Assembly: GCA_902777605.1 (NCBI GenBank)
Contig: CACYUI010000015.1
Span: forward strand, 1 to 64,000
Length of the DNA: 64,000 nucleotides
Direction: 5' to 3'
DNA from: an uncultured bacterium
GTDB taxonomy: Bacteria; Cyanobacteriota; Vampirovibrionia; Gastranaerophilales; Gastranaerophilaceae
Shown here: piece by piece, positions 1-64,000 of the stretch
Layout of the letters: each line of letters begins with the position of its first letter
How positions within the stretch are numbered: position 1 is the stretch's first letter
Notes under the pieces: generated by a model
What the model saw: only the letters and a program-made list of their open reading frames with translations
Told to the model about the DNA's origin: nothing
Database searches by the model: none
Made by a program: the position numbers and the translations under genes

Positions 1-130
1 TTTCTTTTGGTTTCTGTTTTCTTTCTCTCTTTTCTTCGCAACAAAAGAGAGAAAGAAAATAGAAAGAGTCATTTTGACTAAAGTTGACAATACTAAAAGA
101 ATTGACGACTTTTGCACCAAAATACATATC
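1..130. repeat. Hairpin-bearing dispersed repeat, left copy
   Basis: Positions 14-59 fold into a long hairpin with arms of the type TTTTCTTTCTCTCTTTT and its complement around a short loop. The whole stretch matches, in reverse complement and almost base for base, 62812-62941. The last 20 bases (TTTTGCACCAAAATA...) also resemble 63220-63246. No gene is visible here. It looks like a REP-type intergenic element; whether it ends transcription or is mobile cannot be told. Confidence 0.75.
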
Positions 131-190
131 TAGATGTATACGGATAATTAAGCACTATTGTGTTAAAATTAAATAAAAATAGGTTAAAAA

Positions 191-397
191 ATGCAAAAAA
201 TAGAAATAGGAAAAACATACCGCCACTATAAAGGTAATTTGTATAAAATAATAGGATTTGCAAAACACTCGGAAACTTTGGAGGACATGATAGTATATCA
301 GCCTCTAAAAACAGGTGATAATTGGGTTAGACCATACAAAATGTGGAACGAAGTTGTTGATGACAAAGGGACTTTGAGGTTTACTTTAATAGACTGA
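191..397 (+). CDS. DUF1653 domain protein
   Basis: A 68-residue protein matching the small DUF1653 family along its whole length. The family pattern is visible: YRHYKGNLYKIIGFAKHSET near residues 10-29, then VYQPL, then WVRPYKMW before a final acidic/hydrophobic end. The biochemical role of DUF1653 proteins is unknown; they are small, soluble and often encoded alone. The start is supported by an AGG seven bases upstream, and the stop codon overlaps the start of the next small gene (TGATG), which suggests translational coupling. Confident on family, ignorant on function. Confidence 0.85.
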   Translation: MQKIEIGKTYRHYKGNLYKIIGFAKHSETLEDMIVYQPLKTGDNWVRPYKMWNEVVDDKGTLRFTLID

Positions 398-552
398 TGA
401 TTACAAGAGAAGTTAGAGAATGGCTGGATAGAGTTAAGCGCAGGGAGTATTCTTTTGAGGATGCTATGAGCGAATTTGCGCGCTTTTCACCTTTTCTTAC
501 AAGAGAAGAGATGAAAATGCTGAAAGCTAAAATAGAAGAATCTTATAGGTAA
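397..552 (+). CDS. 51-aa helical hypothetical protein
   Basis: A short open frame starts with ATG on the last base of the DUF1653 stop codon (TGATG) and encodes 51 residues beginning MITREVREWLDRVKRREY. It is rich in Arg, Lys and Glu and probably helical, with no Cys, no signal peptide and no membrane segment. Coding is supported by the tight overlap with the upstream gene and by the protein-like composition. I do not recognise a family. It may act with the DUF1653 protein, but that is inference from coupling alone. Confidence 0.6.
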   Translation: MITREVREWLDRVKRREYSFEDAMSEFARFSPFLTREEMKMLKAKIEESYR

Positions 553-560
553 AAGTTATT

Positions 561-627
561 GTCAGGTAAAACCTGACCTACATTTTTCGTTTGTTTTAGA
601 AAAATAGGTCGGATTTACTAATCCGAC
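561..627. repeat. Two small hairpins of a GTAGG-type family
   Basis: Hairpin one is GTCAGGT-aaa-ACCTGAC (561-577) followed by CTACA. Hairpin two is GTCGGATT-tact-AATCCGAC (608-627) preceded by TAG. Similar 7-8 bp hairpins flanked by CTAC/GTAG occur at 34888-34904 and 35183-35202. They look like members of one dispersed intergenic family with compensatory arm changes. Confidence 0.55.
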
Positions 628-663
628 AATAGATTTATTCTTCAACTTTCTATTAAAAAGAAA

Positions 664-702
664 CCCCTCTTTATCAATGCGCAAAAAAGCAATAAAGAGG
701 GG
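664..702. other. 11-bp stem hairpin before the radical SAM gene
   Basis: The arms CCCCTCTTTAT (664-674) and ATAAAGAGGGG (692-702) pair perfectly around a 17-base loop, 28 bases before the next ATG. No T-run follows on the plus strand, so it is not a plain terminator for the 397-552 gene. It could be a leader structure of the radical SAM gene or another dispersed repeat. Confidence 0.45.
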
Positions 703-730
703 AAGGTTTGAGCGATGAGGATTCTTTATT

Positions 731-1876
731 ATGATAAACTTACTTCCCTCTACAAACATTAAATTTTATGGTAATATGTGGCTTAAGAGATTCGGAGTAT
801 TTATGAACTATTCAAACCTGTTTGATTGGGCAAGAGATTTTTATACCTCATTTTCTTATAACGACAGATGGGGCAAAGCAAAGATGCCATTAAGATATTT
901 TTTGGAGCTTACTTACAGGTGTAATTTGAATTGTCCGTACTGTTATGTTGGGTGTGACAGAAACAAAAATGAACTTTCAACCGATGAGTGGAGAAAAGTT
1001 ATTGATCAGCTTCCTTTCTATTCTCTTGTTACACTTGTTGGCGGTGAACCTCTTCTGAGAAGCGATTTTGTTGATATTTTGGCTTATTGTTCTAAAAAAG
1101 TAATGAATAAAGTCCATGTTGTTTCAAACGGGATTTTAATTAATGATGAAATTATTGATGCGTTTATCAAGTACAAACTTTTACTATTATCGGTTTCTCT
1201 TGATGGGTTTGGAAAAACGCATGATCATAATAGAGGGAAAGAAGGAGTTTTTGATAAGGTTATTTCAAATCTTGAAAACTTAAAATCAAAAAAGAAAAAA
1301 CAAATGGTTGATATCAAGACAATAGTTTTGGAAAATAATCTTGATGATTTGCCAAAACTATATAAACTATGCTCTGATATGGGATTTGAGTTTTTATCAA
1401 TTTCATTTTTGAGAAACAACAATTGGAAACAGAGTTCAATATTGCAAGAAAGTTTTATTCCTGAATTTAACGAAAATTATCCCATAAAACTTTATTTTGA
1501 TATTGAGCATTTTAAAGAAGTTTATAAAGAAATTGAGGGAATGGGAGGTAAAACAAAGCTGAGATTTTCACCAAAATTTGAGTATTCAAAAAATCCTTTG
1601 GAATCTATTGAAAAATTCTTTAAACTACCTGAGAGCACAGAGGTGCAAAATATTTATACTCCTTGCAAATTCCCGTATAACAATACTTTTATAAACCCTG
1701 AAGGCTATATTTACCCCTGCTTATCCCAAAGAATGGGTAATGTTAAAGAAAAAAAGATTAAGGAAATCTTTAATACTCCGCATTATTGTTGTTTTAGAAA
1801 AAACTTGAAAGCAAACGGCGGAGTTTTTGGCGCTTGTCAGATGTGCTGTGAGCTTGGTATCAAAGAAGTTTTATAA
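731..1876 (+). CDS. Radical SAM/SPASM domain protein
   Basis: A 381-residue radical SAM enzyme. The cluster-binding CNLNCPYC motif lies at residues 64-71 and a glycine-rich LVGGEPLL strand follows, as expected for S-adenosylmethionine binding. The C-terminal part carries a SPASM/twitch-like set of cysteines (PCKFPY, PCLS, HYCCF, CQMCC) that would hold auxiliary iron-sulfur clusters. Such enzymes modify peptides, install cofactors or act in cell-surface chemistry; the substrate cannot be read from sequence. A GATGAGG ribosome site supports the start, although later Met codons remain possible. It converges on bioA with a six-base overlap. No precursor peptide, transporter or partner enzyme sits beside it. 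Confidence 0.8.
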   Translation: MINLLPSTNIKFYGNMWLKRFGVFMNYSNLFDWARDFYTSFSYNDRWGKAKMPLRYFLELTYRCNLNCPYCYVGCDRNKNELSTDEWRKVIDQLPFYSLVTLVGGEPLLRSDFVDILAYCSKKVMNKVHVVSNGILINDEIIDAFIKYKLLLLSVSLDGFGKTHDHNRGKEGVFDKVISNLENLKSKKKKQMVDIKTIVLENNLDDLPKLYKLCSDMGFEFLSISFLRNNNWKQSSILQESFIPEFNENYPIKLYFDIEHFKEVYKEIEGMGGKTKLRFSPKFEYSKNPLESIEKFFKLPESTEVQNIYTPCKFPYNNTFINPEGYIYPCLSQRMGNVKEKKIKEIFNTPHYCCFRKNLKANGGVFGACQMCCELGIKEVL

Positions 1877-3214
1877 ATTTAGTATTTCTTTTGTGCATTC
1901 AAGCGCAATATCGGTTACCAAATCCATGTCTTCTTTTTCTATAATCAGCGGTGGATTAAAATAAATAACATCGCCTAAAGGTCTTAGGATAACTCCTTTT
2001 TCAAGCGCTTTTTTGTATATTTGATACCCTGTCCTTTTTTTGTAATCAAGAGGTTCTTTTGTTTCTTTGTTTTTAACAAGTTCTATTGCGTTTATAAGAC
2101 CTATGGAACGAACTTCGCCAACATTTTTAAGCGGTAAAAACTTTTCTTTAATAATTTTATTGAAATATTTTCCCTTTTCTTGAGCTTTTTCTATGATTTT
2201 TTCGTCTTTTAAAATGTTCAAAACTTCAATAGCTGCAGAACAAGCGAGAGGATTTCCCGAATAAGTATGAGAATGCATAAAAGCTTTTCCCTTCATATAA
2301 TCGTCATAAAAAGCATCGTAGATTTTTTGTGTAGTTATAGCGATAGCCATCGGCATGTAACCTCCCGTTAAACCTTTTGAAATACACATTATGTCAGGAG
2401 ATACGCCTGCATGGTTGAAAGCCCACATCTTTCCTGTTCTTCCGTATCCTGTTGCAATTTCGTCAGCTATAAGATGTACATTGTATTTGTCACACAGTTC
2501 TCTCAATTTTTTGAGATACAAAGGCGGATAAACTTTCATGCCGGCTGAACCCTGAAGCAAGGGTTCTACTATTATTGCGGCAGTTTCATCTGCATGTTTT
2601 GCGAAAGCTTCTTCTGCCTTTACAAAACATTCGCAATTACAATTATCTCTGCATTTACCAAAAGGACATCTGTAACAATCCAGTCCTTCAATTCTGATAA
2701 CATCCATCATCAAAGGTTTGTACATTTCAGAATACAAATCGACTCCGCCAACAGCAAGCGCACCCAAAGTTTCACCATGGTATGCATCGGCAAGCGCCAT
2801 AAAACGAGTTTTCTTAGGGTTTCCTGTTTGAAGATGGTATTGAAAACTCATCTTTAAAGCCATTTCTACCGCAGCGGAACCGTTATCGGCAAAATTGAAT
2901 TTGCATAAACCTTTTGGTAAAACCTCCATAAGCTTTTGGCAGAGTGTAATTGCGGTTTTGTGCGTAAAATTAGCGAATATAACATGCTCTAAACTATCAA
3001 CTTGTTTTTTTATTGCACTATTTATTCTTGGATTGCAATGTCCTAAGAGGTTGCACCACCATGAACTTATGACATCTTTATAACACTTTCCGTTAATATC
3101 ATACAGATTAATTCCTTCCCCTCTTTCAATAACAATAGGAGGAAGTGTTTCATAATCCTTCATTTGTGAGCACGGATGCCATATATATTTTAAATCTTCT
3201 TCTTGCCAATTCAT
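1871..3214 (-). CDS. bioA: Adenosylmethionine-8-amino-7-oxononanoate aminotransferase
   Basis: A 447-residue PLP aminotransferase of biotin synthesis, converting KAPA to DAPA with S-adenosylmethionine as amino donor. The family opening WHPCSQMKDYE is at residues 12-22. The cofactor-binding DEIATGYGRTGK stretch is near 251-262 and the Schiff-base lysine is in ISKGLTGGY (about K280). A cysteine-rich insertion (CYRCPFGKCRDNCNCEC, about 180-196) is present, as in several low-GC lineages. A GGGAGA ribosome site stands eight bases before the ATG. It lies downstream of the PurD-like gene on the same strand and may share its transcript. bioD is 26 kb away, so the biotin genes are dispersed. Confidence 0.95.
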   Translation of the reverse strand: MNWQEEDLKYIWHPCSQMKDYETLPPIVIERGEGINLYDINGKCYKDVISSWWCNLLGHCNPRINSAIKKQVDSLEHVIFANFTHKTAITLCQKLMEVLPKGLCKFNFADNGSAAVEMALKMSFQYHLQTGNPKKTRFMALADAYHGETLGALAVGGVDLYSEMYKPLMMDVIRIEGLDCYRCPFGKCRDNCNCECFVKAEEAFAKHADETAAIIVEPLLQGSAGMKVYPPLYLKKLRELCDKYNVHLIADEIATGYGRTGKMWAFNHAGVSPDIMCISKGLTGGYMPMAIAITTQKIYDAFYDDYMKGKAFMHSHTYSGNPLACSAAIEVLNILKDEKIIEKAQEKGKYFNKIIKEKFLPLKNVGEVRSIGLINAIELVKNKETKEPLDYKKRTGYQIYKKALEKGVILRPLGDVIYFNPPLIIEKEDMDLVTDIALECTKEILNL

Positions 3215-3280
3215 ACTAAAATCTCCCTATAGAACAATTGTAACTCCAAAATAGAGTATGCGGAAAAGTTTTAAAATAAT

Positions 3281-4072
3281 CTATTTTATTTCATTCAATT
3301 TTTGGTATATTGCAAGTTGTAAAATGTATAGAAAATCGAGTTCGCAATTTGGTTTCAGGAGTTCAAAACTAAAGCCGGTGTTGTATAATATTCCGTTTTC
3401 TTCAATTAGATATGAATTAATAAATCCAATAAAATCAGCCTTTTCTCCTCTTAATAATCGTTCAAGTTTTGAGGAATATTCTTCTAAAAGCGCGGGCATA
3501 AAATTTTTATCAGGGAATGTATAAATTGAATTTCCGTCAAAAAGTGATGTAACAATGTGCTTTTTGTTATGCAAAAATTCTTCTAAATAAACAGTTTTGG
3601 CAATTTCAGGCGAAGTTTCAAAAATTTCTTTTTTTATAGATATAATTTCTTGTAAAGAATTAGCTTTTCTTAAAATTCCGTCTGCTTTAACTAGAACAGG
3701 AAATTCTTGCGGCAAGAGTGTTTGAGGCGGAATATTAATACCGTATTTCGTAAGAAGCGAGTTTGCAAAACTGTTATATAATGCCAAATTTGTCCAATAA
3801 GATGTCGGAGCAAAACAGTTTATGTAGTTTTTGCGCATAACATCTGCAATACCTTCTAAAATCCACTTTTCTTCTTCTACTAGAACAATATCTATTTGAA
3901 GCGCCCTGCATTTTTCGCAAAGTTCTTGAAAAGTATTAAAATTAATTGTAATTGCTCCCTCTTGTTCGGTATCGGATGTCGTGTATAACTTTCTCAAATA
4001 CTTTGAGCTTTTTATATATTCAAGGTATTTGCTTGAATTTTTACATACAATAAGAATATTTAATGATTGCAT
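3281..4072 (-). CDS. Degenerate PurD-like (GAR synthetase-like) protein
   Basis: Starting at the Met at 4072 this encodes 263 residues. A GGAGG site nine bases upstream, embedded in the end of the preceding gene, supports that start over one 24 bases earlier. The middle part resembles PurD: WILEGIADVMRKN followed by a CFAPTS/KYGIN stretch matches the region where PurD has its fixed GPxKxxAxLEgSKxFxKxxMxxxGIP block, then a VLVKADG strand. It is far shorter than true PurD (about 420 residues) and many ATP-grasp residues look lost. It overlaps the PurN-like gene by 13 bases. I infer a repurposed or regulatory paralogue, not the working enzyme of purine synthesis. Confidence 0.5.
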   Translation of the reverse strand: MQSLNILIVCKNSSKYLEYIKSSKYLRKLYTTSDTEQEGAITINFNTFQELCEKCRALQIDIVLVEEEKWILEGIADVMRKNYINCFAPTSYWTNLALYNSFANSLLTKYGINIPPQTLLPQEFPVLVKADGILRKANSLQEIISIKKEIFETSPEIAKTVYLEEFLHNKKHIVTSLFDGNSIYTFPDKNFMPALLEEYSSKLERLLRGEKADFIGFINSYLIEENGILYNTGFSFELLKPNCELDFLYILQLAIYQKLNEIK

Positions 4073-4533
4073 CCCGAACAACCTCCGGAACAACAAGAAG
4101 ATTTTCCTAATAATGTTTTGATTTCAAACTGCTCATTGTCAATTATTTTTTCTGCAACAAGCGGGTATATGGTTTGCTCTAAATAATTTAATTCTTGTTT
4201 CAAAGTTTCCCAACGCATATCAGATGTAATAAAAACAGGATATTGAGCAATAATGCTTTCATTGTGAGATATTGTAATCCCTGTAACTTTAACTCCTTTT
4301 AGTATAGCTTCTTTTTCAGGCTCATTGCAATTAAAAGCCGGTAATAAAGAATGATGACATTTGAGATGGTTAAACCGGCATGGATTATTGTAATTAACTA
4401 ACAATACGAGTTCATGTTTTTCATTAATCTGATTTTCATCTTTGTAACATTCAATATCATAATTTTTAAGTTGATACTTGATAGCATCAATCGTTGGCGA
4501 GTATTCTGAATATAGAATAGCTAAATTTTTCAT
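4060..4533 (-). CDS. Degenerate PurN-like protein with Cys-rich tail
   Basis: 157 residues resembling phosphoribosylglycinamide formyltransferase: HHSLLPAF followed by EKEAILKGVKVTGITIS and SIIAQYPVF. In PurN the motif NIHPSLLP supplies catalytic Asn and His; here it reads KCHHSLLP, so the Asn is replaced. The catalytic Asp of DxGPIIxQ is missing too (HNESIIAQ). The C-terminus ends SSCCSGGCSGCNH, a likely metal or cluster-binding tail not found in PurN. It is sandwiched between the phosphoesterase (five bases upstream) and the PurD-like gene (overlap). Homology by eye is fair; transformylase activity is unlikely. Confidence 0.55.
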   Translation of the reverse strand: MKNLAILYSEYSPTIDAIKYQLKNYDIECYKDENQINEKHELVLLVNYNNPCRFNHLKCHHSLLPAFNCNEPEKEAILKGVKVTGITISHNESIIAQYPVFITSDMRWETLKQELNYLEQTIYPLVAEKIIDNEQFEIKTLLGKSSCCSGGCSGCNH

Positions 4534-4538
4534 TATTA

Positions 4539-5282
4539 CTAAAAATGTCTTTCTTTAGGATTAATTAATGTTGCTGCGAGTCGTTCTTTTCCTATAAAAT
4601 TGCGCCCATTTAATTTCTCAGCAGCTTTTTCGTTATCATATTTTATCAAATGATGTTCATATAGTGTTTTTCCGTCTTCTATTGTTATTGTAAGATAACA
4701 CGATTTAGGTTCTGAAGTAAAAGGTCTGCCGACACTTCCTACATTAACAACTGTTTTCTTGCTCTCTGTTTGAAACCCGCATGGAATATGTGTGTGTCCG
4801 CAAAGAACCACATTGGCGTCAACATGTTTTAGCATTTCATCAAGTTCTGCAAAAGAAGTGTCAGGAAGTATATCTTCATTATTTTTTCTTGGCGAACCGT
4901 GAACGAGCAGCATTGTAATTCCTTGTTCAAATACTTCAAGCTGCATAGGAAGTTCTTTTAAAAACTTTTTTTGTGGCTCAGACAAAACAGATACATCATC
5001 TTTTAGGGCTTCTGCCATAACAGGAGCCTTGTCTTTAAGGCTATTATATAATTCTTCGCTATAATCAGCTATCATTAAATCTGTATTGCCTTGAATCATT
5101 TTATAAGCAGGATCATCTTTCTTTTTCATAAAAAAGTCTACAACTTTATTAGGCTCCGGCCCTGCCATTGCATAATCTCCTAAAACAAAAATTTTATCGC
5201 ATTTTTGTTCTTTAATATCTTGAAGAACAGCATCTAAAGCTTCAACATTTCCATGAATATCAGAAATTACTGCAATTTTCAT
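4539..5282 (-). CDS. YfcE-type metallophosphoesterase
   Basis: A 247-residue calcineurin-like phosphoesterase. Metal-binding motifs appear in order: SDIHGN at the N-terminus (D8, H10), LGDYAMAGP, QGNTD, LVHGSPR and CGHTHIP. This is the YfcE/MJ0936 class, which hydrolyses phosphodiesters with Mn or similar metals; the natural substrate is unknown. The start at 5282 is preferred over 5321 because it places the first motif at the usual position and has AGAGG seven bases upstream. It heads a probable operon with the PurN-like and PurD-like genes and is divergent from ispG, the two starts being only 37 bases apart. Confidence 0.85.
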   Translation of the reverse strand: MKIAVISDIHGNVEALDAVLQDIKEQKCDKIFVLGDYAMAGPEPNKVVDFFMKKKDDPAYKMIQGNTDLMIADYSEELYNSLKDKAPVMAEALKDDVSVLSEPQKKFLKELPMQLEVFEQGITMLLVHGSPRKNNEDILPDTSFAELDEMLKHVDANVVLCGHTHIPCGFQTESKKTVVNVGSVGRPFTSEPKSCYLTITIEDGKTLYEHHLIKYDNEKAAEKLNGRNFIGKERLAATLINPKERHF

Positions 5283-5304
5283 ATAAACCTCTTTTCTTTT
5301 GTTA

Positions 5305-5313
5305 TGGTACAAT
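5305..5313 (+). promoter_or_regulatory. Extended -10 promoter, leaderless ispG
   Basis: TGGTACAAT is followed by exactly six bases and the ispG ATG at 5320. With the hexamer at -12 to -7 the A of ATG falls at +1. No Shine-Dalgarno sequence precedes the ATG. Confidence 0.6.
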
Positions 5314-5319
5314 ATTACC

Positions 5320-6384
5320 ATGATTATAAGAAGAAAATCTAAACAAATTTCAATAGGTAATATAAAAATTGGCGGTGATGCGCCAATTAGTGTTCAATCG
5401 ATGTGCAATACCGATACAAGAAATGTCGCAAAAACGCTTGATCAAATTAGTGAGCTTGCATCTGCAGGATGTGAAATTGTGCGTCTTGCCGTATTAAATA
5501 AAGATGCGGCTTCGGCAATAAAAGATATTGTTGCAAAATCACCGGTGCCATTGGTTGCGGATATACATTTTGATTACCGTCTTGCACTAACTTGTATAGA
5601 AAACGGAATTCATGCTCTAAGAATTAATCCAGGAAATATCGGTAGAAGAGAACACACAATCAAAGTTGTAGAAGCTGCAAAAAGCCACAATATTCCGATA
5701 AGAATAGGTATTAACGGCGGTTCTTTGGAAAAAGAGTTTGCAGTGCTGGATTTACCGCTTCACGAAAAAATGGTTAAGAGTGCGCTAAGACATATAGAAA
5801 TTTTAGAAGACTTGAATTTTTATGACACAAAAATTTCACTAAAATCATCAGATGTATTAACAACGATTGAAGCCTATAAATTAATGGCAGAAAAAGTAGA
5901 TTATCCGCTGCATATCGGGGTTACGGAAGCTGGGACTTTAAAATCGGGATTAATAAAATCATCTGTAGGAATTGGCTCTCTTTTAAGCCAAGGAATTGGT
6001 GATACAATAAGAGTTTCTTTGACAGAAAACCCTGTGGAAGAAGTCCATGCCGGATACGGAATACTTAAATCTTTGGGACTCAGAGAAAAAGGGATTAACT
6101 TTATATCATGCCCTACATGCGGCAGAACTCAGATAGATTTGATTGGTTTAGCAAAACAAGTTGAAGAAAAATTTAAAAATCTAAATATTCCTATAACTAT
6201 TGCAGTTATGGGGTGTCCCGTAAATGGCCCCGGAGAAGCAAGACATGCCGATTTTGGAATTGCAGGGGCAATTGGAGAAGGATATATTTTCAAAAAAGGT
6301 GAAATAATTGCAAGAGTCCCAGAAGCTGACTTGATTAATTCATTAGAAAATATTATAATGAAAACATATAGTGAAGTTAAATAA
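5320..6384 (+). CDS. ispG: 4-hydroxy-3-methylbut-2-en-1-yl diphosphate synthase
   Basis: 354 residues of the IspG/GcpE family, which converts MEcPP to HMBPP with a [4Fe-4S] cluster in the non-mevalonate isoprenoid pathway. The opening IIRRKSKQISIGNIKIGG-APISVQSMCNTDT is characteristic. The cluster ligands are in ISCPTCGRTQ and MGCPVNGPGEA near the C-terminus. The protein has the short bacterial form without the plant/chlamydial insert. The start at 5320 matches the family N-terminus and coincides with the predicted +1. The small exported-protein gene follows 11 bases after the stop and probably shares the transcript. Confidence 0.95.
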   Translation: MIIRRKSKQISIGNIKIGGDAPISVQSMCNTDTRNVAKTLDQISELASAGCEIVRLAVLNKDAASAIKDIVAKSPVPLVADIHFDYRLALTCIENGIHALRINPGNIGRREHTIKVVEAAKSHNIPIRIGINGGSLEKEFAVLDLPLHEKMVKSALRHIEILEDLNFYDTKISLKSSDVLTTIEAYKLMAEKVDYPLHIGVTEAGTLKSGLIKSSVGIGSLLSQGIGDTIRVSLTENPVEEVHAGYGILKSLGLREKGINFISCPTCGRTQIDLIGLAKQVEEKFKNLNIPITIAVMGCPVNGPGEARHADFGIAGAIGEGYIFKKGEIIARVPEADLINSLENIIMKTYSEVK

Positions 6385-6395
6385 GAATGGGCATT

Positions 6396-6710
6396 ATGAA
6401 AAGAAATTTATTAATTATTTTGGCTTTATTTGTAGCCATTAGTATGAGAGCAGAAGCTTCTGTTACACCTGAACAGTCAACTGATCCTGAATATTTGATA
6501 AATGGAGGATATTCAGAGGCTGCGGCTGAAGAAGTTTCAATTATGAAAAATCGTATTAGCGGTAAACCGATTGAACCGTTGTATGACAAAAAGCATGGAA
6601 AATTTTACAGATTTTGTAGAAATCTATATGGGTATTTAGATCCATCTGTAGATACTGATGAAAGAATACATCATGATATACAAATGTCACCAAGTTGGAG
6701 AGATTTATAA
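6396..6710 (+). CDS. Small exported hypothetical protein
   Basis: About 104 residues starting MKRNLLIILALFVAISM, a clean Sec signal peptide with probable cleavage after AEA. The mature part is short, charged and has no cysteine pairs; it contains DKKHGKFYRFCRNLYGYLDP, which may be amphipathic. No family is recognised. An ATG nine bases earlier (6387) is an alternative start. It directly follows ispG and is closed by a strong terminator, so it is the last gene of that transcript. Function unknown; location probably periplasmic. Confidence 0.65.
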   Translation: MKRNLLIILALFVAISMRAEASVTPEQSTDPEYLINGGYSEAAAEEVSIMKNRISGKPIEPLYDKKHGKFYRFCRNLYGYLDPSVDTDERIHHDIQMSPSWRDL

Positions 6711-6718
6711 AAACGGAT

Positions 6719-6746
6719 AAAAGGCGCTCAATAAAGAGCGCCTTTT
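6719..6746 (+). terminator. Rho-independent terminator after ispG operon
   Basis: AAAAGGCGCTC-aataaa-GAGCGCCTTTT forms an 11-bp stem with a T-rich tail immediately after the small exported gene. Confidence 0.85.
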
Positions 6747-6765
6747 ATTTAGCAAAATTTTTGTA

Positions 6766-6771
6766 TATAAT
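6766..6771 (+). promoter_or_regulatory. -10 element of aroC, near-leaderless
   Basis: TATAAT lies seven bases before the aroC ATG (6779), so the expected transcript starts at or within a base or two of the start codon. The GGG next to the ATG is too close to serve as a ribosome site. Confidence 0.5.
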
Positions 6772-6778
6772 ATAGGGC

Positions 6779-7951
6779 ATGGAAAGATTTAGGTTTTTAA
6801 CATCAGGTGAAAGTCACGGTAAGTGCCTTACTGCAATTATTGAAGGGATACCTGCCGGTTTTAAAATAAAAACATCTGTCATTAATGAAGATTTGGCTCG
6901 TCGTCAGGTAGGGTATGGCAGAGGCGCAAGAATGCAGATTGAGAAAGATACTGTAGAAATCAAATCAGGTATCAGATTTGGTAAAACTACAGGTGCTCCT
7001 ATCTGTTTGGAAGTTAAAAATAAAGACTATATAAATTGGCAAGATGTTATGGATACGGAAAAACAAGAATATCCTACAGAAGAAGCCATAAGAAAAATAG
7101 AAGAAAAATCTTTTACGACAGTGCGTCCGGGGCATGCCGATTGGGCAGGTTCAATAAAGTACAATTTTACTGATTTAAGAAATGTTTTAGAGCGTTCAAG
7201 CGCCAGAAAAACAGCAATAGAAGTTGCAGTCGGTTCTGTTGCAAAACAAATCTTAAAAGAGTTTGGTATAGTGGGATTTTCTCATGTTATACAAATAGGG
7301 AATGTAAAATTAGATTTTTATCCAAAAACTTATACATTGATAAAAGAAAAAGCAGAAGCTTCTGATGTCAGATGTGCAGATGAGTTAACGGCAGATAGAA
7401 TGCGTAATGCAATTGATGAAGCCGCTGAAGCAGGTGATACTCTTGGCGGAAAGTTTGAAGTTATTTTTGGCAACCTTCCGATTGGTCTTGGTTCTTATGT
7501 TCATTGGGATAAAGCTTTAGATGGAAGACTGGCGCAAGCAATTATGAGTATTCCTGCTGTAAAAGCCGTAGAAATAGGTGCAGGAGTCGATGCGGCATAT
7601 CTTAGGGGCTCTCAAATGCACGATGAACTTTTTGTAAAAAATAAAAGAGTGTATAGAACAACCAATAATGCAGGCGGACTTGAAGGCGGCATGACAAACG
7701 GTGAAGCAATTGTAGTTAAAGGAACAATGAAAGCTATTCCCACAATGAGAAAGGCATTAGCAACAATAGATATTAAAGATTTAGAACCGGCAAGTGCTCA
7801 CTTCGAGCGTTCAGATACTTGTGCAGTTCCTGCTTGTGCCGTTGTCGCAGAGGCTCGTGTTGCAATTATTCTTGCGGATGCTCTTTTGTCAAAACTTGGC
7901 GGTGATAATTTTGAGGAAATCAAAAAAACAGCAGAGCGTCTAAACTTTTAA
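6779..7951 (+). CDS. aroC: Chorismate synthase
   Basis: 390 residues with the family motifs SGESHGK (residues 9-15), RRQVGYGRGARM (about 41-52), RPGHADW and the C-terminal RSDTCAVPACAVVAEA. The enzyme makes chorismate from EPSP using reduced flavin mononucleotide, the last common step to aromatic amino acids. Length is normal. It is the first gene of an aroC-aroK-aroB cluster; aroK follows nine bases after the stop, so the three should be co-transcribed. Confidence 0.96.
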   Translation: MERFRFLTSGESHGKCLTAIIEGIPAGFKIKTSVINEDLARRQVGYGRGARMQIEKDTVEIKSGIRFGKTTGAPICLEVKNKDYINWQDVMDTEKQEYPTEEAIRKIEEKSFTTVRPGHADWAGSIKYNFTDLRNVLERSSARKTAIEVAVGSVAKQILKEFGIVGFSHVIQIGNVKLDFYPKTYTLIKEKAEASDVRCADELTADRMRNAIDEAAEAGDTLGGKFEVIFGNLPIGLGSYVHWDKALDGRLAQAIMSIPAVKAVEIGAGVDAAYLRGSQMHDELFVKNKRVYRTTNNAGGLEGGMTNGEAIVVKGTMKAIPTMRKALATIDIKDLEPASAHFERSDTCAVPACAVVAEARVAIILADALLSKLGGDNFEEIKKTAERLNF

Positions 7952-7960
7952 GGATAAATA

Positions 7961-8473
7961 ATGGAAAATATTATCTTGGTCGGAATGCCGGCAAGCGGTA
8001 AAACTACTTTAGGAAATCTTTTATCAGAAGAACTTTCCGATTACATACTTATTGATACCGATAGTCTTATTGAAAAAACTCAAGGCATGACAATAAGCCA
8101 AATATTTGAAAAATATTCTGAGGATTATTTTAGAAAATTAGAATACGATATAATTCAAATGGTATGTCAAGGTAAAAATAAAATAATTTCTATAGGCGGA
8201 GGAGCGTTTGAAAATCCGCATAATAGAGCAACTTTATTAAATTTTGGGAAAGTTTTTTATTTGAAATCAGACCTTGATGTACTATATTATAGAATATCAT
8301 TGGATAGTTCTCGTCCTTTGTTGCAAAAAGAAAATCCAAAACAAGTATTAGAAAATTTACTTAAAAAACGAGAAGAAAATTTTAAAAAGGCTCATTATAC
8401 AATAGATACAACGAGTATGAGTGAAGAAGAAACAGTAAGGTTTATAATAAATGCGACAAAATCTGGAAGTTAG
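7961..8473 (+). CDS. aroK: Shikimate kinase
   Basis: A 170-residue P-loop kinase that phosphorylates shikimate. Walker A is GMPASGKTTLG near residues 8-18, the substrate-binding Asp lies in IDTDSLIEK, and the GGGAF segment matches the shikimate-binding glycine loop. RPLL marks the lid region. AAGGA six bases upstream supports the start. The end overlaps aroB by 23 bases, a sign of translational coupling. Confidence 0.93.
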   Translation: MENIILVGMPASGKTTLGNLLSEELSDYILIDTDSLIEKTQGMTISQIFEKYSEDYFRKLEYDIIQMVCQGKNKIISIGGGAFENPHNRATLLNFGKVFYLKSDLDVLYYRISLDSSRPLLQKENPKQVLENLLKKREENFKKAHYTIDTTSMSEEETVRFIINATKSGS

Positions 8474-9536
8474 AATAGATGAAAATAGAGGGTATAATAT
8501 AGAAATCTCTGATTCAAGCTTTGAAAGACTTAATCGAGATATTGCCGAGTTTACAAAAGGTCAAAAACGCTTGGTCATTATATCAAAAAAAGTTTATAAA
8601 TTATATTTTCAAGATTTAAACTTTGACAAAGAAGAATTATTTATAATGCCGGATGGGGAACAAGAAAAGAACTATAAAAACTATTTGAAAATTATTAATA
8701 AAGCAATAAAATTAGGACTTTCAAGAAAAGATGTAATTATAGCAGTAGGTGGGGGTGTAGTTGGTGATATAGCAGGTTTTGCTGCATCAACTTATATGAG
8801 GGGCATAGATTTTATTCAAATTCCAACTACTCTTCTTGCAGCGGTTGATTCTTCTGTGGGCGGCAAAACTGCAATAGATCTTCCTGAAGGTAAAAATATT
8901 GTAGGCTCTTTTTATCAACCCAAAAAAGTATTTATTAATATTAATTTTCTAAATACCCTTGAAAAAAGACAATTTTTGTCCGGCATGGGAGAAATTTTAA
9001 AATATTCATTTATTGAAAATAATTGCGGATATTCTTCACCTTTGTATTTCTTTGAATTTTTAACTTTAAGTTATGAAAAAATTATGGAAAAAGAACCAAT
9101 AACAATAATTCGTCTTATTGAATATTGTTTGAGAATGAAAATATCTGTTGTAGAAAAAGATGAAAAAGAAGGCGGACTCCGAAAAGTTTTAAACTTTGGT
9201 CACACACTCGGTCATGCTCTTGAAACTATTACTAAATATAAGAAATATACACACGGTGAAGCAGTTGCATATGGAATGAGGTTTGTATTTGATTGGGCAT
9301 ACAATAAAGAGTATATTTCTTATTCATACTACAGACATTCTATAGAACTTCTTGAAAAATACGGCTTTAAGCCATTCGAAAAAGATATGTATGATGTTGA
9401 TAAACTCATTAATATTATGAAAAAAGATAAAAAATCAGACGGAAAAAATATTACTTTTATTATTCCTAATGATAAAAAAAATGTTGCAGAAACACAGCTT
9501 TCTTTATCTGATGTAGAAAGAATGTTTGTTATTTAA
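8451..9536 (+). CDS. aroB: 3-dehydroquinate synthase
   Basis: 361 residues of the NAD- and zinc-dependent enzyme that makes 3-dehydroquinate from DAHP. The motifs GGGVVGDIAGFAAS (cofactor binding), DSSVGGKTAIDLPEGKN and the zinc ligand region NFGHTLGHALE followed by HGEAVAYGM are all present. The gene starts inside aroK. Its stop overlaps the end of the converging permease gene by eight bases, so no terminator sits between them. Confidence 0.95.
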   Translation: MRQNLEVRIDENRGYNIEISDSSFERLNRDIAEFTKGQKRLVIISKKVYKLYFQDLNFDKEELFIMPDGEQEKNYKNYLKIINKAIKLGLSRKDVIIAVGGGVVGDIAGFAASTYMRGIDFIQIPTTLLAAVDSSVGGKTAIDLPEGKNIVGSFYQPKKVFININFLNTLEKRQFLSGMGEILKYSFIENNCGYSSPLYFFEFLTLSYEKIMEKEPITIIRLIEYCLRMKISVVEKDEKEGGLRKVLNFGHTLGHALETITKYKKYTHGEAVAYGMRFVFDWAYNKEYISYSYYRHSIELLEKYGFKPFEKDMYDVDKLINIMKKDKKSDGKNITFIIPNDKKNVAETQLSLSDVERMFVI

Positions 9537-10332
9537 CTGCCCCCTCCATCGGATTATTAATTAAATATTTTTTGCCTAATATAAATATCAAAATTACTGG
9601 TATAGAACAAATACAAGAGCATGCCATCAACTCGCCCCACATTGTAATTTCTCGAAACGAGCTTTTAAAAATCGTTAATCCTACGGCAAGAGTACGCATG
9701 TTTTCCGTATTTGTAACTATTAGTGGCCACATAAAACTATTCCATGCAGAAACAAATGTAAATATACTTAGTGTTGCTATTGCAGGCAGTGCGCAAGGCA
9801 TTGCAATCTTAAAAAATGTTTGAAAAACATTACATCCATCCAACTTTGAAGCATCTTCCAAGTCTTTTTCAAAATTTTTAAAGAACTGACGCATCATAAA
9901 AACTCCAAAACCGCCAAAAATCCCCGGTACAATAAGAGCTTGATATGTGTTTATCCAGCCTAATTTACTCATTAACCAAAATAACGGTACTATATTAACT
10001 TGAGGCGGTACCATCATTGTAAGAACAATAATAAAAAATAAAACCTCCCTGCCCTTAAACTCTATTCTTGCAAAACCATATCCGGCTAAAGCAGAAACAA
10101 CAACCTGACCAACAGTCATGAATAATGCAACAATAAGACTGTTTAAAAAATATTTCACTATAGGAATAGAATGAAAAACATTTTTGTATGCGCAAAAAGA
10201 AAGATTAACATTTTTATAATCAGTAAAAATATTATCCTGTCCGCTTAACGATATCAAAAACATCATAAAAAACGGTACAATCATTGACAATGCCAATAAA
10301 AATAAAATAAAGCGCAAAAAAACTTTTTTCAT
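9529..10332 (-). CDS. Carbohydrate ABC transporter permease (MalG/UgpE type), orphan
   Basis: 267 residues with about six membrane helices and the cytoplasmic EAA loop EDASKLDGCNVFQTFFKIAMP near residues 165-185, which docks on the ATPase. This is the second permease type (MalG/AraQ/UgpE) of sugar importers. Normally a MalF-type partner, a binding protein and often an ATPase are adjacent; none is present in the window, so it must work with subunits encoded elsewhere or be a relic. The reading frame is intact. Transcription seems leaderless (see 10339-10344). Confidence 0.85.
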   Translation of the reverse strand: MKKVFLRFILFLLALSMIVPFFMMFLISLSGQDNIFTDYKNVNLSFCAYKNVFHSIPIVKYFLNSLIVALFMTVGQVVVSALAGYGFARIEFKGREVLFFIIVLTMMVPPQVNIVPLFWLMSKLGWINTYQALIVPGIFGGFGVFMMRQFFKNFEKDLEDASKLDGCNVFQTFFKIAMPCALPAIATLSIFTFVSAWNSFMWPLIVTNTENMRTLAVGLTIFKSSFREITMWGELMACSCICSIPVILIFILGKKYLINNPMEGAVK

Positions 10333-10338
10333 GTTTTC

Positions 10339-10344
10339 ATTCTA
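10339..10344 (-). promoter_or_regulatory. -10 element of the orphan permease, leaderless spacing
   Basis: On the minus strand TAGAAT is followed by six bases and the ATG at 10332, the same spacing as in ispG, yidD and anmK. The TG of an extended -10 is absent here. Confidence 0.45.
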
Positions 10345-10427
10345 ATATAAAAGTGTAAATTTTTATAAATAAAGCATATATTTTTATATTGATATAAAAA
10401 ATATATGGTACAATTAGTCTATAGATT

Positions 10428-10652
10428 ATGAAAATAGAGAATATAAATAGTACAAATTTCCAAGCAGCATTTAGATTTGCAAACACAAAGCCGACACCTC
10501 CAACAATTAAGGATATGCTTTGTGATAAGATGACGCATCCTTGCAAACAAGCTTTAAGCTGTACTACAAAAGGTATTGTCGGGATTTGGCTGTTAGGACC
10601 AATTGTAAAAAGAATTGCAAAAATAAAAAACAGTATAAAAAATCCATCTTAA
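10428..10652 (+). CDS. 74-aa tagged hypothetical protein
   Basis: A small protein opening MKIENINSTNFQAAFRF, an example of the short N-terminal segment ending in a Phe motif seen in many genes of this window. The remainder has two cysteines close together (CDKMTHPC, then LSC) and a short hydrophobic stretch (GIVGIWLLGPIV) followed by a basic tail, so it may touch the membrane. A TGGTACAAT -10 lies 13 bases before the ATG, with no ribosome site. It is first of a four-gene operon. Function unknown. Confidence 0.6.
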   Translation: MKIENINSTNFQAAFRFANTKPTPPTIKDMLCDKMTHPCKQALSCTTKGIVGIWLLGPIVKRIAKIKNSIKNPS

Positions 10653-10669
10653 TGGAGAAAGGAAACATT

Positions 10670-10888
10670 ATGAAAATTAATGCTATTGGTGTTACAACAT
10701 TCGGTAACAAACAACAATTTCTAAAACAAGCTTCTGCAGCCGGTGCTGGTTTATTAGCAACTGCAGCCGCAACAGATGTTTTTGTTAAAGGTATTTCAAA
10801 ACCGGACAGCAAAGTTGAAGATTTTGTAAAAGCACATGATGATATAGATTCAGGATGCTGCTTTGACTACAGTGCATGCGATGATTAG
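10670..10888 (+). CDS. 72-aa tagged protein with Cys-rich C-terminus
   Basis: Starts at 10670 with AAAGGA seven bases upstream; the longer frame from 10541 has no ribosome site. It begins MKINAIGVTTFGNKQQF (tag motif TTFGN), followed by an Ala/Gly-rich helix (ASAAGAGLLATAAAT), and ends SGCCFDYSACDD. The end overlaps the next gene's ATG by eight bases. It resembles small precursor-like proteins but no maturation enzyme is adjacent. Function unknown; operon membership suggests a role with the acyltransferase-like protein. Confidence 0.6.
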   Translation: MKINAIGVTTFGNKQQFLKQASAAGAGLLATAAATDVFVKGISKPDSKVEDFVKAHDDIDSGCCFDYSACDD

Positions 10889-11780
10889 TCCTATATTACC
10901 AAATCAAATTTATACAAAGAGAGAGCAGGGCTTTAGAGGCTCTGCTTCTCTGTCTAAAAATGTCTTTGATACAGGTTATAAAAGTATCAAGACAGATTCT
11001 GCTGAGTATATAAAACACTCTTACAATGTATTTAGAAATTGGTGTCATAATACTGTAGAAGTAAATGTTGAGTCTGAGCGGCTAATTAATATAGTTAAAT
11101 CGGATGAACCATATATTTTTATTATGAATCACACCTACAATCAGGTAAAAGATATAAAAACCGCAAAATTTTTTAATACGCTTTTATACCGTGAATATAT
11201 ATATAATAATAAAGCTGCAACTTGTCCGAGAAGTAAGGTTATTGCTAATAAAAATATAATAAAATCTCAGCCTGACGGAGGGGATTTGTATCAGTGGCTC
11301 GGTGTAACTCCAATTTCAGCAAATGTTACAGGAAAGCATAAAAACGAAAACCGAATTATAATTGATGAATTGGTAGAAAAATTAGGTCAAGGAAAAATAA
11401 ATTTATTTATGTTTCCTGAAGGAGCGCTTTGCATGTTTCCGTTTTTGCCCCTGAGTTACAAGTTTCAGCCTGGAGTTTCATCTATAGTAAAAAAAGTTTT
11501 GGAATTGAGGGATAAAATTAAAGTTATACCTCTTGGTTTTGCTCACAAAAAAGAAATTTCATCAGCACATATGGGAGAGCCTGTTTGTTTTATCAAAGAA
11601 GAAGGAAAATATTTTGCACAAATTGGAGAAAAAAATATTCCCCTAACAAATAAAGGAAAATTTTTGAATAGCGACCAAATAGTGCCTTATATTTCCGGTG
11701 TGCTTTTGGATTCACTTGAACTTGCATCAAAAAATGCCAAAAATGATCTTAAAAAAACAGGCGAGGTTTATACATTATGA
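10881..11780 (+). CDS. PlsC-like acyltransferase-family protein with tag
   Basis: About 299 residues from the ATG at 10881 (a TTG at 10863 is the alternative). After the tag (ending GFRGSAS) comes a LPLAT-like domain: IMNHTYNQ corresponds to the NHxSxxD catalytic box, NLFMFPEGA to the FPEG substrate box, and FQPGVSSIVKKV to the block that follows. In true acyltransferases the first box is HX4D; here His is kept but the Asp five residues on is Val, with an Asp only at +7. Activity is therefore uncertain. It overlaps both neighbours by a few bases. Confidence 0.6.
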   Translation: MISPILPNQIYTKREQGFRGSASLSKNVFDTGYKSIKTDSAEYIKHSYNVFRNWCHNTVEVNVESERLINIVKSDEPYIFIMNHTYNQVKDIKTAKFFNTLLYREYIYNNKAATCPRSKVIANKNIIKSQPDGGDLYQWLGVTPISANVTGKHKNENRIIIDELVEKLGQGKINLFMFPEGALCMFPFLPLSYKFQPGVSSIVKKVLELRDKIKVIPLGFAHKKEISSAHMGEPVCFIKEEGKYFAQIGEKNIPLTNKGKFLNSDQIVPYISGVLLDSLELASKNAKNDLKKTGEVYTL

Positions 11781-12289
11781 TAACAAAGCTTGACATAGTT
11801 TCCGCTAAATATAAATGTTTATACAATTCTATGCTATACCTAAATAAAGGCAGTAGAAAGCTTAATGATTATAAAATGCAAGGTTTTGCAAATTTGAGAG
11901 AAAAAGTTGATAATTTGCCTGAAAATATTGCTTTTGTGCCTTCTTTTATATCAAAAAGATCAACTTGCTTGAAAATCTATGACAAATTGTATATTTTTCT
12001 TTCAAAATGTAATTTAAAAAAGCCTGTAGATAACATGTTTGATTCACTATATCACGAAATTGGTCATTGGCTTCATTTTCAACAAATGCCTCCAAAAGCA
12101 GAAAGACAAATGATATGGAAAACGGCAAATAAACAAAAAATAAAAGAAGATATCTCAGAGCGTGCCATACAAGATGATGATGGGAAAGAATTTGTTGCAG
12201 AAGTGTTTAAGAAACTTGTTAAGGGTGAAAAAGTAGACGGAGAGTTAACATATTTGTATTATTTACTAAATGGTCCAATAGTAAAATAA
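11777..12289 (+). CDS. Small HEXXH metallopeptidase-like protein
   Basis: 170 residues with the zinc-binding motif HEIGHWLHF near residue 95 and a downstream EFVAEVFKKL that could supply the third, Glu ligand, as in minigluzincins. There is no signal peptide or membrane segment, so it is probably cytoplasmic. Its ATG overlaps the stop of the PlsC-like gene (ATGA) and a GAGG lies about ten bases upstream, so it is translationally coupled. It is the last gene of the operon, which ends at the hairpin at 12386. Substrate unknown. Confidence 0.6.
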   Translation: MITKLDIVSAKYKCLYNSMLYLNKGSRKLNDYKMQGFANLREKVDNLPENIAFVPSFISKRSTCLKIYDKLYIFLSKCNLKKPVDNMFDSLYHEIGHWLHFQQMPPKAERQMIWKTANKQKIKEDISERAIQDDDGKEFVAEVFKKLVKGEKVDGELTYLYYLLNGPIVK

Positions 12290-12385
12290 AGGTGCAAATC
12301 TGTAAGTCGGCTGAAAACCAGCAATAATTGCAGATTTAATAAAAAGCAGTAGGTCAGGCTGTGTTTGATAAAAACTATTTAACAA

Positions 12386-12417
12386 AAAAGAACCTATCTT
12401 TCGATAAGTTCTTTTTT
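12386..12417 (+). terminator. Terminator of the 10428-12289 operon
   Basis: AAAAGAACCTATC-tttc-GATAAGTTCTTTTT, with one C-A mismatch in the stem and a T-run. The same design, including the mismatch, recurs at 12487-12514 next to the tRNA, so the two look like copies of one element. The 96 bases between the last gene and this terminator show only a weak hairpin (AAATCTG/CAGATTT, 12297-12338). Confidence 0.7.
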
Positions 12418-12419
12418 TA

Positions 12420-12465
12420 AATGGTCGGGATGACACGATTCGAGGGGTAAATGTATGTGCAACCC
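12420..12465 (-). pseudogene. Decayed 3' fragment of a second tRNA-Pro
   Basis: The bases 12420-12441 are identical to the 3' end (T-arm, acceptor and CCA) of the intact tRNA-Pro at 12520-12596. A short insertion follows, then GTGCAACCCC, which matches GTGCGACCCC of the intact gene, after which similarity stops. It lies directly beside a terminator copy, so a terminator plus tRNA unit was duplicated and then decayed. An old attachment-site repeat is an alternative reading, but no integrase is present. Confidence 0.6.
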
Positions 12466-12486
12466 CACGATTAATCGTTTCAACAA

Positions 12487-12514
12487 AAAAGACCTACATT
12501 TCTGTAAGTCTTTT
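12487..12514 (-). terminator. Terminator of tRNA-Pro
   Basis: Read on the minus strand, AAAAGACTTAC-agaaat-GTAGGTCTTTT forms a stem with a T-run, placed six bases beyond the tRNA 3' CCA. Confidence 0.7.
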
Positions 12515-12519
12515 CTAAA

Positions 12520-12596
12520 TGGTCGGGATGACACGATTCGAACGTGCGACCCCTTCGTCCCAAGCGAAGTGCGCTACCAAGCTGCGCTACATCCCG
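12520..12596 (-). tRNA. tRNA-Pro(TGG)
   Basis: A 77-base cloverleaf is visible on the minus strand. The acceptor CGGGATG pairs with CATCCCG and is followed by encoded CCA. The D-arm is GCGCAGCTTGGTAGCGC. The anticodon stem CTTCG/CGAAG encloses CTTGGGA, giving anticodon TGG. The T-loop is GTTCGAATC. It reads UGG and wobble Pro codons. The 5' third of the gene (bases complementary to 12578-12596) is part of the 97-bp tandem repeat just upstream. Confidence 0.95.
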
Positions 12597-12783
12597 ATAT
12601 TCAATTTTCACTGTACCCGCGCCCTACATGCTACCTCTCCTCGAAAGATACTTAATCTTCCTCGTCGGCAGAGTCAAGCCGGCTACATCCCGATATTCAA
12701 TTTTCACTGTACCCGCGCCCTACGTGCTACCTCTCCTCGGAAGATACTTAATCTTCCTCGTCGGCAGAGTCAAGCTGCGCTAC
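12578..12783. repeat. 97-bp tandem repeat starting inside tRNA-Pro
   Basis: Copy one spans 12578-12674, copy two 12675-12770, and a 13-base third start is at 12771-12783. Each unit begins with the tRNA's D-arm/acceptor bases (CAAGCTGCGCTAC) and continues through its upstream region. The copies differ at only a few bases. The duplication multiplies the tRNA 5' end and promoter region but only one complete tRNA. The rest of 12784-12887 shows only the ilvB promoter. Confidence 0.85.
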
Positions 12784-12872
12784 ACTACACAAAAATATTT
12801 CTTAGGCGAAGTGCATGTTGATATTATCTTAAACAAAGTTAAAAATCAAGTTCTATTATTTATATTTTGATG

Positions 12873-12878
12873 TATAAT
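12873..12878 (+). promoter_or_regulatory. -10 element of ilvB, near-leaderless
   Basis: TATAAT directly preceded by TG, nine bases before the ilvB ATG at 12888, with no ribosome site. The predicted leader is at most about three bases. Confidence 0.45.
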
Positions 12879-12887
12879 GACTTTACT

Positions 12888-14513
12888 ATGAGTACACTTA
12901 TGAAAAGCCGTGAAAAAGTCAGCATAACGACTAATGCAAGTGCATTGGTCAAAACGCTTGAAAATATTGGGGTAGATTCTATTTTTGGTTATCCCGGTGC
13001 AGCTGTACTCAGCATATATAATGAACTTGCAAAAACAAATGTGATTAATCATATTCTTGTTCGCCATGAACAAGCAGCACTTCATGCTGCAGAAGGATAT
13101 GCTCGCACTAGCGGTAAAGTTGGCGTAGTTTTGGTAACATCAGGTCCCGGATTTACCAACACAATTACAGGTATTGCCAATGCCTATGCGGACTCTACTC
13201 CTCTATTGGTGTTGGCGGGTGATGTGTCATATAAGAATAAAGACAGAAAAATTTTTCAGGGTGTTGATATTCTTGGCATGGCTAAAACCTGTTCCAAAAA
13301 AGTTTACCTTCTTTCTGAAACAGATGATATTTCGCAAATTATTAAAAAAGCGTATAATGAAGCAAATTCGGGAGTAAAAGGACCTGTTGTTATTGCCCTT
13401 CCCAGAAAAATTCTTGAAGCTAAATATAATGAAAACCATGTTGAAAATGTTCAATTAACATCATTAAAAAACGATTTTAAAAATGATATTGAAAAACTCA
13501 GTTTATTATTGGAAAAATCTCAAAACCCGCTTGTGCTTGTAGGCGGCGGGGCAATTGATTCTTCAAGCTCTGTCCAAAATTTTATTAATAAATATAAAAT
13601 TCCATATGTTTCTACACTTATGGGTATTGGTGTCTGTCCTACAGACAATCCTCTTTATCTTGGTATGATAGGTATGAACGGAACATATTTGGCAAATTCT
13701 GCTCTTAATCATTCTGATCTCATTATAGCATTAGGTGTTGCTTTTTCTGACAGATCAACATGCAGGAATGATGATTTTGGGAAAAAAGCGAAAATTGTAA
13801 GTGTTAATCTAAAAAATATTTCTGAAGATTTTGAATTAGAAATAAAAGCTGATATTCAAGAATTTATTACACAATTTATTAATGCTGATAAAAAATATAA
13901 AGTAAGCAATGATTGGTACAAAAAAATTGATATAATACGCAAAGAAGTTGTTAATGTTGAAAATAAATCAAATAAACTTCACTCTTCCTTTGTGCTTGAA
14001 ACTTTATCAAAACTGACAAGAAATTCTGAACCTGTAGTAGTTACTGATGTTGGTCAGCATCAAATGTTAACAGCACAGTTTTTTAATTTTTCAAAACCAA
14101 GAAAATTTATAACTTCAGGTGGTATGGGTACAATGGGTTTTGGTTTGCCGGCAGCCATGGGCGCTTATATTGCAAACTCAGATAACTTAGTCTTAAACAT
14201 TACAGGTGATGGCTCTTTTCAAATGAATCTTCAGGAGCTTGCTACATGCAGAGAACACAATATTCCGCTAAAAATAATTATTATGAATAACGGTTATTTG
14301 GGAATGGTTCGTCAATTGCAAGAAAAAATATATAAAAATACCTATCAAGTAGAAATGACTAACCCTGATTTTGTCAAAATTGCAGAATCGTACGACTTGT
14401 ATGCCCTGAGAATTACAAAAAAAGAAGAGTTAATACCTAAGCTGGAAGGAGCCTTGGCTTATAAAGGCACGGCAATTGTAGATATTATGATAGATTCTTT
14501 TGAAGAAATATAA
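12888..14513 (+). CDS. ilvB: Acetolactate synthase large subunit (thiamine diphosphate enzyme)
   Basis: 541 residues, the catalytic subunit that condenses pyruvate or 2-ketobutyrate in branched-chain amino acid synthesis. The N-terminal GYPGAAVLSIYNEL and VRHEQAALHAAEGYAR hold the catalytic Glu. The C-terminal VGQHQML, GGMGTMGFGLPAAMGA and GDGSFQMNLQELAT...NNGYLG are the ThDP-binding region. No small regulatory subunit (ilvN) or other ilv/leu gene is adjacent. It is slightly shorter than typical AHAS, and the middle segment (GDVSYKNKDRKIFQGVDILG) departs from the usual DAFQExDxxGxT, so another pyruvate-using ThDP enzyme is possible. The frame from 12867 would add seven residues without support. 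Confidence 0.8.
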   Translation: MSTLMKSREKVSITTNASALVKTLENIGVDSIFGYPGAAVLSIYNELAKTNVINHILVRHEQAALHAAEGYARTSGKVGVVLVTSGPGFTNTITGIANAYADSTPLLVLAGDVSYKNKDRKIFQGVDILGMAKTCSKKVYLLSETDDISQIIKKAYNEANSGVKGPVVIALPRKILEAKYNENHVENVQLTSLKNDFKNDIEKLSLLLEKSQNPLVLVGGGAIDSSSSVQNFINKYKIPYVSTLMGIGVCPTDNPLYLGMIGMNGTYLANSALNHSDLIIALGVAFSDRSTCRNDDFGKKAKIVSVNLKNISEDFELEIKADIQEFITQFINADKKYKVSNDWYKKIDIIRKEVVNVENKSNKLHSSFVLETLSKLTRNSEPVVVTDVGQHQMLTAQFFNFSKPRKFITSGGMGTMGFGLPAAMGAYIANSDNLVLNITGDGSFQMNLQELATCREHNIPLKIIIMNNGYLGMVRQLQEKIYKNTYQVEMTNPDFVKIAESYDLYALRITKKEELIPKLEGALAYKGTAIVDIMIDSFEEI

Positions 14514-14543
14514 AAAAGCCGTCTTTTAAAGACAGCTTTTTTA
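14512..14543 (+). terminator. Terminator after ilvB
   Basis: AAAAAAGC-CGTCTTT/AAAGACAGCTTTTTT forms a near-perfect hairpin with a T-run directly at the ilvB stop. Confidence 0.8.
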
Positions 14544-14560
14544 TTCCTAATTCTTCCTTT

Positions 14561-14658
14561 TCTCATTTCCCGCTTGGGGGTTTACTAATGATTTGTAACA
14601 TTTACCCCTTCTCGTTTTCCGCTTGGGGTGTTACAAATGGTTTGTTATATTTACCCAG
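14561..14658. repeat. 49-bp tandem repeat, two copies
   Basis: Units 14561-14609 and 14610-14658 align without gaps. Shared cores are CCGCTTGGGG and ATTTACCC. The array abuts the 3' end of the CopG-like gene. No open frame crosses it. Confidence 0.75.
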
Positions 14659-14660
14659 CC

Positions 14661-14849
14661 CTAATCTAATAGCGCCTCTAAGATAGCAGCATTCTTTGTA
14701 GCCATTGTGCTTGCCTTCACACGGCTTTTATACATATAACTTCTCAATGCCTCACGAATCAATTCTGAGCGTGTTCTGTTTTCGCCCTCTGCTACTTGGT
14801 CAATTCTGTCTAAAAATTCTTCGGGCATTGAAATTAAAACTCTTGCCAT
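14661..14849 (-). CDS. CopG/Arc-type ribbon-helix-helix protein
   Basis: 62 residues: MARVLISMPEEFLDRIDQVA forms the beta-strand and first helix, and NRTRSELIREALRSYMY the second helix of a ribbon-helix-helix DNA-binding fold. A short tail (KASTMATKNAAILEALLD) follows. Such proteins are often antitoxins, but no toxin gene is adjacent, so a stand-alone repressor is as likely. AAGGAG before the ATG supports the start. A copy of the shared upstream motif (14893-14924) lies 44 bases upstream. Confidence 0.8.
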   Translation of the reverse strand: MARVLISMPEEFLDRIDQVAEGENRTRSELIREALRSYMYKSRVKASTMATKNAAILEALLD

Positions 14850-14892
14850 ATATTTCTCCTTTACTTTGTAATGCTTTTTGATATCCTGTATA

Positions 14893-14924
14893 TATATAAA
14901 GTCGTTAACAAAAAAATAATTGCT
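14893..14924 (-). promoter_or_regulatory. Shared upstream motif, copy A
   Basis: On the minus strand AGCAATTATT-N12-ACTTTATATA, upstream of the CopG-like gene. The same arrangement with N12 is found at 16405, 26813, 29046 and, on the plus strand, 40708. A promoter or activator site is inferred. Confidence 0.5.
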
Positions 14925-14961
14925 ATTTTATTTTTGTTTGTTAAGTTTTGTAAAGAAAATT

Positions 14962-15900
14962 TTATTCAAGTTCAGAAATAACCTTTATTCTGCGCTCTCT
15001 ATATAATTCTTTTAAATCGGCATGCTGTTCCCAAAAGCCTTTATAATAACCAAATACTATTCTGCGTTCGTCTGTACTTAATGGTTCACCTGTGCGTTTT
15101 TTTGCAATAATTCTTCTAACATGAGGTGATAGTGTTTTAGTGTAATCGGAAAGAGCTTGCTTGATTTTCGGACAACTATCCCATGTTTTTTGACTAATAA
15201 TTCCTACTTTTTTTGCTTTTTCGGGATTATTTTTATAAAAATCTATCATTTCTTTTTGTTTTTTTGCTCTGTATTCAGGTGTTCTGTGTGCTTCAGCAGC
15301 TTTTGTTAATCTGTATTCCTGAACTCTGGCATCGGCAAAAAGAGCTTTTCTGGATAGTTCGGCAATTCTAGAGTTTTCTTTTTCATCACTCATTTGGATT
15401 AATTTTATGTATGTCCCTGATAATTTTTTAATATTTAATTTTTGATTTAGCCAACCTAACAGGTTTCTGTTTGTAAACCCGTATTCTTGCACAAGTTTAT
15501 CTTGTCCTGTTGGCTTGTACAATTTTTTTAAATAGTCTAGAGTGAAGTTTTCTAGTTGAGTTTTTTCTTCGATTGCTTTTATTGCTTTAGAGCGATTATC
15601 TTTTAGTGTTATGACATCAATAACATCTTTGAATTCCGGAAAAATTGATTTTACTTCATCAAGACTTTTGGCTTCAAAAAGAGGTTTGTATACTTGATTA
15701 TGAAGTTCGAAAAGCTGCGGCAAATTTTTGTTGCCGCTTTCAAGAACTCTTTTTGCTTCGGTTTCAACTCTTTGAGGAAGATATTTTGAATGATTTTTAA
15801 TAACATATTCCAGTGTTATATCTTTTGCTGAACCAAAAGACATGTTAGAGGATTTATAATAGGTTGGTGCTTGATATGAATTTAAAGAGTATATTTGCAT
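14962..15900 (-). CDS. Tagged hypothetical protein, FWxxHxDL family
   Basis: 312 residues. The N-terminus, MQIYSLNSYQAPTYYKSSN then MSFGS, fits the recurring tag. The body is soluble, basic and mostly helical. EAKSLDEVKSIFPEF and the C-terminal GYYKGFWEQHADLKELY have counterparts in the 944-residue protein at 49593 (DAKSIEDVQNFFPDE and TEFWAEHQDLAEEF), so the two are probably members of one lineage-specific family. No enzymatic motif is seen. No good ribosome site precedes the ATG; a run of G lies 13 bases upstream. Confidence 0.65.
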   Translation of the reverse strand: MQIYSLNSYQAPTYYKSSNMSFGSAKDITLEYVIKNHSKYLPQRVETEAKRVLESGNKNLPQLFELHNQVYKPLFEAKSLDEVKSIFPEFKDVIDVITLKDNRSKAIKAIEEKTQLENFTLDYLKKLYKPTGQDKLVQEYGFTNRNLLGWLNQKLNIKKLSGTYIKLIQMSDEKENSRIAELSRKALFADARVQEYRLTKAAEAHRTPEYRAKKQKEMIDFYKNNPEKAKKVGIISQKTWDSCPKIKQALSDYTKTLSPHVRRIIAKKRTGEPLSTDERRIVFGYYKGFWEQHADLKELYRERRIKVISELE

Positions 15901-15941
15901 ATTGCATGCAAACCCCCAAAAAAAATTTTTTGCTATTTAAC

Positions 15942-15974
15942 AAAAAAAAGCCTGATTTTAATTTTAATCAGGCG
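15942..15974 (-). terminator. Terminator of the 57-aa gene
   Basis: On the minus strand GCCTGATT-aaaattaa-AATCAGGC is followed by eight T, 107 bases after the stop of the 16081-16254 gene. Confidence 0.75.
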
Positions 15975-16080
15975 CTATTAGATAAGTAAGTTTTGGGGAA
16001 TAAATTAGTAAGATTGTAAGATTAAGATTGGTATTAATAAATTTTTTGTAAAAATAATTGTTTAAATTAACTTTTATTTT

Positions 16081-16254
16081 TTATTGTTTCACTCGGGATA
16101 TAAAAGTAACTCTCGATTTCATATCCATTGCAAAAAGTCTCATTTCGTCAACAAGGACATAAGATTTGTTTTCCTCAGGATTATCTTGTATATAAAAATC
16201 TCTTGAGATTTGTGTTGCCATAGCGTTAATGTTGTAACTGTTTAATACTGCCAT
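16081..16254 (-). CDS. 57-aa hypothetical protein
   Basis: A short frame with GAGG eight bases before the ATG, encoding 57 residues that begin MAVLNSYNINAMATQISRDF and contain the acidic DNPEENKSYVLVDEMRLF. No signal peptide, Cys or membrane segment is seen. Support comes from the ribosome site, its own terminator (15942-15974) and a copy of the shared upstream motif about 150 bases upstream. The long leader implied by that distance is unusual. Function unknown; the Asn-rich start loosely resembles the tagged proteins. Confidence 0.6.
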   Translation of the reverse strand: MAVLNSYNINAMATQISRDFYIQDNPEENKSYVLVDEMRLFAMDMKSRVTFISRVKQ

Positions 16255-16623
16255 CTTAATACCTCGCTTTCAGCCTTAAAAAGGTCGTTCTTACTTAAGC
16301 CTGCAATACACTATGTATTACTGACATTTTTACCTAAGCCATAAAGGATAAACTTTATGAACTTTGATTATTTAGTTTTAACTCTCTTGGATTAGTCTTA
16401 CACATATATAAAGTATATAAAAAAGCATCAATTTCAAAAGGGCATTTCTTTGTTACAAAACTTAACAAAAATTCTTGAAAAATTTTACTATTTCATATGT
16501 TAAAAAGCACTAAAAATAAAGGTTCCAGCACTTATTGTAAAGTTTTGTAAATGTTGTATAAAAAACCCTAAAGTTTTTAGAAAATGTGCCGATATACATT
16601 ATATATCATATAAGAGGTGTGCT
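16255..16623. other. Non-coding region between divergent genes
   Basis: Contains, on the minus strand, the shared motif (16405-16436) and an apparent 140-base leader for the 57-aa gene. The leader holds two GGCTTA-type direct repeats (complement of the CTTAAGCC and CCTAAGCC stretches) and a small AATAC/GTATT hairpin. On the plus side it holds ACATTATATA (16596-16605) ahead of the 16624 gene. No further gene is seen. Confidence 0.5.
16405..16436 (-). promoter_or_regulatory. Shared upstream motif, copy D
   Basis: On the minus strand TGAAATTGAT-N12-ACTTTATATA. The distal half is the weakest of the five copies, the proximal half is perfect. Confidence 0.4.
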
Positions 16624-17088
16624 ATGTCGAATTTTACAGTCAACGGAGTTTATTCATACAACAGCGCAAATATATACTCATATTTGGGCAGAGTGCCGAC
16701 TAATGAAACAAAACTAAAAGAAGCTTTTCGTGATTTCAATATTACTCCAACAGGAAAAGTTGATGATTTGAAAAAGCTTGAGTCAAGAATGTATGAAGAA
16801 TATTCTACTCAAGTACAGCAGCAAATAGAAAATCAAAATAGCCAGCAGGTATGTCCTTGGGCAGCTTTATGTGCTCAAATTGGAGTCCGTGCAATAGGTG
16901 ATTATGAAAAAGATTATGCTGCGTTCAATAATGCTATTCAATTGTTGAGTCAGAGTGCAACTGACGGTCAAGCAATGGCTTTCTTTGCGGGTATAAAGAG
17001 TGAAGCTCAACATGTATTTGGTTTTAATAAACCGGCACAGCAGCAACAAGTAACATTTGATATGTATAAAGCACAATTCCTTTCATAA
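16624..17088 (+). CDS. 154-aa hypothetical protein, Gln-rich
   Basis: Opens MSNFTVNGVYSYNSANIYSY without signal peptide or membrane segment. The middle is Gln-rich (QVQQQIENQNSQQ), a short CPWAALCAQIG segment carries the only two cysteines, and a helical part (QLLSQSATDGQAMAFFAGIK) follows. A GAGGTG ribosome site five bases upstream supports the start. The N-terminal Tyr/Asn-rich stretch resembles the leading part of tagged proteins but lacks the Phe motif. No family recognised. It stands alone between the divergent 57-aa gene and cysS. Confidence 0.6.
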   Translation: MSNFTVNGVYSYNSANIYSYLGRVPTNETKLKEAFRDFNITPTGKVDDLKKLESRMYEEYSTQVQQQIENQNSQQVCPWAALCAQIGVRAIGDYEKDYAAFNNAIQLLSQSATDGQAMAFFAGIKSEAQHVFGFNKPAQQQQVTFDMYKAQFLS

Positions 17089-17119
17089 ACTAAATTTTAG
17101 GAATTGAAAACAAGTTCGG

Positions 17120-17144
17120 TGCCGCCATAGAGGTTATGGCGGCA
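17120..17144 (+). terminator. 10-bp GC-rich hairpin after the 16624 gene
   Basis: TGCCGCCATA-gaggt-TATGGCGGCA pairs perfectly. A true T-run is missing, so termination may be partial or the hairpin may protect the mRNA end. Confidence 0.55.
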
Positions 17145-17231
17145 TCACTGGTTTTGGATAAAATCGTCCGTTAGGGATTGTATACATTCCCCCTCTTTTG
17201 TAGTAAAATTTGTTTATTCAAGGGAGGGGTT

Positions 17232-18605
17232 ATGAAATTACACAACTCATACACAAATCAATTAGAAGAATTTGTACCAATAGAAGAGAATAAAGTTAAG
17301 ATGTATGTTTGCGGTCCTACGGTTTATGACAATGCGCATTTAGGACATGCAAGATGTTATATTACTTGGGATGTTTTATACAGATATCTTAAGTTTAAAG
17401 GTTATGAGGTTACATATTGCAGAAATGTAACGGATGTTGATGATAAAATTCTTAAAAAAGCGGAAAAAGAGGGAAAGACTCCGGAAGAAGTTTCAAGATT
17501 TTGGTATAATAAATTTTCTGATTCAATGAAGGCGTTGAATAACTTAAAACCTGATATAGAGCCGTTTGCAACAAAAACTCTTGGCGAAATGATTGCAATA
17601 AATAAGGATTTGATTAATAAGGGTTATGCATACGAAGCAGATGGAGATGTATATTTCAGAGTAAAAAAATTTCCTAAATACGGATATTTATCAAAACAGC
17701 CGATAGACCAGCTGGAGAGCGGGGCAAGAATTGAAGTTGGTGAACAAAAAGAAGATCCGCTTGATTTTGCACTTTGGAAGAAAGATCCTAAATTCGGCTA
17801 CAACTCTCCTTGGGGGGTTGGACGCCCGGGGTGGCATATAGAGTGTTCTGCAATGAGCAGAAAGCATTTAGGCAAAACTATAGATATTCACGCAGGCGGA
17901 GCAGATTTGATATTTCCTCATCATGAAAACGAGATTGCGCAGTCTGAGTGTGCTAACGGATGCAAATTTGTAAATTATTGGCTTCATAACGGCTTTGTTA
18001 CTATAAATAAAGAAAAAATGTCAAAATCTTTGGGTAACTTTTTGACCATAGATGATTTGTTGAAAAATTATGATGCCAACACTATTAGGTTTTTCATTTT
18101 GACAAATCATTACAGAATGCCGGTTGAATTTTCTGATGAAGCTTTGCAATCAGCGCAAGCCGGTGTAAAAAGGATGTTGAATGCTCGCAAAGGCGGAGAA
18201 GAGAATATTGATATTACTCAATATGATGAGTACAAGGCATTTGTGGAAGCTATGGATGACGACTTGAATACATCTAAAGCATTAGCGGTATTGTTTGATT
18301 TGACTAATAAAGCTAATAAAGATGTTCCATATGCCTATCCTTTACTTGTAAAACTTGCAGAAACTTTGGGGTTTACTTTTGATAAAGCAACTCTTTCAGA
18401 AGAAGAATTAAGCGAGAAATTGAAGGAAATTTCTGCGGAACTTGGAGAGAACTATAATTCTATGGATGAAATTATAGAGAAACGCAAGGCAGCAAGAGCA
18501 GAAAAGAACTGGGATGTTGCCGATAAAATAAGGATAGCTCTTGATAAAGCAGGAATCATATTGAAAGATTCCAAAGAAGGTACAACTTGGGAATCAAAGG
18601 CATAA
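17232..18605 (+). CDS. cysS: Cysteinyl-tRNA synthetase
   Basis: 457 residues from the ATG at 17232, which has GGGAGGGG three bases upstream; the longer frame from 17178 is unsupported. It is a class I synthetase charging tRNA-Cys. The nucleotide-binding HLGHAR is near residue 36, the zinc-site cysteine is in YVCGPTVYDNA with partners in GWHIECSAM and HHENE, and the KMSKSLGN loop follows. The length matches the family. The SpoIID-like gene follows after 29 bases. Confidence 0.96.
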   Translation: MKLHNSYTNQLEEFVPIEENKVKMYVCGPTVYDNAHLGHARCYITWDVLYRYLKFKGYEVTYCRNVTDVDDKILKKAEKEGKTPEEVSRFWYNKFSDSMKALNNLKPDIEPFATKTLGEMIAINKDLINKGYAYEADGDVYFRVKKFPKYGYLSKQPIDQLESGARIEVGEQKEDPLDFALWKKDPKFGYNSPWGVGRPGWHIECSAMSRKHLGKTIDIHAGGADLIFPHHENEIAQSECANGCKFVNYWLHNGFVTINKEKMSKSLGNFLTIDDLLKNYDANTIRFFILTNHYRMPVEFSDEALQSAQAGVKRMLNARKGGEENIDITQYDEYKAFVEAMDDDLNTSKALAVLFDLTNKANKDVPYAYPLLVKLAETLGFTFDKATLSEEELSEKLKEISAELGENYNSMDEIIEKRKAARAEKNWDVADKIRIALDKAGIILKDSKEGTTWESKA

Positions 18606-18634
18606 TTCCCAAAGAATAAGAAGGGTATATAGTA

Positions 18635-20281
18635 TTGAAATTTAAAATATTATTAAGCGCACTGTTTATATTTCTTGTTTTGAGTGTAACTCAAGTATTT
18701 GCTCTGAATAATTATGAAGTTGTGCGAGTTGGGATTACAGATAATAATTTTCAAAATGTTTTAAGACAAGAATCAACCATATATGGAACAGCAGAGTGTG
18801 AAATTTGTGACAAATATTCAAAAAAAGCTATTGTAAAAATACCTGCAAATACAGATATAAATATAAGAAATTCGGAAAGAGGTTTAGAAGTTTCTTTTAA
18901 CGGACAAAGCGGTAATTTAAGAGATTTTGTTGTTGTTTGTCCTCAGGGAATAATAGGTGTTCGGGGATTATTAAGAAAAGGAAAGCCGGCTCTTTATCAT
19001 GGCGCATTTGAAGTTGTTCAAAATGAAAACGGAAAAGGATTTTATTTAGTTAATCTTGTTGAAATACAGGAGTATTTGAAAGGCGTTGTTCCAAATGAAA
19101 TGCCAGTAAGATTTGGTTTAGAGGCTTTAAAAGCACAAGCGGTTGCTGCAAGAAATTATGTGCTGACTCCAAGAACGCAGGCATATAAAGAATTTAATGT
19201 GGTTGATAGTGTTGCAAGCCAAGTATATTTTGGTGCAAGTACAGAAGAAGATTTGGCAACAAGAGCCGTTATGGAAACTGATGGTATTGTAGCTCTTTAT
19301 GATAATGAATTAATTTTGGCTTTGTATAGTTCTACGGCAGGAGGATACACAGAAAGCTATTCTAACGCTTTTTCAGACCCTTATACTAAGGCTTTTCCTT
19401 CTACTTCTAAGCCATATTTGGTAGCAGTTCCTGATAAATCAGATTTTGAACCGATTGATACCGATGAAAAGGCAAAAGCCTTTTATGAAGCAAAAATTCC
19501 GTCTTATGATGTCGAGTCGCCATATTACAGATGGACAAGAGAGTGGACTCCTAAAGAACTGGAAGAAACGCTAAAATTTACATTGCCGGATCAGGCAAAA
19601 ACTGGTTTTGTTTTTCCTCATTTAAAAAAAGGCGATGATATAGGGATAATAAAAGATATAAAAGTAATGAAACGCGGTCAGTCTGGTAAGATTATGGAGT
19701 TAGAAATTTTAACCTCCAAGAATTGTTATATAGTTTCCAAAGAGCTTGTTATAAGAAGAGTTTTTCAAAAAAACGGAGTTGCACTTCCAAGTGCTAATGC
19801 GGTATTTGAAAAAAAACTTGACAGCTTAGGAAATGTTCAAGCAATAGTTGCATATGGAGGAGGTTTTGGCCATGGTGTCGGTATGAGTCAGTTTGGTGCA
19901 GGACATATGGCAACAAAACTCGGACAAGCATACTATAACATTTTAAGACATTATTACAAAGGCATAAATCTTGGCACAATGCCTGTTACCGTACATAGCG
20001 AGGATGTTAAACAGACTTTTTGGGCACCGATAGGAAGGGCGCAAATAGTTGTTACAGATACTACATCACCAAAACTTGCTATTATGATTAATGGTAAAGA
20101 GCATGAGTTTGCTATTTCAAAACCAATGTTTCAAAAAGAGTACAAAATAGATATTTCAAGGTACATAGATGACGGTTTCAATACAGTAACATATCATGCT
20201 CCGAGTTTAGGCAGGTCAGTATCTTTGTACATAGAATTGGTTGAAAAATTTAATACAGATAAATGGAAATTCGGTGAATAA
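18635..20281 (+). CDS. SpoIID/LytB-domain protein
   Basis: 548 residues with a Sec signal (KFKILLSALFIFLVLSV). The TTG start is supported by GAAGG about ten bases upstream and by placing the signal at the very N-terminus. The SpoIID core is clear: EYLKGVVPNEMP, ALKAQAVAARNYVL, STAGGYTESYSNAF, and GGGFGHGVGMSQFGAGHMA. SpoIID proteins cleave denuded glycan strands as lytic transglycosylases; in non-sporulating lineages they act in wall remodelling. The murJ gene follows after two bases, so export of lipid II and wall turnover are linked in one operon. Confidence 0.85.
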   Translation: MKFKILLSALFIFLVLSVTQVFALNNYEVVRVGITDNNFQNVLRQESTIYGTAECEICDKYSKKAIVKIPANTDINIRNSERGLEVSFNGQSGNLRDFVVVCPQGIIGVRGLLRKGKPALYHGAFEVVQNENGKGFYLVNLVEIQEYLKGVVPNEMPVRFGLEALKAQAVAARNYVLTPRTQAYKEFNVVDSVASQVYFGASTEEDLATRAVMETDGIVALYDNELILALYSSTAGGYTESYSNAFSDPYTKAFPSTSKPYLVAVPDKSDFEPIDTDEKAKAFYEAKIPSYDVESPYYRWTREWTPKELEETLKFTLPDQAKTGFVFPHLKKGDDIGIIKDIKVMKRGQSGKIMELEILTSKNCYIVSKELVIRRVFQKNGVALPSANAVFEKKLDSLGNVQAIVAYGGGFGHGVGMSQFGAGHMATKLGQAYYNILRHYYKGINLGTMPVTVHSEDVKQTFWAPIGRAQIVVTDTTSPKLAIMINGKEHEFAISKPMFQKEYKIDISRYIDDGFNTVTYHAPSLGRSVSLYIELVEKFNTDKWKFGE

Positions 20282-20283
20282 GA

Positions 20284-21864
20284 ATGGATGTTTCTGTTAA
20301 TACTGAAAAAAAGGATAGTGTAGGAGTTTTAAAAGCGGCATGGCTTATTGCAATGGTTACAATAGCCAGCAAACTTATCGGTTTTGTAAGAGATATGGTG
20401 GTTGCAAATTTTTATGGCGCAACTCTCGTTTCGGATGCTTATTTTTATGCTCTTCAAATTCCATCTCTTGCAATAATAATTTTAGGTGGTGTCGGAGGTC
20501 CTTTTCATAGTGCGACAGTAGCCGTTTTTTCAAAACTTATACCTCACTTTGACTCCAAGCCGGATGAGTATGTAAACAGACTATATAATACTTTTTTAAC
20601 GGTTTCGTTTGTATTTTTTGCTCTGCTTGCGGTTTTTGGTTTTGTTTTTGCAAACCAGATTATGGGTTTAATAATTTCGGCAGGTTCGCCTGAACTGATA
20701 AATCTTGCTGCAACACACTTTAAGATAATGTCACCTATTTTACTCATAGGTGGTATTATAGGTATTTATTACGGACTTTTGATTGTGCATAAACAGTATA
20801 TTTTACCGAATTTATCGCCAATGATATTGAGTCTTGTTGTAATTTTAGTGATTACATTGGTTCATAATGATAAAACGGGTATTGCGCTTGCCGGAGCAAC
20901 AACTCTTGGTGCTCTTTGCCAAATACTTATGCAGTTTCCAAAGCTTAGACAAATCGGATATAGAATTAAACCAAATTTTGATATTAAAAATAACGAGCAG
21001 TTTAAAAATATCGGAGAACTTTTATTTCCTGCAATTTTAAGCTCTACAATCGGTCAAATAAGTATTTATATAGATATGTTTTTTGCCTCTATTCTTGTAG
21101 AAGGTGCTTGGACTTCTGTTGTTTTTGCAAACAGAATTTTTCAATTTCCTGTCGGGATACTGGTTACGGCATTTTTAGTTCCGCTTTTCCCCATTTTTGC
21201 AAGGCTTGCAGGAGAAGGGAAAATGGAGGATATAAAAACCTATTTTAATAAAGGTGTTGGAGTCCTATTTTTTGCGGCAATTCCAATGATTATATTAATA
21301 CTTTTGTTGGCGCAGGATGGGATATCTTTGGTATTTGAAAGAGGTGCATTTAATTCTAATGCAGTAGTAATGGTGTCAGAGGCTTTATGTTTTTTGTCTT
21401 TTTCAATAATTCCTTATGTATTTAGAGATTCGATAACAAGAGTTTATTATGCGTTTAATGACTCAAAAACACCATTCATAATTGCTACATCTTCAATTCT
21501 TTTGAAAGCACTTTTAAACTGGTTGTTAATAATAAAATTAAACATGGGCATTGCGGGAATAACACTTTCTACATCGTTTATAACTTTATTTAACGCAACA
21601 TTCTTAGGTCTATTTATGTACAAAAAAATCAGACTTGATTACAAAACATTGTTTTTAAATTTTGGAAAAATGCTTTTAGCAGGTGTTATAACTTTAATTG
21701 CAGGGTGGTTTTTGTGCAAATTTTTTACTCAAACAACAGTTTTATTTAAATTTATAAAAATTATTTCTATTACGCTATTTTGCGGAATTTTTTATACAAT
21801 ATTAAATGTTATTTTTAAAATGGATTACGCAAAAGAATTATTGAATAGAATAATAAAAAGATAG
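20284..21864 (+). CDS. murJ: Lipid II flippase MurJ
   Basis: 526 residues with about 14 membrane helices. The N-terminal SKLIGFVRDMVVANFYGAT and SDAYFYALQIPS are the MviN/MurJ signature, and the basic residues of helix 1-2 that contact lipid II are kept. It flips the peptidoglycan precursor to the periplasmic face. It is translated almost continuously with the SpoIID-like gene and is followed 35 bases later by a tagged protein. Confidence 0.94.
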   Translation: MDVSVNTEKKDSVGVLKAAWLIAMVTIASKLIGFVRDMVVANFYGATLVSDAYFYALQIPSLAIIILGGVGGPFHSATVAVFSKLIPHFDSKPDEYVNRLYNTFLTVSFVFFALLAVFGFVFANQIMGLIISAGSPELINLAATHFKIMSPILLIGGIIGIYYGLLIVHKQYILPNLSPMILSLVVILVITLVHNDKTGIALAGATTLGALCQILMQFPKLRQIGYRIKPNFDIKNNEQFKNIGELLFPAILSSTIGQISIYIDMFFASILVEGAWTSVVFANRIFQFPVGILVTAFLVPLFPIFARLAGEGKMEDIKTYFNKGVGVLFFAAIPMIILILLLAQDGISLVFERGAFNSNAVVMVSEALCFLSFSIIPYVFRDSITRVYYAFNDSKTPFIIATSSILLKALLNWLLIIKLNMGIAGITLSTSFITLFNATFLGLFMYKKIRLDYKTLFLNFGKMLLAGVITLIAGWFLCKFFTQTTVLFKFIKIISITLFCGIFYTILNVIFKMDYAKELLNRIIKR

Positions 21865-21899
21865 CAAAAAAATTTTTTACGGATTTTGAAAGTAACATA

Positions 21900-23330
21900 A
21901 TGAAGATTTCAGCAACACAATCAATAAGAATAAACAAAACAAATACTGTAGCAAACGGACTGAAAAAAAGCTTTTCTAATGTATCTTATATGATTAATTT
22001 GGGAAAGACTGTAAGAGAAAATCCAAAAACATCTGGCATGGTTGCTGCAGGAATTTTTTTGGCAGGAGCACTACTATATACTGCTTCTAAAGTTTTTGGT
22101 AACAAAAATAAAAAAAACGAACAACCAACTCCTGTTGAAACACTTATAAAAGAAAACCCTTCAAAATTAGAATATATAAGAATGCTAGGTGAATATCCAA
22201 AACTATCTGACGGATATTATGAATTTTTAAACAATAGTGCAAATAATCCTGACGATATAGTAAAGAAAAATCTTTTAGGAATTTTTGAATTAATTTTAGA
22301 TAAATATAAGAAACCGGATGATTTTGAAACTAATAAAGAATTATTCAAGTCTCTTGAAAGAAATTATTCTGATAATTTGGAAAATTTGTGTATGACATTT
22401 TTCTTAAATACTAAAAATGGCGGTTCGGCTGACAAATTCTTAAACGCAATAAAATTAAACAGAATGAGTTCAAAAGAAACAGACTTGTGGACAAAATATC
22501 CTGATTTTAATCTCAATGACATTCAAGCAGCAAAAATTTTACCAGAAAGAGCCATACAGTTTTTATATGAACAAAAACAATCAGGTAACATATTGTCTTT
22601 TAAAACAGACAAAATGCAAGATAACGATTATTATTTTTTCAGCTTAAAGTTTCCTAAAGGTAAATCTTTAAAAGAACAATTTCAAACCATTGTAGATACT
22701 CATGAGGCTATTTATGGCCCGATAGTATTGAAAAAAAATAGTGGCGAGACTTTTACAAAAGAAGATGTTGAAAATGAATTGTATGACAGACTTAAAAAGG
22801 ATAAGATGCTTGATGCTGCTTATAATCTAATCAAATATTTAAATCCTAAAGCATTGGAAGAGTTTGATTTATCAAGCAATGAAGTAAAAATTTTATCTGA
22901 AAAAAGTAAAAAATACAGAAAACTTAGAGAGGCTTTAGGCAGGGGGATTATAAGCATGAATTTTGATTCTCCTCGTATGCAAACATTACTAGAGGTAATT
23001 AATGATAAAAACATGCCAAAAGAAATTCTATCGAATGGGCATGCCACGATAAGATTTATAAGCAGATTTGTATTAAAAGATAATTTTAACGCTAATCTTA
23101 CTAATGATACTTCAAAAAAAATAGAAGTTTTTAAGAAAGAGCTTGAAAAAAGATTTCAAAACGATGTTAAAATAGCAAAATATCAACATAAAACAGGATG
23201 TGCGCCCTATTTTTATCTTGGCAAAAATTCTTTAGGAGAATATATTCGTATAACATTGAATAAAGATGGTGAAGTACACACCTTATTTGAATCTACCAAC
23301 AAAATAAAACAAGTGTATAATATTAAATAG
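21900..23330 (+). CDS. 476-aa membrane-anchored hypothetical protein
   Basis: Begins MKISATQSIRINKTNTVANG with a KKSFSN stretch near residue 25, a loose version of the tag. One membrane segment (GMVAAGIFLAGALLYTASKVF) spans about residues 47-67. The remaining 400 residues are helical and charged, with a C-terminal block (APYFYLGKNSLGEYIRITLN, then HTLFES) that looks like a small beta domain. No ribosome site is evident. I recognise no family. It may share the murJ transcript, which would place it in envelope biology, but this is inference. Confidence 0.6.
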   Translation: MKISATQSIRINKTNTVANGLKKSFSNVSYMINLGKTVRENPKTSGMVAAGIFLAGALLYTASKVFGNKNKKNEQPTPVETLIKENPSKLEYIRMLGEYPKLSDGYYEFLNNSANNPDDIVKKNLLGIFELILDKYKKPDDFETNKELFKSLERNYSDNLENLCMTFFLNTKNGGSADKFLNAIKLNRMSSKETDLWTKYPDFNLNDIQAAKILPERAIQFLYEQKQSGNILSFKTDKMQDNDYYFFSLKFPKGKSLKEQFQTIVDTHEAIYGPIVLKKNSGETFTKEDVENELYDRLKKDKMLDAAYNLIKYLNPKALEEFDLSSNEVKILSEKSKKYRKLREALGRGIISMNFDSPRMQTLLEVINDKNMPKEILSNGHATIRFISRFVLKDNFNANLTNDTSKKIEVFKKELEKRFQNDVKIAKYQHKTGCAPYFYLGKNSLGEYIRITLNKDGEVHTLFESTNKIKQVYNIK

Positions 23331-23350
23331 TGTATTTTGTTCTTTTTAAA

Positions 23351-24448
23351 TTAAACGGCAAAGCGGAAGTGGACTATATCACCGTCTTGAACAATATAAT
23401 CTTTTCCTTCGAGTCTGGTTACACCTTTATCTTTGCAAGCTGTGTATGAACCGTTTTCTACAAAATCTTTGTAGCTTGTAACTTCTGCCCTAATAAATCC
23501 TTTTTCAAAGTCGGTATGAATAACTCCTGCTGCCTGAGGAGCTTTTGTACCTCTTGAACAAGTCCAAGCACGAGTTTCTTTTTCTCCTGCGGTGATAAAT
23601 GTTATAAGATTTAAAAGTGAATAAACGGATTTAATCATTTTATCAATACCGCTATCTTTTATTCCCAACTCTGCCAAGTATTCTTTTGCGCCGTCTTCAC
23701 CGAGTTCTACGAGTTCTTCTTCAATTCTTGCACAAATTATAACAGTTTCAGCGCCTTGTTTTTTTGCATATTCTTCAACCAGTTTTGTGTAATTGTTGCC
23801 GTCTTTTAAGTCAAATTCGGAAACATTGGCACAATATATTACAGGTTTTACGGACATTAGATTTAGCGGTTTAATAACTTCTATTTCATCTTCATTAAAA
23901 TAGTCTTTTAAGTTTATAAAATGACCTTCTTGAAGAAGTTCATTAAGTTTGGTAAGAGCATTGTTTTCTAAAACAGCTTCCTTGTCACCACCCTTAGCCT
24001 GTTTTGAAATTCTTGCAAGTCTGCGCTCTATTGAAGCAATATCGGCGAGCGCAAGCTCTGTGTTAATTGTTTCAATATCAGAAATCGGATCAACTTTTCC
24101 TTCAACATGGATTGTGTTTTCATCATCAAAACATCTGACAACTTGAATAATTGCATCAACCTCTCTTATGTTGTGCAAGAACTGGTTTCCTAATCCTTCA
24201 CCGTTACTTGCACCTTTAACCAATCCTGCAATATCAACAAATTCAATAACAGTAGGAATAATTTCTTTGGATTTACATAAATCCGCAAGAATTTTTAATC
24301 TTTCATCAGGTACTGTTACAACTCCAACATTCGGTTCTATTGTACAAAATGGATAGTTTGCACTCTGCGCATTTTTTGTGGCAGTAAGCGCGTTGAATAA
24401 AGTTGATTTTCCAACATTCGGTAATCCTACAATACCTGCTCTTAACAT
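23351..24448 (-). CDS. ychF: Ribosome-associated GTPase/ATPase YchF
   Basis: 365 residues of the YchF/OLA1 family. The P-loop is GLPNVGKSTLFNAL at residues 7-20, the G3 motif is DIAGLVKGAS, and the adenine-binding variant NVSEFDL replaces the usual NKxD. The C-terminal TGS domain carries SRGTKAPQAAGVIHTDFEKGF. It binds ribosomes and has ATPase activity in translation and stress control. AAAGGA precedes the ATG. It converges on the 21900 gene with 20 bases between stops. Confidence 0.96.
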   Translation of the reverse strand: MLRAGIVGLPNVGKSTLFNALTATKNAQSANYPFCTIEPNVGVVTVPDERLKILADLCKSKEIIPTVIEFVDIAGLVKGASNGEGLGNQFLHNIREVDAIIQVVRCFDDENTIHVEGKVDPISDIETINTELALADIASIERRLARISKQAKGGDKEAVLENNALTKLNELLQEGHFINLKDYFNEDEIEVIKPLNLMSVKPVIYCANVSEFDLKDGNNYTKLVEEYAKKQGAETVIICARIEEELVELGEDGAKEYLAELGIKDSGIDKMIKSVYSLLNLITFITAGEKETRAWTCSRGTKAPQAAGVIHTDFEKGFIRAEVTSYKDFVENGSYTACKDKGVTRLEGKDYIVQDGDIVHFRFAV

Positions 24449-24505
24449 ATATAAAATCCTTTCCTCGCTAAAATGTTGATTTAATTATATCATGAAGAAA
24501 TATTA

Positions 24506-24514
24506 TGATAAAAT
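24506..24514 (+). promoter_or_regulatory. Extended -10 promoter, leaderless peptide transporter
   Basis: TGATAAAAT followed by six bases and the ATG at 24521. No ribosome site. Confidence 0.65.
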
Positions 24515-24520
24515 TATCAT

Positions 24521-25801
24521 ATGGCTGGTATTTTTTCTAACGAACATCCAAAAGGGTTGTATTTACTCTTTTTTGTAGAAATGTGGGAGCGCTTTTCTTT
24601 TTACGGAATGCGCGCTTTACTTGTTTTATATATGGTAAAAGCTCTAATGTTTTCTACCTCCAAGGCAGGAAATATATATGGACTTTATACGGGACTTGTG
24701 TATTTGACACCGCTAATTGGCGGATATTTGGCAGACAGATACTTTGGTCAAAGAAAATGTATAACCGCAGGTGCTATTCTCATGAGTCTGGGTTTATTTT
24801 TGCTTGCTTTTGGACCAAAAAGTTTATTTATTTTGTCTTTAATATTGATGGTTTCGGCTAACGGTTGTTTTAAATCTAATATTAGTTCTGTATTAGGGCT
24901 TTTATATGAAAACAACAACGAAAAAAAAGACTCTGCTTTTACTATTTTTTATATGGGAATAAATTTCGGAGCATTTTTATCTCCTCTAATTTGCGGTACA
25001 ATAGCGGCTTTATACGGTTTTGAATGGGGCTTTGCTACAGCAGGAGTCGGCATGTTAATCGGACTTTCTATGTATAAGATTTATGAAAAAAAACTCTTAG
25101 GTGACAAAGGAGTAAAACCGGCCGACAAAACAGAACTTAATGAAAATATTGATAATGAACAGACAGAAGAAAGCAGAGAAAAATTATCGGCACTTTTTAT
25201 GCTAATGCTTTTTACGATACCATTTTGGATATGTTTTGAACAAGCAGGTTCATCTCTCACACTATTTGCTGAATACCAAACAAACAGAATGTTTTTTGGA
25301 AAAGAAATTCCTACAGGCTATTTTCAAGCACTTAATCCGCTATTTATTATTACTCTTGCGCCGATTATGTCTGTTTTGTGGGAAAAACTCAGAAACCATA
25401 ATTTAGAACCAAGCTCTGTTGAAAAATTTGCAATAGCACTGTTTTTGATGTCAATTTCTTATGTTGTAATGATTCTCGCGGGATGTTTTGCTCAAACAAC
25501 AAAAGTTTCATCATTTTGGCTCATACTTACATATTTTGTTATGACAATTTCCGAACTTTGTTTATCCCCTATCGGTCTTTCACTTGTTTCAAAGCTTGCG
25601 CCAAGAAAATTTTTATCTCTTACAATGGGCTGCTGGTTTTTAACCTGTTTTGTAGGGGATACTCTTGCGGGTTTTTGGGGCGGAAAATATGAAAATTTAA
25701 CACCGATTCAATTATTTACACCGCTTGCAATAATTTCGTTTTTAGCATTTTTAGTTTTGATTTTCTTTATTCCCAAACTGAAAAAATCTCTAAAAATATA
25801 G
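24521..25801 (+). CDS. POT-family peptide:proton symporter
   Basis: 426 residues and about 12-13 membrane helices. The N-terminal VEMWERFSFYGMRALLVLYM contains the ExxER motif used for proton coupling. GGYLADRYFGQRK and YMGINFGAFLSPLICG are the other POT signatures, and FEQAGSSLTLFAEYQ is the conserved helix 7 region. It imports di- and tripeptides. The family is usually about 450-500 residues, so this is a compact member. It is transcribed alone from a leaderless-type promoter, with the HAD gene 29 bases downstream under its own similar promoter. Confidence 0.9.
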   Translation: MAGIFSNEHPKGLYLLFFVEMWERFSFYGMRALLVLYMVKALMFSTSKAGNIYGLYTGLVYLTPLIGGYLADRYFGQRKCITAGAILMSLGLFLLAFGPKSLFILSLILMVSANGCFKSNISSVLGLLYENNNEKKDSAFTIFYMGINFGAFLSPLICGTIAALYGFEWGFATAGVGMLIGLSMYKIYEKKLLGDKGVKPADKTELNENIDNEQTEESREKLSALFMLMLFTIPFWICFEQAGSSLTLFAEYQTNRMFFGKEIPTGYFQALNPLFIITLAPIMSVLWEKLRNHNLEPSSVEKFAIALFLMSISYVVMILAGCFAQTTKVSSFWLILTYFVMTISELCLSPIGLSLVSKLAPRKFLSLTMGCWFLTCFVGDTLAGFWGGKYENLTPIQLFTPLAIISFLAFLVLIFFIPKLKKSLKI

Positions 25802-25815
25802 TATCAGTGCTTTTA

Positions 25816-25824
25816 TGATATTAT
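25816..25824 (+). promoter_or_regulatory. Extended -10 promoter, leaderless HAD gene
   Basis: TGATATTAT followed by six bases and the ATG at 25831, the same geometry as the promoter 1.3 kb upstream. Confidence 0.6.
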
Positions 25825-25830
25825 TTTTAT

Positions 25831-26514
25831 ATGAAGGGTATTATTTTTGATTTTAACGGAACGCTATATTGGGATTCTCAACTACACTACGATGCATGGA
25901 GAGATTTTTCAAAGATTATTCGCGGATATTCTTTTACGGATGAAGAAATGCGTGACAAAATGTTCGGTCACACAAATGCAGATATTATTGAATATGCAAT
26001 AGGCAAAAAACCATCAAAAGAAATGGTTGAAAAATACGGAAAAGAAAAAGAAGCATTGTATAGAAAAAGATGCCTTTTAGACCCTGAAAAATTTAAACTT
26101 GCTCCGGGGGCTATAGAGCTTTTGGATTACCTAAAAGCAAATAATATTCCTCGCACAATTGCTACAATGTCAGAGTGGGACAATGTTGAATTTTATATCA
26201 AAGAGTTTCATTTAGAAAACTGGTTTAATATAGATAAGATTGTGTATTCAGATGGCACAATCCCCGGCAAACCCGCTCCCGATATATTTTTAATTGCAGC
26301 AGAAAAAATAGGATTAAAGCCAAAAGACTGTGTTGTTATAGAAGACGCTATCGCGGGCATAAATTCTGCTAAATCGGCAGGTATAGGCAAGATTATTGCT
26401 ATAGCATCTCTTGAACCTATAAGTTTTTATGAAAACATGACAGGACTAAGCCAAATAATTAAAAACTTTAATGAGTTTGATAAATCAATGCTTGAAATCC
26501 CTGTTATGCACTAG
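25831..26514 (+). CDS. HAD-family hydrolase, beta-phosphoglucomutase-like
   Basis: 227 residues. HAD motif I is IFDFNGTLYWDS with Asn where most enzymes have a second catalytic region Asp-Gly (DxDGT), a substitution tolerated in phosphatases of the PGMB group. A helical cap follows. Motif II is IATMSEW, motif III the Lys in PGKPAPDIF, and motif IV VIEDAIAGINSAKSAG. Substrate is probably a small sugar phosphate; mutase or phosphatase activity cannot be separated. The 3' end overlaps the converging gene by 11 bases. Confidence 0.8.
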   Translation: MKGIIFDFNGTLYWDSQLHYDAWRDFSKIIRGYSFTDEEMRDKMFGHTNADIIEYAIGKKPSKEMVEKYGKEKEALYRKRCLLDPEKFKLAPGAIELLDYLKANNIPRTIATMSEWDNVEFYIKEFHLENWFNIDKIVYSDGTIPGKPAPDIFLIAAEKIGLKPKDCVVIEDAIAGINSAKSAGIGKIIAIASLEPISFYENMTGLSQIIKNFNEFDKSMLEIPVMH

Positions 26515-26782
26515 CTGTATCCGGACTTTTTTTATGGAAAAGACCGCCAACCCAGTTGATTAGTTTGGGCATCCCAGCAACAAGAAGATTTGCTCCTGCA
26601 TAACCAATACCGATGCCTAAACCTGTTAACATAGGTTTTTCGGGAAAACCACAGCAGCCGCCAAAACCGTATCCCCATAAACTGGAAGAGCCACAACCAC
26701 CGCCCCATCCGAAGGAACTGCATCCACCCATCATCATTGGGTTCATCATTATTGAATTAAATCCTATGCCGCCACAGCACAT
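26504..26782 (-). CDS. Gly/Met/Cys-rich small protein with hydrophobic helix
   Basis: 92 residues from the ATG at 26782, which has GAGGAT upstream; the longer frame has no site. It begins MCCGGIGFNSIMMNPMMMGG, continues with a Gly/Trp/Cys-rich stretch (SSFGWGGGCGSSS, FGGCCGFPEKP), then one hydrophobic segment (GLGIGIGYAGANLLVAGM) and a short basic tail. It could bind metal through the Cys and Met clusters or be a glycine-rich surface protein. A perfect copy of the shared upstream motif lies at 26813-26844. No family recognised. Confidence 0.65.
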   Translation of the reverse strand: MCCGGIGFNSIMMNPMMMGGCSSFGWGGGCGSSSLWGYGFGGCCGFPEKPMLTGLGIGIGYAGANLLVAGMPKLINWVGGLFHKKSPDTASA

Positions 26783-26812
26783 TTTATTATCCTCATTTTT
26801 ATATCTCTTGTA

Positions 26813-26844
26813 TATATAAAGTATGCTGAAAACGAAAAATTGCC
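26813..26844 (-). promoter_or_regulatory. Shared upstream motif, copy B
   Basis: On the minus strand GGCAATTTTT-N12-ACTTTATATA, 31 bases before the Gly/Met/Cys-rich gene. This copy equals the consensus. Confidence 0.55.
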
Positions 26845-26892
26845 ATGTTTTCAAGCAATTGTTAAGATTTGTTTACAATTGACATAAAATTA

Positions 26893-26901
26893 TGCTAACA
26901 T
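26893..26901 (+). promoter_or_regulatory. Extended -10 promoter, leaderless yidD
   Basis: TGCTAACAT followed by six bases and the yidD ATG at 26908. A TTTACA lies 18 bases upstream of the hexamer (26872-26877) as a possible -35. Confidence 0.65.
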
Positions 26902-26907
26902 ATTTTT

Positions 26908-27117
26908 ATGATTAAAAAGTTATTATTGGGTTTGATACGCTGTTACCAAAAGATTTCAGCTTATACTCCGGCAAGATGCAGGTTTTATCCTACATGTTCG
27001 GAGTATACAAGACAAGCAATAGAGAAGTATGGTGTTTTAAAAGGCGGAAAATTAGCAATAAGGCGAATTGTAAAATGTCATCCGCTTAATGAAGGCGGTT
27101 ATGATCCTGTTCCATAG
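26908..27117 (+). CDS. yidD: Membrane protein insertion efficiency factor YidD
   Basis: 69 residues, the usual length. The YidD pattern is complete: [30 protein letters not shown], and [19 protein letters not shown] with its three conserved cysteines. YidD is a peripheral inner-membrane protein that helps the YidC insertase. The typical neighbours rpmH, rnpA and yidC are not here, so the gene is displaced from that cluster. The kinase gene follows after 11 bases. Confidence 0.95.
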
Positions 27118-27128
27118 GAGTTATAAAT

Positions 27129-27644
27129 ATGGCAGATAAAATTATAATTTTTTCAGGTAAACAGTATTCAGGAAAAGATACGGCTGCAAAGATTTTGATG
27201 GAAAAAATGCCTGATTATAAACGATGCGCGATGGGTGATATTATAAAAATTGAGTATGGGAGGCTTCATAATATATCTTACGAAGAAATAGAAGCAAATA
27301 AACCTAAATATCGCCAAGGTCTGATAGATTTAGGCAATTGGGGTAGAAGTCAAAGCCCTGATTATTGGCTTGAAAAAATTATTGCGCAGGAAGGTAATAT
27401 TGTTGTAACGGATGTTAGGATAAAACACGAGTACGAGGTTTTTAAAAGGGCAGGCGCAATTTCTATAAGGGTTGAGGCAGACAGGGATTTGAGAGAACAA
27501 AGAGGTGGAAAACTTGTTGGCGAGGATGATGTTACCGAAGTTGATTTGGATGATATTCAAGACTGGGACTTTGTACTCGACAATAACAAGGATTATGAAA
27601 CATTAAAACAAAATGTTTTAAAAATAGTTGAACAATTATCTTAA
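27129..27644 (+). CDS. P-loop nucleotide/phosphomevalonate-type kinase
   Basis: 171 residues with Walker A GKQYSGKDTAA at residues 10-20. The body resembles deoxynucleoside monophosphate kinases and the small phosphomevalonate kinase fold: MGDIIKIEYGR, NWGRSQSPDYWLEK, IVVTDVRIKHEYEVFKRAG (a Walker B-like Asp) and the Arg-containing lid DLREQRGG. Its substrate cannot be fixed from sequence; since ispG shows a non-mevalonate pathway here, a nucleotide substrate is more likely than phosphomevalonate. TAGGAG precedes the ATG. It converges with a four-base overlap on the tagged membrane protein. Confidence 0.7.
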   Translation: MADKIIIFSGKQYSGKDTAAKILMEKMPDYKRCAMGDIIKIEYGRLHNISYEEIEANKPKYRQGLIDLGNWGRSQSPDYWLEKIIAQEGNIVVTDVRIKHEYEVFKRAGAISIRVEADRDLREQRGGKLVGEDDVTEVDLDDIQDWDFVLDNNKDYETLKQNVLKIVEQLS

Positions 27645-29014
27645 ACACTTGCAGCCTCCTTTATTTCAGGTCTTTTAGGGTTAACGACTCTGTTTAAACC
27701 ACTGCCCATTAAACTGAGTACGCCTGATAACAAAGCACTGACAATTTTGCCTTTTACTCCTGAAAATAACAGTGCCGTAAGAGTTAGAGATACACCAAGA
27801 CCTGCAACTGTCGGGAAAATACTTGTTAGCATTTTTGATACTCTTTCCTGTTTCGTATCGGCTCTTCCTACTGCAACACCACCAAGTCCTAAGAAAAACA
27901 GCGCTGTTAATATATCAGTCGGAGCACTCCCGAGCATCAAATCTCGTTTGTTATCAAAATATTCGGCGCATTCGCTAATATTTGCCTTATTTAACTTTTT
28001 GGAAGTATCTTTTACAAATTCTTCTAAAATCTTCTTTTCTTCTGGTTTCAGATGACTTGATAACAAATCCAGAAGTTCATTATAAGCGCCTTTTTGAGTT
28101 TTGCTATCTCCAACGATAGATGATACCACTTTCTGACCGTTTGCACCAAGTTCTGCTCTTTGTGATGCTAAGACATCTTCTGCCCAGTATCCCAGATTAT
28201 CTTTTGCAAATTTTGCATTGTCTTTTATATTATCAATACTACTTGGCATTTTGTATCCGCCAAAATAATCTTTCATTTTTTTCAAAGATTTATCTTCAAG
28301 AGTAGACATCATGTTTTCTTGTATTTTAAGCCGTTCTTCAACTTTAGAAGATGAAAAATATTCTTGCGTTTTCTTAATTTCTGCAAGCTTTTGCTCAAAT
28401 ATTTTGCGCTCGCTTGATGGTAATTTATCTGCGTATTTTGTGAATACTTCATTTAAAGCATCTATATTTTTATTTACTTTTGCGTAATTATTAACAACAG
28501 TTTTTTTACTAACGCTGTCAAATAACTTAGTAATCCATTCATGCGGTTTTTTCATAAACCTTGATTTAACACAAAGCCACTTGAATCCTTCATCTTTTAT
28601 AGTGTTAATGTTGTTTGTAAAATTAAGAACTTTACTTGTGCTGTCTAAAAACTTTTGACCGGAAGAATAAATTTTACTTGTAAAATCACCGTTAATTTTG
28701 GCTTTGTTTCCGGCTTTGGCGGATAAAGTTTTTAATTTGTTAGAAAATCTTGTTAAAAATTTTGGGTTTAAAAGAGCTACAAAAGCACTTAAAACAAGTA
28801 CCGTACTACCAACTTTTATTGCGGTTTTATGTGATTTTTTTGTTTCTTCATCACTTGATTCAGGGACAAAAGTATCAACCGTTGTATTAACTATGTTTTC
28901 AACTTGTTCAATCGGCTTGGTAACAATTTGTGACATAGCATTTTCAGGAGTTTCTTTTTTATCAGAAGCCCTGAAATTAAAGGAATTATTTATATAATTT
29001 CCTGATATAGCCAC
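27641..29014 (-). CDS. Tagged membrane protein, 457 aa
   Basis: Starts with GTG (29014), supported by AAAAGG seven bases upstream. The N-terminus, MAISGNYINNSFNFRASDKK, is a clear tag (FNFRAS). One membrane segment lies at about residues 67-83 (AIKVGSTVLVLSAFVALL) and two or three more near the C-terminus (ILTALFFLGLGGVAVG, VAGLGVSLTLTALLF, VSALLSGVLSLMGSG), with a long charged helical region between. No enzyme motif is seen. A copy of the shared upstream motif is at 29046-29077. Probably a lineage-specific inner-membrane protein. Confidence 0.65.
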   Translation of the reverse strand: MAISGNYINNSFNFRASDKKETPENAMSQIVTKPIEQVENIVNTTVDTFVPESSDEETKKSHKTAIKVGSTVLVLSAFVALLNPKFLTRFSNKLKTLSAKAGNKAKINGDFTSKIYSSGQKFLDSTSKVLNFTNNINTIKDEGFKWLCVKSRFMKKPHEWITKLFDSVSKKTVVNNYAKVNKNIDALNEVFTKYADKLPSSERKIFEQKLAEIKKTQEYFSSSKVEERLKIQENMMSTLEDKSLKKMKDYFGGYKMPSSIDNIKDNAKFAKDNLGYWAEDVLASQRAELGANGQKVVSSIVGDSKTQKGAYNELLDLLSSHLKPEEKKILEEFVKDTSKKLNKANISECAEYFDNKRDLMLGSAPTDILTALFFLGLGGVAVGRADTKQERVSKMLTSIFPTVAGLGVSLTLTALLFSGVKGKIVSALLSGVLSLMGSGLNRVVNPKRPEIKEAASV

Positions 29015-29045
29015 AATTGTACCTTTTCTTCGAACCTTCTATACT

Positions 29046-29077
29046 TATATAAAGTATTTTTGCATAAAAAAATTGCC
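29046..29077 (-). promoter_or_regulatory. Shared upstream motif, copy C
   Basis: On the minus strand GGCAATTTTT-N12-ACTTTATATA, 32 bases before the GTG start. The proximal half sits in ATACTTTATATAAGTAT, whose outer six bases are palindromic, which suggests a protein-binding site. Confidence 0.55.
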
Positions 29078-29140
29078 TGACATGTTAAGCTTTGTTTATA
29101 AAAAATATTGAAGTGTTAATATATCACAGGGAGAGAAAAA

Positions 29141-29812
29141 ATGTCGAAGAATATATTTATAACAGCTACAGGTACTGATATCGGTAAAACTTATGTATCT
29201 GCTCTTATTGTAAAAAAGATGAGAGAAGAAGGATATAACTGTGGGTATTTTAAACCTGTGCTAAGCGGGGTTGTAGAAAAAGACGGAGTTTTAACAGAGA
29301 GCGATTGTAATTATGTAGTTGATACTGCAAAAATTCCAACAACCGCAAATGAATGTGTCACATATTGGTGGAAAGAAGCGGTTTCTCCTCACCTTGCAGC
29401 AGAGAGATTTGGTGAAGAGATAAATATTGATAAAATAAAAAAAGATTATGAAAAGAAAAAACAAGAATATGACTATCTTTTGGTAGAAGGTGCAGGCGGA
29501 ATTACTTGCCCTCTAAGGCTTATAAACGGTGAAAAATTCTTACTGAAGGATTTAATAAAAGAGTTGGGAACGAACATTATTATTGTCGCAGACGGCGGAC
29601 TCGGAACAATTAATTCTATAGTTTTGACGGTAGAATATGCAAAACAAAATGGAATAAAAGTGGAAGGAATTATTCTCAATAACTTTGAACCTGATAATTT
29701 TATGCATCAAGACAATTTGAAACAAGTTGAATATTTAACAGGAATTAAAGTCATCGCGACTGTAGAAAAAAATCAAAAAGAGATAAATCTTCTTCAAAAA
29801 TATTTTGTATAA
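29141..29812 (+). CDS. bioD: Dethiobiotin synthetase
   Basis: 223 residues. The P-loop is ATGTDIGKTYVSALI at residues 9-23, the substrate region is YFKPVLSGV, and LLVEGAGGITCPL is the conserved GAGG loop. The enzyme closes the ureido ring of dethiobiotin using CO2 and ATP, one step after bioA. AGGGAG precedes the ATG. A consensus promoter begins three bases after the stop, so transcription of the next unit is independent. Confidence 0.95.
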   Translation: MSKNIFITATGTDIGKTYVSALIVKKMREEGYNCGYFKPVLSGVVEKDGVLTESDCNYVVDTAKIPTTANECVTYWWKEAVSPHLAAERFGEEINIDKIKKDYEKKKQEYDYLLVEGAGGITCPLRLINGEKFLLKDLIKELGTNIIIVADGGLGTINSIVLTVEYAKQNGIKVEGIILNNFEPDNFMHQDNLKQVEYLTGIKVIATVEKNQKEINLLQKYFV

Positions 29813-29814
29813 CC

Positions 29815-29844
29815 TTGACATGCGCCTTGAATAAATAGTATACT
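29815..29844 (+). promoter_or_regulatory. Strong consensus promoter of the leader-peptide unit
   Basis: TTGACA (29815-29820), an 18-base spacer and TATACT (29839-29844). This is the best -35/-10 pair noticed in the window. The expected start is about 29851, just before the leader peptide. Confidence 0.75.
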
Positions 29845-29863
29845 TAACTCACAAGGAATGATT

Positions 29864-29932
29864 ATGACAAAATTACACAATGTATTAACAACTTCATCCT
29901 CCTCATCCAAGTTTCTTTCGGGACTTGAATGA
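29864..29932 (+). CDS. 22-aa Ser-rich leader peptide
   Basis: ATG at 29864 with AAGGA six bases upstream, reading MTKLHNVLTTSSSSSKFLSG then LE and a stop. Codons 9-15 are Thr-Thr-Ser-Ser-Ser-Ser-Ser (29888-29908), written with TCA and TCC. A run of identical amino-acid codons in a tiny frame between a strong promoter and a terminator is the classical form of a ribosome-stalling leader (as in thrL, hisL). It is unlikely to work as a protein. The serine run suggests response to charged tRNA-Ser. Confidence 0.6.
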   Translation: MTKLHNVLTTSSSSSKFLSGLE

Positions 29933-30005
29933 TTTTGATGTGTAATTTTTAGGATAAGTTTTAGAAAATCAAAAAAGTCTCGATAAATTTAGTTGGGACT
30001 TTTTT
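29918..30005 (+). promoter_or_regulatory. Candidate attenuator: competing antiterminator and terminator
   Basis: Terminator: arm 29971-29981 (AAAAAAGTCTC) pairs with 29995-30005 (GGGACTTTTTT) over 11 pairs, loop 13. Antiterminator: TCGGGACTT at 29918-29926, inside the end of the leader peptide, pairs over nine bases with 29975-29983 (AAGTCTCGA), using the same 5' arm. A ribosome stalled on the serine codons would leave 29918-29926 free and block the terminator; one that reaches the stop would cover it and allow termination. Confidence 0.55.
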
Positions 30006-30029
30006 GTTGTGTAAATTTTGGAGAAGGTA

Positions 30030-31520
30030 ATGAATTTAAGAGTAAATAATATAAGTTTTAAAGGCCCATTGGATGGAATGCTTACTACAGCACTCAGAAC
30101 TTGCGATACGAATGAAGTAGTCAACGCTGTAGGCTTAGATATTGGTGCAATGGTCATTCCAAGAACTTATTATGATACAAAAGCTCGCAATAAATACGCA
30201 GGCGGTGAAACTTTTTTTAGAGAAATAAGCGGAACATTTATAAATTGTCTTTCTGCAGGACTTTTGGCTCAACTTATATCAAAATATGCTGCAAAAACTG
30301 TTGAACCCAAAACAAATATAAATCCTAAAAGCTGGTATACAAACGATTCTCTCAAAGTTCTGCAAGCCGCGTGGAATAAAGGGAAAAATACGGAAGAATA
30401 TGTGAAAACCGTACTTGAAAACTTGTCAGGCAGAGATGGTTATAATATAAACAAATTTAATGATATAAATTGGAAAAATGTTGAATGGATAGATGAAAAA
30501 CAATGGGATAAGATTGAATGGAAAGATAATAAATATAAAAACATCCATCATAATCTAAAAACTAAAGAAAATATCACTAAGGCTTTAACCGAAATTATTG
30601 AAAATAAAAATATTCATAATAACGACAGAAAAAATCTTCTAACAATTATTGAAGCGAGAATAACAAATGCTCTGAAAGCCGGAAGACAAACAGAAGTAAA
30701 TATTGACGGCAATAAATTTGAAGCAGTATTGTCTAATATTCTTCGTGATGCTTGTGATATGGGAAGAGATATTTTTACTAACAAAAATGTTAATGCTAAA
30801 AAAGCAATTGAAAAAATCACAAAAGTTAATAAAATCAAAGCTTTTGGCGCAATTGGCGGAGCATGTCTTTTAGGTCTTACAAACCAATTTATTAACAGAA
30901 AAATAACAGAGAAGAGAACTGGCAAAAAAGGTTTTGTGGGAGATGTGGATTTTTGCGAAGAAGTTAGAAATGAACATAAAAAAGATGATATGCTAATATT
31001 CAAAAAAATTGGTGCAAGTATTCTTATGGCAGGCATGGTTTTTAGCGTAATGAAGGTTAAAAACTTAAAAGAATTTGCTAAAAAACTTGAGTTTACAGGT
31101 CCTATTACAAGCGGAAATGCTATAAAAACCGTTTATGCAGCTAATATTATAGGACGATTTATGGCAGCAGATAATGGAACAGAACTCAGAGAATCAATGA
31201 CAAGAGATTATTTGGGCTTCCTAAACTGGCTTGTATTTGGTGGTTTTGCAGCTAAAGGTGTTGCAAATCTTCTTGACAGAAAAGGAAAGGATTTGTTCAA
31301 CTATACTAAAAAAGGAAAAGGGTTAAAACATTGGTTGAACGAAATGTCGCTAAAAACTCATAACGAAATTGCAGCCAAAGGAAAAGCTTTTGTAAAGAAA
31401 AATATTTGGAAACTTAACCTTGCTCACGCATCAGGTATAGCATACTCTGCAATAACGCTCGGTGTTCTTCTTCCTATGCTTAATGCAAAAGTTACCGAGC
31501 ATAAAAGCAGGGGGAGGTAA
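30030..31520 (+). CDS. Tagged membrane protein, 496 aa, attenuator-controlled
   Basis: Start at 30030 with GGAGAAGG upstream. The N-terminus MNLRVNNISFKGPLDG is the most typical tag in the window. A charged, Asn/Lys-rich middle (with a WKNVEW, QWDKIEW repeat) lies between hydrophobic segments near residues 70-88, 275-292, 330-350, 395-410 and at the C-terminus (GIAYSAITLGVLLPML). It appears to be an inner-membrane protein with several helices. I recognise no family. It sits 25 bases beyond the candidate attenuator terminator, so its expression may depend on serine supply or translation rate. Confidence 0.65.
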   Translation: MNLRVNNISFKGPLDGMLTTALRTCDTNEVVNAVGLDIGAMVIPRTYYDTKARNKYAGGETFFREISGTFINCLSAGLLAQLISKYAAKTVEPKTNINPKSWYTNDSLKVLQAAWNKGKNTEEYVKTVLENLSGRDGYNINKFNDINWKNVEWIDEKQWDKIEWKDNKYKNIHHNLKTKENITKALTEIIENKNIHNNDRKNLLTIIEARITNALKAGRQTEVNIDGNKFEAVLSNILRDACDMGRDIFTNKNVNAKKAIEKITKVNKIKAFGAIGGACLLGLTNQFINRKITEKRTGKKGFVGDVDFCEEVRNEHKKDDMLIFKKIGASILMAGMVFSVMKVKNLKEFAKKLEFTGPITSGNAIKTVYAANIIGRFMAADNGTELRESMTRDYLGFLNWLVFGGFAAKGVANLLDRKGKDLFNYTKKGKGLKHWLNEMSLKTHNEIAAKGKAFVKKNIWKLNLAHASGIAYSAITLGVLLPMLNAKVTEHKSRGR

Positions 31521-31544
31521 ATATAAAGGGGTATGTGTCTGAAT

Positions 31545-31582
31545 AAAAAATAGGTTGAGCATATTTGCCTAACCTATTTTTT
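31545..31582. terminator. Bidirectional terminator
   Basis: AAAAAATAGGTT pairs with AACCTATTTTTT around a 14-base loop, between the tagged membrane gene (plus) and acrB (minus). It has T-runs on both strands. Confidence 0.8.
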
Positions 31583-31597
31583 GTTTTTTTAGAGTTT

Positions 31598-34500
31598 CTA
31601 ATCTTTTTTAGAGTTGAAATGTTTATCAACAACATCTTGTATAATGACATAGAAAGCAGGGGTCAAAACCGTACCGAGTGTTGCTGCAACAAGCATACCG
31701 CCTATTACTGTTGAACCGACCGAAATACGGCTGTTTGCACCGGCACCTGAAGCAAATAATAGCGGTAAGATACCTAAAATAAATGCAGCTTCTGTCATCA
31801 TAATAGCTCTAAATCTCAAGAAAGCTGCTTGTATTGCTGCCTCTTGAATACTGAGTCCGTGGGCTTCATGTTCTTCCTTTGCAAATTCAACAATTAATAT
31901 AGATTGTTTTGCTGCAAGTCCCATTAATGTAATCAGACCGACTTGTGAATATAAATCCAAAGATTGTCCCATCATTAATTGGAAAATAAGTGCTCCGACA
32001 AATGCCACAGGTGAAATTAAAAGAACCGCAACAGGTATCATCCAGCTTTCATATAGAGCAACTAAGAATAAATAAACGAATAATAGTGCAAAGCCTACTA
32101 CAATACCCGTTTGCCCTGAAGACTCTTGTTCTTGCAAAGAAGTTCCTGACCATGCAAAAGTATAATCATGCGGTAAATTTTTCTTAGAAAGATTTACCAT
32201 TGCTTTCATAGCATCACCTGAAGATTTACCGTTTGCAGGAGAACCTTGAATTTGAGCTGCACGGAATTGGTTAAATCTTGTTATAGAAACAGCACCAACT
32301 GTTTGTTTTGGTGTAATCATTGTCATAATAGGAACAGGATTTCCTTTAGTATTCATAACATAGATTTTTTGTAAATCTTCGATTTTATTTCTATAATCAC
32401 CCTCTGCCTGCATAAATACTTTGAATACTCTGCCAAGCTTATTAAAGTCATTAACATATGAGTATGAAAGGGTTGATGCTAAAGTATTATGAAGTTCATT
32501 GATATCAACTCCCTGAGCAAGAGCCTTTTCATAATCAATATCTAATTGATACTGCGGAACATTTGCTTGGAATTGTGTGTATACATTTTGCAAAGCCGGA
32601 TCTTGATTTGCTTTAGCTACAAACTCATTTGCAAAAGCTGCAAGATCTTGTACACTTGCATTACCTGTTGACATAAGCTGATATTCAAAACCGCCTGCCA
32701 TACCCAAACCATCTATTGCCGGCGGCGACAGTGTAAATATTGAAGCTTCATTTATGTCAGCAGTGCGCTTGTATATTTCAGTTAAGATTCCGTTATGAGA
32801 AAGATCTGTTTGTCGTCCTTGAATCATACGAACAACCCAATCAATAGGGTTTACTTTTCTTTCTCCCCATTCTTTTAACTGAATAACTATAGTTGCCTGA
32901 TTTGAAGGTCCAAAACCGCCAAAAGCAATAACTCTGTCTTTATCAATACCCTCAATACCATCTATTTCTTTGATAAATTTATTACAAACCGCTTCTGTTC
33001 TGTTTAAAGAAGCACCGTCAGGAAGTGTTACAACAGAGATAAGCATGCCCTGATCTTCGTCAGGAATAAATCCTGTTGGAATAATCTTGAACAAACCTAA
33101 CATCAAAAGAACTATCGCAACATATGTAATTATTGTAAGTTTTTGGTCATGAACAAATTTTTTAACAAGTTCCATATAATATTTAGTTAATTTGTCGAAA
33201 TTCTCGTTAAAAAATGCAAGTCCTTTGTTGATGTATTCTTCTGCAATTTTTAACCAATTAGGTTTATTATTTTCTTTCTTTTTAGAAGGTTTCAAAATGA
33301 TTGAACACATTGCAGGTGAAAGCGAAAGTGCACAAACCGCAGAAAATGCAATTGATACGGCAATACAAACTGCAAACTGTTTATACATGGTTCCTGATAA
33401 ACCGCTCATAAAGCACATAGGTACAAATACCGCCATTAAAACGGCTGCCATTGCAATAAGCGAACCGCCAACTTCTCCCATTGTTATTTGTGTTGCCTCC
33501 AGCGCTGATTTTCCTTCTTCGATATGTCGTTTAACATTTTCAATTACTACAATCGCATCATCTACAACAACTGCAACTGCAAGAACTAACGCAAACAATG
33601 TTAATAAGTTTAACGACATTCCTAAAGCTTTTAAAGCAATAAATGTACCGATCAAAGATACAGGAATGGTTACGCATGGAATCAATGTAGCTTTAAAGTC
33701 ACCTAAAAATACAAATATAATCAAAATTACAATTAATGATGTTAAAAGAATAGTGAACTCAACTTCGTCCATTGATTCGTTAATGAATGTTGAACTATCC
33801 ATCATAATATCAAGCTTTAATGAATCAGGTAGTGTCTTTGAAAGTTCGTCTATTGTTTTATATATACTGTTACAAATTTCAACCGTATTTGCTCCGGGTA
33901 GAGGCATTACCTGAATCAAAGCGGCCGGTTTTCCATCCACTATACCAAACATGGAGTATGATTTTGCTCCTAATTCAACTCTGGAAATTTCTTTTAATCT
34001 AAGTTTAGAACCGTCTGAGTTAGAGCGTACAACAATGTTTCCGAATTCTTCAGGAGTCTGAAGTCTTCCCTTTGTAAGAAGCGAAAGTTTCAAACTCGGG
34101 TTGGCATTGGTAGGCTTATCTCCCAATGCACCCGTTGCTATCTGAGCGTTTTGAGTTCTTATTGCATTTTGAACTTCTGCAATTGTAACTTTATAGCTTG
34201 CAAGCTTAGCAGGATCAAGCCAAATACGCATAGAATAATCATCTGCACCAAATACATTTACGGAACCTACTCCGCCAATTCTCTTAATTGCATCTTTTAC
34301 ATAGATATTCGCATAATTTGTTAAATCCAATTGGTTCCAAGATTCATTTTCCGAAGCAAGATTTAATATGATAGCACCGGCGCCGCCAACTTTATTTTCA
34401 GCCGTTACACCTTGTTGCATAACCTCTTGCGGTAAAAGTGCCTGTACTTGTTGAAGTTTATTTTGAACATTCATCAAGTTAACATCATTATCTGTGCCGG

Positions 34501-34801
34501 TTTTGAAATATATGTTCAAAGAATAAGCGTTGTCATAGCTCGTTGAAGACATATAAATCATATCTTGAACACCGTTCAGTTGTGATTCAAGAAGTGAAGC
34601 GACAGAAGATTCTATAACCGCAGCACTTGCTCCCGGGTAGCTTGCTGATATTGTAACCTGAGGAGGTGTAATGTTAGGATACTTTTCCTGTTGAAGTCCA
34701 AATAGTGAAAGCAAACCTAAAATTACAATAATTGCCGAAATTACAACCGAAAATCTCGGTTTTTTAATGAAAAAATATAAATCGTCTTTATTAATCGCCA
34801 T
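31598..34801 (-). CDS. RND efflux transporter, HAE1 (AcrB) family
   Basis: 1067 residues, normal length for a trimeric inner-membrane drug/proton antiporter. Twelve membrane helices are arranged as 1+5 twice, with two large periplasmic loops. The proton-relay Asp pair is in [17 protein letters not shown], and the C-terminal [22 protein letters not shown] matches helix 10 with its Lys. AAGGA precedes the ATG. It lies downstream of the adaptor (35209) and a small membrane gene; a TolC-type partner is at 43984. Export of hydrophobic compounds is likely; the substrate is unknown. Confidence 0.93.
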
Positions 34802-34827
34802 TCTTATGTTTCCTTTTTTATTTTGTC

Positions 34828-34904
34828 ATTGCGAGGGCGATTAGCCCGTGGCAATCCAACTTTTATTAACTTTTTATTTTGTGGCTTGTTGGGTTTCACC
34901 CAAC
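34828..34904. repeat. Two dispersed palindromes in the efflux operon
   Basis: ATTGCGAGGGCGATTAGCCC...GGCAAT (34828-34855) is the widespread CATTGCGAG...GGCAATCC type of bacterial repeat. GTTGGGT-ttc-ACCCAAC plus CTACTT (34888-34904) is of the GTAGG/GTTGGGT hairpin type, also common in Cyanobacteria. They separate acrB from the small membrane gene and might reduce read-through. Confidence 0.6.
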
Positions 34905-34918
34905 CTACTTACTATATT

Positions 34919-35146
34919 CTATTTTGCTATAATTATGTAAATACAATATATAATTGCACTTACACAAACAATTCCACCAATTATTATACCAACAACTGCT
35001 AACAACGAGATATATGCATTAATTCTAGGTTCTAAATCCGGATTAAATTTACCTATCAATTTTGGAATAAACAAAATTGATAAACACAAAATCGAAAATA
35101 TAAAAGAATGTAAAATTTTTGTATTATAAATATCCAAAGTTTCCAT
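34919..35146 (-). CDS. Small two-helix membrane protein within the efflux operon
   Basis: 75 residues from the ATG at 35146, which has AGGA seven bases upstream; the frame from 35200 is unsupported. It begins METLDIYNTKILHS and has two strong membrane segments (FIFSILCLSILFIPKLI and LLAVVGIIIGGIVCVSAIIYCIYII). It lies between the adaptor and the pump, a place where small accessory subunits of RND systems are sometimes found. Repeat hairpins on both sides suggest it may instead have its own expression. No family recognised. Confidence 0.55.
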   Translation of the reverse strand: METLDIYNTKILHSFIFSILCLSILFIPKLIGKFNPDLEPRINAYISLLAVVGIIIGGIVCVSAIIYCIYIIIAK

Positions 35147-35182
35147 GTAATATCCTGTGCTATGTAGCAGGTGTAGCAAGTA

Positions 35183-35202
35183 GGGTGCAATTATTTGCAC
35201 CC
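35183..35202. repeat. Hairpin of the GTAGG-type family
   Basis: GGGTGCAA-ttat-TTGCACCC preceded by AGTA, between the adaptor stop and the small membrane gene. Same layout as 561-577 and 34888-34904. Confidence 0.5.
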
Positions 35203-35208
35203 AAATCG

Positions 35209-36390
35209 CTAATTTTTCTTTTCTGTATTTTTATCTTCTGAATAAGGTTTTGTTTTCACTGCTTGACCTGATTTGTAGATATCTTGAATTCCCTTCATTA
35301 CAACAACATCATCCCAATCAAGTCCTTTTTCTACTATCCAGTTATTTTCGTAGTTTTCATTTACAACAATATCTTTTTTGACCGTTTTTCCGTCTTTAAC
35401 AGTCCAAACATAGTACCCTGTTCCTACATCTGTTTTTGTTGCGGATTGCGGAATGAGCATAACTTTATGCGGCTTATTAATTCTGATTGTTACATTTACA
35501 TAATCCCCCGGAACTAAGAGCTCATCAGGATTTTCAAAAATAGCTCTCAAAGTTACAGTGCCCGTATTTTCATCAATTTTATTGTCAACAAACTCAATTT
35601 TACCTTCCGCTTCGTAAGTTGAACCGTCTGAAAGACCTAATAATACTGATGCAGTGCTGTTATCATTCGGGTTTTCTTTATAATATTTTTTAAGTTCAAT
35701 AAAATCTCCGCTTTTCATCGGGAAAGTAACTTTCATCGGGTTTGTGCTATATATTTGAGCGATAACTCCGGTTGACGGAGTAACATAGTTTCCGACAGAA
35801 ACAATAGCTTTCCCGATTCTTCCGTCCATTGGCGAAGTTATGTTTGTGTAGCTTAAATTCAAATTAGCTCTGTTCATTTGAGAAACAGCACCGTCTAAGG
35901 CTGCTCTGTTTTTATTTCTTTGTGTAAGAGCATTGTCGTAGTATTCTCTACTTACCAAATCTTCTTTTAAAAGCTGAGTTGCTCTTTGCAAATCTATTTC
36001 TGAATTTTTATAAACTGCAGAATTTTCATTAACGGTCGCTCTGGCACTCTTTGCCGCAAGTACATATTCATCAGGTTCTATCAAAAATAATTTTTGTCCT
36101 TTTTTAACTGTGTCACCTTCTTGGAAATATCTTTGCTGAAGCCATCCGCTAACACGAGCAATTATATCAACCGAATACTTGGCTTCAATTCTACCTGTTG
36201 TAGAATATGTAGGTTGAATTTCCTTAGCTATAGGTTTTGCAACTTCAACCGTCTTTGGCTGGGACATCATATATGCCATAAAAGCACCTGTTATAGCAGT
36301 TTTTGCCTGATTAAAAATTATCGGTACAAGAACGACTGCTAAAATTCCCGCTGTAATTTTAGTTTGTTTTGATTTCCAATCTATTTTCAT
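35209..36390 (-). CDS. RND efflux periplasmic adaptor (AcrA/MexA family)
   Basis: 393 residues with a membrane anchor near the N-terminus (ITAGILAVVLVPIIF) and no lipobox. The membrane-fusion core is visible: ARVSGWLQQRYFQEGDTVKKGQKLFLIE (lipoyl half-motif), a helical hairpin with the Asn/Arg-rich region, and NLSYTNITSPMDGRIGKAIVSVGNYV (second lipoyl half). Beta-barrel and membrane-proximal domains follow, ending with a Lys-rich tail. It links the pump to an outer-membrane channel. AAGGAA precedes the ATG; it is first in the operon. Confidence 0.92.
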   Translation of the reverse strand: MKIDWKSKQTKITAGILAVVLVPIIFNQAKTAITGAFMAYMMSQPKTVEVAKPIAKEIQPTYSTTGRIEAKYSVDIIARVSGWLQQRYFQEGDTVKKGQKLFLIEPDEYVLAAKSARATVNENSAVYKNSEIDLQRATQLLKEDLVSREYYDNALTQRNKNRAALDGAVSQMNRANLNLSYTNITSPMDGRIGKAIVSVGNYVTPSTGVIAQIYSTNPMKVTFPMKSGDFIELKKYYKENPNDNSTASVLLGLSDGSTYEAEGKIEFVDNKIDENTGTVTLRAIFENPDELLVPGDYVNVTIRINKPHKVMLIPQSATKTDVGTGYYVWTVKDGKTVKKDIVVNENYENNWIVEKGLDWDDVVVMKGIQDIYKSGQAVKTKPYSEDKNTEKKN

Positions 36391-36561
36391 ATAAACTTCC
36401 TTAACTTCTTACTAAACTATGTGGTGATTATATCATGATAAATTCAATTAGAAAAGCATTAATACTACTCTAAAAAACTATTTTACAAATTAATAAAAAA
36501 TGATATAATAAAGTGTCTATTTTAGTGGTTGTGTTATATTGTAAAATTTAGGGGTTATTTT

Positions 36562-36723
36562 ATGGATGTTAATCGTTATGACACCTTTGAAGATGAATTG
36601 GAATTGCAGGAGTTGGAAAAAAAGAACAGGGCAAGAAGCATTGAATACATGCAGCAGCCCAGCTTGTGGGATATGCCTACTATTTCAAGAAAAATAAAAA
36701 CATCTTCTAAATCAAAAATTTAA
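36562..36723 (+). CDS. 53-aa acidic/basic hypothetical protein
   Basis: From the ATG at 36562 (AGGGG eight bases upstream) it reads MDVNRYDTFEDELELQELEK and continues to a basic tail. The first half is acidic and helical; the second has a PSLWDMP stretch and ends in Lys/Ser. A TGATATAAT promoter at 36501-36509 gives a leader of about 46 bases. No signal peptide or Cys. No family recognised. It precedes the duplicated-domain gene by 51 bases. Confidence 0.6.
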   Translation: MDVNRYDTFEDELELQELEKKNRARSIEYMQQPSLWDMPTISRKIKTSSKSKI

Positions 36724-36774
36724 AAAAATATAAAATTCTAACAAAAAATTTTTTCATGCGTTTTAAAAAATTGT

Positions 36775-38499
36775 ATGAAAATATATTTTTTTGCACAAAA
36801 TTATAATAAATCCGTTAACAAACCTGCTTTTCGCAATTTAAATTGTTCAAGAGCTTTTTCGCTTACAAAGAGTTCTTTTGAAAAATCTGTGAAAGAAATA
36901 AGCAAGGATGTTAAACAATTTCGTATGGAGCTATATAATCCATATTCCGAGGATTTTTGCGCATCAACAGTTACTATAGACTATAGGAAACCGCAAATAA
37001 TATATTTAGAGCATCCTGACAAAAACCCTAAAAATGCAATGATGCTGAAATATGATCCCAAATCAATCGGTTTTTTAAAGAACAGAGAAACAGGTGAACC
37101 TGTCGAAACTGTTATATTAAGAGCTCATGATGATGCATATGATAATGAAGATACTTTTGTTTTTATGTCAAAAGATCTTTTGCAGGAATACGGCTATGTA
37201 TCTTTGTCACATCATAAAAATCCGGATGAAACAGTGGACGGATTTTTAAACCCCGAATTAACAATTGATTATCCGGAAGTTGGTTTAATCGGTTCAAGAG
37301 TTGTTGTAGATTACTTGTTAAACAGCAACGAAAAAAGCCTAAAAGGTGTTGGTAAACTGGCTGATAAAATAGAGGTGGAATACAGTAAAGAAAACAATGT
37401 AAATCCTAATATTATATCGTATGCCGGAACAAAATCGCATGCGGCACATTTCTTGAGAGGCAAGAGATTTTTGCCATTGGAAAAAAATTCGAGTTTATAC
37501 AATTTCTTTTTGGAAAGATATGGATGTGTTGACCCAAATGTTGTATTGGAAAACATTCTAAAATACTCTGATAGTAAACATTCAAGTGTAGAATGTTGGA
37601 AAACAATGCCAATCTACATGCCCAAAGAAATGGTGGAAAAAATACAAAAAGAATCTGAAATAAAATTGCCTTCCTTTAAAGGTAAACTTCCGATTAAAAC
37701 AAAAGATGTCAAAAGTGTTATTAAAAATTTTGAGATGAATATATACAATCCATATTCACAAACACATTGTTATGCTGATGTCAATATAGATTTATCTAAA
37801 ACTCAAAAGATTGTGCTTAATAATTATCGTTCCAAGTCACTAAGAGATGATGCGCTCACTCTTGATTATAATCCAGAAAGATTTGGCTTTATAAAAGATA
37901 AAGTGAATAATAAGCCTCTAAAAACAATGATATTGACTTCAAAAGATCCATACCATAGTGAAGAAGTCGGGTATCACTTTCTTTCTGAAGATTTGCAAAA
38001 AGAGTATGGTTATGTACACTTATCAAAAGTAGGGAAGGCAACATATTACGATAGAATATTATACGGAGATATAATGCGCGATTATCCGGAACTTGGTATA
38101 AAAGGCGAGAGGATAATTGTTAGATATTTGCGTAATTGGAACGACAAAATTTATGGTGGAATTGGTAAACTGGCTGATATGATGGCAGTAAAATTTTGTG
38201 AAGAAATCGGGATTGAACCGGTTATTGTATCTTTGGCTGATAAAGGTTCACATGTAGCGCATTACCTTAGAGGTAAGAGATTTTTCCCATTAGAAAAAGA
38301 TTCATATGATTACGAAAAATTTGTTAAAAAATACAAAAATCCTGACCCGAACAAAATTATGGAAGAGTTAATAGCGAATGATGCTACCACTCCTGAACAA
38401 ATGCGAGCATGGACACTTTTAGGTATGTACATGCCAAAAGAAGCTGTTGAAAGATATAAACAACTTGTTTCAGAGTTTGTAAATGTTAAATGGATATAG
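36775..38499 (+). CDS. Tagged protein with two tandem copies of a ~260-residue domain
   Basis: 574 residues. After a tag-like start (MKIYFFAQNYNKSVNKPAFR) come two homologous halves, about residues 45-290 and 315-565. Matching blocks are ELYNPYSEDFCAS / NIYNPYSQTHCYA, QEYGYVSLS / KEYGYVHLS, GVGKLADKIEVEY / GIGKLADMMAVKF and SHAAHFLRGKRFLPLEK / SHVAHYLRGKRFFPLEK. The GKLAD...RGKRF.P order recalls the acetyl-CoA loop and C-terminal GF strand of GNAT acetyltransferases, but this is weak. No signal or membrane segment. Probably soluble; function unknown. Confidence 0.65.
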   Translation: MKIYFFAQNYNKSVNKPAFRNLNCSRAFSLTKSSFEKSVKEISKDVKQFRMELYNPYSEDFCASTVTIDYRKPQIIYLEHPDKNPKNAMMLKYDPKSIGFLKNRETGEPVETVILRAHDDAYDNEDTFVFMSKDLLQEYGYVSLSHHKNPDETVDGFLNPELTIDYPEVGLIGSRVVVDYLLNSNEKSLKGVGKLADKIEVEYSKENNVNPNIISYAGTKSHAAHFLRGKRFLPLEKNSSLYNFFLERYGCVDPNVVLENILKYSDSKHSSVECWKTMPIYMPKEMVEKIQKESEIKLPSFKGKLPIKTKDVKSVIKNFEMNIYNPYSQTHCYADVNIDLSKTQKIVLNNYRSKSLRDDALTLDYNPERFGFIKDKVNNKPLKTMILTSKDPYHSEEVGYHFLSEDLQKEYGYVHLSKVGKATYYDRILYGDIMRDYPELGIKGERIIVRYLRNWNDKIYGGIGKLADMMAVKFCEEIGIEPVIVSLADKGSHVAHYLRGKRFFPLEKDSYDYEKFVKKYKNPDPNKIMEELIANDATTPEQMRAWTLLGMYMPKEAVERYKQLVSEFVNVKWI

Positions 38500-38618
38500 A
38501 TTTATGAACTTTTGTAACAATTTAATAGCCATGCCTAAAAAAATGGCAAATTAATTTTTTTCATTTTTTGTTAATAGTATAATAGATGTGACTAATAGTC
38601 TAAAAGAAGGAATCGTGT

Positions 38619-40587
38619 ATGAAAAATTTAAGAAAATTGTCAGCACTTGTTTTAAGTACAGTATTTGCAACAATGCAAATCTCAATGGCAAACCCCATCG
38701 ATACAGGCTTAGGAACACAAAACGGCGGAGCTGTAATTAACAATACAACCGGTGGTTTTGCAGGCTTGGATGTCGGAACACTTCAATGCAGTAAACGGAG
38801 CAAACGGTTTAACAGTATTGAATACGGTAAACCAGGGAATGACCAATGTATATGGTCAAATAAATGCAAATAGCGGTATCGGAAAGTTGATAATATCGAA
38901 CCCAAATGGTGTATTATTTGACGGTGCAAAATTTACAACAGCAGGCGATTTATTAATCACAACTCAAGCTATTTCAGGATTGAATGATATTGACAATGCA
39001 AAATTTAATAAAATGTACACTTCAGACAAAAATCTTATTCCTGTAAAGATTTTAAATAATTCAGATTTCCAAGTAGGTGGTGAATATACAATTGTTGCAC
39101 CACGCATTCACGCAGAATCTTCAACTGTAGCAGCAAATACTTTAAAATTAGTAACTGCAAACGGTCAAGATTACTTATCATTAGGAGCTAACACTCCTGC
39201 AGGAAACAGAGCAGTAACTACATTGAAAGCTATGTATGTAGATGGCAACTTAGAAATAACAAGTGATGCCGGTGCAGTTCAAATAACAAACGGCGGTACA
39301 ATAAATGGTGATTTTACTGCTGATACCGGTAAAAGCAACATGGTTTGGTTGAACAAAGAGAGCGGCGGAAATAGATTAACAGTTAACGGTGATGTTAATA
39401 TTAACTCAAACGGTGAACACTTAACATTAAGGAATGTTGATGTTGACGGTGATGTTAATATGACCAATGTAGGCGGTTATGTTGATTTAGGCAACGCTGA
39501 TATAACAGGAAATGCAACATTAAAAACAGAGGGTGTTGAAACTGGTAATAAATATCATCACTTTGTGCATGTAATTGGCGAAACTAATGTTGATGGCAAT
39601 TTAAATATTGACTCTTCCCAGAACATACACATTGGTGGTTATAAACTTGACGCAAATGATCCGAATGCGAAAGGTGTTCTTGCAGATGGTAAGTTAACGG
39701 TTGGCGGTGATTTGAACGCTCATTCAGAGGTAGGTCATATCACAACCACTATTGATACATCTGCAAAAAATATTACATATAAAGCTGATAAATTAAATAT
39801 TCTTACAGACGGTAAAGCTACATTGAAAGCTGATACATACAACTTTACATCAAATGGTTTTATCGGTGGTATAACAGACAAAGATTTAAGATCAGCTGAT
39901 GACAGAATTTCAACATTGATGGAAAATTATACATTTATTCCTGCCGATATTGAAGGTCACGGGTATGTAAATGTTGATGGCGGTAATGTTGTTGCTATCA
40001 ATACTCCGAAAGTTTCTCCTGCAGGAAATGATGTTCAAGTATATATCAAATCAAAAGATGATGTAAAAGTAACAGGTGCAAATACAGGCGTTTTGAATAT
40101 CACAGCTCCTAATAAGAGAATTGATATTGAAGGACCAAATGTTCATGCTAAAAATATTAATGTTGGTAATGAAACAAACTATTTAAAAGTTGAATTTGAT
40201 GGCAGAGATTACACAACGAACTATACAAATATTAAAGACGGTCAAGTAGTAACAATTGCACCGGATGAAAAAATTACATATGAATTAGCAGATGGCGGTT
40301 ATAACCAACCTACTTTGCAACCAAGTGCAAATACTACATACTTAATCGGACCTGATCCTGTTCCGCCACCACCTCCAGGACCGGAGCCGGAACCTGTAAC
40401 ACCTCCTAATCCCGGAGATGAACCTGGCAAACAGATTGTACAATGGGTTCCTGAAGATGTAACCAAAGCTCCAGTTAGCACTCCTGTAGCATTCGCAGCA
40501 GACTTGGATGACGATGAAGAAGGTGCACCAGTTAGAAAGAATGTAGACGGATCAGTAACGGTTGTCAGAGCAATGCCGATGATGTAA
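38619..40587 (+). pseudogene. TpsA/FHA-like exported protein, frameshifted copy
   Basis: Closely related to the next gene (40771). A signal peptide (MKNLRKLSALVLSTVFATMQ) and the first 50 residues are followed at 38780 by the absence of 20 bases that are present in the sister gene, so frame one ends at 38873 and the rest continues in another frame to 40587. The body has the haemagglutination-activity/TPS motif NPNGVLFDGAKFTTAGD, then beta-helix-like repeats rich in Asn, Gly and Val, a Pro-rich linker (VPPPPPGPEPEPVTPP) and a conserved end (QIVQWVPEDVTKAP, DLDDDEEGAP). AAGGA precedes the ATG. Unless rescued, the product is a 84-aa fragment. Confidence 0.75.
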
Positions 40588-40607
40588 TATCATAGAAAAA
40601 TAAATAT

Positions 40608-40641
40608 AAAAAAGCGATACTTTACAAAGTATCGTTTTTTT
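40608..40641 (+). terminator. Terminator after first FHA-like gene
   Basis: AAAAAAGCGATACTTT-aca-AAGTATCGTTTTTT, a near-perfect stem with a T-run. Confidence 0.85.
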
Positions 40642-40707
40642 TTATGAAAAATTATAGCAGACAAAAAAATTTTGTATTTTAGTTATTGTAAACAATTGTT
40701 ACAAAAA

Positions 40708-40739
40708 GTCAATTTTTAAAAATTGAAATACTTTAACAA
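40708..40739 (+). promoter_or_regulatory. Shared upstream motif, copy E
   Basis: GTCAATTTTT-N12-ACTTTAACAA, 31 bases before the second FHA-like gene. The proximal half lies in the palindrome ATACTTT-aac-AAAGTAT. Distance and spacing equal those of the minus-strand copies B and C. Confidence 0.5.
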
Positions 40740-40770
40740 AGTATAAGGAAATTTGAAAAGAGGATAGAAT

Positions 40771-42687
40771 ATGAAAAATTTGAAAAAGAAATTGTCAGCA
40801 GTAGTTCTCACAGCAGTATTTGCAACAATGCAAGTATCAATGGCAAACCCCATCGATACAGGCTTAGGAACACAAAACGGCGGAGCTGTAATTAACAATA
40901 CAACCGGTGGTTTTGCAGGCTTGGATGTCGGAACAGACAAGGGTGAAACATTAAACTTCAATGCAGTGAACGGAGCAAACGGTTTAACAGTATTGAATAC
41001 AGTAAACCAAGGAATGACTAATATATATGGTCAAGTAAGTGCAAACAGCGGTATTGGTCAATTGATTATTTCAAACCCAAATGGTGTATTATTTGACGGT
41101 GCAAAATTCACAACTGCAGGTGATGCGTTAATTACAACTCAACAGATGACAGCAACATTTAATAGCGGCATTATGGATGTTTCAAAGGTTCCTACAACTG
41201 CTAATGTTGATTTTGTAACTATCAAAGATTCAAATATTTCTGTTGGAGGTGAATTCCACATTTTAACCCCTTCTGTAAATGTTGTTAAATCAACAATCAA
41301 AGCAAATGACGGAGTAAAATTTGTTACAGCAAATGGTCAAGATTATCTATCAGTTGGAAATGCAGCACCAAAACAAGCTGTTCGTTTAGAATCAGTAAAT
41401 ATAGACGGTGATGTTTATATTGTATCTGATAAAGGTGCAGTCGCTACAGTTGGTGGTGGTGAAATTAACGGTAATTTGAATATTAAATCAGACGATGTTG
41501 TTGGTCTTAACTTTACAGATAACGGCAAGATTCTCCATGTAACAGGTGATGTTAATGCAGAAGGAAACGGCTGGGCAATGTACGCAAGAAATACAAAAGT
41601 TGACGGCAATCTTAATATGGAAAACGGCGGCGGTTTCTTAGAAGTCGGTAATGTTAGAGTTGGCGAAAATATGAACCTTAAAACCGTTGCTAAATCAGAA
41701 AATGATAAAGGTTATAAACACTTTGTCCATGTAGTTGGTGATACAGAAGTCGAAGGCGATGTAAATATTGATTCTAAAGACAACATTCATATCGGAAACT
41801 ACAATTTTGAAGAAAAAAGGTTGTTAGACGGTAACTTAAAAGTTAGTGGTAACTTAACAGCTCACGCTCATGACGGTCATGTTACAACAACGATTAATGT
41901 TCAAGCAAACAAAATAAGCTATACTTCAGATAATTTGAATGTATTAACAGATAAAGATTCTGTTTTGACAGCAAATGAATACGAATTTTCATCAAATGGC
42001 TATATCGGTGCAATTGGTGATTACGAAGAAGCTACAGGTACTGAAAGAATAATATCAGTAATGGAAAATTACACATTCATTCCAAAAGACTTAAAAGGTA
42101 ACGGATATACTCAAATAGCAGGCGGCAAAATTACAAAACTTGATGCAAACGGTAATGCATACATCTTATCAAAAGATGATGTAACTCTAACAGGAGCAAA
42201 TGCTCAAGACATAAACATTACAGCTCCTAATAAGAGAATAGATATTACAGGACCTGATGTTCACGCAAATAATATCAATGTCGGCAACGAAACAAACTAC
42301 TTAAAAGTAGATTTTGAAGGCAGAGATTTTACAACAAATTATACAAACATAAGAGATGAAAAAGTTGTAACAATCAGACCTGACGAAGTAATCACATATG
42401 ACTTGGCTGACGGTGGCTATAACCGACCAACTCTAAAACCTGATACAAATACTACATACTTAATTGGTCCGGATAGAGAGGTTCCACCACCTCCAGATAG
42501 AGTAAACCCACCCGATGAACCTGGCAGACAGATTGTACAATGGGTTCCTGAAGATGTAACCAAAGCTCCAGTAAACACTCCGGTAGCATTTGCAGCAGAT
42601 TTGGATGACGATGAAGAAGGAGCACCGGTTAGAAAGAATGTAGACGGATCAGTAACAGTCGTAAGAGCATTCCCGATGGGTAAATAA
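40771..42687 (+). CDS. TpsA/FHA-like exported beta-helix protein
   Basis: 638 residues with a signal peptide (KKKLSAVVLTAVFATMQVSM, cleavage near ANP) and a start supported by GAGGA. The N-terminal third is a two-partner-secretion domain: NAVNGANGLTVLNTVNQGMT and NPNGVLFDGAKFTTAGD. A long run of beta-strand repeats (for example VDGNLNMENGGG, DGHVTTTINV) should form a right-handed beta-helix. A Pro-rich linker and an acidic, conserved C-terminus end the protein. TpsA proteins need a TpsB outer-membrane transporter; none is in the window. Likely surface or secreted adhesin-like protein. Confidence 0.8.
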   Translation: MKNLKKKLSAVVLTAVFATMQVSMANPIDTGLGTQNGGAVINNTTGGFAGLDVGTDKGETLNFNAVNGANGLTVLNTVNQGMTNIYGQVSANSGIGQLIISNPNGVLFDGAKFTTAGDALITTQQMTATFNSGIMDVSKVPTTANVDFVTIKDSNISVGGEFHILTPSVNVVKSTIKANDGVKFVTANGQDYLSVGNAAPKQAVRLESVNIDGDVYIVSDKGAVATVGGGEINGNLNIKSDDVVGLNFTDNGKILHVTGDVNAEGNGWAMYARNTKVDGNLNMENGGGFLEVGNVRVGENMNLKTVAKSENDKGYKHFVHVVGDTEVEGDVNIDSKDNIHIGNYNFEEKRLLDGNLKVSGNLTAHAHDGHVTTTINVQANKISYTSDNLNVLTDKDSVLTANEYEFSSNGYIGAIGDYEEATGTERIISVMENYTFIPKDLKGNGYTQIAGGKITKLDANGNAYILSKDDVTLTGANAQDINITAPNKRIDITGPDVHANNINVGNETNYLKVDFEGRDFTTNYTNIRDEKVVTIRPDEVITYDLADGGYNRPTLKPDTNTTYLIGPDREVPPPPDRVNPPDEPGRQIVQWVPEDVTKAPVNTPVAFAADLDDDEEGAPVRKNVDGSVTVVRAFPMGK

Positions 42688-42704
42688 ATTAAAGATGGTA
42701 AGAT

Positions 42705-42737
42705 AAAAAGAACCGACAAAAGTCGGTTCTTTTTTTT
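42705..42737 (+). terminator. Terminator after second FHA-like gene
   Basis: AAAAGAACCGAC-aaaa-GTCGGTTCTTTT with a long T-run. Confidence 0.85.
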
Positions 42738-42756
42738 GTGAAGAAGAGAAAATTAG

Positions 42757-42765
42757 TGATATAAT
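42757..42765 (+). promoter_or_regulatory. Extended -10 promoter, leaderless anmK
   Basis: TGATATAAT, a perfect extended -10, followed by six T and the anmK ATG at 42772. Confidence 0.7.
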
Positions 42766-42771
42766 TTTTTT

Positions 42772-43887
42772 ATGGAAGAAAAAGAGCCTAAAAAAATAAT
42801 TGGTTTAATGTCAGGAACATCTTGCGACTCAATAGATGCAGGATTGTGCGAAGTTTATCCTGATATGTCAGTAAAACTTATACAAGGTATTAATCATCCA
42901 TATCCGGAACATATTAGAGCTAAGATTTTTTCTGCATTTAGAGGAGAGCTTTCAATAAAAGAGATATGTCAACTTAATTTTGCAGTAGGAAAATGTTTTG
43001 GTGATGCTGCAAATATTTTAATTGGAGAGTTTGGAAAACCTGATTTGATAGCAAGTCACGGTCAGACGATTTATCATTATCCCTACGATGAAAAATTGGA
43101 TAATATTTCTCTAAAAAGTACAATGCAAATAGGTGAAAGTTCTGTAATTGCAGCTCAAACAGGATGTCTTGTTGTATCAAATTTTAGAGAAAAAGATATT
43201 GCATATGGCGGTCAAGGCGCTCCACTTGTATGTTTTGCAGATGAAAAGTGGTTTAAAAACTCGCTTGTGCAAAATATAGGCGGAATATCAAATGTAACGG
43301 TAGTGTCTGATGATTGTGAAACTTTTGGTTTTGATACAGGCTGCGGTAATATTATGGTAGATTATTGTACGCAAAAATTATTTGGGCAAAAATACGATAA
43401 AGACGGAGAAATAGCTTCAAAAGGAAATGTATGTGAAAGCTGGCTTGATTGTCTTTTGCAAGATGAATACTATTTTCTCGAACCTCCAAAAACAACCGGC
43501 AGAGAGTATTTTTCAGTTAAATATATTGAAAATATGCTTAGAAATGCTCCTCCTGAACCAAAAGATGTAATATCAACTTTAACTGCATTAACGGCAAAAA
43601 CAATTGCCCAAGCTTATGAAAGGTTTGTGTACCCTAAAGCACATGTCGATACAGCTGTTATTGGCGGTGGAGGAGCATATAATAAGACAATGATGAAATT
43701 TTTAAGACAATATCTGCCGCAGAGAATTGAACTAAAAACGCATGAGGATTATGGGATTTCAAATAACTATAAAGAGGTTATGGCATTTGCTCTTTTAGGA
43801 TATTGCAATTTATATAATATTCCGAGTAATTTACCTTCTTGTACAGGTGCATTCAGACGGGTAGTTTTGGGAAAAATGACATCTTAA
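42772..43887 (+). CDS. anmK: Anhydro-N-acetylmuramic acid kinase
   Basis: 371 residues of the ASKHA kinase family. GLMSGTSCDSIDAGL at residues 11-25 is the phosphate-binding signature; ASHGQTIYHYP, VSNFREKDIAYGGQGAPLV, NIGGISNVT, GFDTGCGNIMVDYC and VIGGGGAYN follow in the expected order. It phosphorylates and opens 1,6-anhydro-MurNAc released by lytic transglycosylases, for cell-wall recycling. This fits with the SpoIID-like lytic enzyme of the same window. The next gene, tolC-like, starts 96 bases later with its own leader. Confidence 0.95.
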   Translation: MEEKEPKKIIGLMSGTSCDSIDAGLCEVYPDMSVKLIQGINHPYPEHIRAKIFSAFRGELSIKEICQLNFAVGKCFGDAANILIGEFGKPDLIASHGQTIYHYPYDEKLDNISLKSTMQIGESSVIAAQTGCLVVSNFREKDIAYGGQGAPLVCFADEKWFKNSLVQNIGGISNVTVVSDDCETFGFDTGCGNIMVDYCTQKLFGQKYDKDGEIASKGNVCESWLDCLLQDEYYFLEPPKTTGREYFSVKYIENMLRNAPPEPKDVISTLTALTAKTIAQAYERFVYPKAHVDTAVIGGGGAYNKTMMKFLRQYLPQRIELKTHEDYGISNNYKEVMAFALLGYCNLYNIPSNLPSCTGAFRRVVLGKMTS

Positions 43888-43983
43888 ATTTATAAAATGT
43901 CGAATATATAACAAACAGATGATACAAATTGGTTTATTTTATGTAATAATAAAAACAAGGTAAGATTAGAGAAGATAAAGAGT

Positions 43984-45426
43984 ATGAATAAAAAGATTTT
44001 AAGTTTGGTTATTACGGCTTGTGTGCTGGGACTTGCATCAGTACCCGCAGAAGCATTTAGTTTTAAGAAAAACAAAAATAATAATGTTCAATCAGTAAAA
44101 GCTACCAAGACAAAAAATAAGAAAGCGCAGGAAGAAGAAGTTAAATCTCCTTACACAAATGAAGTACATTCTGTGTTTTCACTCAAGGATTGCGTAGAGC
44201 TTGCGATAGAATACAATCCTGAAATACAAGCATCAATTTTTAACGAAGATGTTTATAAATCAAGGATAGGTCAAGCTTGGTCAAATTTCTTCCCTATAAT
44301 TAATGCAGGTTTGCAAGGTTCAAGGAGTGGAAGCAAGTATACGGGTGAAAGTCCTTACGGAGTTCCCAGCCAATATCTTACAATGGGTTATATCCCAAGC
44401 GTTTCGGCAGATATGATGATTTTTGATTTTGGTAAAACAAAAGCAACTGCTGATATGGCAAAGCGCATGTGGGAAGGCAGTAAAGAAGATACAAAAGAAA
44501 ATATTAATACGATTATATATAGTATAAAATCTGCTTATTATAATATTTTGTTTGCAGAAGCTCAAGTTAAAGTTTATGAAGATACTGTAGCGGATTTTGA
44601 ATTACAATTAAGTCAAGCTAAAGGATTTTATCGTTATGGTACAAAGCCTAAAGTTGATGTAGTAACTGCAGAGTATAACTTAGGTAAGGCAAAACTTAAT
44701 TTGGTTAAAGCTAAAAATGTTTTAGAAGTTGCAAGAGTTCAACTTTCAAGAATCATGGGTATTCCTGAATACACAAATTATGAACTTTCTGATCAGCTTT
44801 CTTTAAATAAATACGATGAAACATTTGAAAATGCAATTAAAACAGCATTTGATGTAAGACCTGAATTAATTTCTGCTCAAAAATCAGTTGATGCTGCTAA
44901 GATGAACCTTAGAGCAACAAGAAGAGAGTTGACTCCTGATTTAGGAATTTTTGCAGGATACGATAACGGTATCGGTAATAAATACAATGTTCAATCTGCT
45001 CAAGTAGGTTTTGGCCTGAATTATACAGGACTAAATCTTATGAGAATTAAAAAACAAATAGATGAAGCAAACGCTGCATATAAAAAATCTAAAGCTAAAT
45101 ATGAAGATGTAAAACACACCGTATACTTTAATGTTAAAAAGAATTATATGGACTTGCAAACTGATGCTGAAGCTATTGTTATTGCAAAACTTGCTCTTGA
45201 TCAAGCAAAAGAACAATACAGACAAGTTACAGGAAGATACAAAGCCGGTGTCGGTGATGCAATCGAGCTTAAAGATGGTGAAAATACATATTTGAATGCT
45301 CGTTTAGATTTTTATAATGCAATGTTGAATTATAATGTAACCGCAGCAAGCTTAGAACGAGAAATTGGTATTCCGCTTGTAATGTCGGATAAGTATGTTA
45401 TAGAGCTTAAGGCCGAAGATTTATAG
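43984..45426 (+). CDS. TolC-family outer membrane efflux protein
   Basis: 480 residues with a Sec signal (KKILSLVITACVLGLASVPAEA). Two OEP repeats are visible: SLKDCVELAIEYNPEIQAS with the helical stretch YKSRIGQAWSNFFPIINA, and the second ATRRELTPDLGIFAGYDN. VDVVTAEYNLGKAKLNLVKAKN and YLNARLDFYNAMLNYN are the long coiled helices of the periplasmic tunnel. It is a plausible outer-membrane partner for the AcrAB-like pump 8 kb away or for a type I exporter elsewhere. It is not a TpsB protein, so it does not by itself explain export of the FHA-like proteins next to it. Confidence 0.9.
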   Translation: MNKKILSLVITACVLGLASVPAEAFSFKKNKNNNVQSVKATKTKNKKAQEEEVKSPYTNEVHSVFSLKDCVELAIEYNPEIQASIFNEDVYKSRIGQAWSNFFPIINAGLQGSRSGSKYTGESPYGVPSQYLTMGYIPSVSADMMIFDFGKTKATADMAKRMWEGSKEDTKENINTIIYSIKSAYYNILFAEAQVKVYEDTVADFELQLSQAKGFYRYGTKPKVDVVTAEYNLGKAKLNLVKAKNVLEVARVQLSRIMGIPEYTNYELSDQLSLNKYDETFENAIKTAFDVRPELISAQKSVDAAKMNLRATRRELTPDLGIFAGYDNGIGNKYNVQSAQVGFGLNYTGLNLMRIKKQIDEANAAYKKSKAKYEDVKHTVYFNVKKNYMDLQTDAEAIVIAKLALDQAKEQYRQVTGRYKAGVGDAIELKDGENTYLNARLDFYNAMLNYNVTAASLEREIGIPLVMSDKYVIELKAEDL

Positions 45427-45452
45427 AAATAAATCTTATTATAGTATTTAAT

Positions 45453-45483
45453 ATATAGGTTAGTACTATCCGCTGACCTATAT
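45453..45483. terminator. Hairpin between converging genes
   Basis: ATATAGGT pairs with ACCTATAT around a 15-base loop, between tolC-like (plus) and the phosphatase gene (minus). No strong T-run, so termination is likely but not certain. Confidence 0.5.
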
Positions 45484-45498
45484 TATTATTTCAAATAT

Positions 45499-47781
45499 CT
45501 ATAAATAAAGGCTAACGGATAAAATATTTTTTCCGTCTTTATATTCGTACGAGATTTCATCAACGGAATTTTTAACAATAAATATTCCCAGTCCGCCTTG
45601 TTCACGACTTTCGGGCGGGAAGTTGACATCAGGATCAGGACGCTCAAGCGGGTTATATGGAGTTCCCCAATCTATAAAGCGCATTATAAACTTGTTGTTC
45701 TCTTTTGTTGTTTCAATGCAGATTTTTCCGATATTGTCAGTATAAGCATAAGATGCGATATTTGTGTATATTTCTTCTGATACAAGTTCCAGCTTGAATC
45801 TTTTATCCTGTGCTATATCGTTTGAATCAAAAACTCCATATAGCCAATTTAAAAAATCTTTGTAGTTTTCTTTTTTTGCATCATTTGCATAAATCTTTGT
45901 GTCATCAGAACCTGTATATTTGAATACCAGCATTGTCATATCGTCGCTTTGTGGATAGTTTTGAGTAAATATTTTTACATCTTCCCTGTATTCTGAAACT
46001 TTTTCTTCAAGAGTTGCCTCTTTGGAATTTATTACGGAATTTAAGAGTCTTTCTTCTCCGTACAACTCGTCTTTATCGTTTACGGCCTCTGTTATGCCGT
46101 CTGTATAAATAATAATTTCGTCACCAACATTCAGTTGCATTTCATCAACTTCGAATTTTGCGTTATCAAAAGCTCCAAGTACTATATTTGAATTTAAATT
46201 TTTATATTCATACTTTCCGTTTTGTTTGATAATTGGGGGATTATGACCGCAGTTTACAAAAGAAATTTTACCGTTTGAGATATCAACAATACCAAATAAT
46301 ACTGTTACAAAAAATCCTTGTTTGTTATTAGAACATATTTTTCTGTTAATTTCTTCCGCCATTTGAGAAGGTTCTAAACCAGATTGAGCTATATAGTTTA
46401 TCAGTGTTTTTACTGTCATCATAAATAGAGCTGCCGGAACACCCTTTCCTGAGACATCGGCTATCAAAAACATAAATTTGTTTTCATCAATAAAATAAAA
46501 ATCGTAAAAATCGCCGCCGACTTCTTTTGCAGGAGTCATACTTGCAAAGATATCAAATTCTTTTTTGTCAGGGAATGGCGGGAAAACATTCGGTAAACTT
46601 GAAGCTTGAATAGTTTTTGCTAAAGATAGTTCTGATTCTATTCTTTCTCGCTCTTTAGTAATATTTTTAATATCACCTGCCATTCTGTTAAATGTTGAAG
46701 CAAGGCGAGCAAATTCTTCAGGTTTTTCAAGTCTGATTTCTGTATTCAAATCTCCATGACTTATTTTGTTAGCAATATCTGTCAGCTTATCTATAGGTTT
46801 GTCTATATTTCTTTTTAAGCCTAAGTAAAGAAGCGCGGATATCATAAGGCTTATGCCCATCAAGACTGCAAACAGTGCAATAACATGACGGTAAAGAATT
46901 GCAAATAATTCATTTTTTGGAATAACAACAATATAAATCATTCCGTTATCTAAAGTTTTTACATAAGGAATATATTTATGTCCTTTGTAGGTTATATATG
47001 TAACTTGTTTTAAATTACTTTTATACCAAGGTATAGATTTTACGGATTTTCCGATAAGTTCATCGTTATTTAGATTAGGATCTGTGGATGCAATTATGTA
47101 ATCGTGGTCAATATCTGCAAAAAGAGCAAAACTGTTTGGAGTTGGTTTCATTTCGGAAACGGATTTTACGATTGAACTGATTTCCCAATCTACCGTAGAT
47201 AAGCCAACAATAGTGCCATTACTGTAAATTCCTGAACCGGCCGTCATCATAAGAGTGTTGCTGCCTTCTTTTTCGTAGTATGGAGATGACCAAACCACAT
47301 TATTCTTTTCGTTTAGTTTTGGCATAATTTCTACATACCAACTTTTTTCAGGGTAATTGTAATCTTCTGTTTCAAATTGGTTATCTATAACAACTTTATT
47401 TTGTTTGTTTCTGTATGCATAAATACAAAAATATTTTTTGTCTTTTCTTAGTAAATATGGTTTGAACCAAATTCCGCCGCCAAGAGAATTCTCATAATTT
47501 TCAAAAAGATCAATGATAACTTGTTCTGCGGTAGTCCTGTTTTTATCAATATAATAGAACATTTCACCCTGCAGCGCGAGATCTTTAGCATTATCTTCTA
47601 TTCTTATTATTTCTTTGTTAATATTTTGAGCTAGTGTTGCAATAGAATGCGAACAGCCAATAATTATAAGATTTTTGCTTGTTTTAAGATACAAAAAACT
47701 AAACGCACTAAGTAAAATACATAGCGCTAATAACATTAAAACCGTTATAATTGTGATTTTTGACTTAATTGTATTAAACAT
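45499..47781 (-). CDS. Sensor phosphatase: Cache-HAMP-SpoIIE-HATPase fusion
   Basis: 760 residues. Two membrane segments (residues 9-30 and about 292-315) enclose a periplasmic dCache-like sensor (LGGGIWFKPYL, SWYVEIMPK, TVDWEISSIV). HAMP follows (near 320-370), then a PP2C/SpoIIE domain with VGGDFYDFY, LIADVSGKGVPAALF, IIYTDGITEAV and QSDDMTMLVF, and finally an RsbW-like HATPase with EEIYTNIASYAY, DWGTPYNP and QGGLGIF. RsbU and RsbW functions are thus in one chain. It should dephosphorylate, and could rephosphorylate, the STAS protein encoded seven bases upstream. The controlled output is not encoded here. Confidence 0.88.
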   Translation of the reverse strand: MFNTIKSKITIITVLMLLALCILLSAFSFLYLKTSKNLIIIGCSHSIATLAQNINKEIIRIEDNAKDLALQGEMFYYIDKNRTTAEQVIIDLFENYENSLGGGIWFKPYLLRKDKKYFCIYAYRNKQNKVVIDNQFETEDYNYPEKSWYVEIMPKLNEKNNVVWSSPYYEKEGSNTLMMTAGSGIYSNGTIVGLSTVDWEISSIVKSVSEMKPTPNSFALFADIDHDYIIASTDPNLNNDELIGKSVKSIPWYKSNLKQVTYITYKGHKYIPYVKTLDNGMIYIVVIPKNELFAILYRHVIALFAVLMGISLMISALLYLGLKRNIDKPIDKLTDIANKISHGDLNTEIRLEKPEEFARLASTFNRMAGDIKNITKERERIESELSLAKTIQASSLPNVFPPFPDKKEFDIFASMTPAKEVGGDFYDFYFIDENKFMFLIADVSGKGVPAALFMMTVKTLINYIAQSGLEPSQMAEEINRKICSNNKQGFFVTVLFGIVDISNGKISFVNCGHNPPIIKQNGKYEYKNLNSNIVLGAFDNAKFEVDEMQLNVGDEIIIYTDGITEAVNDKDELYGEERLLNSVINSKEATLEEKVSEYREDVKIFTQNYPQSDDMTMLVFKYTGSDDTKIYANDAKKENYKDFLNWLYGVFDSNDIAQDKRFKLELVSEEIYTNIASYAYTDNIGKICIETTKENNKFIMRFIDWGTPYNPLERPDPDVNFPPESREQGGLGIFIVKNSVDEISYEYKDGKNILSVSLYL

Positions 47782-47787
47782 AAAAAA

Positions 47788-48099
47788 CTAAGATACTTTT
47801 AAGAATTTGTCAAAACCTGTCATTTTTAAAACTTCTGCAACAGGTGCTTGAACATTAACAATATTAACAGAACCGCCTTGCTTACTGACATTTTGATAAA
47901 GTTCGAGTAAAACTCTGAGCCCAATACTTGCAACATAAGTTATTTGAGAAAAATCAAGAAATAAATCTTTTGTTCCGCTATAATCATCAATGGCATCGTT
48001 GATTTTCATACCGTATTCTGCAGCTGTATCAATGTCGAGTTTTCCGGCTGCTTTAACATGTAAGTTTGAATTTAAATCTTTTTCAAATGATATTTCCAT
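47788..48099 (-). CDS. STAS-domain anti-anti-sigma factor (RsbV/SpoIIAA type)
   Basis: 103 residues from the ATG at 48099 with GAGGA six bases upstream. A single STAS domain is clear: a beta-strand start (MEISFEKDLNSNLHVKAAGK), then DLFLDFSQITYVASIGLRVLLEL, where the Ser of YVASIGLR is the site of regulatory phosphorylation, and VNIVNVQAPVAEVLKMTGFDKF. It should be the substrate of the downstream phosphatase/kinase fusion. Its partner, a free anti-sigma factor or other target, is not visible. Confidence 0.9.
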   Translation of the reverse strand: MEISFEKDLNSNLHVKAAGKLDIDTAAEYGMKINDAIDDYSGTKDLFLDFSQITYVASIGLRVLLELYQNVSKQGGSVNIVNVQAPVAEVLKMTGFDKFLKVS

Positions 48100-48152
48100 A
48101 TACAATCCTCTTCTTTTATTACGATAGAATTATTATAACATAATATTTATAA

Positions 48153-49460
48153 TTAAGCTCTAAGTCCTATATAAAGTAGCAGCAGCAAAATAATCGGCAC
48201 AACAAATTTTAATCCGATATCAAAAAGAAATGCAACAAATTTGTTATTTATAAAAGAATTTCCCTTAATTTTAAGAAACCAACCGGCAATTATACATAAG
48301 AAAAATGCGTTTAAAGGCATAAGTAAATTTGAAGTTACAAAATCTAGGCAATCAAAAATATTTTTTCCGAAAATTTTGAAATCCCCTAAAATACCAAAAG
48401 ATAGTGTTGCAGGTATAGCAAAAGCTGCAATAATAAAGAATAAAATAGTGCATGCTTTTGTTCTTGAAATTTTCATTCGCTCAGTCATTGATGCGACAGG
48501 AACTTCCAAAATGCTAATTCCTGATGTCACTGCTGCTGCAAGCAATAATACAAAAAATGCAAGAGAAACAATTTCACCATGTGGAATTTGTGCAAAGATA
48601 TGTGGTAATGTTACAAATACGAGCCCGGCACCTGAATTTGGTTCAAGCCCGAAAGAGAATATTGCAGGAAATATCATAATTCCGGCTAAAAGAGCAAATA
48701 GTGTATCAGAAAAAATTATCGTATAAGTAGATTTTGTAATGCTTTTGTCGTCTTTAATATAACTTCCATAGGTTAAAAGCGCTCCCATACCAATACTCAA
48801 GGTAAAAAGAGCCTGACCTAATGCTGCAAGAAACATATGTGCGTTAACCTTTGAAAAATCAGGTTTAAACATATATTCAAGTCCCAAATGTGAATTAGGA
48901 AGAGAAAGTGAAAAAGCAATCAAACCTAATAAAATTACTGCAAACATTGGCATTAAAACATTGTTTGCAAATTCAATCCCTTTTTTTACTCCTCTTGCGG
49001 TAAAAAATATACATATTAATAAAAACGCAAGAGTTAAACCGCAAGCAGGTATTGAATTTTGAGTGAGTTCTGTAAAATATTCTCCAAAATTAAACATTTT
49101 TAAGTTACTGAAACTCAATCCTATGTAATTTATAATCCAACCGCCAACAATAAAATAAAATGATGAAATTAAAATACCTGTGACGGGATTCATAATGCCT
49201 AATAATTTGAATTTAGGATTTATTGATTCGTAAGCGCCAACACATTCCTTTTTTGTAATTTTTCCAACTGCAAGCTCAGCAAACAGAGGAATAAAACAGA
49301 TAGTAATTATAAGTAGAAGATAAACAACAAGAAAAATTGCTCCGCCATTTTGCCCCATAATATAAGGAAATCGCCAGATATTACCTAAACCTACAGCAGA
49401 ACCTACTGCCGCAAGTATAAATGAAACTCTTGAACTCCAGCTCGGTCTTTTATCTTCCAT
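48153..49460 (-). CDS. Sodium-dependent transporter, NSS/SNF family
   Basis: 435 residues with about 11 membrane helices. The N-terminal ILAAVGSAVGLGNIWRFPYIMGQNG is the NSS helix 1 signature with the unwound sodium and substrate site. FIVGGWIINYIG, TLSIGMGALLTYGSYI (helix 6) and VAFFVLLLAAAVTSGISILE-like segments follow. Such transporters take up amino acids with sodium, as in LeuT or TnaT; the substrate is not evident. GAGAG precedes the ATG. It is upstream of the STAS gene by 54 bases on the same strand and may share its transcript. Confidence 0.9.
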   Translation of the reverse strand: MEDKRPSWSSRVSFILAAVGSAVGLGNIWRFPYIMGQNGGAIFLVVYLLLIITICFIPLFAELAVGKITKKECVGAYESINPKFKLLGIMNPVTGILISSFYFIVGGWIINYIGLSFSNLKMFNFGEYFTELTQNSIPACGLTLAFLLICIFFTARGVKKGIEFANNVLMPMFAVILLGLIAFSLSLPNSHLGLEYMFKPDFSKVNAHMFLAALGQALFTLSIGMGALLTYGSYIKDDKSITKSTYTIIFSDTLFALLAGIMIFPAIFSFGLEPNSGAGLVFVTLPHIFAQIPHGEIVSLAFFVLLLAAAVTSGISILEVPVASMTERMKISRTKACTILFFIIAAFAIPATLSFGILGDFKIFGKNIFDCLDFVTSNLLMPLNAFFLCIIAGWFLKIKGNSFINNKFVAFLFDIGLKFVVPIILLLLLYIGLRA

Positions 49461-49592
49461 TTTTCTCTCTGCCTATAGTTTTATAACAAATTATATGTAA
49501 ATTATAATACAAAATGCTTTTTATAAGTTAACATGACAAAAATTTTTTTTTACGAGTTTTTATATGATTGATAATTATTAGGGGAACATTAA

Positions 49593-52427
49593 ATGTACAT
49601 TAGTAGAATCAGTTACGGAATAGAAAACAGATATATAAATAAGAATAAAAAATTTCAAAAACGAGTTGCAACACCTACTTTTGAAGCGAGAGTTGATAAA
49701 GGTATGGAAAGGTTTTATGAATTTAACTCTAAAAGAATCCCAACTACAATGAAATTGTATTTAGATAGTTTACAAGATAAATTTTCTATGACTCCGCTTC
49801 AGGCACAAAAAAATGCATATTTAAAATTAGAAGATGCAAAATCTATAGAAGATGTTCAAAACTTTTTCCCCGATGAAGAATTGTTTATCTATCTTGAAAA
49901 AGCCAAAGATACAAAAGCAACTAGCGGAATTTTGGGAATATATCGAGAGTTTAAAGAATTGTATGATAGTGTTCTCAAAAATGGAGAAGATTTAACCTTA
50001 TATATCTTAAAAAAAATATTTCTTGAAGCAAAAATGCTTGATGAAATTAATAAAGATTTAGATAAAGACTTAAACGAAGATATAAAACTTGAATTTCAGC
50101 GCAGGTATCCTAACGGAGAATATTTACACTCTTCCACATTAAAATCACTCGGAATTTATAATCCTGATACAGCATATTTAAATTCTTTGAAATTTACGCG
50201 TGATGGTTATTCTGATGAGTTTGGAGCAAAGATTTCCGAAGCGCAGCTAAAATATTGGAATAGCTTATCAGAAGATGAAAAATTTGAAATCTTAAGCAAA
50301 AGGTGCGAAGGCAGAGATAACTGGTGGAATTCTCTCAGCTATGATGAAAAACTTGAATATGCGGCAGGAATTGAGTCAGAAGAAGAACTTTATAAAAATT
50401 ACAAAAAATATGTAAATTCTGAAAAAAGAAGAATAAGAAAAGAAACAGAATCAGGAACGCTACAAGAAAATGAAAAAATAGAAGCACCAAAACACAAAAA
50501 AATAAAAGTTGGTGATACAAAACTTCAAGACAGAGATATTTTTATACTTTGGATGAAAAAAAATCTTGATAAGTTTTATTCACGACTTTCTGAAGCTGAT
50601 AAAGATTCTGTTCACATAAAAAGAGTTCATAGGCTTGCCGAACGCTGGCAAGAAATGACACCACAGGAAAAAACCGAACTTATTGATAAGATGAGAGCCG
50701 GTAGAGAACCGGGAAGATTTATTATGATAGATGCATGGAATCATTCGCGTGTTCTTATAAGAGAACTCTCTGAGTTTCTCAAATCAAAACAAATTCTAAA
50801 GCCGATAGATGTTTTATATGATTCGGCTGAGTTTAGCAGTTTCCAATCGCAAGTTATGACTGAGTTTTGGGCAGAGCATCAAGATTTGGCGGAAGAATTT
50901 GGTAAAAATATTCACAGAGCATATCTTAGAGTTGAAGAATCGTTGCGAAGAGGACAATTCCAAGATTTAAAACAAGAAATTTTAAGAGATCGGGCATATA
51001 GAATTAAACTTTTGGAAAGAGAGCGTTTGCAAGAAGAGGCGGAAGCAAAAAGACTGGCAGAAGAAGCAAGAAAACTTGAAGAGATGAAATCTAATCCGAA
51101 TGCATACAAATATGAATTTATTGATGCATATACTAAACAGCAAAATTCTACGGGCTTGTTGCCTAAAAACTATATTAATGATGTTACAAATGCAATGATA
51201 GAAATGTATCCTGAGCATATAATAAAAGAGTATACAGAAGCAATAAAAGCCGGTACAACAATTGGTGATGCTGCATACGAAAAAATGATGAAATGCAAAC
51301 CAAGTCCTGAATTTGAGCGTTCACAAAGGGCGATGGAATTAGCTCTTGCAGATGAATTCTCTTCCAAATGGTCAGGAATCGATGTTTATCAACTCAGCCT
51401 TGTAATGTTAATTCCTATGTTAGCTGCAAGAATATCTGCTGAAAAAGCAAATAATACTTCAAAAAGTGAAAAATTAGACTTAAAACGGATAGATTATTTG
51501 TATAATGAATACAGAAAAGACTTGAGTGAACAAGAGCTTGATGATATTGCAAAAAATTATTTTTATCTCAAAGAAAATATTAATGATTCTGAATATGAAG
51601 CTGTTTTCAAGAAATTAAAATCATATATTTCAACATATGGCAGAAGCATTTTGCCTCTTTTTGCTGCACAAAGTATCAAACCTGTAGAGCAAAAAGCGGC
51701 ATTAAATGAAAAATTATTGAATCTAATGCCACAAGAATTGAAAGAAAAACTGGATTTTGAATATAGAAATGCGGAAGATATATTATTGAGCGACAAAATA
51801 CAAACTATAAATACATTGTTTGCAAAAAGATATAATTATTTACCTGATGATGCAAGAGTAGCTTATATATCTGAACTGGGACCAATACTTATGTCTGAAC
51901 ATGACAAAGGACAAACAGATATTATAGACAATTATATAAGCCGCTTGCAAAAAAAATCAAATTCTAAGAACGCAGAAAACACACAAGAAGGGCGCCTAAT
52001 AAATATTTCTAAAAATACTATGTTATATCCAAATAAATTAAAGATGCTTGCTATAGAGCAAGTTATAGCAGATGAATTATTTAATGTTTGTAATGATGAA
52101 AGTGTTTATGCTTTAGAATTTGAAGTATTATGCAACCTTTTAGAGATAATAATGTCTTCAAAAGTTGATAAAAATAAATCATATATAAAAATAAATAATA
52201 TGAATAATAAAATGTTTATTCTATCAAAAGATGCTAAAGTTTTTAATTTCAAAAAAGCATATTCAGAATATATAAAAGAATTTAATGAACTTCTAACAGA
52301 ACTTCCAGAAGGAAAACAATTAGAAGCAGAAGATATTTTGTATACATTAAATCCTAAAGAAAACAGACCTTTAAGAGATAAATATATTATACAAAGACTT
52401 GAAAAATATGGTTTCCATATGAATTAA
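49593..52427 (+). CDS. Tagged 944-aa helical protein, FWxxHxDL family
   Basis: Start supported by AGGGGAA. The N-terminus MYISRISYGIENRYINKN runs on to ATPTFEAR, a long version of the tag. The protein is soluble, helical and highly charged; a basic/acidic coiled coil lies near residues 455-500 (ERERLQEEAEAKRLAEEARK-like). DAKSIEDVQNFFPDE and TEFWAEHQDLAEEF match blocks in the 312-residue protein at 14962. WNSLSEDEKFEIL and WNSLSYDEKLEYA form an internal repeat, and QEMTPQEKTELIDKM is a related unit. No catalytic motif or membrane segment. Possibly a large scaffold or secreted effector-like protein, without direct proof. Confidence 0.6.
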   Translation: MYISRISYGIENRYINKNKKFQKRVATPTFEARVDKGMERFYEFNSKRIPTTMKLYLDSLQDKFSMTPLQAQKNAYLKLEDAKSIEDVQNFFPDEELFIYLEKAKDTKATSGILGIYREFKELYDSVLKNGEDLTLYILKKIFLEAKMLDEINKDLDKDLNEDIKLEFQRRYPNGEYLHSSTLKSLGIYNPDTAYLNSLKFTRDGYSDEFGAKISEAQLKYWNSLSEDEKFEILSKRCEGRDNWWNSLSYDEKLEYAAGIESEEELYKNYKKYVNSEKRRIRKETESGTLQENEKIEAPKHKKIKVGDTKLQDRDIFILWMKKNLDKFYSRLSEADKDSVHIKRVHRLAERWQEMTPQEKTELIDKMRAGREPGRFIMIDAWNHSRVLIRELSEFLKSKQILKPIDVLYDSAEFSSFQSQVMTEFWAEHQDLAEEFGKNIHRAYLRVEESLRRGQFQDLKQEILRDRAYRIKLLERERLQEEAEAKRLAEEARKLEEMKSNPNAYKYEFIDAYTKQQNSTGLLPKNYINDVTNAMIEMYPEHIIKEYTEAIKAGTTIGDAAYEKMMKCKPSPEFERSQRAMELALADEFSSKWSGIDVYQLSLVMLIPMLAARISAEKANNTSKSEKLDLKRIDYLYNEYRKDLSEQELDDIAKNYFYLKENINDSEYEAVFKKLKSYISTYGRSILPLFAAQSIKPVEQKAALNEKLLNLMPQELKEKLDFEYRNAEDILLSDKIQTINTLFAKRYNYLPDDARVAYISELGPILMSEHDKGQTDIIDNYISRLQKKSNSKNAENTQEGRLINISKNTMLYPNKLKMLAIEQVIADELFNVCNDESVYALEFEVLCNLLEIIMSSKVDKNKSYIKINNMNNKMFILSKDAKVFNFKKAYSEYIKEFNELLTELPEGKQLEAEDILYTLNPKENRPLRDKYIIQRLEKYGFHMN

Positions 52428-52433
52428 ATCCGA

Positions 52434-52973
52434 CTATATTAGTGCTTTCAAACCAAGAACAATAAGTAATAAACCTCCTATAATAAGTAGTATTTTTGAA
52501 GGTAAATATTTGAGTCTTTCCCCTGTATAGAAACCTAAAAGAGAATTTATAAAAGTAATTGCAGTAATAAGCAGGGCAGGTTTTAGTATGTTATTACCGC
52601 ATAAAGAAAGCGAAATTCCCGCGGAAAAAGCATCTATACTTGTTGCAAAACCAATGATAAATAGGCTTTTTATACCTATAAATAATTCTTTTTCTTTGTC
52701 TTCACTAAATGCTTCGATTATAAATTTTAAGCCTAGGTATGCAAAAATAGCAAACACAATCCAATTAGCATATGGAGAAATATTAGTTTTTACTCCGTTA
52801 GTTAGGAAATAACCGATTGTTGGCATAATTCCTTGAAAAAATCCGGTAAACACAGCTAACAAAATTGCACTTTTAAACCTGTCTTTTGTAAGCACTAAAC
52901 CATAAGAGAAAGACACAACCATAGAATCAATTGATAATGCTATTGCTAATATTAAAATAGAAATATACGACAT
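52434..52973 (-). CDS. mntP: Manganese efflux pump MntP
   Basis: 179 residues with six membrane helices. The two inverted halves each carry the acidic signature: LSIDSMVVSFSYG near the N-terminus and ATSIDAFSAGISLSL in the middle, whose Asp residues bind the metal. The loop between them is charged (FSEDKEKEL). MntP exports Mn(II) and is often controlled by a manganese riboswitch, but no such structure is obvious here; only a TAGGAG site precedes the ATG. dnaB ends 15 bases upstream, so the two may be co-transcribed. Confidence 0.92.
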   Translation of the reverse strand: MSYISILILAIALSIDSMVVSFSYGLVLTKDRFKSAILLAVFTGFFQGIMPTIGYFLTNGVKTNISPYANWIVFAIFAYLGLKFIIEAFSEDKEKELFIGIKSLFIIGFATSIDAFSAGISLSLCGNNILKPALLITAITFINSLLGFYTGERLKYLPSKILLIIGGLLLIVLGLKALI

Positions 52974-52988
52974 TCCATCTCCTACACA

Positions 52989-54383
52989 TTAAAAAGCATC
53001 TGTCTTCATTGGGTTCTTGAATTTTGTAATAGAGCCTTGGAATAATAGCTTAACAGTTCCAACAGGGCCATTTCTGTGTTTTGCAATAATAATTTCTGCC
53101 TCACCTTTATTTGCAGCTTTTTCTGCAGCTTCTTCATCTTCACTCGCACTTTTATAATACTCATCTCTATAAATGAACATAACTATATCGGCATCTTGTT
53201 CGATAGAACCTGATTCTCTCAAATCTGAGAGCATAGGGCGCTTATCTGTTCTGCCTTCTACCGCACGCGATAGCTGAGAAAGTGCAATAATAGGAATATT
53301 CAACTCTTTTGCTAAAATCTTTAACCCTCTCGAAATGCTTGAAATTTGCTGCATACGGTCTTCTCTACCTGTTCCCTCAATTAATTGCAAGTAGTCTATT
53401 ACTATCAAGCCTAAATTCTTTTCTGCCATTGCTAGTCGTCTGCACTTTGCTCTCAAATCGGTAATTGTACAACCGGCAGTATCATCAATATAAATAGGAG
53501 CTTCTGAAAAACTGTTCATTGCAACTGCAAGTTTTTCCCAATCTTTTGCTTGCATGTTTCCTGTTTTAAGTCTTTGTGTATCGACTTCTGCTTCTGAACA
53601 TAAAAGTCTTTGTACCAATTGCTCCTTTGACATTTCTAAAGAAAATATAGCTACAGGCACATTCGAGCGAAGTGCAACATTCTGAGCGATATTAAGCGCA
53701 AAAGCTGTTTTTCCCATTGCAGGACGAGCTGCTAAAATTATTAAATCTGATTTTTGCAGACCGTTTGTCATGGTATCTAAATCATAGAATTTTGTTTCAA
53801 CTCCCGTAAAAGTACCTTTATTGTTGTATCTTTCTTCAATTTTTGCATATGTATCGTAAACCAAATCTTTAATTGGAGCCAATGATTTTGATGCTTTTTG
53901 AGAGGTAACATCGTAAATCAATTTTTGAGCAAGCTCTAAAGATTCTTCTACAGGGTTGAGGTCATATCCTGTTGATACAATATCAGAACCTGCATTAATT
54001 AAAGAACGCTTCAATGCCTTTTCTTGAACGATTCTTGCATAATATTCGACATTTGCAGTTGTTATTGTGTTGTAACTCAAATCATTTATAAAAGCGCGCC
54101 CGCCTACCAGTTCAAGTTTTTGATTTACATTCAAAACATCTGAAACGGATACAATATCTATTTTGTCTTCGCTGTTGTATAGTTGCAGCATTGCTTCATA
54201 TACATACCTGTGAGCAGGTTTATAAAAAGATTCTGGAGTTAGGTTTTCTACAACCTTATTCATACATGACGGACTAACAAGAATAGCACCCAAAATAGCT
54301 TCTTCCGCTTCAATATTCTGAGGCATAAGTTGTGCCATTTCTGAATTTTGTGTTTTCTTTTTTGATGTATATGATGTAGACAT
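52989..54383 (-). CDS. dnaB: Replicative DNA helicase DnaB
   Basis: 464 residues from the ATG at 54383, which has AGGGAG upstream; the frame from 54434 would add an implausible hydrophobic segment. The N-terminal domain MPQNIEAEEAILGAIL is typical, followed by a linker and the RecA-like core: Walker A ARPAMGKTAFALNIA, VAIFSLEMSKEQLVQRLL, LIVIDYLQLIEG (Walker B), LSQLSRAVEGR and DLRESGSIEQDADIVMF. It unwinds DNA at the fork. No intein is present. The loader gene is not adjacent. Confidence 0.96.
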   Translation of the reverse strand: MSTSYTSKKKTQNSEMAQLMPQNIEAEEAILGAILVSPSCMNKVVENLTPESFYKPAHRYVYEAMLQLYNSEDKIDIVSVSDVLNVNQKLELVGGRAFINDLSYNTITTANVEYYARIVQEKALKRSLINAGSDIVSTGYDLNPVEESLELAQKLIYDVTSQKASKSLAPIKDLVYDTYAKIEERYNNKGTFTGVETKFYDLDTMTNGLQKSDLIILAARPAMGKTAFALNIAQNVALRSNVPVAIFSLEMSKEQLVQRLLCSEAEVDTQRLKTGNMQAKDWEKLAVAMNSFSEAPIYIDDTAGCTITDLRAKCRRLAMAEKNLGLIVIDYLQLIEGTGREDRMQQISSISRGLKILAKELNIPIIALSQLSRAVEGRTDKRPMLSDLRESGSIEQDADIVMFIYRDEYYKSASEDEEAAEKAANKGEAEIIIAKHRNGPVGTVKLLFQGSITKFKNPMKTDAF

Positions 54384-54473
54384 GCTATTTATACTCCCTA
54401 AAAAAAGAATAGCAGTAATAATAACTTTAATCAATTACATGTTACGAGGGGTTAATGTAAAATTTTGTTAATT

Positions 54474-54893
54474 TTAGTTTAAATCGCTTATTGTGCATAC
54501 TGCACTATCTTGAAGATATTTTTGCCAAACCTTAATAACAGGATTGTTTTTTGCTGCTTCTAAATTAGATGTATCAACTTTTTCATTTGAATATTTTTGG
54601 ACTAATTCGTATGCTTGCATTACGGATACAATTTCATCAATTTGGGGTTTTGTAAATTTGCATGTTGTAGTTGTATTCATTCCCGAAAAACTTACTTTTT
54701 CCCTGTACACACACTTGTTACCTTCCCAACCCTCAATAACTTTTGTAGAAGTTGCTTGTATTCCTTGAGTATTTACAATACCGCTGTCAGAAAAAGGAGT
54801 GCATGTTTTTAAGGCTCCAACAAAGCTAATATCAGCCAAAACAACTAGGGCAGTTAATGATATGCAAAAAATCAAAAGTGAAAATTTCTTCAT
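54474..54893 (-). CDS. Small secreted Cys-containing protein, family 1
   Basis: 139 residues with a signal peptide (MKKFSLLIFCISLTALVVLA). The mature part has four cysteines: TCTPFSDSG, GNKCVYREKVSF, TTTTCKFTKPQIDEI and SAVCTISDLN. The pattern C-P...I.G....C.Y...C.F...Q..E is shared with the protein at 62305 (TCNPS, LCEYKTQY, LCYFNDIQMNEL), so both belong to one secreted family, presumably with two disulfides. GGAAAGG precedes the ATG. It is upstream of dnaB on the same strand but separated by 90 bases. Function unknown. Confidence 0.65.
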   Translation of the reverse strand: MKKFSLLIFCISLTALVVLADISFVGALKTCTPFSDSGIVNTQGIQATSTKVIEGWEGNKCVYREKVSFSGMNTTTTCKFTKPQIDEIVSVMQAYELVQKYSNEKVDTSNLEAAKNNPVIKVWQKYLQDSAVCTISDLN

Positions 54894-55026
54894 ACAGTTA
54901 AACCTTTCCTGAAGATTCTAACAAATTTTTGTTTAATTGTAAATATTTGTAAATTTTAAATAAAAAAAATTAAAGTTTTGCAAATTCTTGACGATAATTT
55001 TAATGCAAGATTAAAAGGAGTATTGT

Positions 55027-55662
55027 ATGCAATTGAATTGTTCGGGAATATCTTTCAAAATCGATGATATGAAAGCAGGTTTAAGTAGTGTTAAAAATCT
55101 TAGTTCCATAGATATTTTCAAGATAGAAAGCTATATTGATATGGCAAATATGTATGGTAGTGATGATACCAGCATAGAACAAGGCGAAGAGCTTACAAAA
55201 TTAAAAAACTTAATAAACAGAAACTTTAAAGAAAAAGCAGCGGCTATTCTAAATGCATTAGGATTAAATGTATCTGAAGAAACTGCACCGGAAAAAGAAC
55301 AAAAAACAGATACAAATAACAATAATAGTGTTAAGCAGACAAAAACCACTTTACAAAAAGAGGAATTGCAGCCAATTTCTAAAAAGTTAGCTGATGAAAT
55401 TGCAGAAAATTACATTAGTTTGCTAAAGAAAAACAAAGAAGACAGTACGATTAGTAATATTGAAAAAGCTCGAAGAAAAGAAGATTTTGTTAAACAAGGT
55501 AGTGTACAAAGTAATTTATTAAAAGCGCATGGAACTCCCGGTTTAGGTAAAACAGGTCGAACCGTTACAGATAACTATATAATTTGTCTTGCCGCTAAGC
55601 AAGATTACAACAGACAATGGTATTGGAGTATTACAAGAGTTATACCAAAATCATCTATCTAA
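55027..55662 (+). CDS. Tagged hypothetical protein, 211 aa
   Basis: AAGGAG precedes the ATG. The N-terminus MQLNCSGISFKIDDMKAG carries the ISFK form of the tag. The rest is soluble: a helical part (TKLKNLINRNFKEKAAAILNALG), a low-complexity linker rich in Asn, Lys and Thr (about residues 85-112), and a second helical part ending in a basic stretch with GTPGLGKTGRTVTDNY. That sequence only superficially resembles a P-loop. A TTGACG-N17-TTAAAA promoter lies upstream. The end converges with atpC by 12 bases. No family recognised. Confidence 0.6.
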   Translation: MQLNCSGISFKIDDMKAGLSSVKNLSSIDIFKIESYIDMANMYGSDDTSIEQGEELTKLKNLINRNFKEKAAAILNALGLNVSEETAPEKEQKTDTNNNNSVKQTKTTLQKEELQPISKKLADEIAENYISLLKKNKEDSTISNIEKARRKEDFVKQGSVQSNLLKAHGTPGLGKTGRTVTDNYIICLAAKQDYNRQWYWSITRVIPKSSI

Positions 55663-56043
55663 AGCAGCTTGAAGTCTTGCAAGTGAACGAGCAAGCGCAG
55701 CTTGAGCACGCTTTGCATCAATATCTGCATTAACTTCTGCAAGTCTTGCCTCAGCTCTTTCTTTAGCAGATTTTGCACGAGCTATATCTATATCGGTATC
55801 TTCATCGCATACATCCGTAAGAATGACTGCATTGTTTTCTCTGAACTGAAATACACCGCCCATTGTAGCAAAGTACTTATATTTTTCGCCTATTTTAGCT
55901 TTTGTAACACCGATTTCAAGCGAAGTTGTTATAGGAATGTGATCTTTTAAAATTCCTATCAATCCGTTAGTTGTCTGAACTACAAGTTCATCAACCTCGT
56001 TATCAAAAACAACTCTTTCGTGTGTAATAATTTTTAATTTCAT
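55651..56043 (-). CDS. atpC: F1F0 ATP synthase epsilon subunit
   Basis: 130 residues: an N-terminal beta-sandwich (LKIITHERVVFDNEVDELVVQTTNGLIGILKDH, here noted in parts as VVFDNEVDELVV and GLIGILKDHIP) and a C-terminal helical hairpin (KSAKERAEARLAEV, AQAALARSLARLQAA). Epsilon is the rotary stalk subunit that can inhibit ATP hydrolysis. AAAGG precedes the ATG. It follows atpD by 65 bases, in which a CCCTCCCC/GGAGAGGGG repeat lies. Only these two subunits are encoded here, as in cyanobacterial atpBE operons. Confidence 0.94.
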   Translation of the reverse strand: MKLKIITHERVVFDNEVDELVVQTTNGLIGILKDHIPITTSLEIGVTKAKIGEKYKYFATMGGVFQFRENNAVILTDVCDEDTDIDIARAKSAKERAEARLAEVNADIDAKRAQAALARSLARLQAALDR

Positions 56044-56054
56044 ATTAACCTTTA

Positions 56055-56100
56055 TTTGGAAGGCTAATCCCCCTCCCTAACCCTCCCCCTAGGAGAGGGG
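56055..56100. repeat. CCCTCTCCC/GGGAGAGGG-type repeat
   Basis: A pyrimidine-rich CCCTCCCTAACCCTCCCC stretch followed by AGGAGAGGGG, between atpD and atpC. A related element with a clean 9-bp stem is at 62203-62250. This type of dispersed intergenic repeat is widespread in bacteria. Confidence 0.5.
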
Positions 56101-56107
56101 ATAAATA

Positions 56108-57613
<1,506 letters not shown>

Positions 57614-57642
57614 TTAGCGCACAAAGTTCATCATAAAGATTT

Positions 57643-59562
57643 TTATTCAGTTAAAAGTTTGTCTGCTAAAGGTGATTCAACTTTTCCGTTTAGAGTTTTT
57701 GATACCTTTTTGATGTTTTGAGCACATGCTTCCATTTCAGGTGTCCATACGAAATAATCATTAACATATTTTTCGCCTCTGTTAAAATCACCGCTCAATT
57801 GTACTTCAATAATTTCTCTAAGCATTTTTTGAGCAGTTGGAACCATTTTATCAATATTTACATTTAAAACGCCGTCTTTTGAAATCTCAATAGCACCTTC
57901 TTTTATGAAGAAATAATTTTGCATAACCGAACGCACTCTGTGAGCTTGGCTTAGTGTTGGTTTTGCAAGAAGCATGTTATCTGCAGCATAGGTTACAATA
58001 ATTTGTTCTCTCTGTTCAGGGGTGTACATTCCTGCATCTGTTAAAACATCAAGCATTGCAAGAGAAACCATATCTGCTTTGTTTTCTTCAATTATTGATT
58101 TGAATTTTCCCAAAGCTTCGGTTCCTGATTTTGGTCCGAGTGAGTGACCGTTTTCGTGACCGATTGTGAACCAATGATCAGCTTCATCATTGTAATATTT
58201 ATGCAATTCGGGATTTAATATAGCATCTAATCTTTTTTGCATTTTTTCTTTAGCATCTTCTGATGTTATAAGACGAATTTGTCTGTGATAAACATTTCTT
58301 CTTCCGCCGTCAAGTTCTATAATTGATAGCTTATCATCATTTGGAAGGTTTTCTGCTAAGGTTATACCTGCTCTATATTCGCCGACATCACCGTAAACAC
58401 CTACCAGGTCAACATCAACCATTGTTTGTTTTGTTTCTTTATCGGCAGAAATATTTTGGACATACTTGTCATTTAGCGGCATATGTTGAGCCATAAGCGG
58501 TAAATATTTTTTGACATTAAGAATTGCATCAGTTCCTTCTTTGTTTACTATACCGACTCTACCACCCAAACAATCTTTGGAAATAGGAACAATTCCGTTT
58601 TCATCAAGAAGCTTTTTAAGCTCAGGATTTTCAACGACAGACTCTGTCATTTCATCTGAATAGTTTTCTCTTGTAATTGTAAATTCTAAAGGAGTATCCT
58701 GTAAAGTTGCCCATTTTTTGTCGGCATAAGCATCCAACATCGGATCAGACGTTCTAAGAGCTTTTGATTGTAAATGTAAATACTCATTAAAATCAGAATT
58801 TGTAGAAGTTTGAGCTGCTTTTTCCAATTCAGATGCCATATATTCAAAATCTTCTTTGAAATAGTCAACATAATCAGTTGCTTTTAATTCATCACCGTTT
58901 CTTTCAATTATAGAGCGCTGATTAACTATTTTTTTAACTTCTTCCGCTTTACCTTCCTTAAGCATTTTTATTAAAATGTTGTGGAATTCATCCTTTGATA
59001 AATCAGCAGGATAAACCCCAATGCCTTTTTTAGGCTCCATTCCTTGTGCAAGCTTAATCATATTGCTATCTCTATCAAGCGCAAAAATACCCTTTTGAGC
59101 ATCAAAAAGAATTTTTGTAAGTTTTGCATCTTCATTTCCCTTGGCAATTTCTTTTTCTAAATATTCTTTAAATGCAAGGTTGTTATGATCATCAAGCTGC
59201 ATTTCGACTTTATCAAGTCTTGCAGCTGCTTTTACAAGGTGTTTTAAAGCTTCTTTGTCACCGTCTGATAACGCTTTGTATTCAGGTGCATCTACAACCA
59301 ACATCTTTTTAGTTGTCAAATAATCTTTGTGTGTTCTTTTTTCTAACTCGTCATGAGTCAGACCTAATTTAAATTCAGATTTTTGTATTCCAACATTGTT
59401 AATTGTACTCATTTTATTAAGCTCCTCTATTAAACTTTCAGATTTATCTTGTGAGTTATTATCTTTTACATATTGTATACCTTTTGGGTTAATTTGTTGT
59501 CGCCCATTGATATGATTTGGGGATATCGGTAAATAATTGTTTGGTAAATTGTTTGGATTCAT
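57643..59562 (-). CDS. Putative M49-like (dipeptidyl peptidase III-type) zinc peptidase
   Basis: 639 residues from the ATG at 59562, supported by GGAGA nine bases upstream; the frame from 59706 adds an unsupported hydrophobic stretch. The zinc site appears as TIGHENGHSLGPKSG (HExGH) and, about 25 residues later, IIEENKADMVSLAML (EExKAD), the arrangement seen in M49 and related peptidases. The N-terminal 400 residues resemble the DPP III-like upper lobe (LRTSDPMLDAYADKKWATL, ITRENYSDEM). No signal peptide, so cytoplasmic. Its first 35 residues are Asn/Pro-rich. The substrate is unknown. Confidence 0.7.
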   Translation of the reverse strand: MNPNNLPNNYLPISPNHINGRQQINPKGIQYVKDNNSQDKSESLIEELNKMSTINNVGIQKSEFKLGLTHDELEKRTHKDYLTTKKMLVVDAPEYKALSDGDKEALKHLVKAAARLDKVEMQLDDHNNLAFKEYLEKEIAKGNEDAKLTKILFDAQKGIFALDRDSNMIKLAQGMEPKKGIGVYPADLSKDEFHNILIKMLKEGKAEEVKKIVNQRSIIERNGDELKATDYVDYFKEDFEYMASELEKAAQTSTNSDFNEYLHLQSKALRTSDPMLDAYADKKWATLQDTPLEFTITRENYSDEMTESVVENPELKKLLDENGIVPISKDCLGGRVGIVNKEGTDAILNVKKYLPLMAQHMPLNDKYVQNISADKETKQTMVDVDLVGVYGDVGEYRAGITLAENLPNDDKLSIIELDGGRRNVYHRQIRLITSEDAKEKMQKRLDAILNPELHKYYNDEADHWFTIGHENGHSLGPKSGTEALGKFKSIIEENKADMVSLAMLDVLTDAGMYTPEQREQIIVTYAADNMLLAKPTLSQAHRVRSVMQNYFFIKEGAIEISKDGVLNVNIDKMVPTAQKMLREIIEVQLSGDFNRGEKYVNDYFVWTPEMEACAQNIKKVSKTLNGKVESPLADKLLTE

Positions 59563-59777
59563 TCTATTTTCTCCGATTCTTGATGTCAAAAAATAATTTG
59601 CTGAGGCTATTATCGGTACACAAATAATTTTAGCATAATCTATTGACTTTATATTCATAATACACATACTCTGTTGTTTGATTGGGGTTTGAACATATTT
59701 TATCACAAGGTTCAGTTTGACAATAGTTTTTGATGTAATATACTTAATATATCGTTAGATTATGTGTGATTAGATAT

Positions 59778-59813
59778 AAAAACGGGCGTAACGATTTTCG
59801 TTACGCCCGTTTT
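59778..59813 (-). terminator. Terminator of the fab operon
   Basis: AAACGGGCGTAACG pairs with CGTTACGCCCGTTT around a six-base loop with T-runs on both sides, just after fabF. The rest of 59563-59777 shows only the leader of the peptidase gene. Confidence 0.88.
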
Positions 59814-59828
59814 AGTTGCTTTTAATGA

Positions 59829-61085
59829 TTAATCTACTGATTTAAAGATTAATGTTGCATTGTGTCCTCCAAATCCGAATGAATTTGAAAGTGCTGCACG
59901 AACCTTATGTTCTCTTGCTTTATGCGGAACATAGTCTAAGTTTGCAACATGTTCATCTTGATTATCAAGGTTAATTGTTGGCGGAACGATACCGTCTGTA
60001 ATTGCTTTAACACAAACAATTGCTTCAACAGCACCTGTTGCACCAAGCATGTGACCATGCATACTCTTTGTTGAACTTACCAATAGATTTGGGTTTTTCT
60101 CTTTGTCGCCAAAGATTTGTTCAATTGCTTGAGATTCAGCTATATCACCAAGTCCTGTACTAGTGCCGTGAGAATTGATATAATCAATTTCTTCCGGTTT
60201 TAGTCCTGCATCATTCAACGCATTTTCCATAGATTTTTTTGCGCCAACACCTTCAGGGTGCGGAGCTACGATGTCATGGGCATCTGCGGTTTGACCGTAA
60301 CCAACGATTTCTGCATAAATTTTTGCACCGCGTTTTTTAGCATGTTCATATTCTTCGAGAACAAGAACCGCTGCACCTTCACCCATTACAAATCCGTCAC
60401 GGTCTTTGTCATAAGGTCTTGATGCTTTTTCAGGTTCATCATTTCTCTTTGAAAGCGCTCTGCAAGCTGTAAATGCACCAACGCCAAGCGTTGTAATAGT
60501 AGCTTCGCAGCCGCCTGCAACAACAACATCAGCATCTCCGTATTGAATACTTCTGAAAGCATCACCAACCGAGTGAGTACCGGTTGCACAAGCTGAACAT
60601 ACAACTTTGTTTAAACCTTTGTAGCCATGCTTAATAGAAATTCTGCCTGATGCGATGTCAACTATAAGCATTGGAACAGTGAAAGGAGAACCTTTAGTAG
60701 GCCCAAAATTCATCATTTTCAAGTGGTTTTGTTCAAATGTTTTAAACCCACCGGCAGCAGAACTTACAATTACACCGATTCTATATGGGTCGATATCTGC
60801 TTCATCAATTCCTGAGTCGGCAATAGCTTCGTCTGCTGCAACCATTGCAAATTGAGTAAATCTGTCCATTCTCTTTGCTTCCTTAGGATTAATATAATCT
60901 TCAGGATTGAAATCTTTTGCTTTTATTTCTGCTGCAATTGTAACGGCATGTCCTTCTGTAGGAATAGCTTCAAATGTAGAAACACCGCTTTTCCCGTTAA
61001 GCATAGAATTCCAAAAATCTTTTACATTAATTCCGCATGGAGTAACAGCGCCAAGCCCTGTAATCACTACTCTTCTTTTAGTCAT
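59829..61085 (-). CDS. fabF: 3-oxoacyl-ACP synthase II
   Basis: 418 residues from the ATG at 61085 (AGGAGAAGG upstream). It elongates acyl-ACP with malonyl-ACP in fatty acid synthesis. The catalytic Cys is in VVCSACATGTHSVGDA, the two His are in NSHGTSTGLGD and KSMHGHMLGATGA, and the Lys is in the latter. The C-terminal SNSFGFGGHNATLIF is intact. It follows acpP by about 80 bases and is last in the fabG-acpP-fabF order. Confidence 0.96.
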   Translation of the reverse strand: MTKRRVVITGLGAVTPCGINVKDFWNSMLNGKSGVSTFEAIPTEGHAVTIAAEIKAKDFNPEDYINPKEAKRMDRFTQFAMVAADEAIADSGIDEADIDPYRIGVIVSSAAGGFKTFEQNHLKMMNFGPTKGSPFTVPMLIVDIASGRISIKHGYKGLNKVVCSACATGTHSVGDAFRSIQYGDADVVVAGGCEATITTLGVGAFTACRALSKRNDEPEKASRPYDKDRDGFVMGEGAAVLVLEEYEHAKKRGAKIYAEIVGYGQTADAHDIVAPHPEGVGAKKSMENALNDAGLKPEEIDYINSHGTSTGLGDIAESQAIEQIFGDKEKNPNLLVSSTKSMHGHMLGATGAVEAIVCVKAITDGIVPPTINLDNQDEHVANLDYVPHKAREHKVRAALSNSFGFGGHNATLIFKSVD

Positions 61086-61164
61086 GTTTATATTTCCTTC
61101 TCCTAAATAAAAGCGGGTGAAACACAAAGCATTCCACCCGCTCTATAACTTTATGCTCGTAAAA

Positions 61165-61347
61165 TCAATTATGAGTGAGCTTCGATGTAGTTAACTGCAT
61201 CTTGAACTGTTTGAATTTTTTCAGCTTCTTCATCAGGAATTTCGCAACCGAATTGTCTGCAGTAAAGCTAGCTTCCGGAGTTACTAAAGCTTCATCGCAG
61301 CTTAATTGATCTACAACAACTTTTTTTACTTTGTCTAATGTACTCAT
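61165..61347 (-). pseudogene. acpP: Acyl carrier protein with internal deletion
   Basis: The ATG at 61347 (GAGGAT upstream) opens with the ACP sequence STLDKVKKVVVDQLSCDEAL up to SFTAD. At 61254/61255 the frame then jumps: the following DNA, read one frame over, gives [20 protein letters not shown] and the normal ACP end with a TAA at 61169-61171. Compared with a standard ACP, about 52 bases are missing, including the DSL serine that carries phosphopantetheine. The shifted frame ends at 61165. As written, the product cannot be a carrier protein. Sequence or assembly error is possible because acpP is normally essential. Confidence 0.8.
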
Positions 61348-61445
61348 GTTTTTTATCCTCATATTTATGTGTAATACACTTTTCAACTTAAATTATACTT
61401 GTTAAAGATTATATTGCAATAAAGTTAAGAAATTGTTACAGTTTG

Positions 61446-62177
61446 TTAGATAATCAAACCGCCGGAAACTTCTATTGCTTGTCCTGTAACATAATCTGTA
61501 TCAAGAGCTAAGAACTTAACAACCTTTGCAATATCTTCAGGAGTTCCGAGTCTCTTCATTGGAATTAACTTCATATATTCATCTGTGTTACCCAAATCAG
61601 CAGTCATAGCTGTTTGAATGAAGCCCGGGCAAACTGCATTAACTCTGATGTTTCTTGAGCCGAATTCTTTTGCAAGAGTTTTTGTTAAGCCTATTAAACC
61701 TGCTTTTGAAGCAGAGTAGTTAGCTTGACCTGCGTTGCCGTGAAGACCTACAACAGATGACATATTGATAATAGAACCTTGTCTTGCCTTCATCATGTGT
61801 TTGATTACAGCATGTGTTACATAGTATGCAGAACCTAAGTTAATTTTGATAACTCTTTCCCATTGTTCAGCATCCATTCTTACGAATAAACCGTCTTTTG
61901 TGATACCTGCGTTGTTCAAAAGAATGTCAATTTTACCATGCTCTGCAATCATTTTTTCTACAGCAGCTTGTACTTGTTCATCATTTGATACATCAAATTG
62001 GTAGAAAAATGCATCAACACCAAGTGCTTTGATTTCATCAATTGCAGGTTGAGCTTTCTCAGCATCGCAAATATCGTTAATGATGATATCGCATCCTGCA
62101 GCGGCAAGTTCTTTTGCACAGCTAAAGCCAATTCCTCTTGAACCGCCTGTAATTAAAGCAATTTTTCTTTCACTCAT
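61446..62177 (-). CDS. fabG: 3-oxoacyl-ACP reductase
   Basis: 243 residues of the short-chain dehydrogenase family. The NADPH-binding loop is ITGGSRGIGFSCAKEL at residues 9-24, NNAGIT is near residue 88, and the catalytic triad is Ser in MSSVVGLHG and YSASKAG. NAVCPGFIQTAMT follows. It reduces 3-oxoacyl-ACP after the condensation step. It is the first gene of the fabG-acpP-fabF operon. Confidence 0.95.
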   Translation of the reverse strand: MSERKIALITGGSRGIGFSCAKELAAAGCDIIINDICDAEKAQPAIDEIKALGVDAFFYQFDVSNDEQVQAAVEKMIAEHGKIDILLNNAGITKDGLFVRMDAEQWERVIKINLGSAYYVTHAVIKHMMKARQGSIINMSSVVGLHGNAGQANYSASKAGLIGLTKTLAKEFGSRNIRVNAVCPGFIQTAMTADLGNTDEYMKLIPMKRLGTPEDIAKVVKFLALDTDYVTGQAIEVSGGLII

Positions 62178-62202
62178 TAATCTTTCTCCTTATAAAACTT
62201 TT

Positions 62203-62250
62203 CCCCTCTCCCTTTATATTTACCCCCGGGAGAGGGCTAGGGTGAGGGTA
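62203..62250. repeat. CCCTCTCCC/GGGAGAGGG hairpin repeat
   Basis: CCCTCTCCC (62204-62212) pairs with GGGAGAGGG (62228-62236), followed by CTAGGGTGAGGGT. Same type as 56055-56100. It sits in the leader of fabG. Confidence 0.6.
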
Positions 62251-62304
62251 TGACACCCTCAATTCAATAACTATTCCCGTCAAATTTATTTTACCACAAA
62301 TAAT

Positions 62305-62763
62305 TTATTTTTTATACACAAGTCTGCAAGCCCCGTGATATTCATATGATGAAAGCAAAAATTCCAATTTTGTTCCTGTAACTTTATACCATCCAACTCC
62401 ATATGAACTTACTTGTCTTGAGCTTTCTTTTAGTGCAACACTAAGTTCATTCATTTGAATATCATTAAAATAACATAATTTATAATCTTTCCATTCATTT
62501 TTGTTTGCCTTTAACCAAGGATTATACTGCGTTTTGTATTCACAAAGATTGTTATTATTTTTTCCGATTACAACATATCTGTATGTACCTGTCCAATCCT
62601 CAAAAACAGAAGGATTGCATGTCTCAAAATTGGAAATAAAATATGGGTCAAACTCAACTGGCATAATATGTTTTGCGTATTTAGAATATGAATTTCTGTT
62701 TATTGCAAAAACTGAAGTTGCGGATAAGAATATTATTAATATAAATGTTAAAAGCTTTTTCAT
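62305..62763 (-). CDS. Small secreted Cys-containing protein, family 1
   Basis: 152 residues from the ATG at 62763, with a Sec signal (MKKLLTFILIIFLSATSVFA). The frame continues upstream to 62952 but runs through a repeat and has no start support. The mature part keeps the cysteine pattern of the 54474 protein: TCNPSVFEDWTG, NLCEYKTQYN, LCYFNDIQMNEL and GACRLVYKK. A TGATAGAAT -10 lies seven bases before the ATG, so it may be leaderless. Function unknown; probably periplasmic or secreted. Confidence 0.65.
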   Translation of the reverse strand: MKKLLTFILIIFLSATSVFAINRNSYSKYAKHIMPVEFDPYFISNFETCNPSVFEDWTGTYRYVVIGKNNNNLCEYKTQYNPWLKANKNEWKDYKLCYFNDIQMNELSVALKESSRQVSSYGVGWYKVTGTKLEFLLSSYEYHGACRLVYKK

Positions 62764-62770
62764 AATAAAA

Positions 62771-62779
62771 ATTCTATCA
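62771..62779 (-). promoter_or_regulatory. Extended -10 promoter, near-leaderless secreted protein
   Basis: On the minus strand TGATAGAAT followed by seven bases and the ATG at 62763; no ribosome site. Confidence 0.55.
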
Positions 62780-62806
62780 GTTTTGATTTTTTCAATCAAT
62801 ATATAA

Positions 62807-62826
62807 ATCAAAATATATATTTTGAT
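62807..62826. other. 20-bp perfect palindrome
   Basis: ATCAAAATATATATTTTGAT reads the same on both strands. A shorter perfect form (CAAAATATATATTTTG) recurs at 63225-63240 and a decayed one near 116-131, each attached to a larger hairpin. It may be an operator or part of the repeat. Confidence 0.5.
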
Positions 62827-62941
62827 GTGAAAGTCGTTAATTCTTTTAGTATTGTCAACTTTAGTCAAAATTACTCTTTCTATTTTCTTTCTCTCTTTTG
62901 TTGCGAAGAAAAGAGAGAAAGAAAACAGAAACCAAAAGAAA
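62812..62941. repeat. Hairpin-bearing dispersed repeat, right copy (inverted)
   Basis: Reverse complement of 1-130 with few differences: position 1 corresponds to 62941 and position 110 to 62832. Contains the same long CTTTCTCTC hairpin. Confidence 0.75.
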
Positions 62942-63275
62942 GAGAGAAACACGCAATCGTTTTCTATGCCCTGTTCCGAGCCTATTGAAGCGAATAATCA
63001 ATGTAGGTAAGACAATAACAAGACGGGTACTGTTTGAGCGTAGCGAGTTTACCCGTCTTTGGTCAAACAGTACAATTGATTAATGAGCGAAAATCGTTTT
63101 TAAACATGCGGAATATCTGTAATTATTACCTACAAAATTTATTTACCCCCTCGGAGAGTTTCTTTCGCCACTTTCTTTACGGTTAAAGAAAGTGGCATAA
63201 AATCTGATTTTCAAACTTATACATCAAAATATATATTTTGGTGCAAAAAACATAGTTATTATAAAAAGAAATTTA
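62942..63275. other. Intergenic region with further hairpins
   Basis: No gene is visible. AAGACGGGTA pairs with TACCCGTCTT around a TTTGAGCGTAGCGAG loop (63020-63060). GCCACTTTCTTTA-cggt-TAAAGAAAGTGGC (63169-63197) is a 13-bp hairpin, followed by the CAAAATATATATTTTG palindrome (63225-63240). The second pair repeats the hairpin-plus-palindrome layout of 62812-62941 with different arms. Confidence 0.6.
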
Positions 63276-64000
63276 TTAACCGATGTCCCATCTTCCGCAA
63301 GTACCACCCCAACGAGCAATGATGTTACCTTTTATATCACCGATTTTTTGAACATGTCCTACAGGTTCAGAACCTTCAAGAATTGTGATAACTTCGCAGT
63401 TGTTAGAACACCCTGTGCATTGACAAGTAACTGATTGGAAGTTCATATCACCGACTTCCCAACCCTTAAACTTAGTTTCAGCCTCAGTATACTGATGATT
63501 TTCCATTGCCAAAAGTGCAGCACCTATAGCACCCATTGTTTGGTGGTGATCAGGAACAACAACTTTTGCATTCAAAGCTTCTTCAAAAGCTTTTACCATA
63601 CCTGTATTTGAAGCAACACCGCCTTGGAATGAGAATATAGGAAGAAGTTCTTTACCCAGTGCCAAGTTGCTTAAATAGTTTCTGACTAGTGCCTGACAAA
63701 GACCATAAAGCAGGTCTTCTACAGGATAACCTAATTGTTGTTTGTGGATTAAGTCAGATTCAGCAAATACGCCGCATCTACCTGCAATACGCGCAGGATT
63801 CTCGGAACGGAGAGCAGTTTCACCAAATTTTTCAATCGGAACATTAAGTCTTTGTGCTTGGTGATCCAAAAAACTTCCTGTACCTGCCGCACAAACGGTA
63901 TTCATGGCAAAATCAGTAACGATACCATCACGAAGAATGATAATTTTACTGTCCTGACCGCCGATTTCAAGAATAGTTTGGACTCCTGGTATATTTGTAC
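63276..64000 (-). CDS. Acyl-CoA dehydratase activase (BadF/BcrA/HgdC family), 3' part
   Basis: The frame is open to the window edge, so the N-terminus lies beyond 64000. Visible motifs are TILEIGGQDSKIIIL, CAAGTGSFLDHQAQRL (the GTGxFLxxQ loop), GRCGVFAESDLIHKQQLG and SFQGGVASNTGMVKAFEEAL, all of the ASKHA activase that drives electrons into 2-hydroxyacyl-CoA dehydratases or related reductases. The C-terminal part has TCQCTGCSNNCEVITIL and ends GGTCGRWDIG, a Cys cluster like that in the long multi-domain activases, but the protein stops here. An internal Met at 63905 is not the real start. Confidence 0.88.
   Translation of the reverse strand, partial: TNIPGVQTILEIGGQDSKIIILRDGIVTDFAMNTVCAAGTGSFLDHQAQRLNVPIEKFGETALRSENPARIAGRCGVFAESDLIHKQQLGYPVEDLLYGLCQALVRNYLSNLALGKELLPIFSFQGGVASNTGMVKAFEEALNAKVVVPDHHQTMGAIGAALLAMENHQYTEAETKFKGWEVGDMNFQSVTCQCTGCSNNCEVITILEGSEPVGHVQKIGDIKGNIIARWGGTCGRWDIG

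Follow-up and report, generated by a model that had tools for sequence, protein, structure and literature searches.

The window, the whole 64,000-nucleotide stretch analysed, carries on its minus strand two overlapping genes whose products resemble PurN and PurD, consecutive enzymes of purine synthesis. The genes and features of the locus are as follows.

1871–3214, minus strand: bioA-like aminotransferase, downstream of the pair, in a neighbourhood that is not conserved
3281–4072, minus strand: PurD-like pseudoenzyme gene (263 aa from ATG 4072), retaining the N and ATP-grasp core and missing GGREH, the GKG flap, the NTGG loop, NxRxGDPE and the C domain
4060–4072, minus strand: 13 nt in which the end of the PurN-like frame overlaps the beginning of the PurD-like frame, with putative translational coupling
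4060–4533, minus strand: PurN-like pseudoenzyme gene (157 aa), retaining the core and missing the GAR/phosphate loop, the central ~30 residues, the folate loop and the catalytic Asp loop
4063–4095, minus strand: Cys-rich C-terminal tail of the PurN-like protein (CCSGGCSGCNH), unstructured in the structure model
4082–4086, minus strand: GGAGG motif formed by the tail's Gly-Gly codons, likely the ribosome binding site of the PurD-like gene, 14 nt before ATG 4072
4539–5321, minus strand: YfcE-type metallophosphoesterase, 5 nt upstream of the pair

The PurN-like protein shares with PurN (TIGR00639; Formyl_trans_N, PF00551) a homologous core, the fold, the place in the operon and His60, but is shorter (157 aa against ~195–205 aa) and lacks the GSNxE, AGYMR folate and Asp loops. 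The Pfam domain Formyl_trans_N covers its C-terminal half (E 1.2e-7), and its score against TIGR00639, 29 bits, does not reach the curated cut-off of 150.1. A preliminary description of this DNA, which had reported the overlap of the two genes correctly, also stated that the Asn and Asp of PurN are gone, and this is confirmed: N-I-H-P-S-L-L-P is replaced by K-C-H-H-S-L-L-P and DxGxII by HNESII. The catalytic positions (Asn, His and Asp; N106, H108 and D144 in E. coli numbering) are occupied by Lys and His (H60) or deleted, leaving the histidine alone. By motif scoring, all 26 truncated PurN-like proteins lack the GSNxE loop, ~30 central residues, the AGYMR loop and the Asp loop, and most retain His60; that of G001 is a fragment without the N-terminal half. 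The regular expressions used score NIHH (G022, G034, G046) and NIHY (G049) as lost, although Asn is present there, and overlook single-letter variants in G131, G195 and G061.

The longest reading frame of the PurD-like gene encodes 271 aa and is open to TTG 4096, while ATG 4072 is the start preceded by GGAGG. Its product has the N and ATP-grasp fold in common with PurD, or GAR synthetase (TIGR00877; GARS_N, GARS_A, GARS_C), whereas the C domain and the GGREH, GKG, NTGG and NxRxGDPE motifs of PurD are all absent, and it scores 38 bits against TIGR00877 (cut-off 288). A shortfall of about 160 residues had been noted at the outset; this holds against a typical PurD, and the nearest intact PurD, a 396-aa protein from the same genus, is longer by 133 residues. 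Barring scattered single letters, none of the 50 truncated PurD-like proteins compared has the GKG flap, the NTGG loop or NxRxGDPE. Among 74 columns that are near-invariant in 22 intact PurD proteins, 39 are nearly gone from these 50 and 18 are still conserved, including the hinge Glu (E164), so the losses are selective. Just four positions are conserved and yet new relative to intact PurD, which gives little sign of a newly built site.

Structure prediction, proposed in the preliminary description for both proteins, yields confident folds that match those of the parent enzymes. The PurD-like model (pLDDT 95.6) aligns 261 of its 263 residues with the GARS structure 2qk4_B (Z 23.9), and the PurN-like model (pLDDT 89) matches the GART fold in the PDB (3p9x, E 3e-9), with its C-terminal tail at a pLDDT below 50.

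Distribution and loss of purine synthesis

The truncated PurD-like protein occurs in 52 of the 58 genus genomes, at a protein identity of ~30–66%. The PurN-like gene lies directly upstream in 26 of these and is missing in 24; a contig end hides the upstream region in the other two. Five of the remaining six genomes have an intact PurD, which in one case runs off the contig, and one, G006, has none. The count with and without PurN leaves out G016 and G045 (contig ends), G025 (PurD cut) and G006 (no PurD-like match); in G037, too, the PurD-like gene runs into the end of its contig, and genus genomes G175, G178, G311, G355 and G366 occur in a search of 383 genomes (see below) and lie outside the locus counts. 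A profile search of 57 genomes found no truncated PurN-like frame away from the PurD-like gene in the 34 genus genomes among them. Because the PurD-like protein is often alone and the truncated PurN-like protein was never found alone in these 34, the distribution suggests that the former is the core and the latter an accessory. The shared function proposed for the two is thus borne out in part: the pair is kept together in 26 genomes, but the PurD-like protein does without its partner in 24. The PurN-like gene was lost on at least five branches (seven changes on a PurD tree with 50 of the 52 truncated genus rows), and this repeated loss, together with the absence of both genes from G006, indicates that the function is dispensable.

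The gene order glgA-purM-purN-purD is found in G009, G014 and G038. The truncated pair follows glgA in G001, G010, G021, G042, G046, G049 and G055, and the PurD-like gene alone follows it in others, a synteny that identifies the pair as the ancestral glgA-purM-purN-purD operon minus purM. Elsewhere in the genus the pair stays together beside unrelated genes (flagellar switch, pheS-like, dCMP deaminase-like, yfcE), some of these names being readings from sequence alone.

Purine genes were searched in 97 relatives, of which 58 share the window's genus, a member of the Gastranaerophilales. The window's genome contains no true purN, purD, purM, purL or purF, and de novo purine synthesis has therefore been lost from it. 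Of its four Formyl_trans_N matches none is a PurN above the cut-off, and there is one other PurD-like protein, PurD2 (412 aa, 186.5 bits). Across the 58 genus genomes, purL is found in five (G033 adds a weak partial match) and a real purM in four, the remaining purM matches being weak, in frames of ~290–340 aa, and presumably ThiL; purF extends beyond a GlmS-type half in one (G014), the other matches being GlmS-type. Five genomes keep an intact PurD with purL, four of them with purN and four with purM, and even in this intact subgroup the pathway may be shrinking.

A separate true purN or purD elsewhere in the genome, which the preliminary description suggested looking for, does not exist there; the pair is the remnant of the ancestral operon and not a duplicated copy. 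That description had also taken such an absence, combined with intact active sites in relatives, as evidence against a new function. Both are observed, yet the intact relatives strengthen the case, because they are combined with loss of the pathway and with selection on the pair.

Selection, gene overlap and the cysteine tail

The dN/dS ratio is 0.087–0.214 for the PurN-like gene (five close pairs, dS < 0.6) and 0.144–0.235 for the PurD-like gene (four close pairs, dS < 0.4). In each of four tests, none of 1000 neutral simulations under a uniform substitution model had as few amino-acid changes as observed; the clear neutral decay that might have disposed of a retained function is thus not seen. 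GlgA gives 0.016–0.018 in the same pairs, a constraint about 10 times stronger than that on the PurN-like and PurD-like proteins. Both proteins are under purifying selection, below the level of housekeeping constraint. Neither gene has a disrupted frame or evolves neutrally, and both combine homology to an enzyme, loss of catalytic residues, a kept fold and purifying selection. They are accordingly classed as pseudoenzymes, not pseudogenes, and are predicted from their motifs to lack catalytic activity. This agrees with the initial view that they are not pseudogenes, the frames being conserved in many species with dN/dS well below 1, and that catalytic residues were lost jointly from both partners while the operon structure was kept.

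The PurN-like protein ends in SSCCSGGCSGCNH, as originally reported. An alignment of 25 truncated PurN-like rows shows two of the tail cysteines, C152 and C155, in every row and C148 in at least 90%; the tail probably binds a metal, as had been suggested, or a redox partner. A similar Cys tail is found in the intact, catalytic PurN of G004, G009, G014, G038, G071, G131, G295 and G413, and the tail therefore predates the decay; its acquisition by the dead protein is rejected. In most loci a GGAGG-type motif lies in the Gly-Gly codons of the tail, 13–14 nt ahead of the PurD-like start, and the need for a ribosome binding site may keep these codons fixed. The cysteines are kept through both TGT and TGC codons, so the protein sequence of the tail matters too, and the tail is not a ribosome binding site alone.

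These features bear on an unlikely alternative, in which the PurD-like protein alone is functional and the PurN-like gene is retained chiefly as a leader, for its ribosome binding site and for translational coupling. It would explain why the GGAGG-type motif sits where it does, why the PurD-like gene stands alone in 24 of the 50 truncated loci with readable upstream sequence, and why the profile search of 34 genus genomes met no truncated PurN-like frame apart from it. However, the PurN-like gene is itself under purifying selection, at the ratios given above and with no neutral run among 1000 to match; its product folds well and keeps its cysteines through either codon, neither of which a leader needs, and 24 genomes manage without it.

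The YfcE-type and bioA-like neighbours are as first described, yet no yfcE-like gene and no counterpart of the window's bioA adjoins the pair in any of 60 fetched relative loci, which makes these neighbours uninformative. BioA-like genes do occur in G048 and G051, 1.6–3 kb upstream of the PurD-like gene. As neither gene adjoins the pair directly in the 60 loci, yfcE and bioA are rejected as functional partners.

Fusions, parallel decay and a possible non-catalytic role

The search of 383 genomes of the order led to 20 further loci, which were read. In nine of them, which belong to three other genera within the family, a single reading frame of ~570–590 aa encodes both PurN and PurD with intact catalytic motifs (L259–L267; G264, G183, G166, G194, G195, G220, G351, G321, G205). 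Fifteen frames of 572–596 aa were listed, and all nine that were fetched are fusions; Pfam, run on three of the nine, gives Formyl_trans_N, GARS_N, GARS_A and GARS_C. The fusions read have no Cys tail at the end of PurN. The human trifunctional GART is also a fusion, in the order GARS-AIRS-GART, and together with the bacterial forms it shows that PurN and PurD can work joined; both kinds of fusion keep the catalytic motifs, whereas the window's pair does not. The occurrence of fusions in three genera implies that PurN and PurD probably associate.

In 13 of the 20 loci purM adjoins purN-purD, and all 13 have the catalytic motifs, two misses of the regular expressions being single-letter variants. 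Six of the seven loci without purM have a degenerate PurD, and degenerate PurN-PurD pairs are also present in other genera without purM. G217 goes against the pattern, with an intact PurD and no purM or purN within the 5.5 kb read. In a PurD tree built with 22 of the 52 truncated genus rows, the truncated proteins of the genus cluster with the intact PurD of that genus (SH-aLRT 99), and the remaining degenerate forms cluster with the intact G131 (SH-aLRT 95). A single clade of degenerate forms is rejected by the AU test for PurD (p 0.038) and not for PurN (p 0.636; tree with 16 of 26 rows). A single origin of all truncations is thus disfavoured by one tree and allowed by the other; with moderate confidence, truncation probably happened at least twice in the family. 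G151 and G132 are long-branched rows of uncertain placement. Their PurN proteins (L273, L274) are nearly full-length and keep the catalytic Asn, His and Asp, with the GSN and folate loops lost, and the PurD-like proteins beside them have diverged so far that Pfam gives no match at E 0.01.

The reading given about an even chance of being right is that the pair is a retained, non-catalytic PurN-PurD complex. Its genes descend vertically from purN and purD of the glgA-purM-purN-purD locus. Once purF, purL and purM were lost and purine synthesis had ceased, both proteins would have dropped the parts that serve catalysis only, while the folded cores, the adjacency of the genes and the Cys tail stayed. 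PurN and PurD would already have been complexed in their ancestors, as the overlapping genes and the fusions in three other genera suggest, and the complex would also have had a second, non-catalytic job that selection now preserves. The PurD-like ATP-grasp core, in which the hinge Glu (E164) is intact, has probably retained the ability to bind a nucleotide or a partner, and the PurN-like protein would be an accessory subunit contributing the putative metal or redox site of its tail. The pair may thus act as a ligand-sensing or scaffold module. A broader version is offered more tentatively: loss of purine synthesis may have exposed this second function, with both enzymes stripped in parallel at least twice and the complex kept as a regulatory or structural module, alongside dead relatives of PurH and PurD2.

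It is decidedly unlikely that the pair has instead taken up a new chemistry, as an ATP-grasp ligase or a transferase acting on another substrate. The retained ATP-grasp core and hinge Glu of one protein and the formyltransferase core and His60 of the other would fit such an activity, but the GKG flap, the NTGG loop and the metal-ligand motif NxRxGDPE are lost in all 50 PurD-like proteins compared, the Asp loop in all 26 PurN-like proteins, and few PurD-like positions are newly conserved. Slow decay of pseudogenes after loss of the pathway is very improbable and largely refuted. The absence of the pathway, the weaker constraint relative to GlgA and the repeated loss of the PurN-like gene could be read in its favour; against it stand open frames in 52 genomes at the low identities given above, dN/dS values of 0.06–0.24, the neutral simulations, the conservation of the pair across many different neighbourhoods and the confidently modelled PurD-like fold, and it is rejected on dN/dS and the simulations. 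Despite the parental fold and operon order, it is scarcely conceivable that the two continue to act as GAR synthetase and GAR transformylase through an unusual active site, a reading rejected because purF, purL and purM, which would supply or use the intermediates, are absent and the substrate, folate and metal motifs are lost.

On the reading as a retained complex, the parts that selection kept after the loss of catalysis would mark the site of the second function. Two consecutive enzymes of a lost pathway have been hollowed out together and kept across ~50 species, and related genomes contain the intact ancestor, the fused form and what is probably a further round of decay, which makes a hidden non-catalytic job of metabolic enzymes directly testable. 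If true, this would represent a general route from metabolic complexes to non-enzymatic machines. Pseudoenzymes usually accompany an active paralogue, and in the PRPS family the active enzyme is reportedly still present. The window's pair differs from the PRPS-family pseudoenzymes in that the loss extends to the pathway itself and the searches revealed no active paralogue. The pseudoenzyme paralogues of that family (PMC13252144) are reportedly likewise dead relatives of a nucleotide-pathway enzyme kept by selection. Titles and abstracts in the literature yielded no purine pseudoenzymes from Gastranaerophilales or Melainabacteria.

Further remnants of purine enzymes

Matches to PurN, PurD and PurH in these gut bacteria should not be annotated as purine synthesis. 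The purL matches in G038, G025, G009 and G014 are frames of ~505–516 aa, interrupted within the matched region by one or two in-frame stops, and are shorter than the outgroup PurL (~725 aa). PurH has a frame of ~295–336 aa in 53 of the 58 genus genomes and of 228 aa in one more, and gives no match in the other four; outgroup frames have ~500–520 aa. In the 11 PurH-like proteins read (L173:152–1039 on C22 of the window's own genome, and L174–L183), the IMP cyclohydrolase half is missing and KHxNPCG is broken, with KH surviving in one. The shrunken gene directly follows a gene for a penicillin-binding protein, even where purM-purN-purD is kept. PurD2 of the window's genome (L006:5523–6761, on C4) is without GGREH, GKG and NxRxGDPE. 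It is present across the order, and in G058, G063 and G071, of which G063 lacks purM, it divergently adjoins a full-length purH.

Follow-up and report, generated by a model that had tools for sequence, protein, structure and literature searches.

Why would the gene for a membrane protein be preceded by a promoter, a short reading frame rich in serine codons and a terminator? This arrangement occupies positions 29815-30029 of a 64-kb stretch of DNA (hereafter the window). The window belongs to a genome of 2.0 Mb in 43 contigs (G000) that lies within Candidatus Gastranaerophilales, and homologues of the downstream gene in named public genomes are mostly labelled Candidatus Gastranaerophilales or Melainabacteria. 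A first-pass annotation had likened the region to trp/his/thr attenuation with competing helices, a comparison that is supported by covariation in both helices.

Architecture and covariation of the leader

All features of the locus lie on the forward strand. A promoter scan identified a sigma-70 type promoter, TTGACA-N18-TATACT, with 11 of 12 consensus bases (29815-29844), and a TTGAC...TATA-type promoter is present at the equivalent site in orthologues. The Shine-Dalgarno sequence AAGGAA (AAGGA core, 29853-29858) precedes a leader peptide ORF of 22 codons, MTKLHNVLTTSSSSSKFLSGLE (29864-29932 including the stop codon), whose position and serine run are kept in every orthologue examined. A leader Shine-Dalgarno sequence was found in several orthologues, and others look nearly leaderless, with a start 8-12 nt past the -10 box. 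The regulatory run itself consists of five UCN serine codons, TCA TCC TCC TCA TCC (29894-29908). Immediately 3' of this run, segment 1 (CAAGTTTC, 29908-29915) forms an 8-bp hairpin with segment 2 (GGGACTTG, 29920-29927). The 5' arm of the antiterminator (TCGGGACTT, 29918-29926) pairs with segment 3 (AAGTCTCGA, 29975-29983), which is common to the antiterminator and the terminator, and the intrinsic terminator formed by segments 3 and 4, followed by a T run, is assigned to 29971-30005 by pairing and covariation. The controlled gene (30030-31520, ATG at 30030) carries the Shine-Dalgarno sequence GGAGAAGG (30020-30027) and, according to its ORF and predicted structure, encodes a helical membrane protein of 496 residues. 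Upstream, bioD ends at 29812; downstream, a gene for an RND-type pump is convergent, so the controlled gene is the sole gene of its transcript.

The promoter, the 22-codon leader with five serines, and the nine-base pairing that shares the 5' arm of the terminator had all been proposed in the first-pass annotation, and its positions and bases for promoter, leader, serine run, terminator and gene start agree fully with the sequence. Two elements were absent from it. The first is the 1:2 hairpin (29908-29927), which completes a four-segment layout. The second is an outer helix of 11 bp, in which a strand inside the leader ORF (29869-29879) is the perfect complement of 29939-29949. Sequence comparison identifies the latter as a conserved post-stop motif, TTTTGATGTGTAGTTTT-like in serine leaders and TTTTGCGTGCAG-like in cysteine leaders, and the duplex between leader and motif outperforms shuffles (empirical p<=0.05) in 33 of 59 serine leaders. 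As a stand-alone search pattern the motif was unusable, with 44 matches versus 43 in the control.

The calculated energies are -6.4 kcal/mol for the 1:2 hairpin, -16.7 kcal/mol for the antiterminator and -12.9 kcal/mol for the terminator, and the leader RNA folds better than shuffled sequences (z -2.66). The final minimum free energy structure of the free RNA 29917-30012 is the terminator form, which implies that antitermination requires the antiterminator to form ahead of the terminator, as it does in other attenuators. As judged from the bases, the region has several hallmarks of a ribosome-mediated transcription attenuator, namely a codon-run leader ORF whose translation is predicted, competing helices, a promoter and a terminator.

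With these parts, a switch can be proposed as follows. When serine is ample, the ribosome would clear the serine run, reach the stop codon and cover segment 2, allowing the 3:4 terminator to form and to end transcription ahead of the gene. Under a shortage of charged tRNA-Ser, the ribosome would stall on the run and cover segment 1, segments 2 and 3 would form the antiterminator before segment 4 is made, and RNA polymerase would read on into the membrane-protein gene. The gene would thus be induced by serine shortage, and its product would have evolved to need little serine.

Comparison with related genomes had been suggested as a check on the serine run and these helices, and the attenuator reading withstood it. 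In 18 orthologues from the genus of the window, which are 64-72% identical, the UCN serine run followed by equivalent hairpins is present in 18/18, and both helices show compensatory changes in the resulting 19-sequence leader alignment. For the terminator, 91.8% of cells are paired and double-sided changes occur in 9 of 13 pairs; its 25 compensatory cells were matched by 0/500 shuffles. The antiterminator has 88.9% of cells paired, double-sided changes in 5 of 9 pairs, and 12 compensatory cells, again matched by 0/500 shuffles. The covariation score of each helix was also reached in 0/500 shuffles, and a shift of the partner strand by one column abolished the signal in both. The co-change of segments 2, 3 and 4 fits a single segment that has to pair with either of two partners. 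The 1:2 protector hairpin is paired in 84% of cells, with covariation not above that of shuffles. The competing helices were tested singly because the RNAalifold consensus of the alignment recovers the terminator alone.

Searches of the window with Rfam covariance models gave no leader, T-box or riboswitch match, and only a tRNA exceeded the threshold. A covariance model built from the element itself matched most of the gene-carrying genomes of the genus as well as further genera of the family; many low-scoring matches (E>0.001) were plain terminators and were discarded. The serine model also matches a short ORF and terminator before an ornithine carbamoyltransferase-like gene (L201, G135:C19), a possible arginine leader.

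Serine, cysteine and histidine leaders

The serine attenuator described in the first-pass annotation belongs to a larger set, whose members are read as sensors of serine, cysteine or histidine. Among 88 homologues in genomes of the order, 59 have serine-run leaders, 28 have cysteine-run leaders (the leader types of L119 and L121 being assigned by hand) and one, the distant homologue L024, has none. A scan of contigs with a single protein query returned no homologue, and a scan with the protein alignment found the loci from named public genomes. At all 80 of these loci, part of which lie on the same contigs as in the set of 88, a run leader is present under a loose rule (67 serine and 13 cysteine). 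Under a stricter rule, leaders were detected at 76/80 loci, compared with 3/80 on the opposite strand and approximately 2% of shuffles. Leaders occur at homologous loci far beyond chance.

Cysteine-run leaders have the same layout as serine leaders and a related post-stop motif. On the tree of the homologues, a single deep split separates the two types apart from one swap, in which L099 (G057) carries a serine leader within the cysteine clade with strong support. Both types are present in the genome of the window, where the second copy of the gene family follows a cysteine-run leader (L039, G000:C22:39400-41020) and adjoins bioB, and the serine-led copy adjoins bioD. The cysteine-type leader model also matches upstream of a PLP enzyme of cysteine and methionine metabolism (PF01053, E 3e-121) and the cysK-like gene that comes after it in two genomes, G139 and G134 (loci L150 and L155). 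The same element thus also precedes genes for cysteine metabolism, which is where a true cysteine attenuator would be expected.

The histidine class was found through weak matches of the serine covariance model. Leaders with a histidine run (e.g. MKNLLQKHHHTHHINP) precede another family of membrane proteins of approximately 400 residues and were present in 38/38 family members examined. In the genome of the window, the histidine-run leader MTLLKKHHHTHRHPFGA (L111/L210, G000:C4:96647-98000) lies before a membrane protein of 393 residues with zero histidines. A comparison of the serine/cysteine-led and histidine-led protein families with hhalign gave a probability of 62% (E 7e-5), by which a relation is only hinted at.

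Further leader-like ORFs were seen around this second family. One locus (L255, G140:C93) has two successive short ORFs, each with a run of four histidines, before a divergent protein of the histidine-led type that contains one histidine. Upstream of most distant paralogues (L240-L253, L256-L259; G000:C13 about 2300-4700) lies another type of short ORF, which ends in ...LMNLxWGL and a stop codon (e.g. MNKHSKKLMNLKWGL), in which the amino acids are kept and codon changes are synonymous. This ORF looks like a conserved nascent-peptide leader rather than an amino-acid run.

The diversity of these leaders bears on whether the serine run senses anything. It could be the by-product of a structured UTR that acts as a constitutive terminator or read-through element, as UCN-rich pyrimidine tracts could serve RNA structure and many of the leaders lie in AT-rich DNA. 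However, such a reading leaves little reason for the reading frame to be kept, with its stop codon over or just past segment 2, for run length to change by whole codons, or for the codons to switch among serine, cysteine and (in the other family) histidine with the layout unchanged. We consider this the least probable of the explanations weighed here, and very improbable in itself.

Codon choice and residue depletion

Within serine-leader runs, 361/363 codons are UCN and 49% are UCC, compared with 5.6% UCC among serine codons of the window. In the controlled genes, AGY makes up 37% of serine codons when the leader is of the serine type and 23% when it is of the cysteine type (26% in the window). 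Serine starvation in B. subtilis slows ribosomes at UCN and not at AGY codons (PMC3862929), and the UCN-only runs together with the shift to AGY in serine-led genes match this behavior. Attenuation theory similarly expects leaders to rely on those codons that respond most strongly to shortage (PMC1183508). Part of this codon choice may also reflect pairing constraints on the leader RNA.

The controlled proteins are poor in the residue that their leaders encode. Serine content is 4.59% in serine-led proteins and 6.96% in their cysteine-led homologues (p=5.5e-12), and cysteine content is 0.12% (0-2 residues) in cysteine-led and 0.65% in serine-led proteins (p=4.8e-13); as leaders of one type group together on the tree, independent events are fewer than these p values suggest. 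The contrast between serine-led and cysteine-led proteins rests largely on one deep split and one leader swap, and the swapped member L099 has 6.1% serine in spite of its serine leader. Among 35 distinct histidine-led proteins, 26 have no histidine, seven have one and two have two; distant paralogues without a histidine leader have 1 to 11. The protein encoded in the window contains 3.2% serine, the lowest value among window proteins of at least 300 residues. The argument for depletion is thus the same rule across three amino acids and not the p values. Low cognate bias has been described for enzymes of amino acid biosynthesis (PMC4209129), and its presence here suggests that these proteins are needed exactly during shortage of the amino acid concerned.

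The same observations bear on an antibiotic- or stress-responsive leader of the erm, mef or ABC-F type, in which stalling by a drug, and not by serine shortage, would relieve termination. Resistance genes can also be placed under short leader ORFs with terminators (e.g. PMC4335068). In the present leaders, however, a run of a single amino acid (serine, cysteine or histidine) is what is conserved, with variable flanks and no fixed arrest motif, and both the UCN-only codons and the depletion of the product tie the leader to the amino acid. An antibiotic or stress response is therefore highly unlikely here, if slightly less so than an element that senses nothing.

The mechanism is well supported by its parts, their conservation, covariation, codon choice and composition bias. 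We are confident that 29815-30029 acts as a ribosome-mediated transcription attenuator sensitive to serine by way of charged tRNA-Ser for UCN codons, that shortage induces the low-serine membrane protein, and that the cysteine and histidine versions act alike. By this mechanism, the cysteine-led homologues and the histidine-led second family would give the same response to cysteine and to histidine. We infer that the switch operates in vivo, with its product aiding serine uptake or scavenging.

Function of the controlled proteins and relation to known systems

The controlled gene had been described as not biosynthetic, and the serine-led protein is indeed no recognizable biosynthetic enzyme, with no match in Pfam or, by fold or sequence, in the PDB. 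AlphaFold2 gives confident helical predictions for both the serine-led protein (pLDDT 87, pTM 0.84) and the histidine-led protein (pLDDT 82, pTM 0.71). With the serine-led model, Foldseek returned no match at E<=0.001 (best E 0.59, a glutamate transporter homologue with a probability of 0.04), and the best VIA-align hit (Z 6.0, a sodium-pumping pyrophosphatase) is at the background level for helical models. Fold comparison gave no convincing PDB relative of the histidine-led model either; neither Pfam nor fold comparison found similarity to a known transporter, although a shared fold may have been missed, and phage records contained no match of the controlled protein. A loose motif with F-x-G/A or the like (NISFKG, NMSFGS, NSFNFRA) recurs at the N-terminus of several uncharacterized proteins of the window, the controlled one among them (14962-15900, 27641-29014, 30030-31520 and 49593-52427).

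Gene content offers another view of function. Among 114 genomes of the family, 32 have hisD and 63 have the histidine-led gene, and the two occur together in only 2 (Fisher p=1e-11; p=8e-4 by genus majority); they are mutually exclusive inside genera g57 and g76. The genome of the window lacks hisD as well as a full-length serA. The link between the serine-led gene and loss of serA is weak and not significant (6/13 vs 20/101 genomes, p=0.07), and the equivalent test for cysteine is uninformative because cysK is nearly universal. The near exclusion of hisD and the histidine-led gene points to amino-acid acquisition as the function, which is best supported for histidine and extends to serine and cysteine by analogy. 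On the best reading, these amino-acid-specific attenuators control proteins for scavenging, probably by uptake. As the models have no convincing PDB relative, a transport role is an inference.

A different role is conceivable, in which a real, serine-sensing attenuator controls a protein that is no importer. Serine shortage would then be a growth-phase or host signal, and the protein might act at the surface, in stress or in colonization. B. subtilis reads slow UCN decoding as a starvation signal, and serine exhaustion serves entry into biofilm formation (PMC3862929); the lack of transporter homology and the loose link of serine-led genes to loss of serA are also in line with such a role. However, a growth-phase signal leaves unexplained the parallel cysteine and histidine versions, the depletion of each sensed amino acid in the proteins, and the near exclusion of the histidine-led gene and hisD. 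We regard this alternative as rather unlikely, though considerably more plausible than drug sensing or an inert leader. Returning to acquisition, we see roughly even prospects for the broader proposal that Gastranaerophilales possess an unrecognized kind of acquisition protein in serine, cysteine and histidine versions, each under its own codon-run attenuator, so that the codons and the missing residue together spell the substrate.

The mechanism is of a known kind. The trp, his, thr, leu and ilv attenuators share with this locus a promoter, a leader ORF with a codon run, segments 1-4 and a U-rich intrinsic terminator. They differ in that here serine is sensed, a single membrane-protein gene rather than an enzyme operon is controlled, and the element belongs to Gastranaerophilales and matches no Rfam leader family. 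To our knowledge, attenuation in response to serine is new, and so are the membrane-protein targets, the leaders that switch identity and the coupling of leader type to residue depletion. The first-pass annotation knew of no attenuator linking serine codons to such a gene, and a search of the open-access literature likewise found no description of this serine attenuator system.

Mycobacterial polycysteine leader ORFs, reportedly cysteine-responsive according to the title of Canestrari et al. 2020, are a close counterpart of the cysteine-led homologues. PMC13236596 describes them as acting by translation attenuation of cysteine biosynthetic genes. Short and often leaderless ORFs with a cysteine run are common to both systems, whereas a transcription terminator and, in most cases, a membrane-protein gene follow the leader here. 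The SinR sensor of B. subtilis shares the reading of serine shortage as slow decoding of UCN and not AGY codons, but its UCN codons lie within a repressor gene, and neither a leader nor a terminator is involved (PMC3862929). T-box riboswitches have been used to predict transporter substrates, and in both cases the identity of the regulatory codon predicts the substrate of an uncharacterized membrane protein (PMC2494555); in contrast to T-boxes, the present element has no specifier loop or T-box, and the ribosome rather than uncharged tRNA would be the sensor. Low cognate bias likewise means that an amino acid is sparse in the proteins needed when it runs short; PMC4209129 describes it for the last biosynthetic enzymes, with transporters unmentioned, whereas here it concerns membrane proteins and tracks leader type.

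If this interpretation is correct, classical attenuation extends to a little-known uncultured lineage of the gut and rumen, serine joins the amino acids sensed by attenuation, and two large membrane-protein families gain a testable function and substrate. Comparison of leader codons with the missing residue could then serve as a general predictor, from sequence only, of the role of an uncharacterized protein.

Two other features were observed in the window. Near-identical direct repeats (CATCCCGATATTCAATTTTCACTGTACCCGCGCCCTAC...) at 12600-12790 adjoin a tRNA gene (12523-12596), and two adjacent and similar large repeat proteins of the filamentous-haemagglutinin type are encoded at 38752-40587 and 40771-42687.
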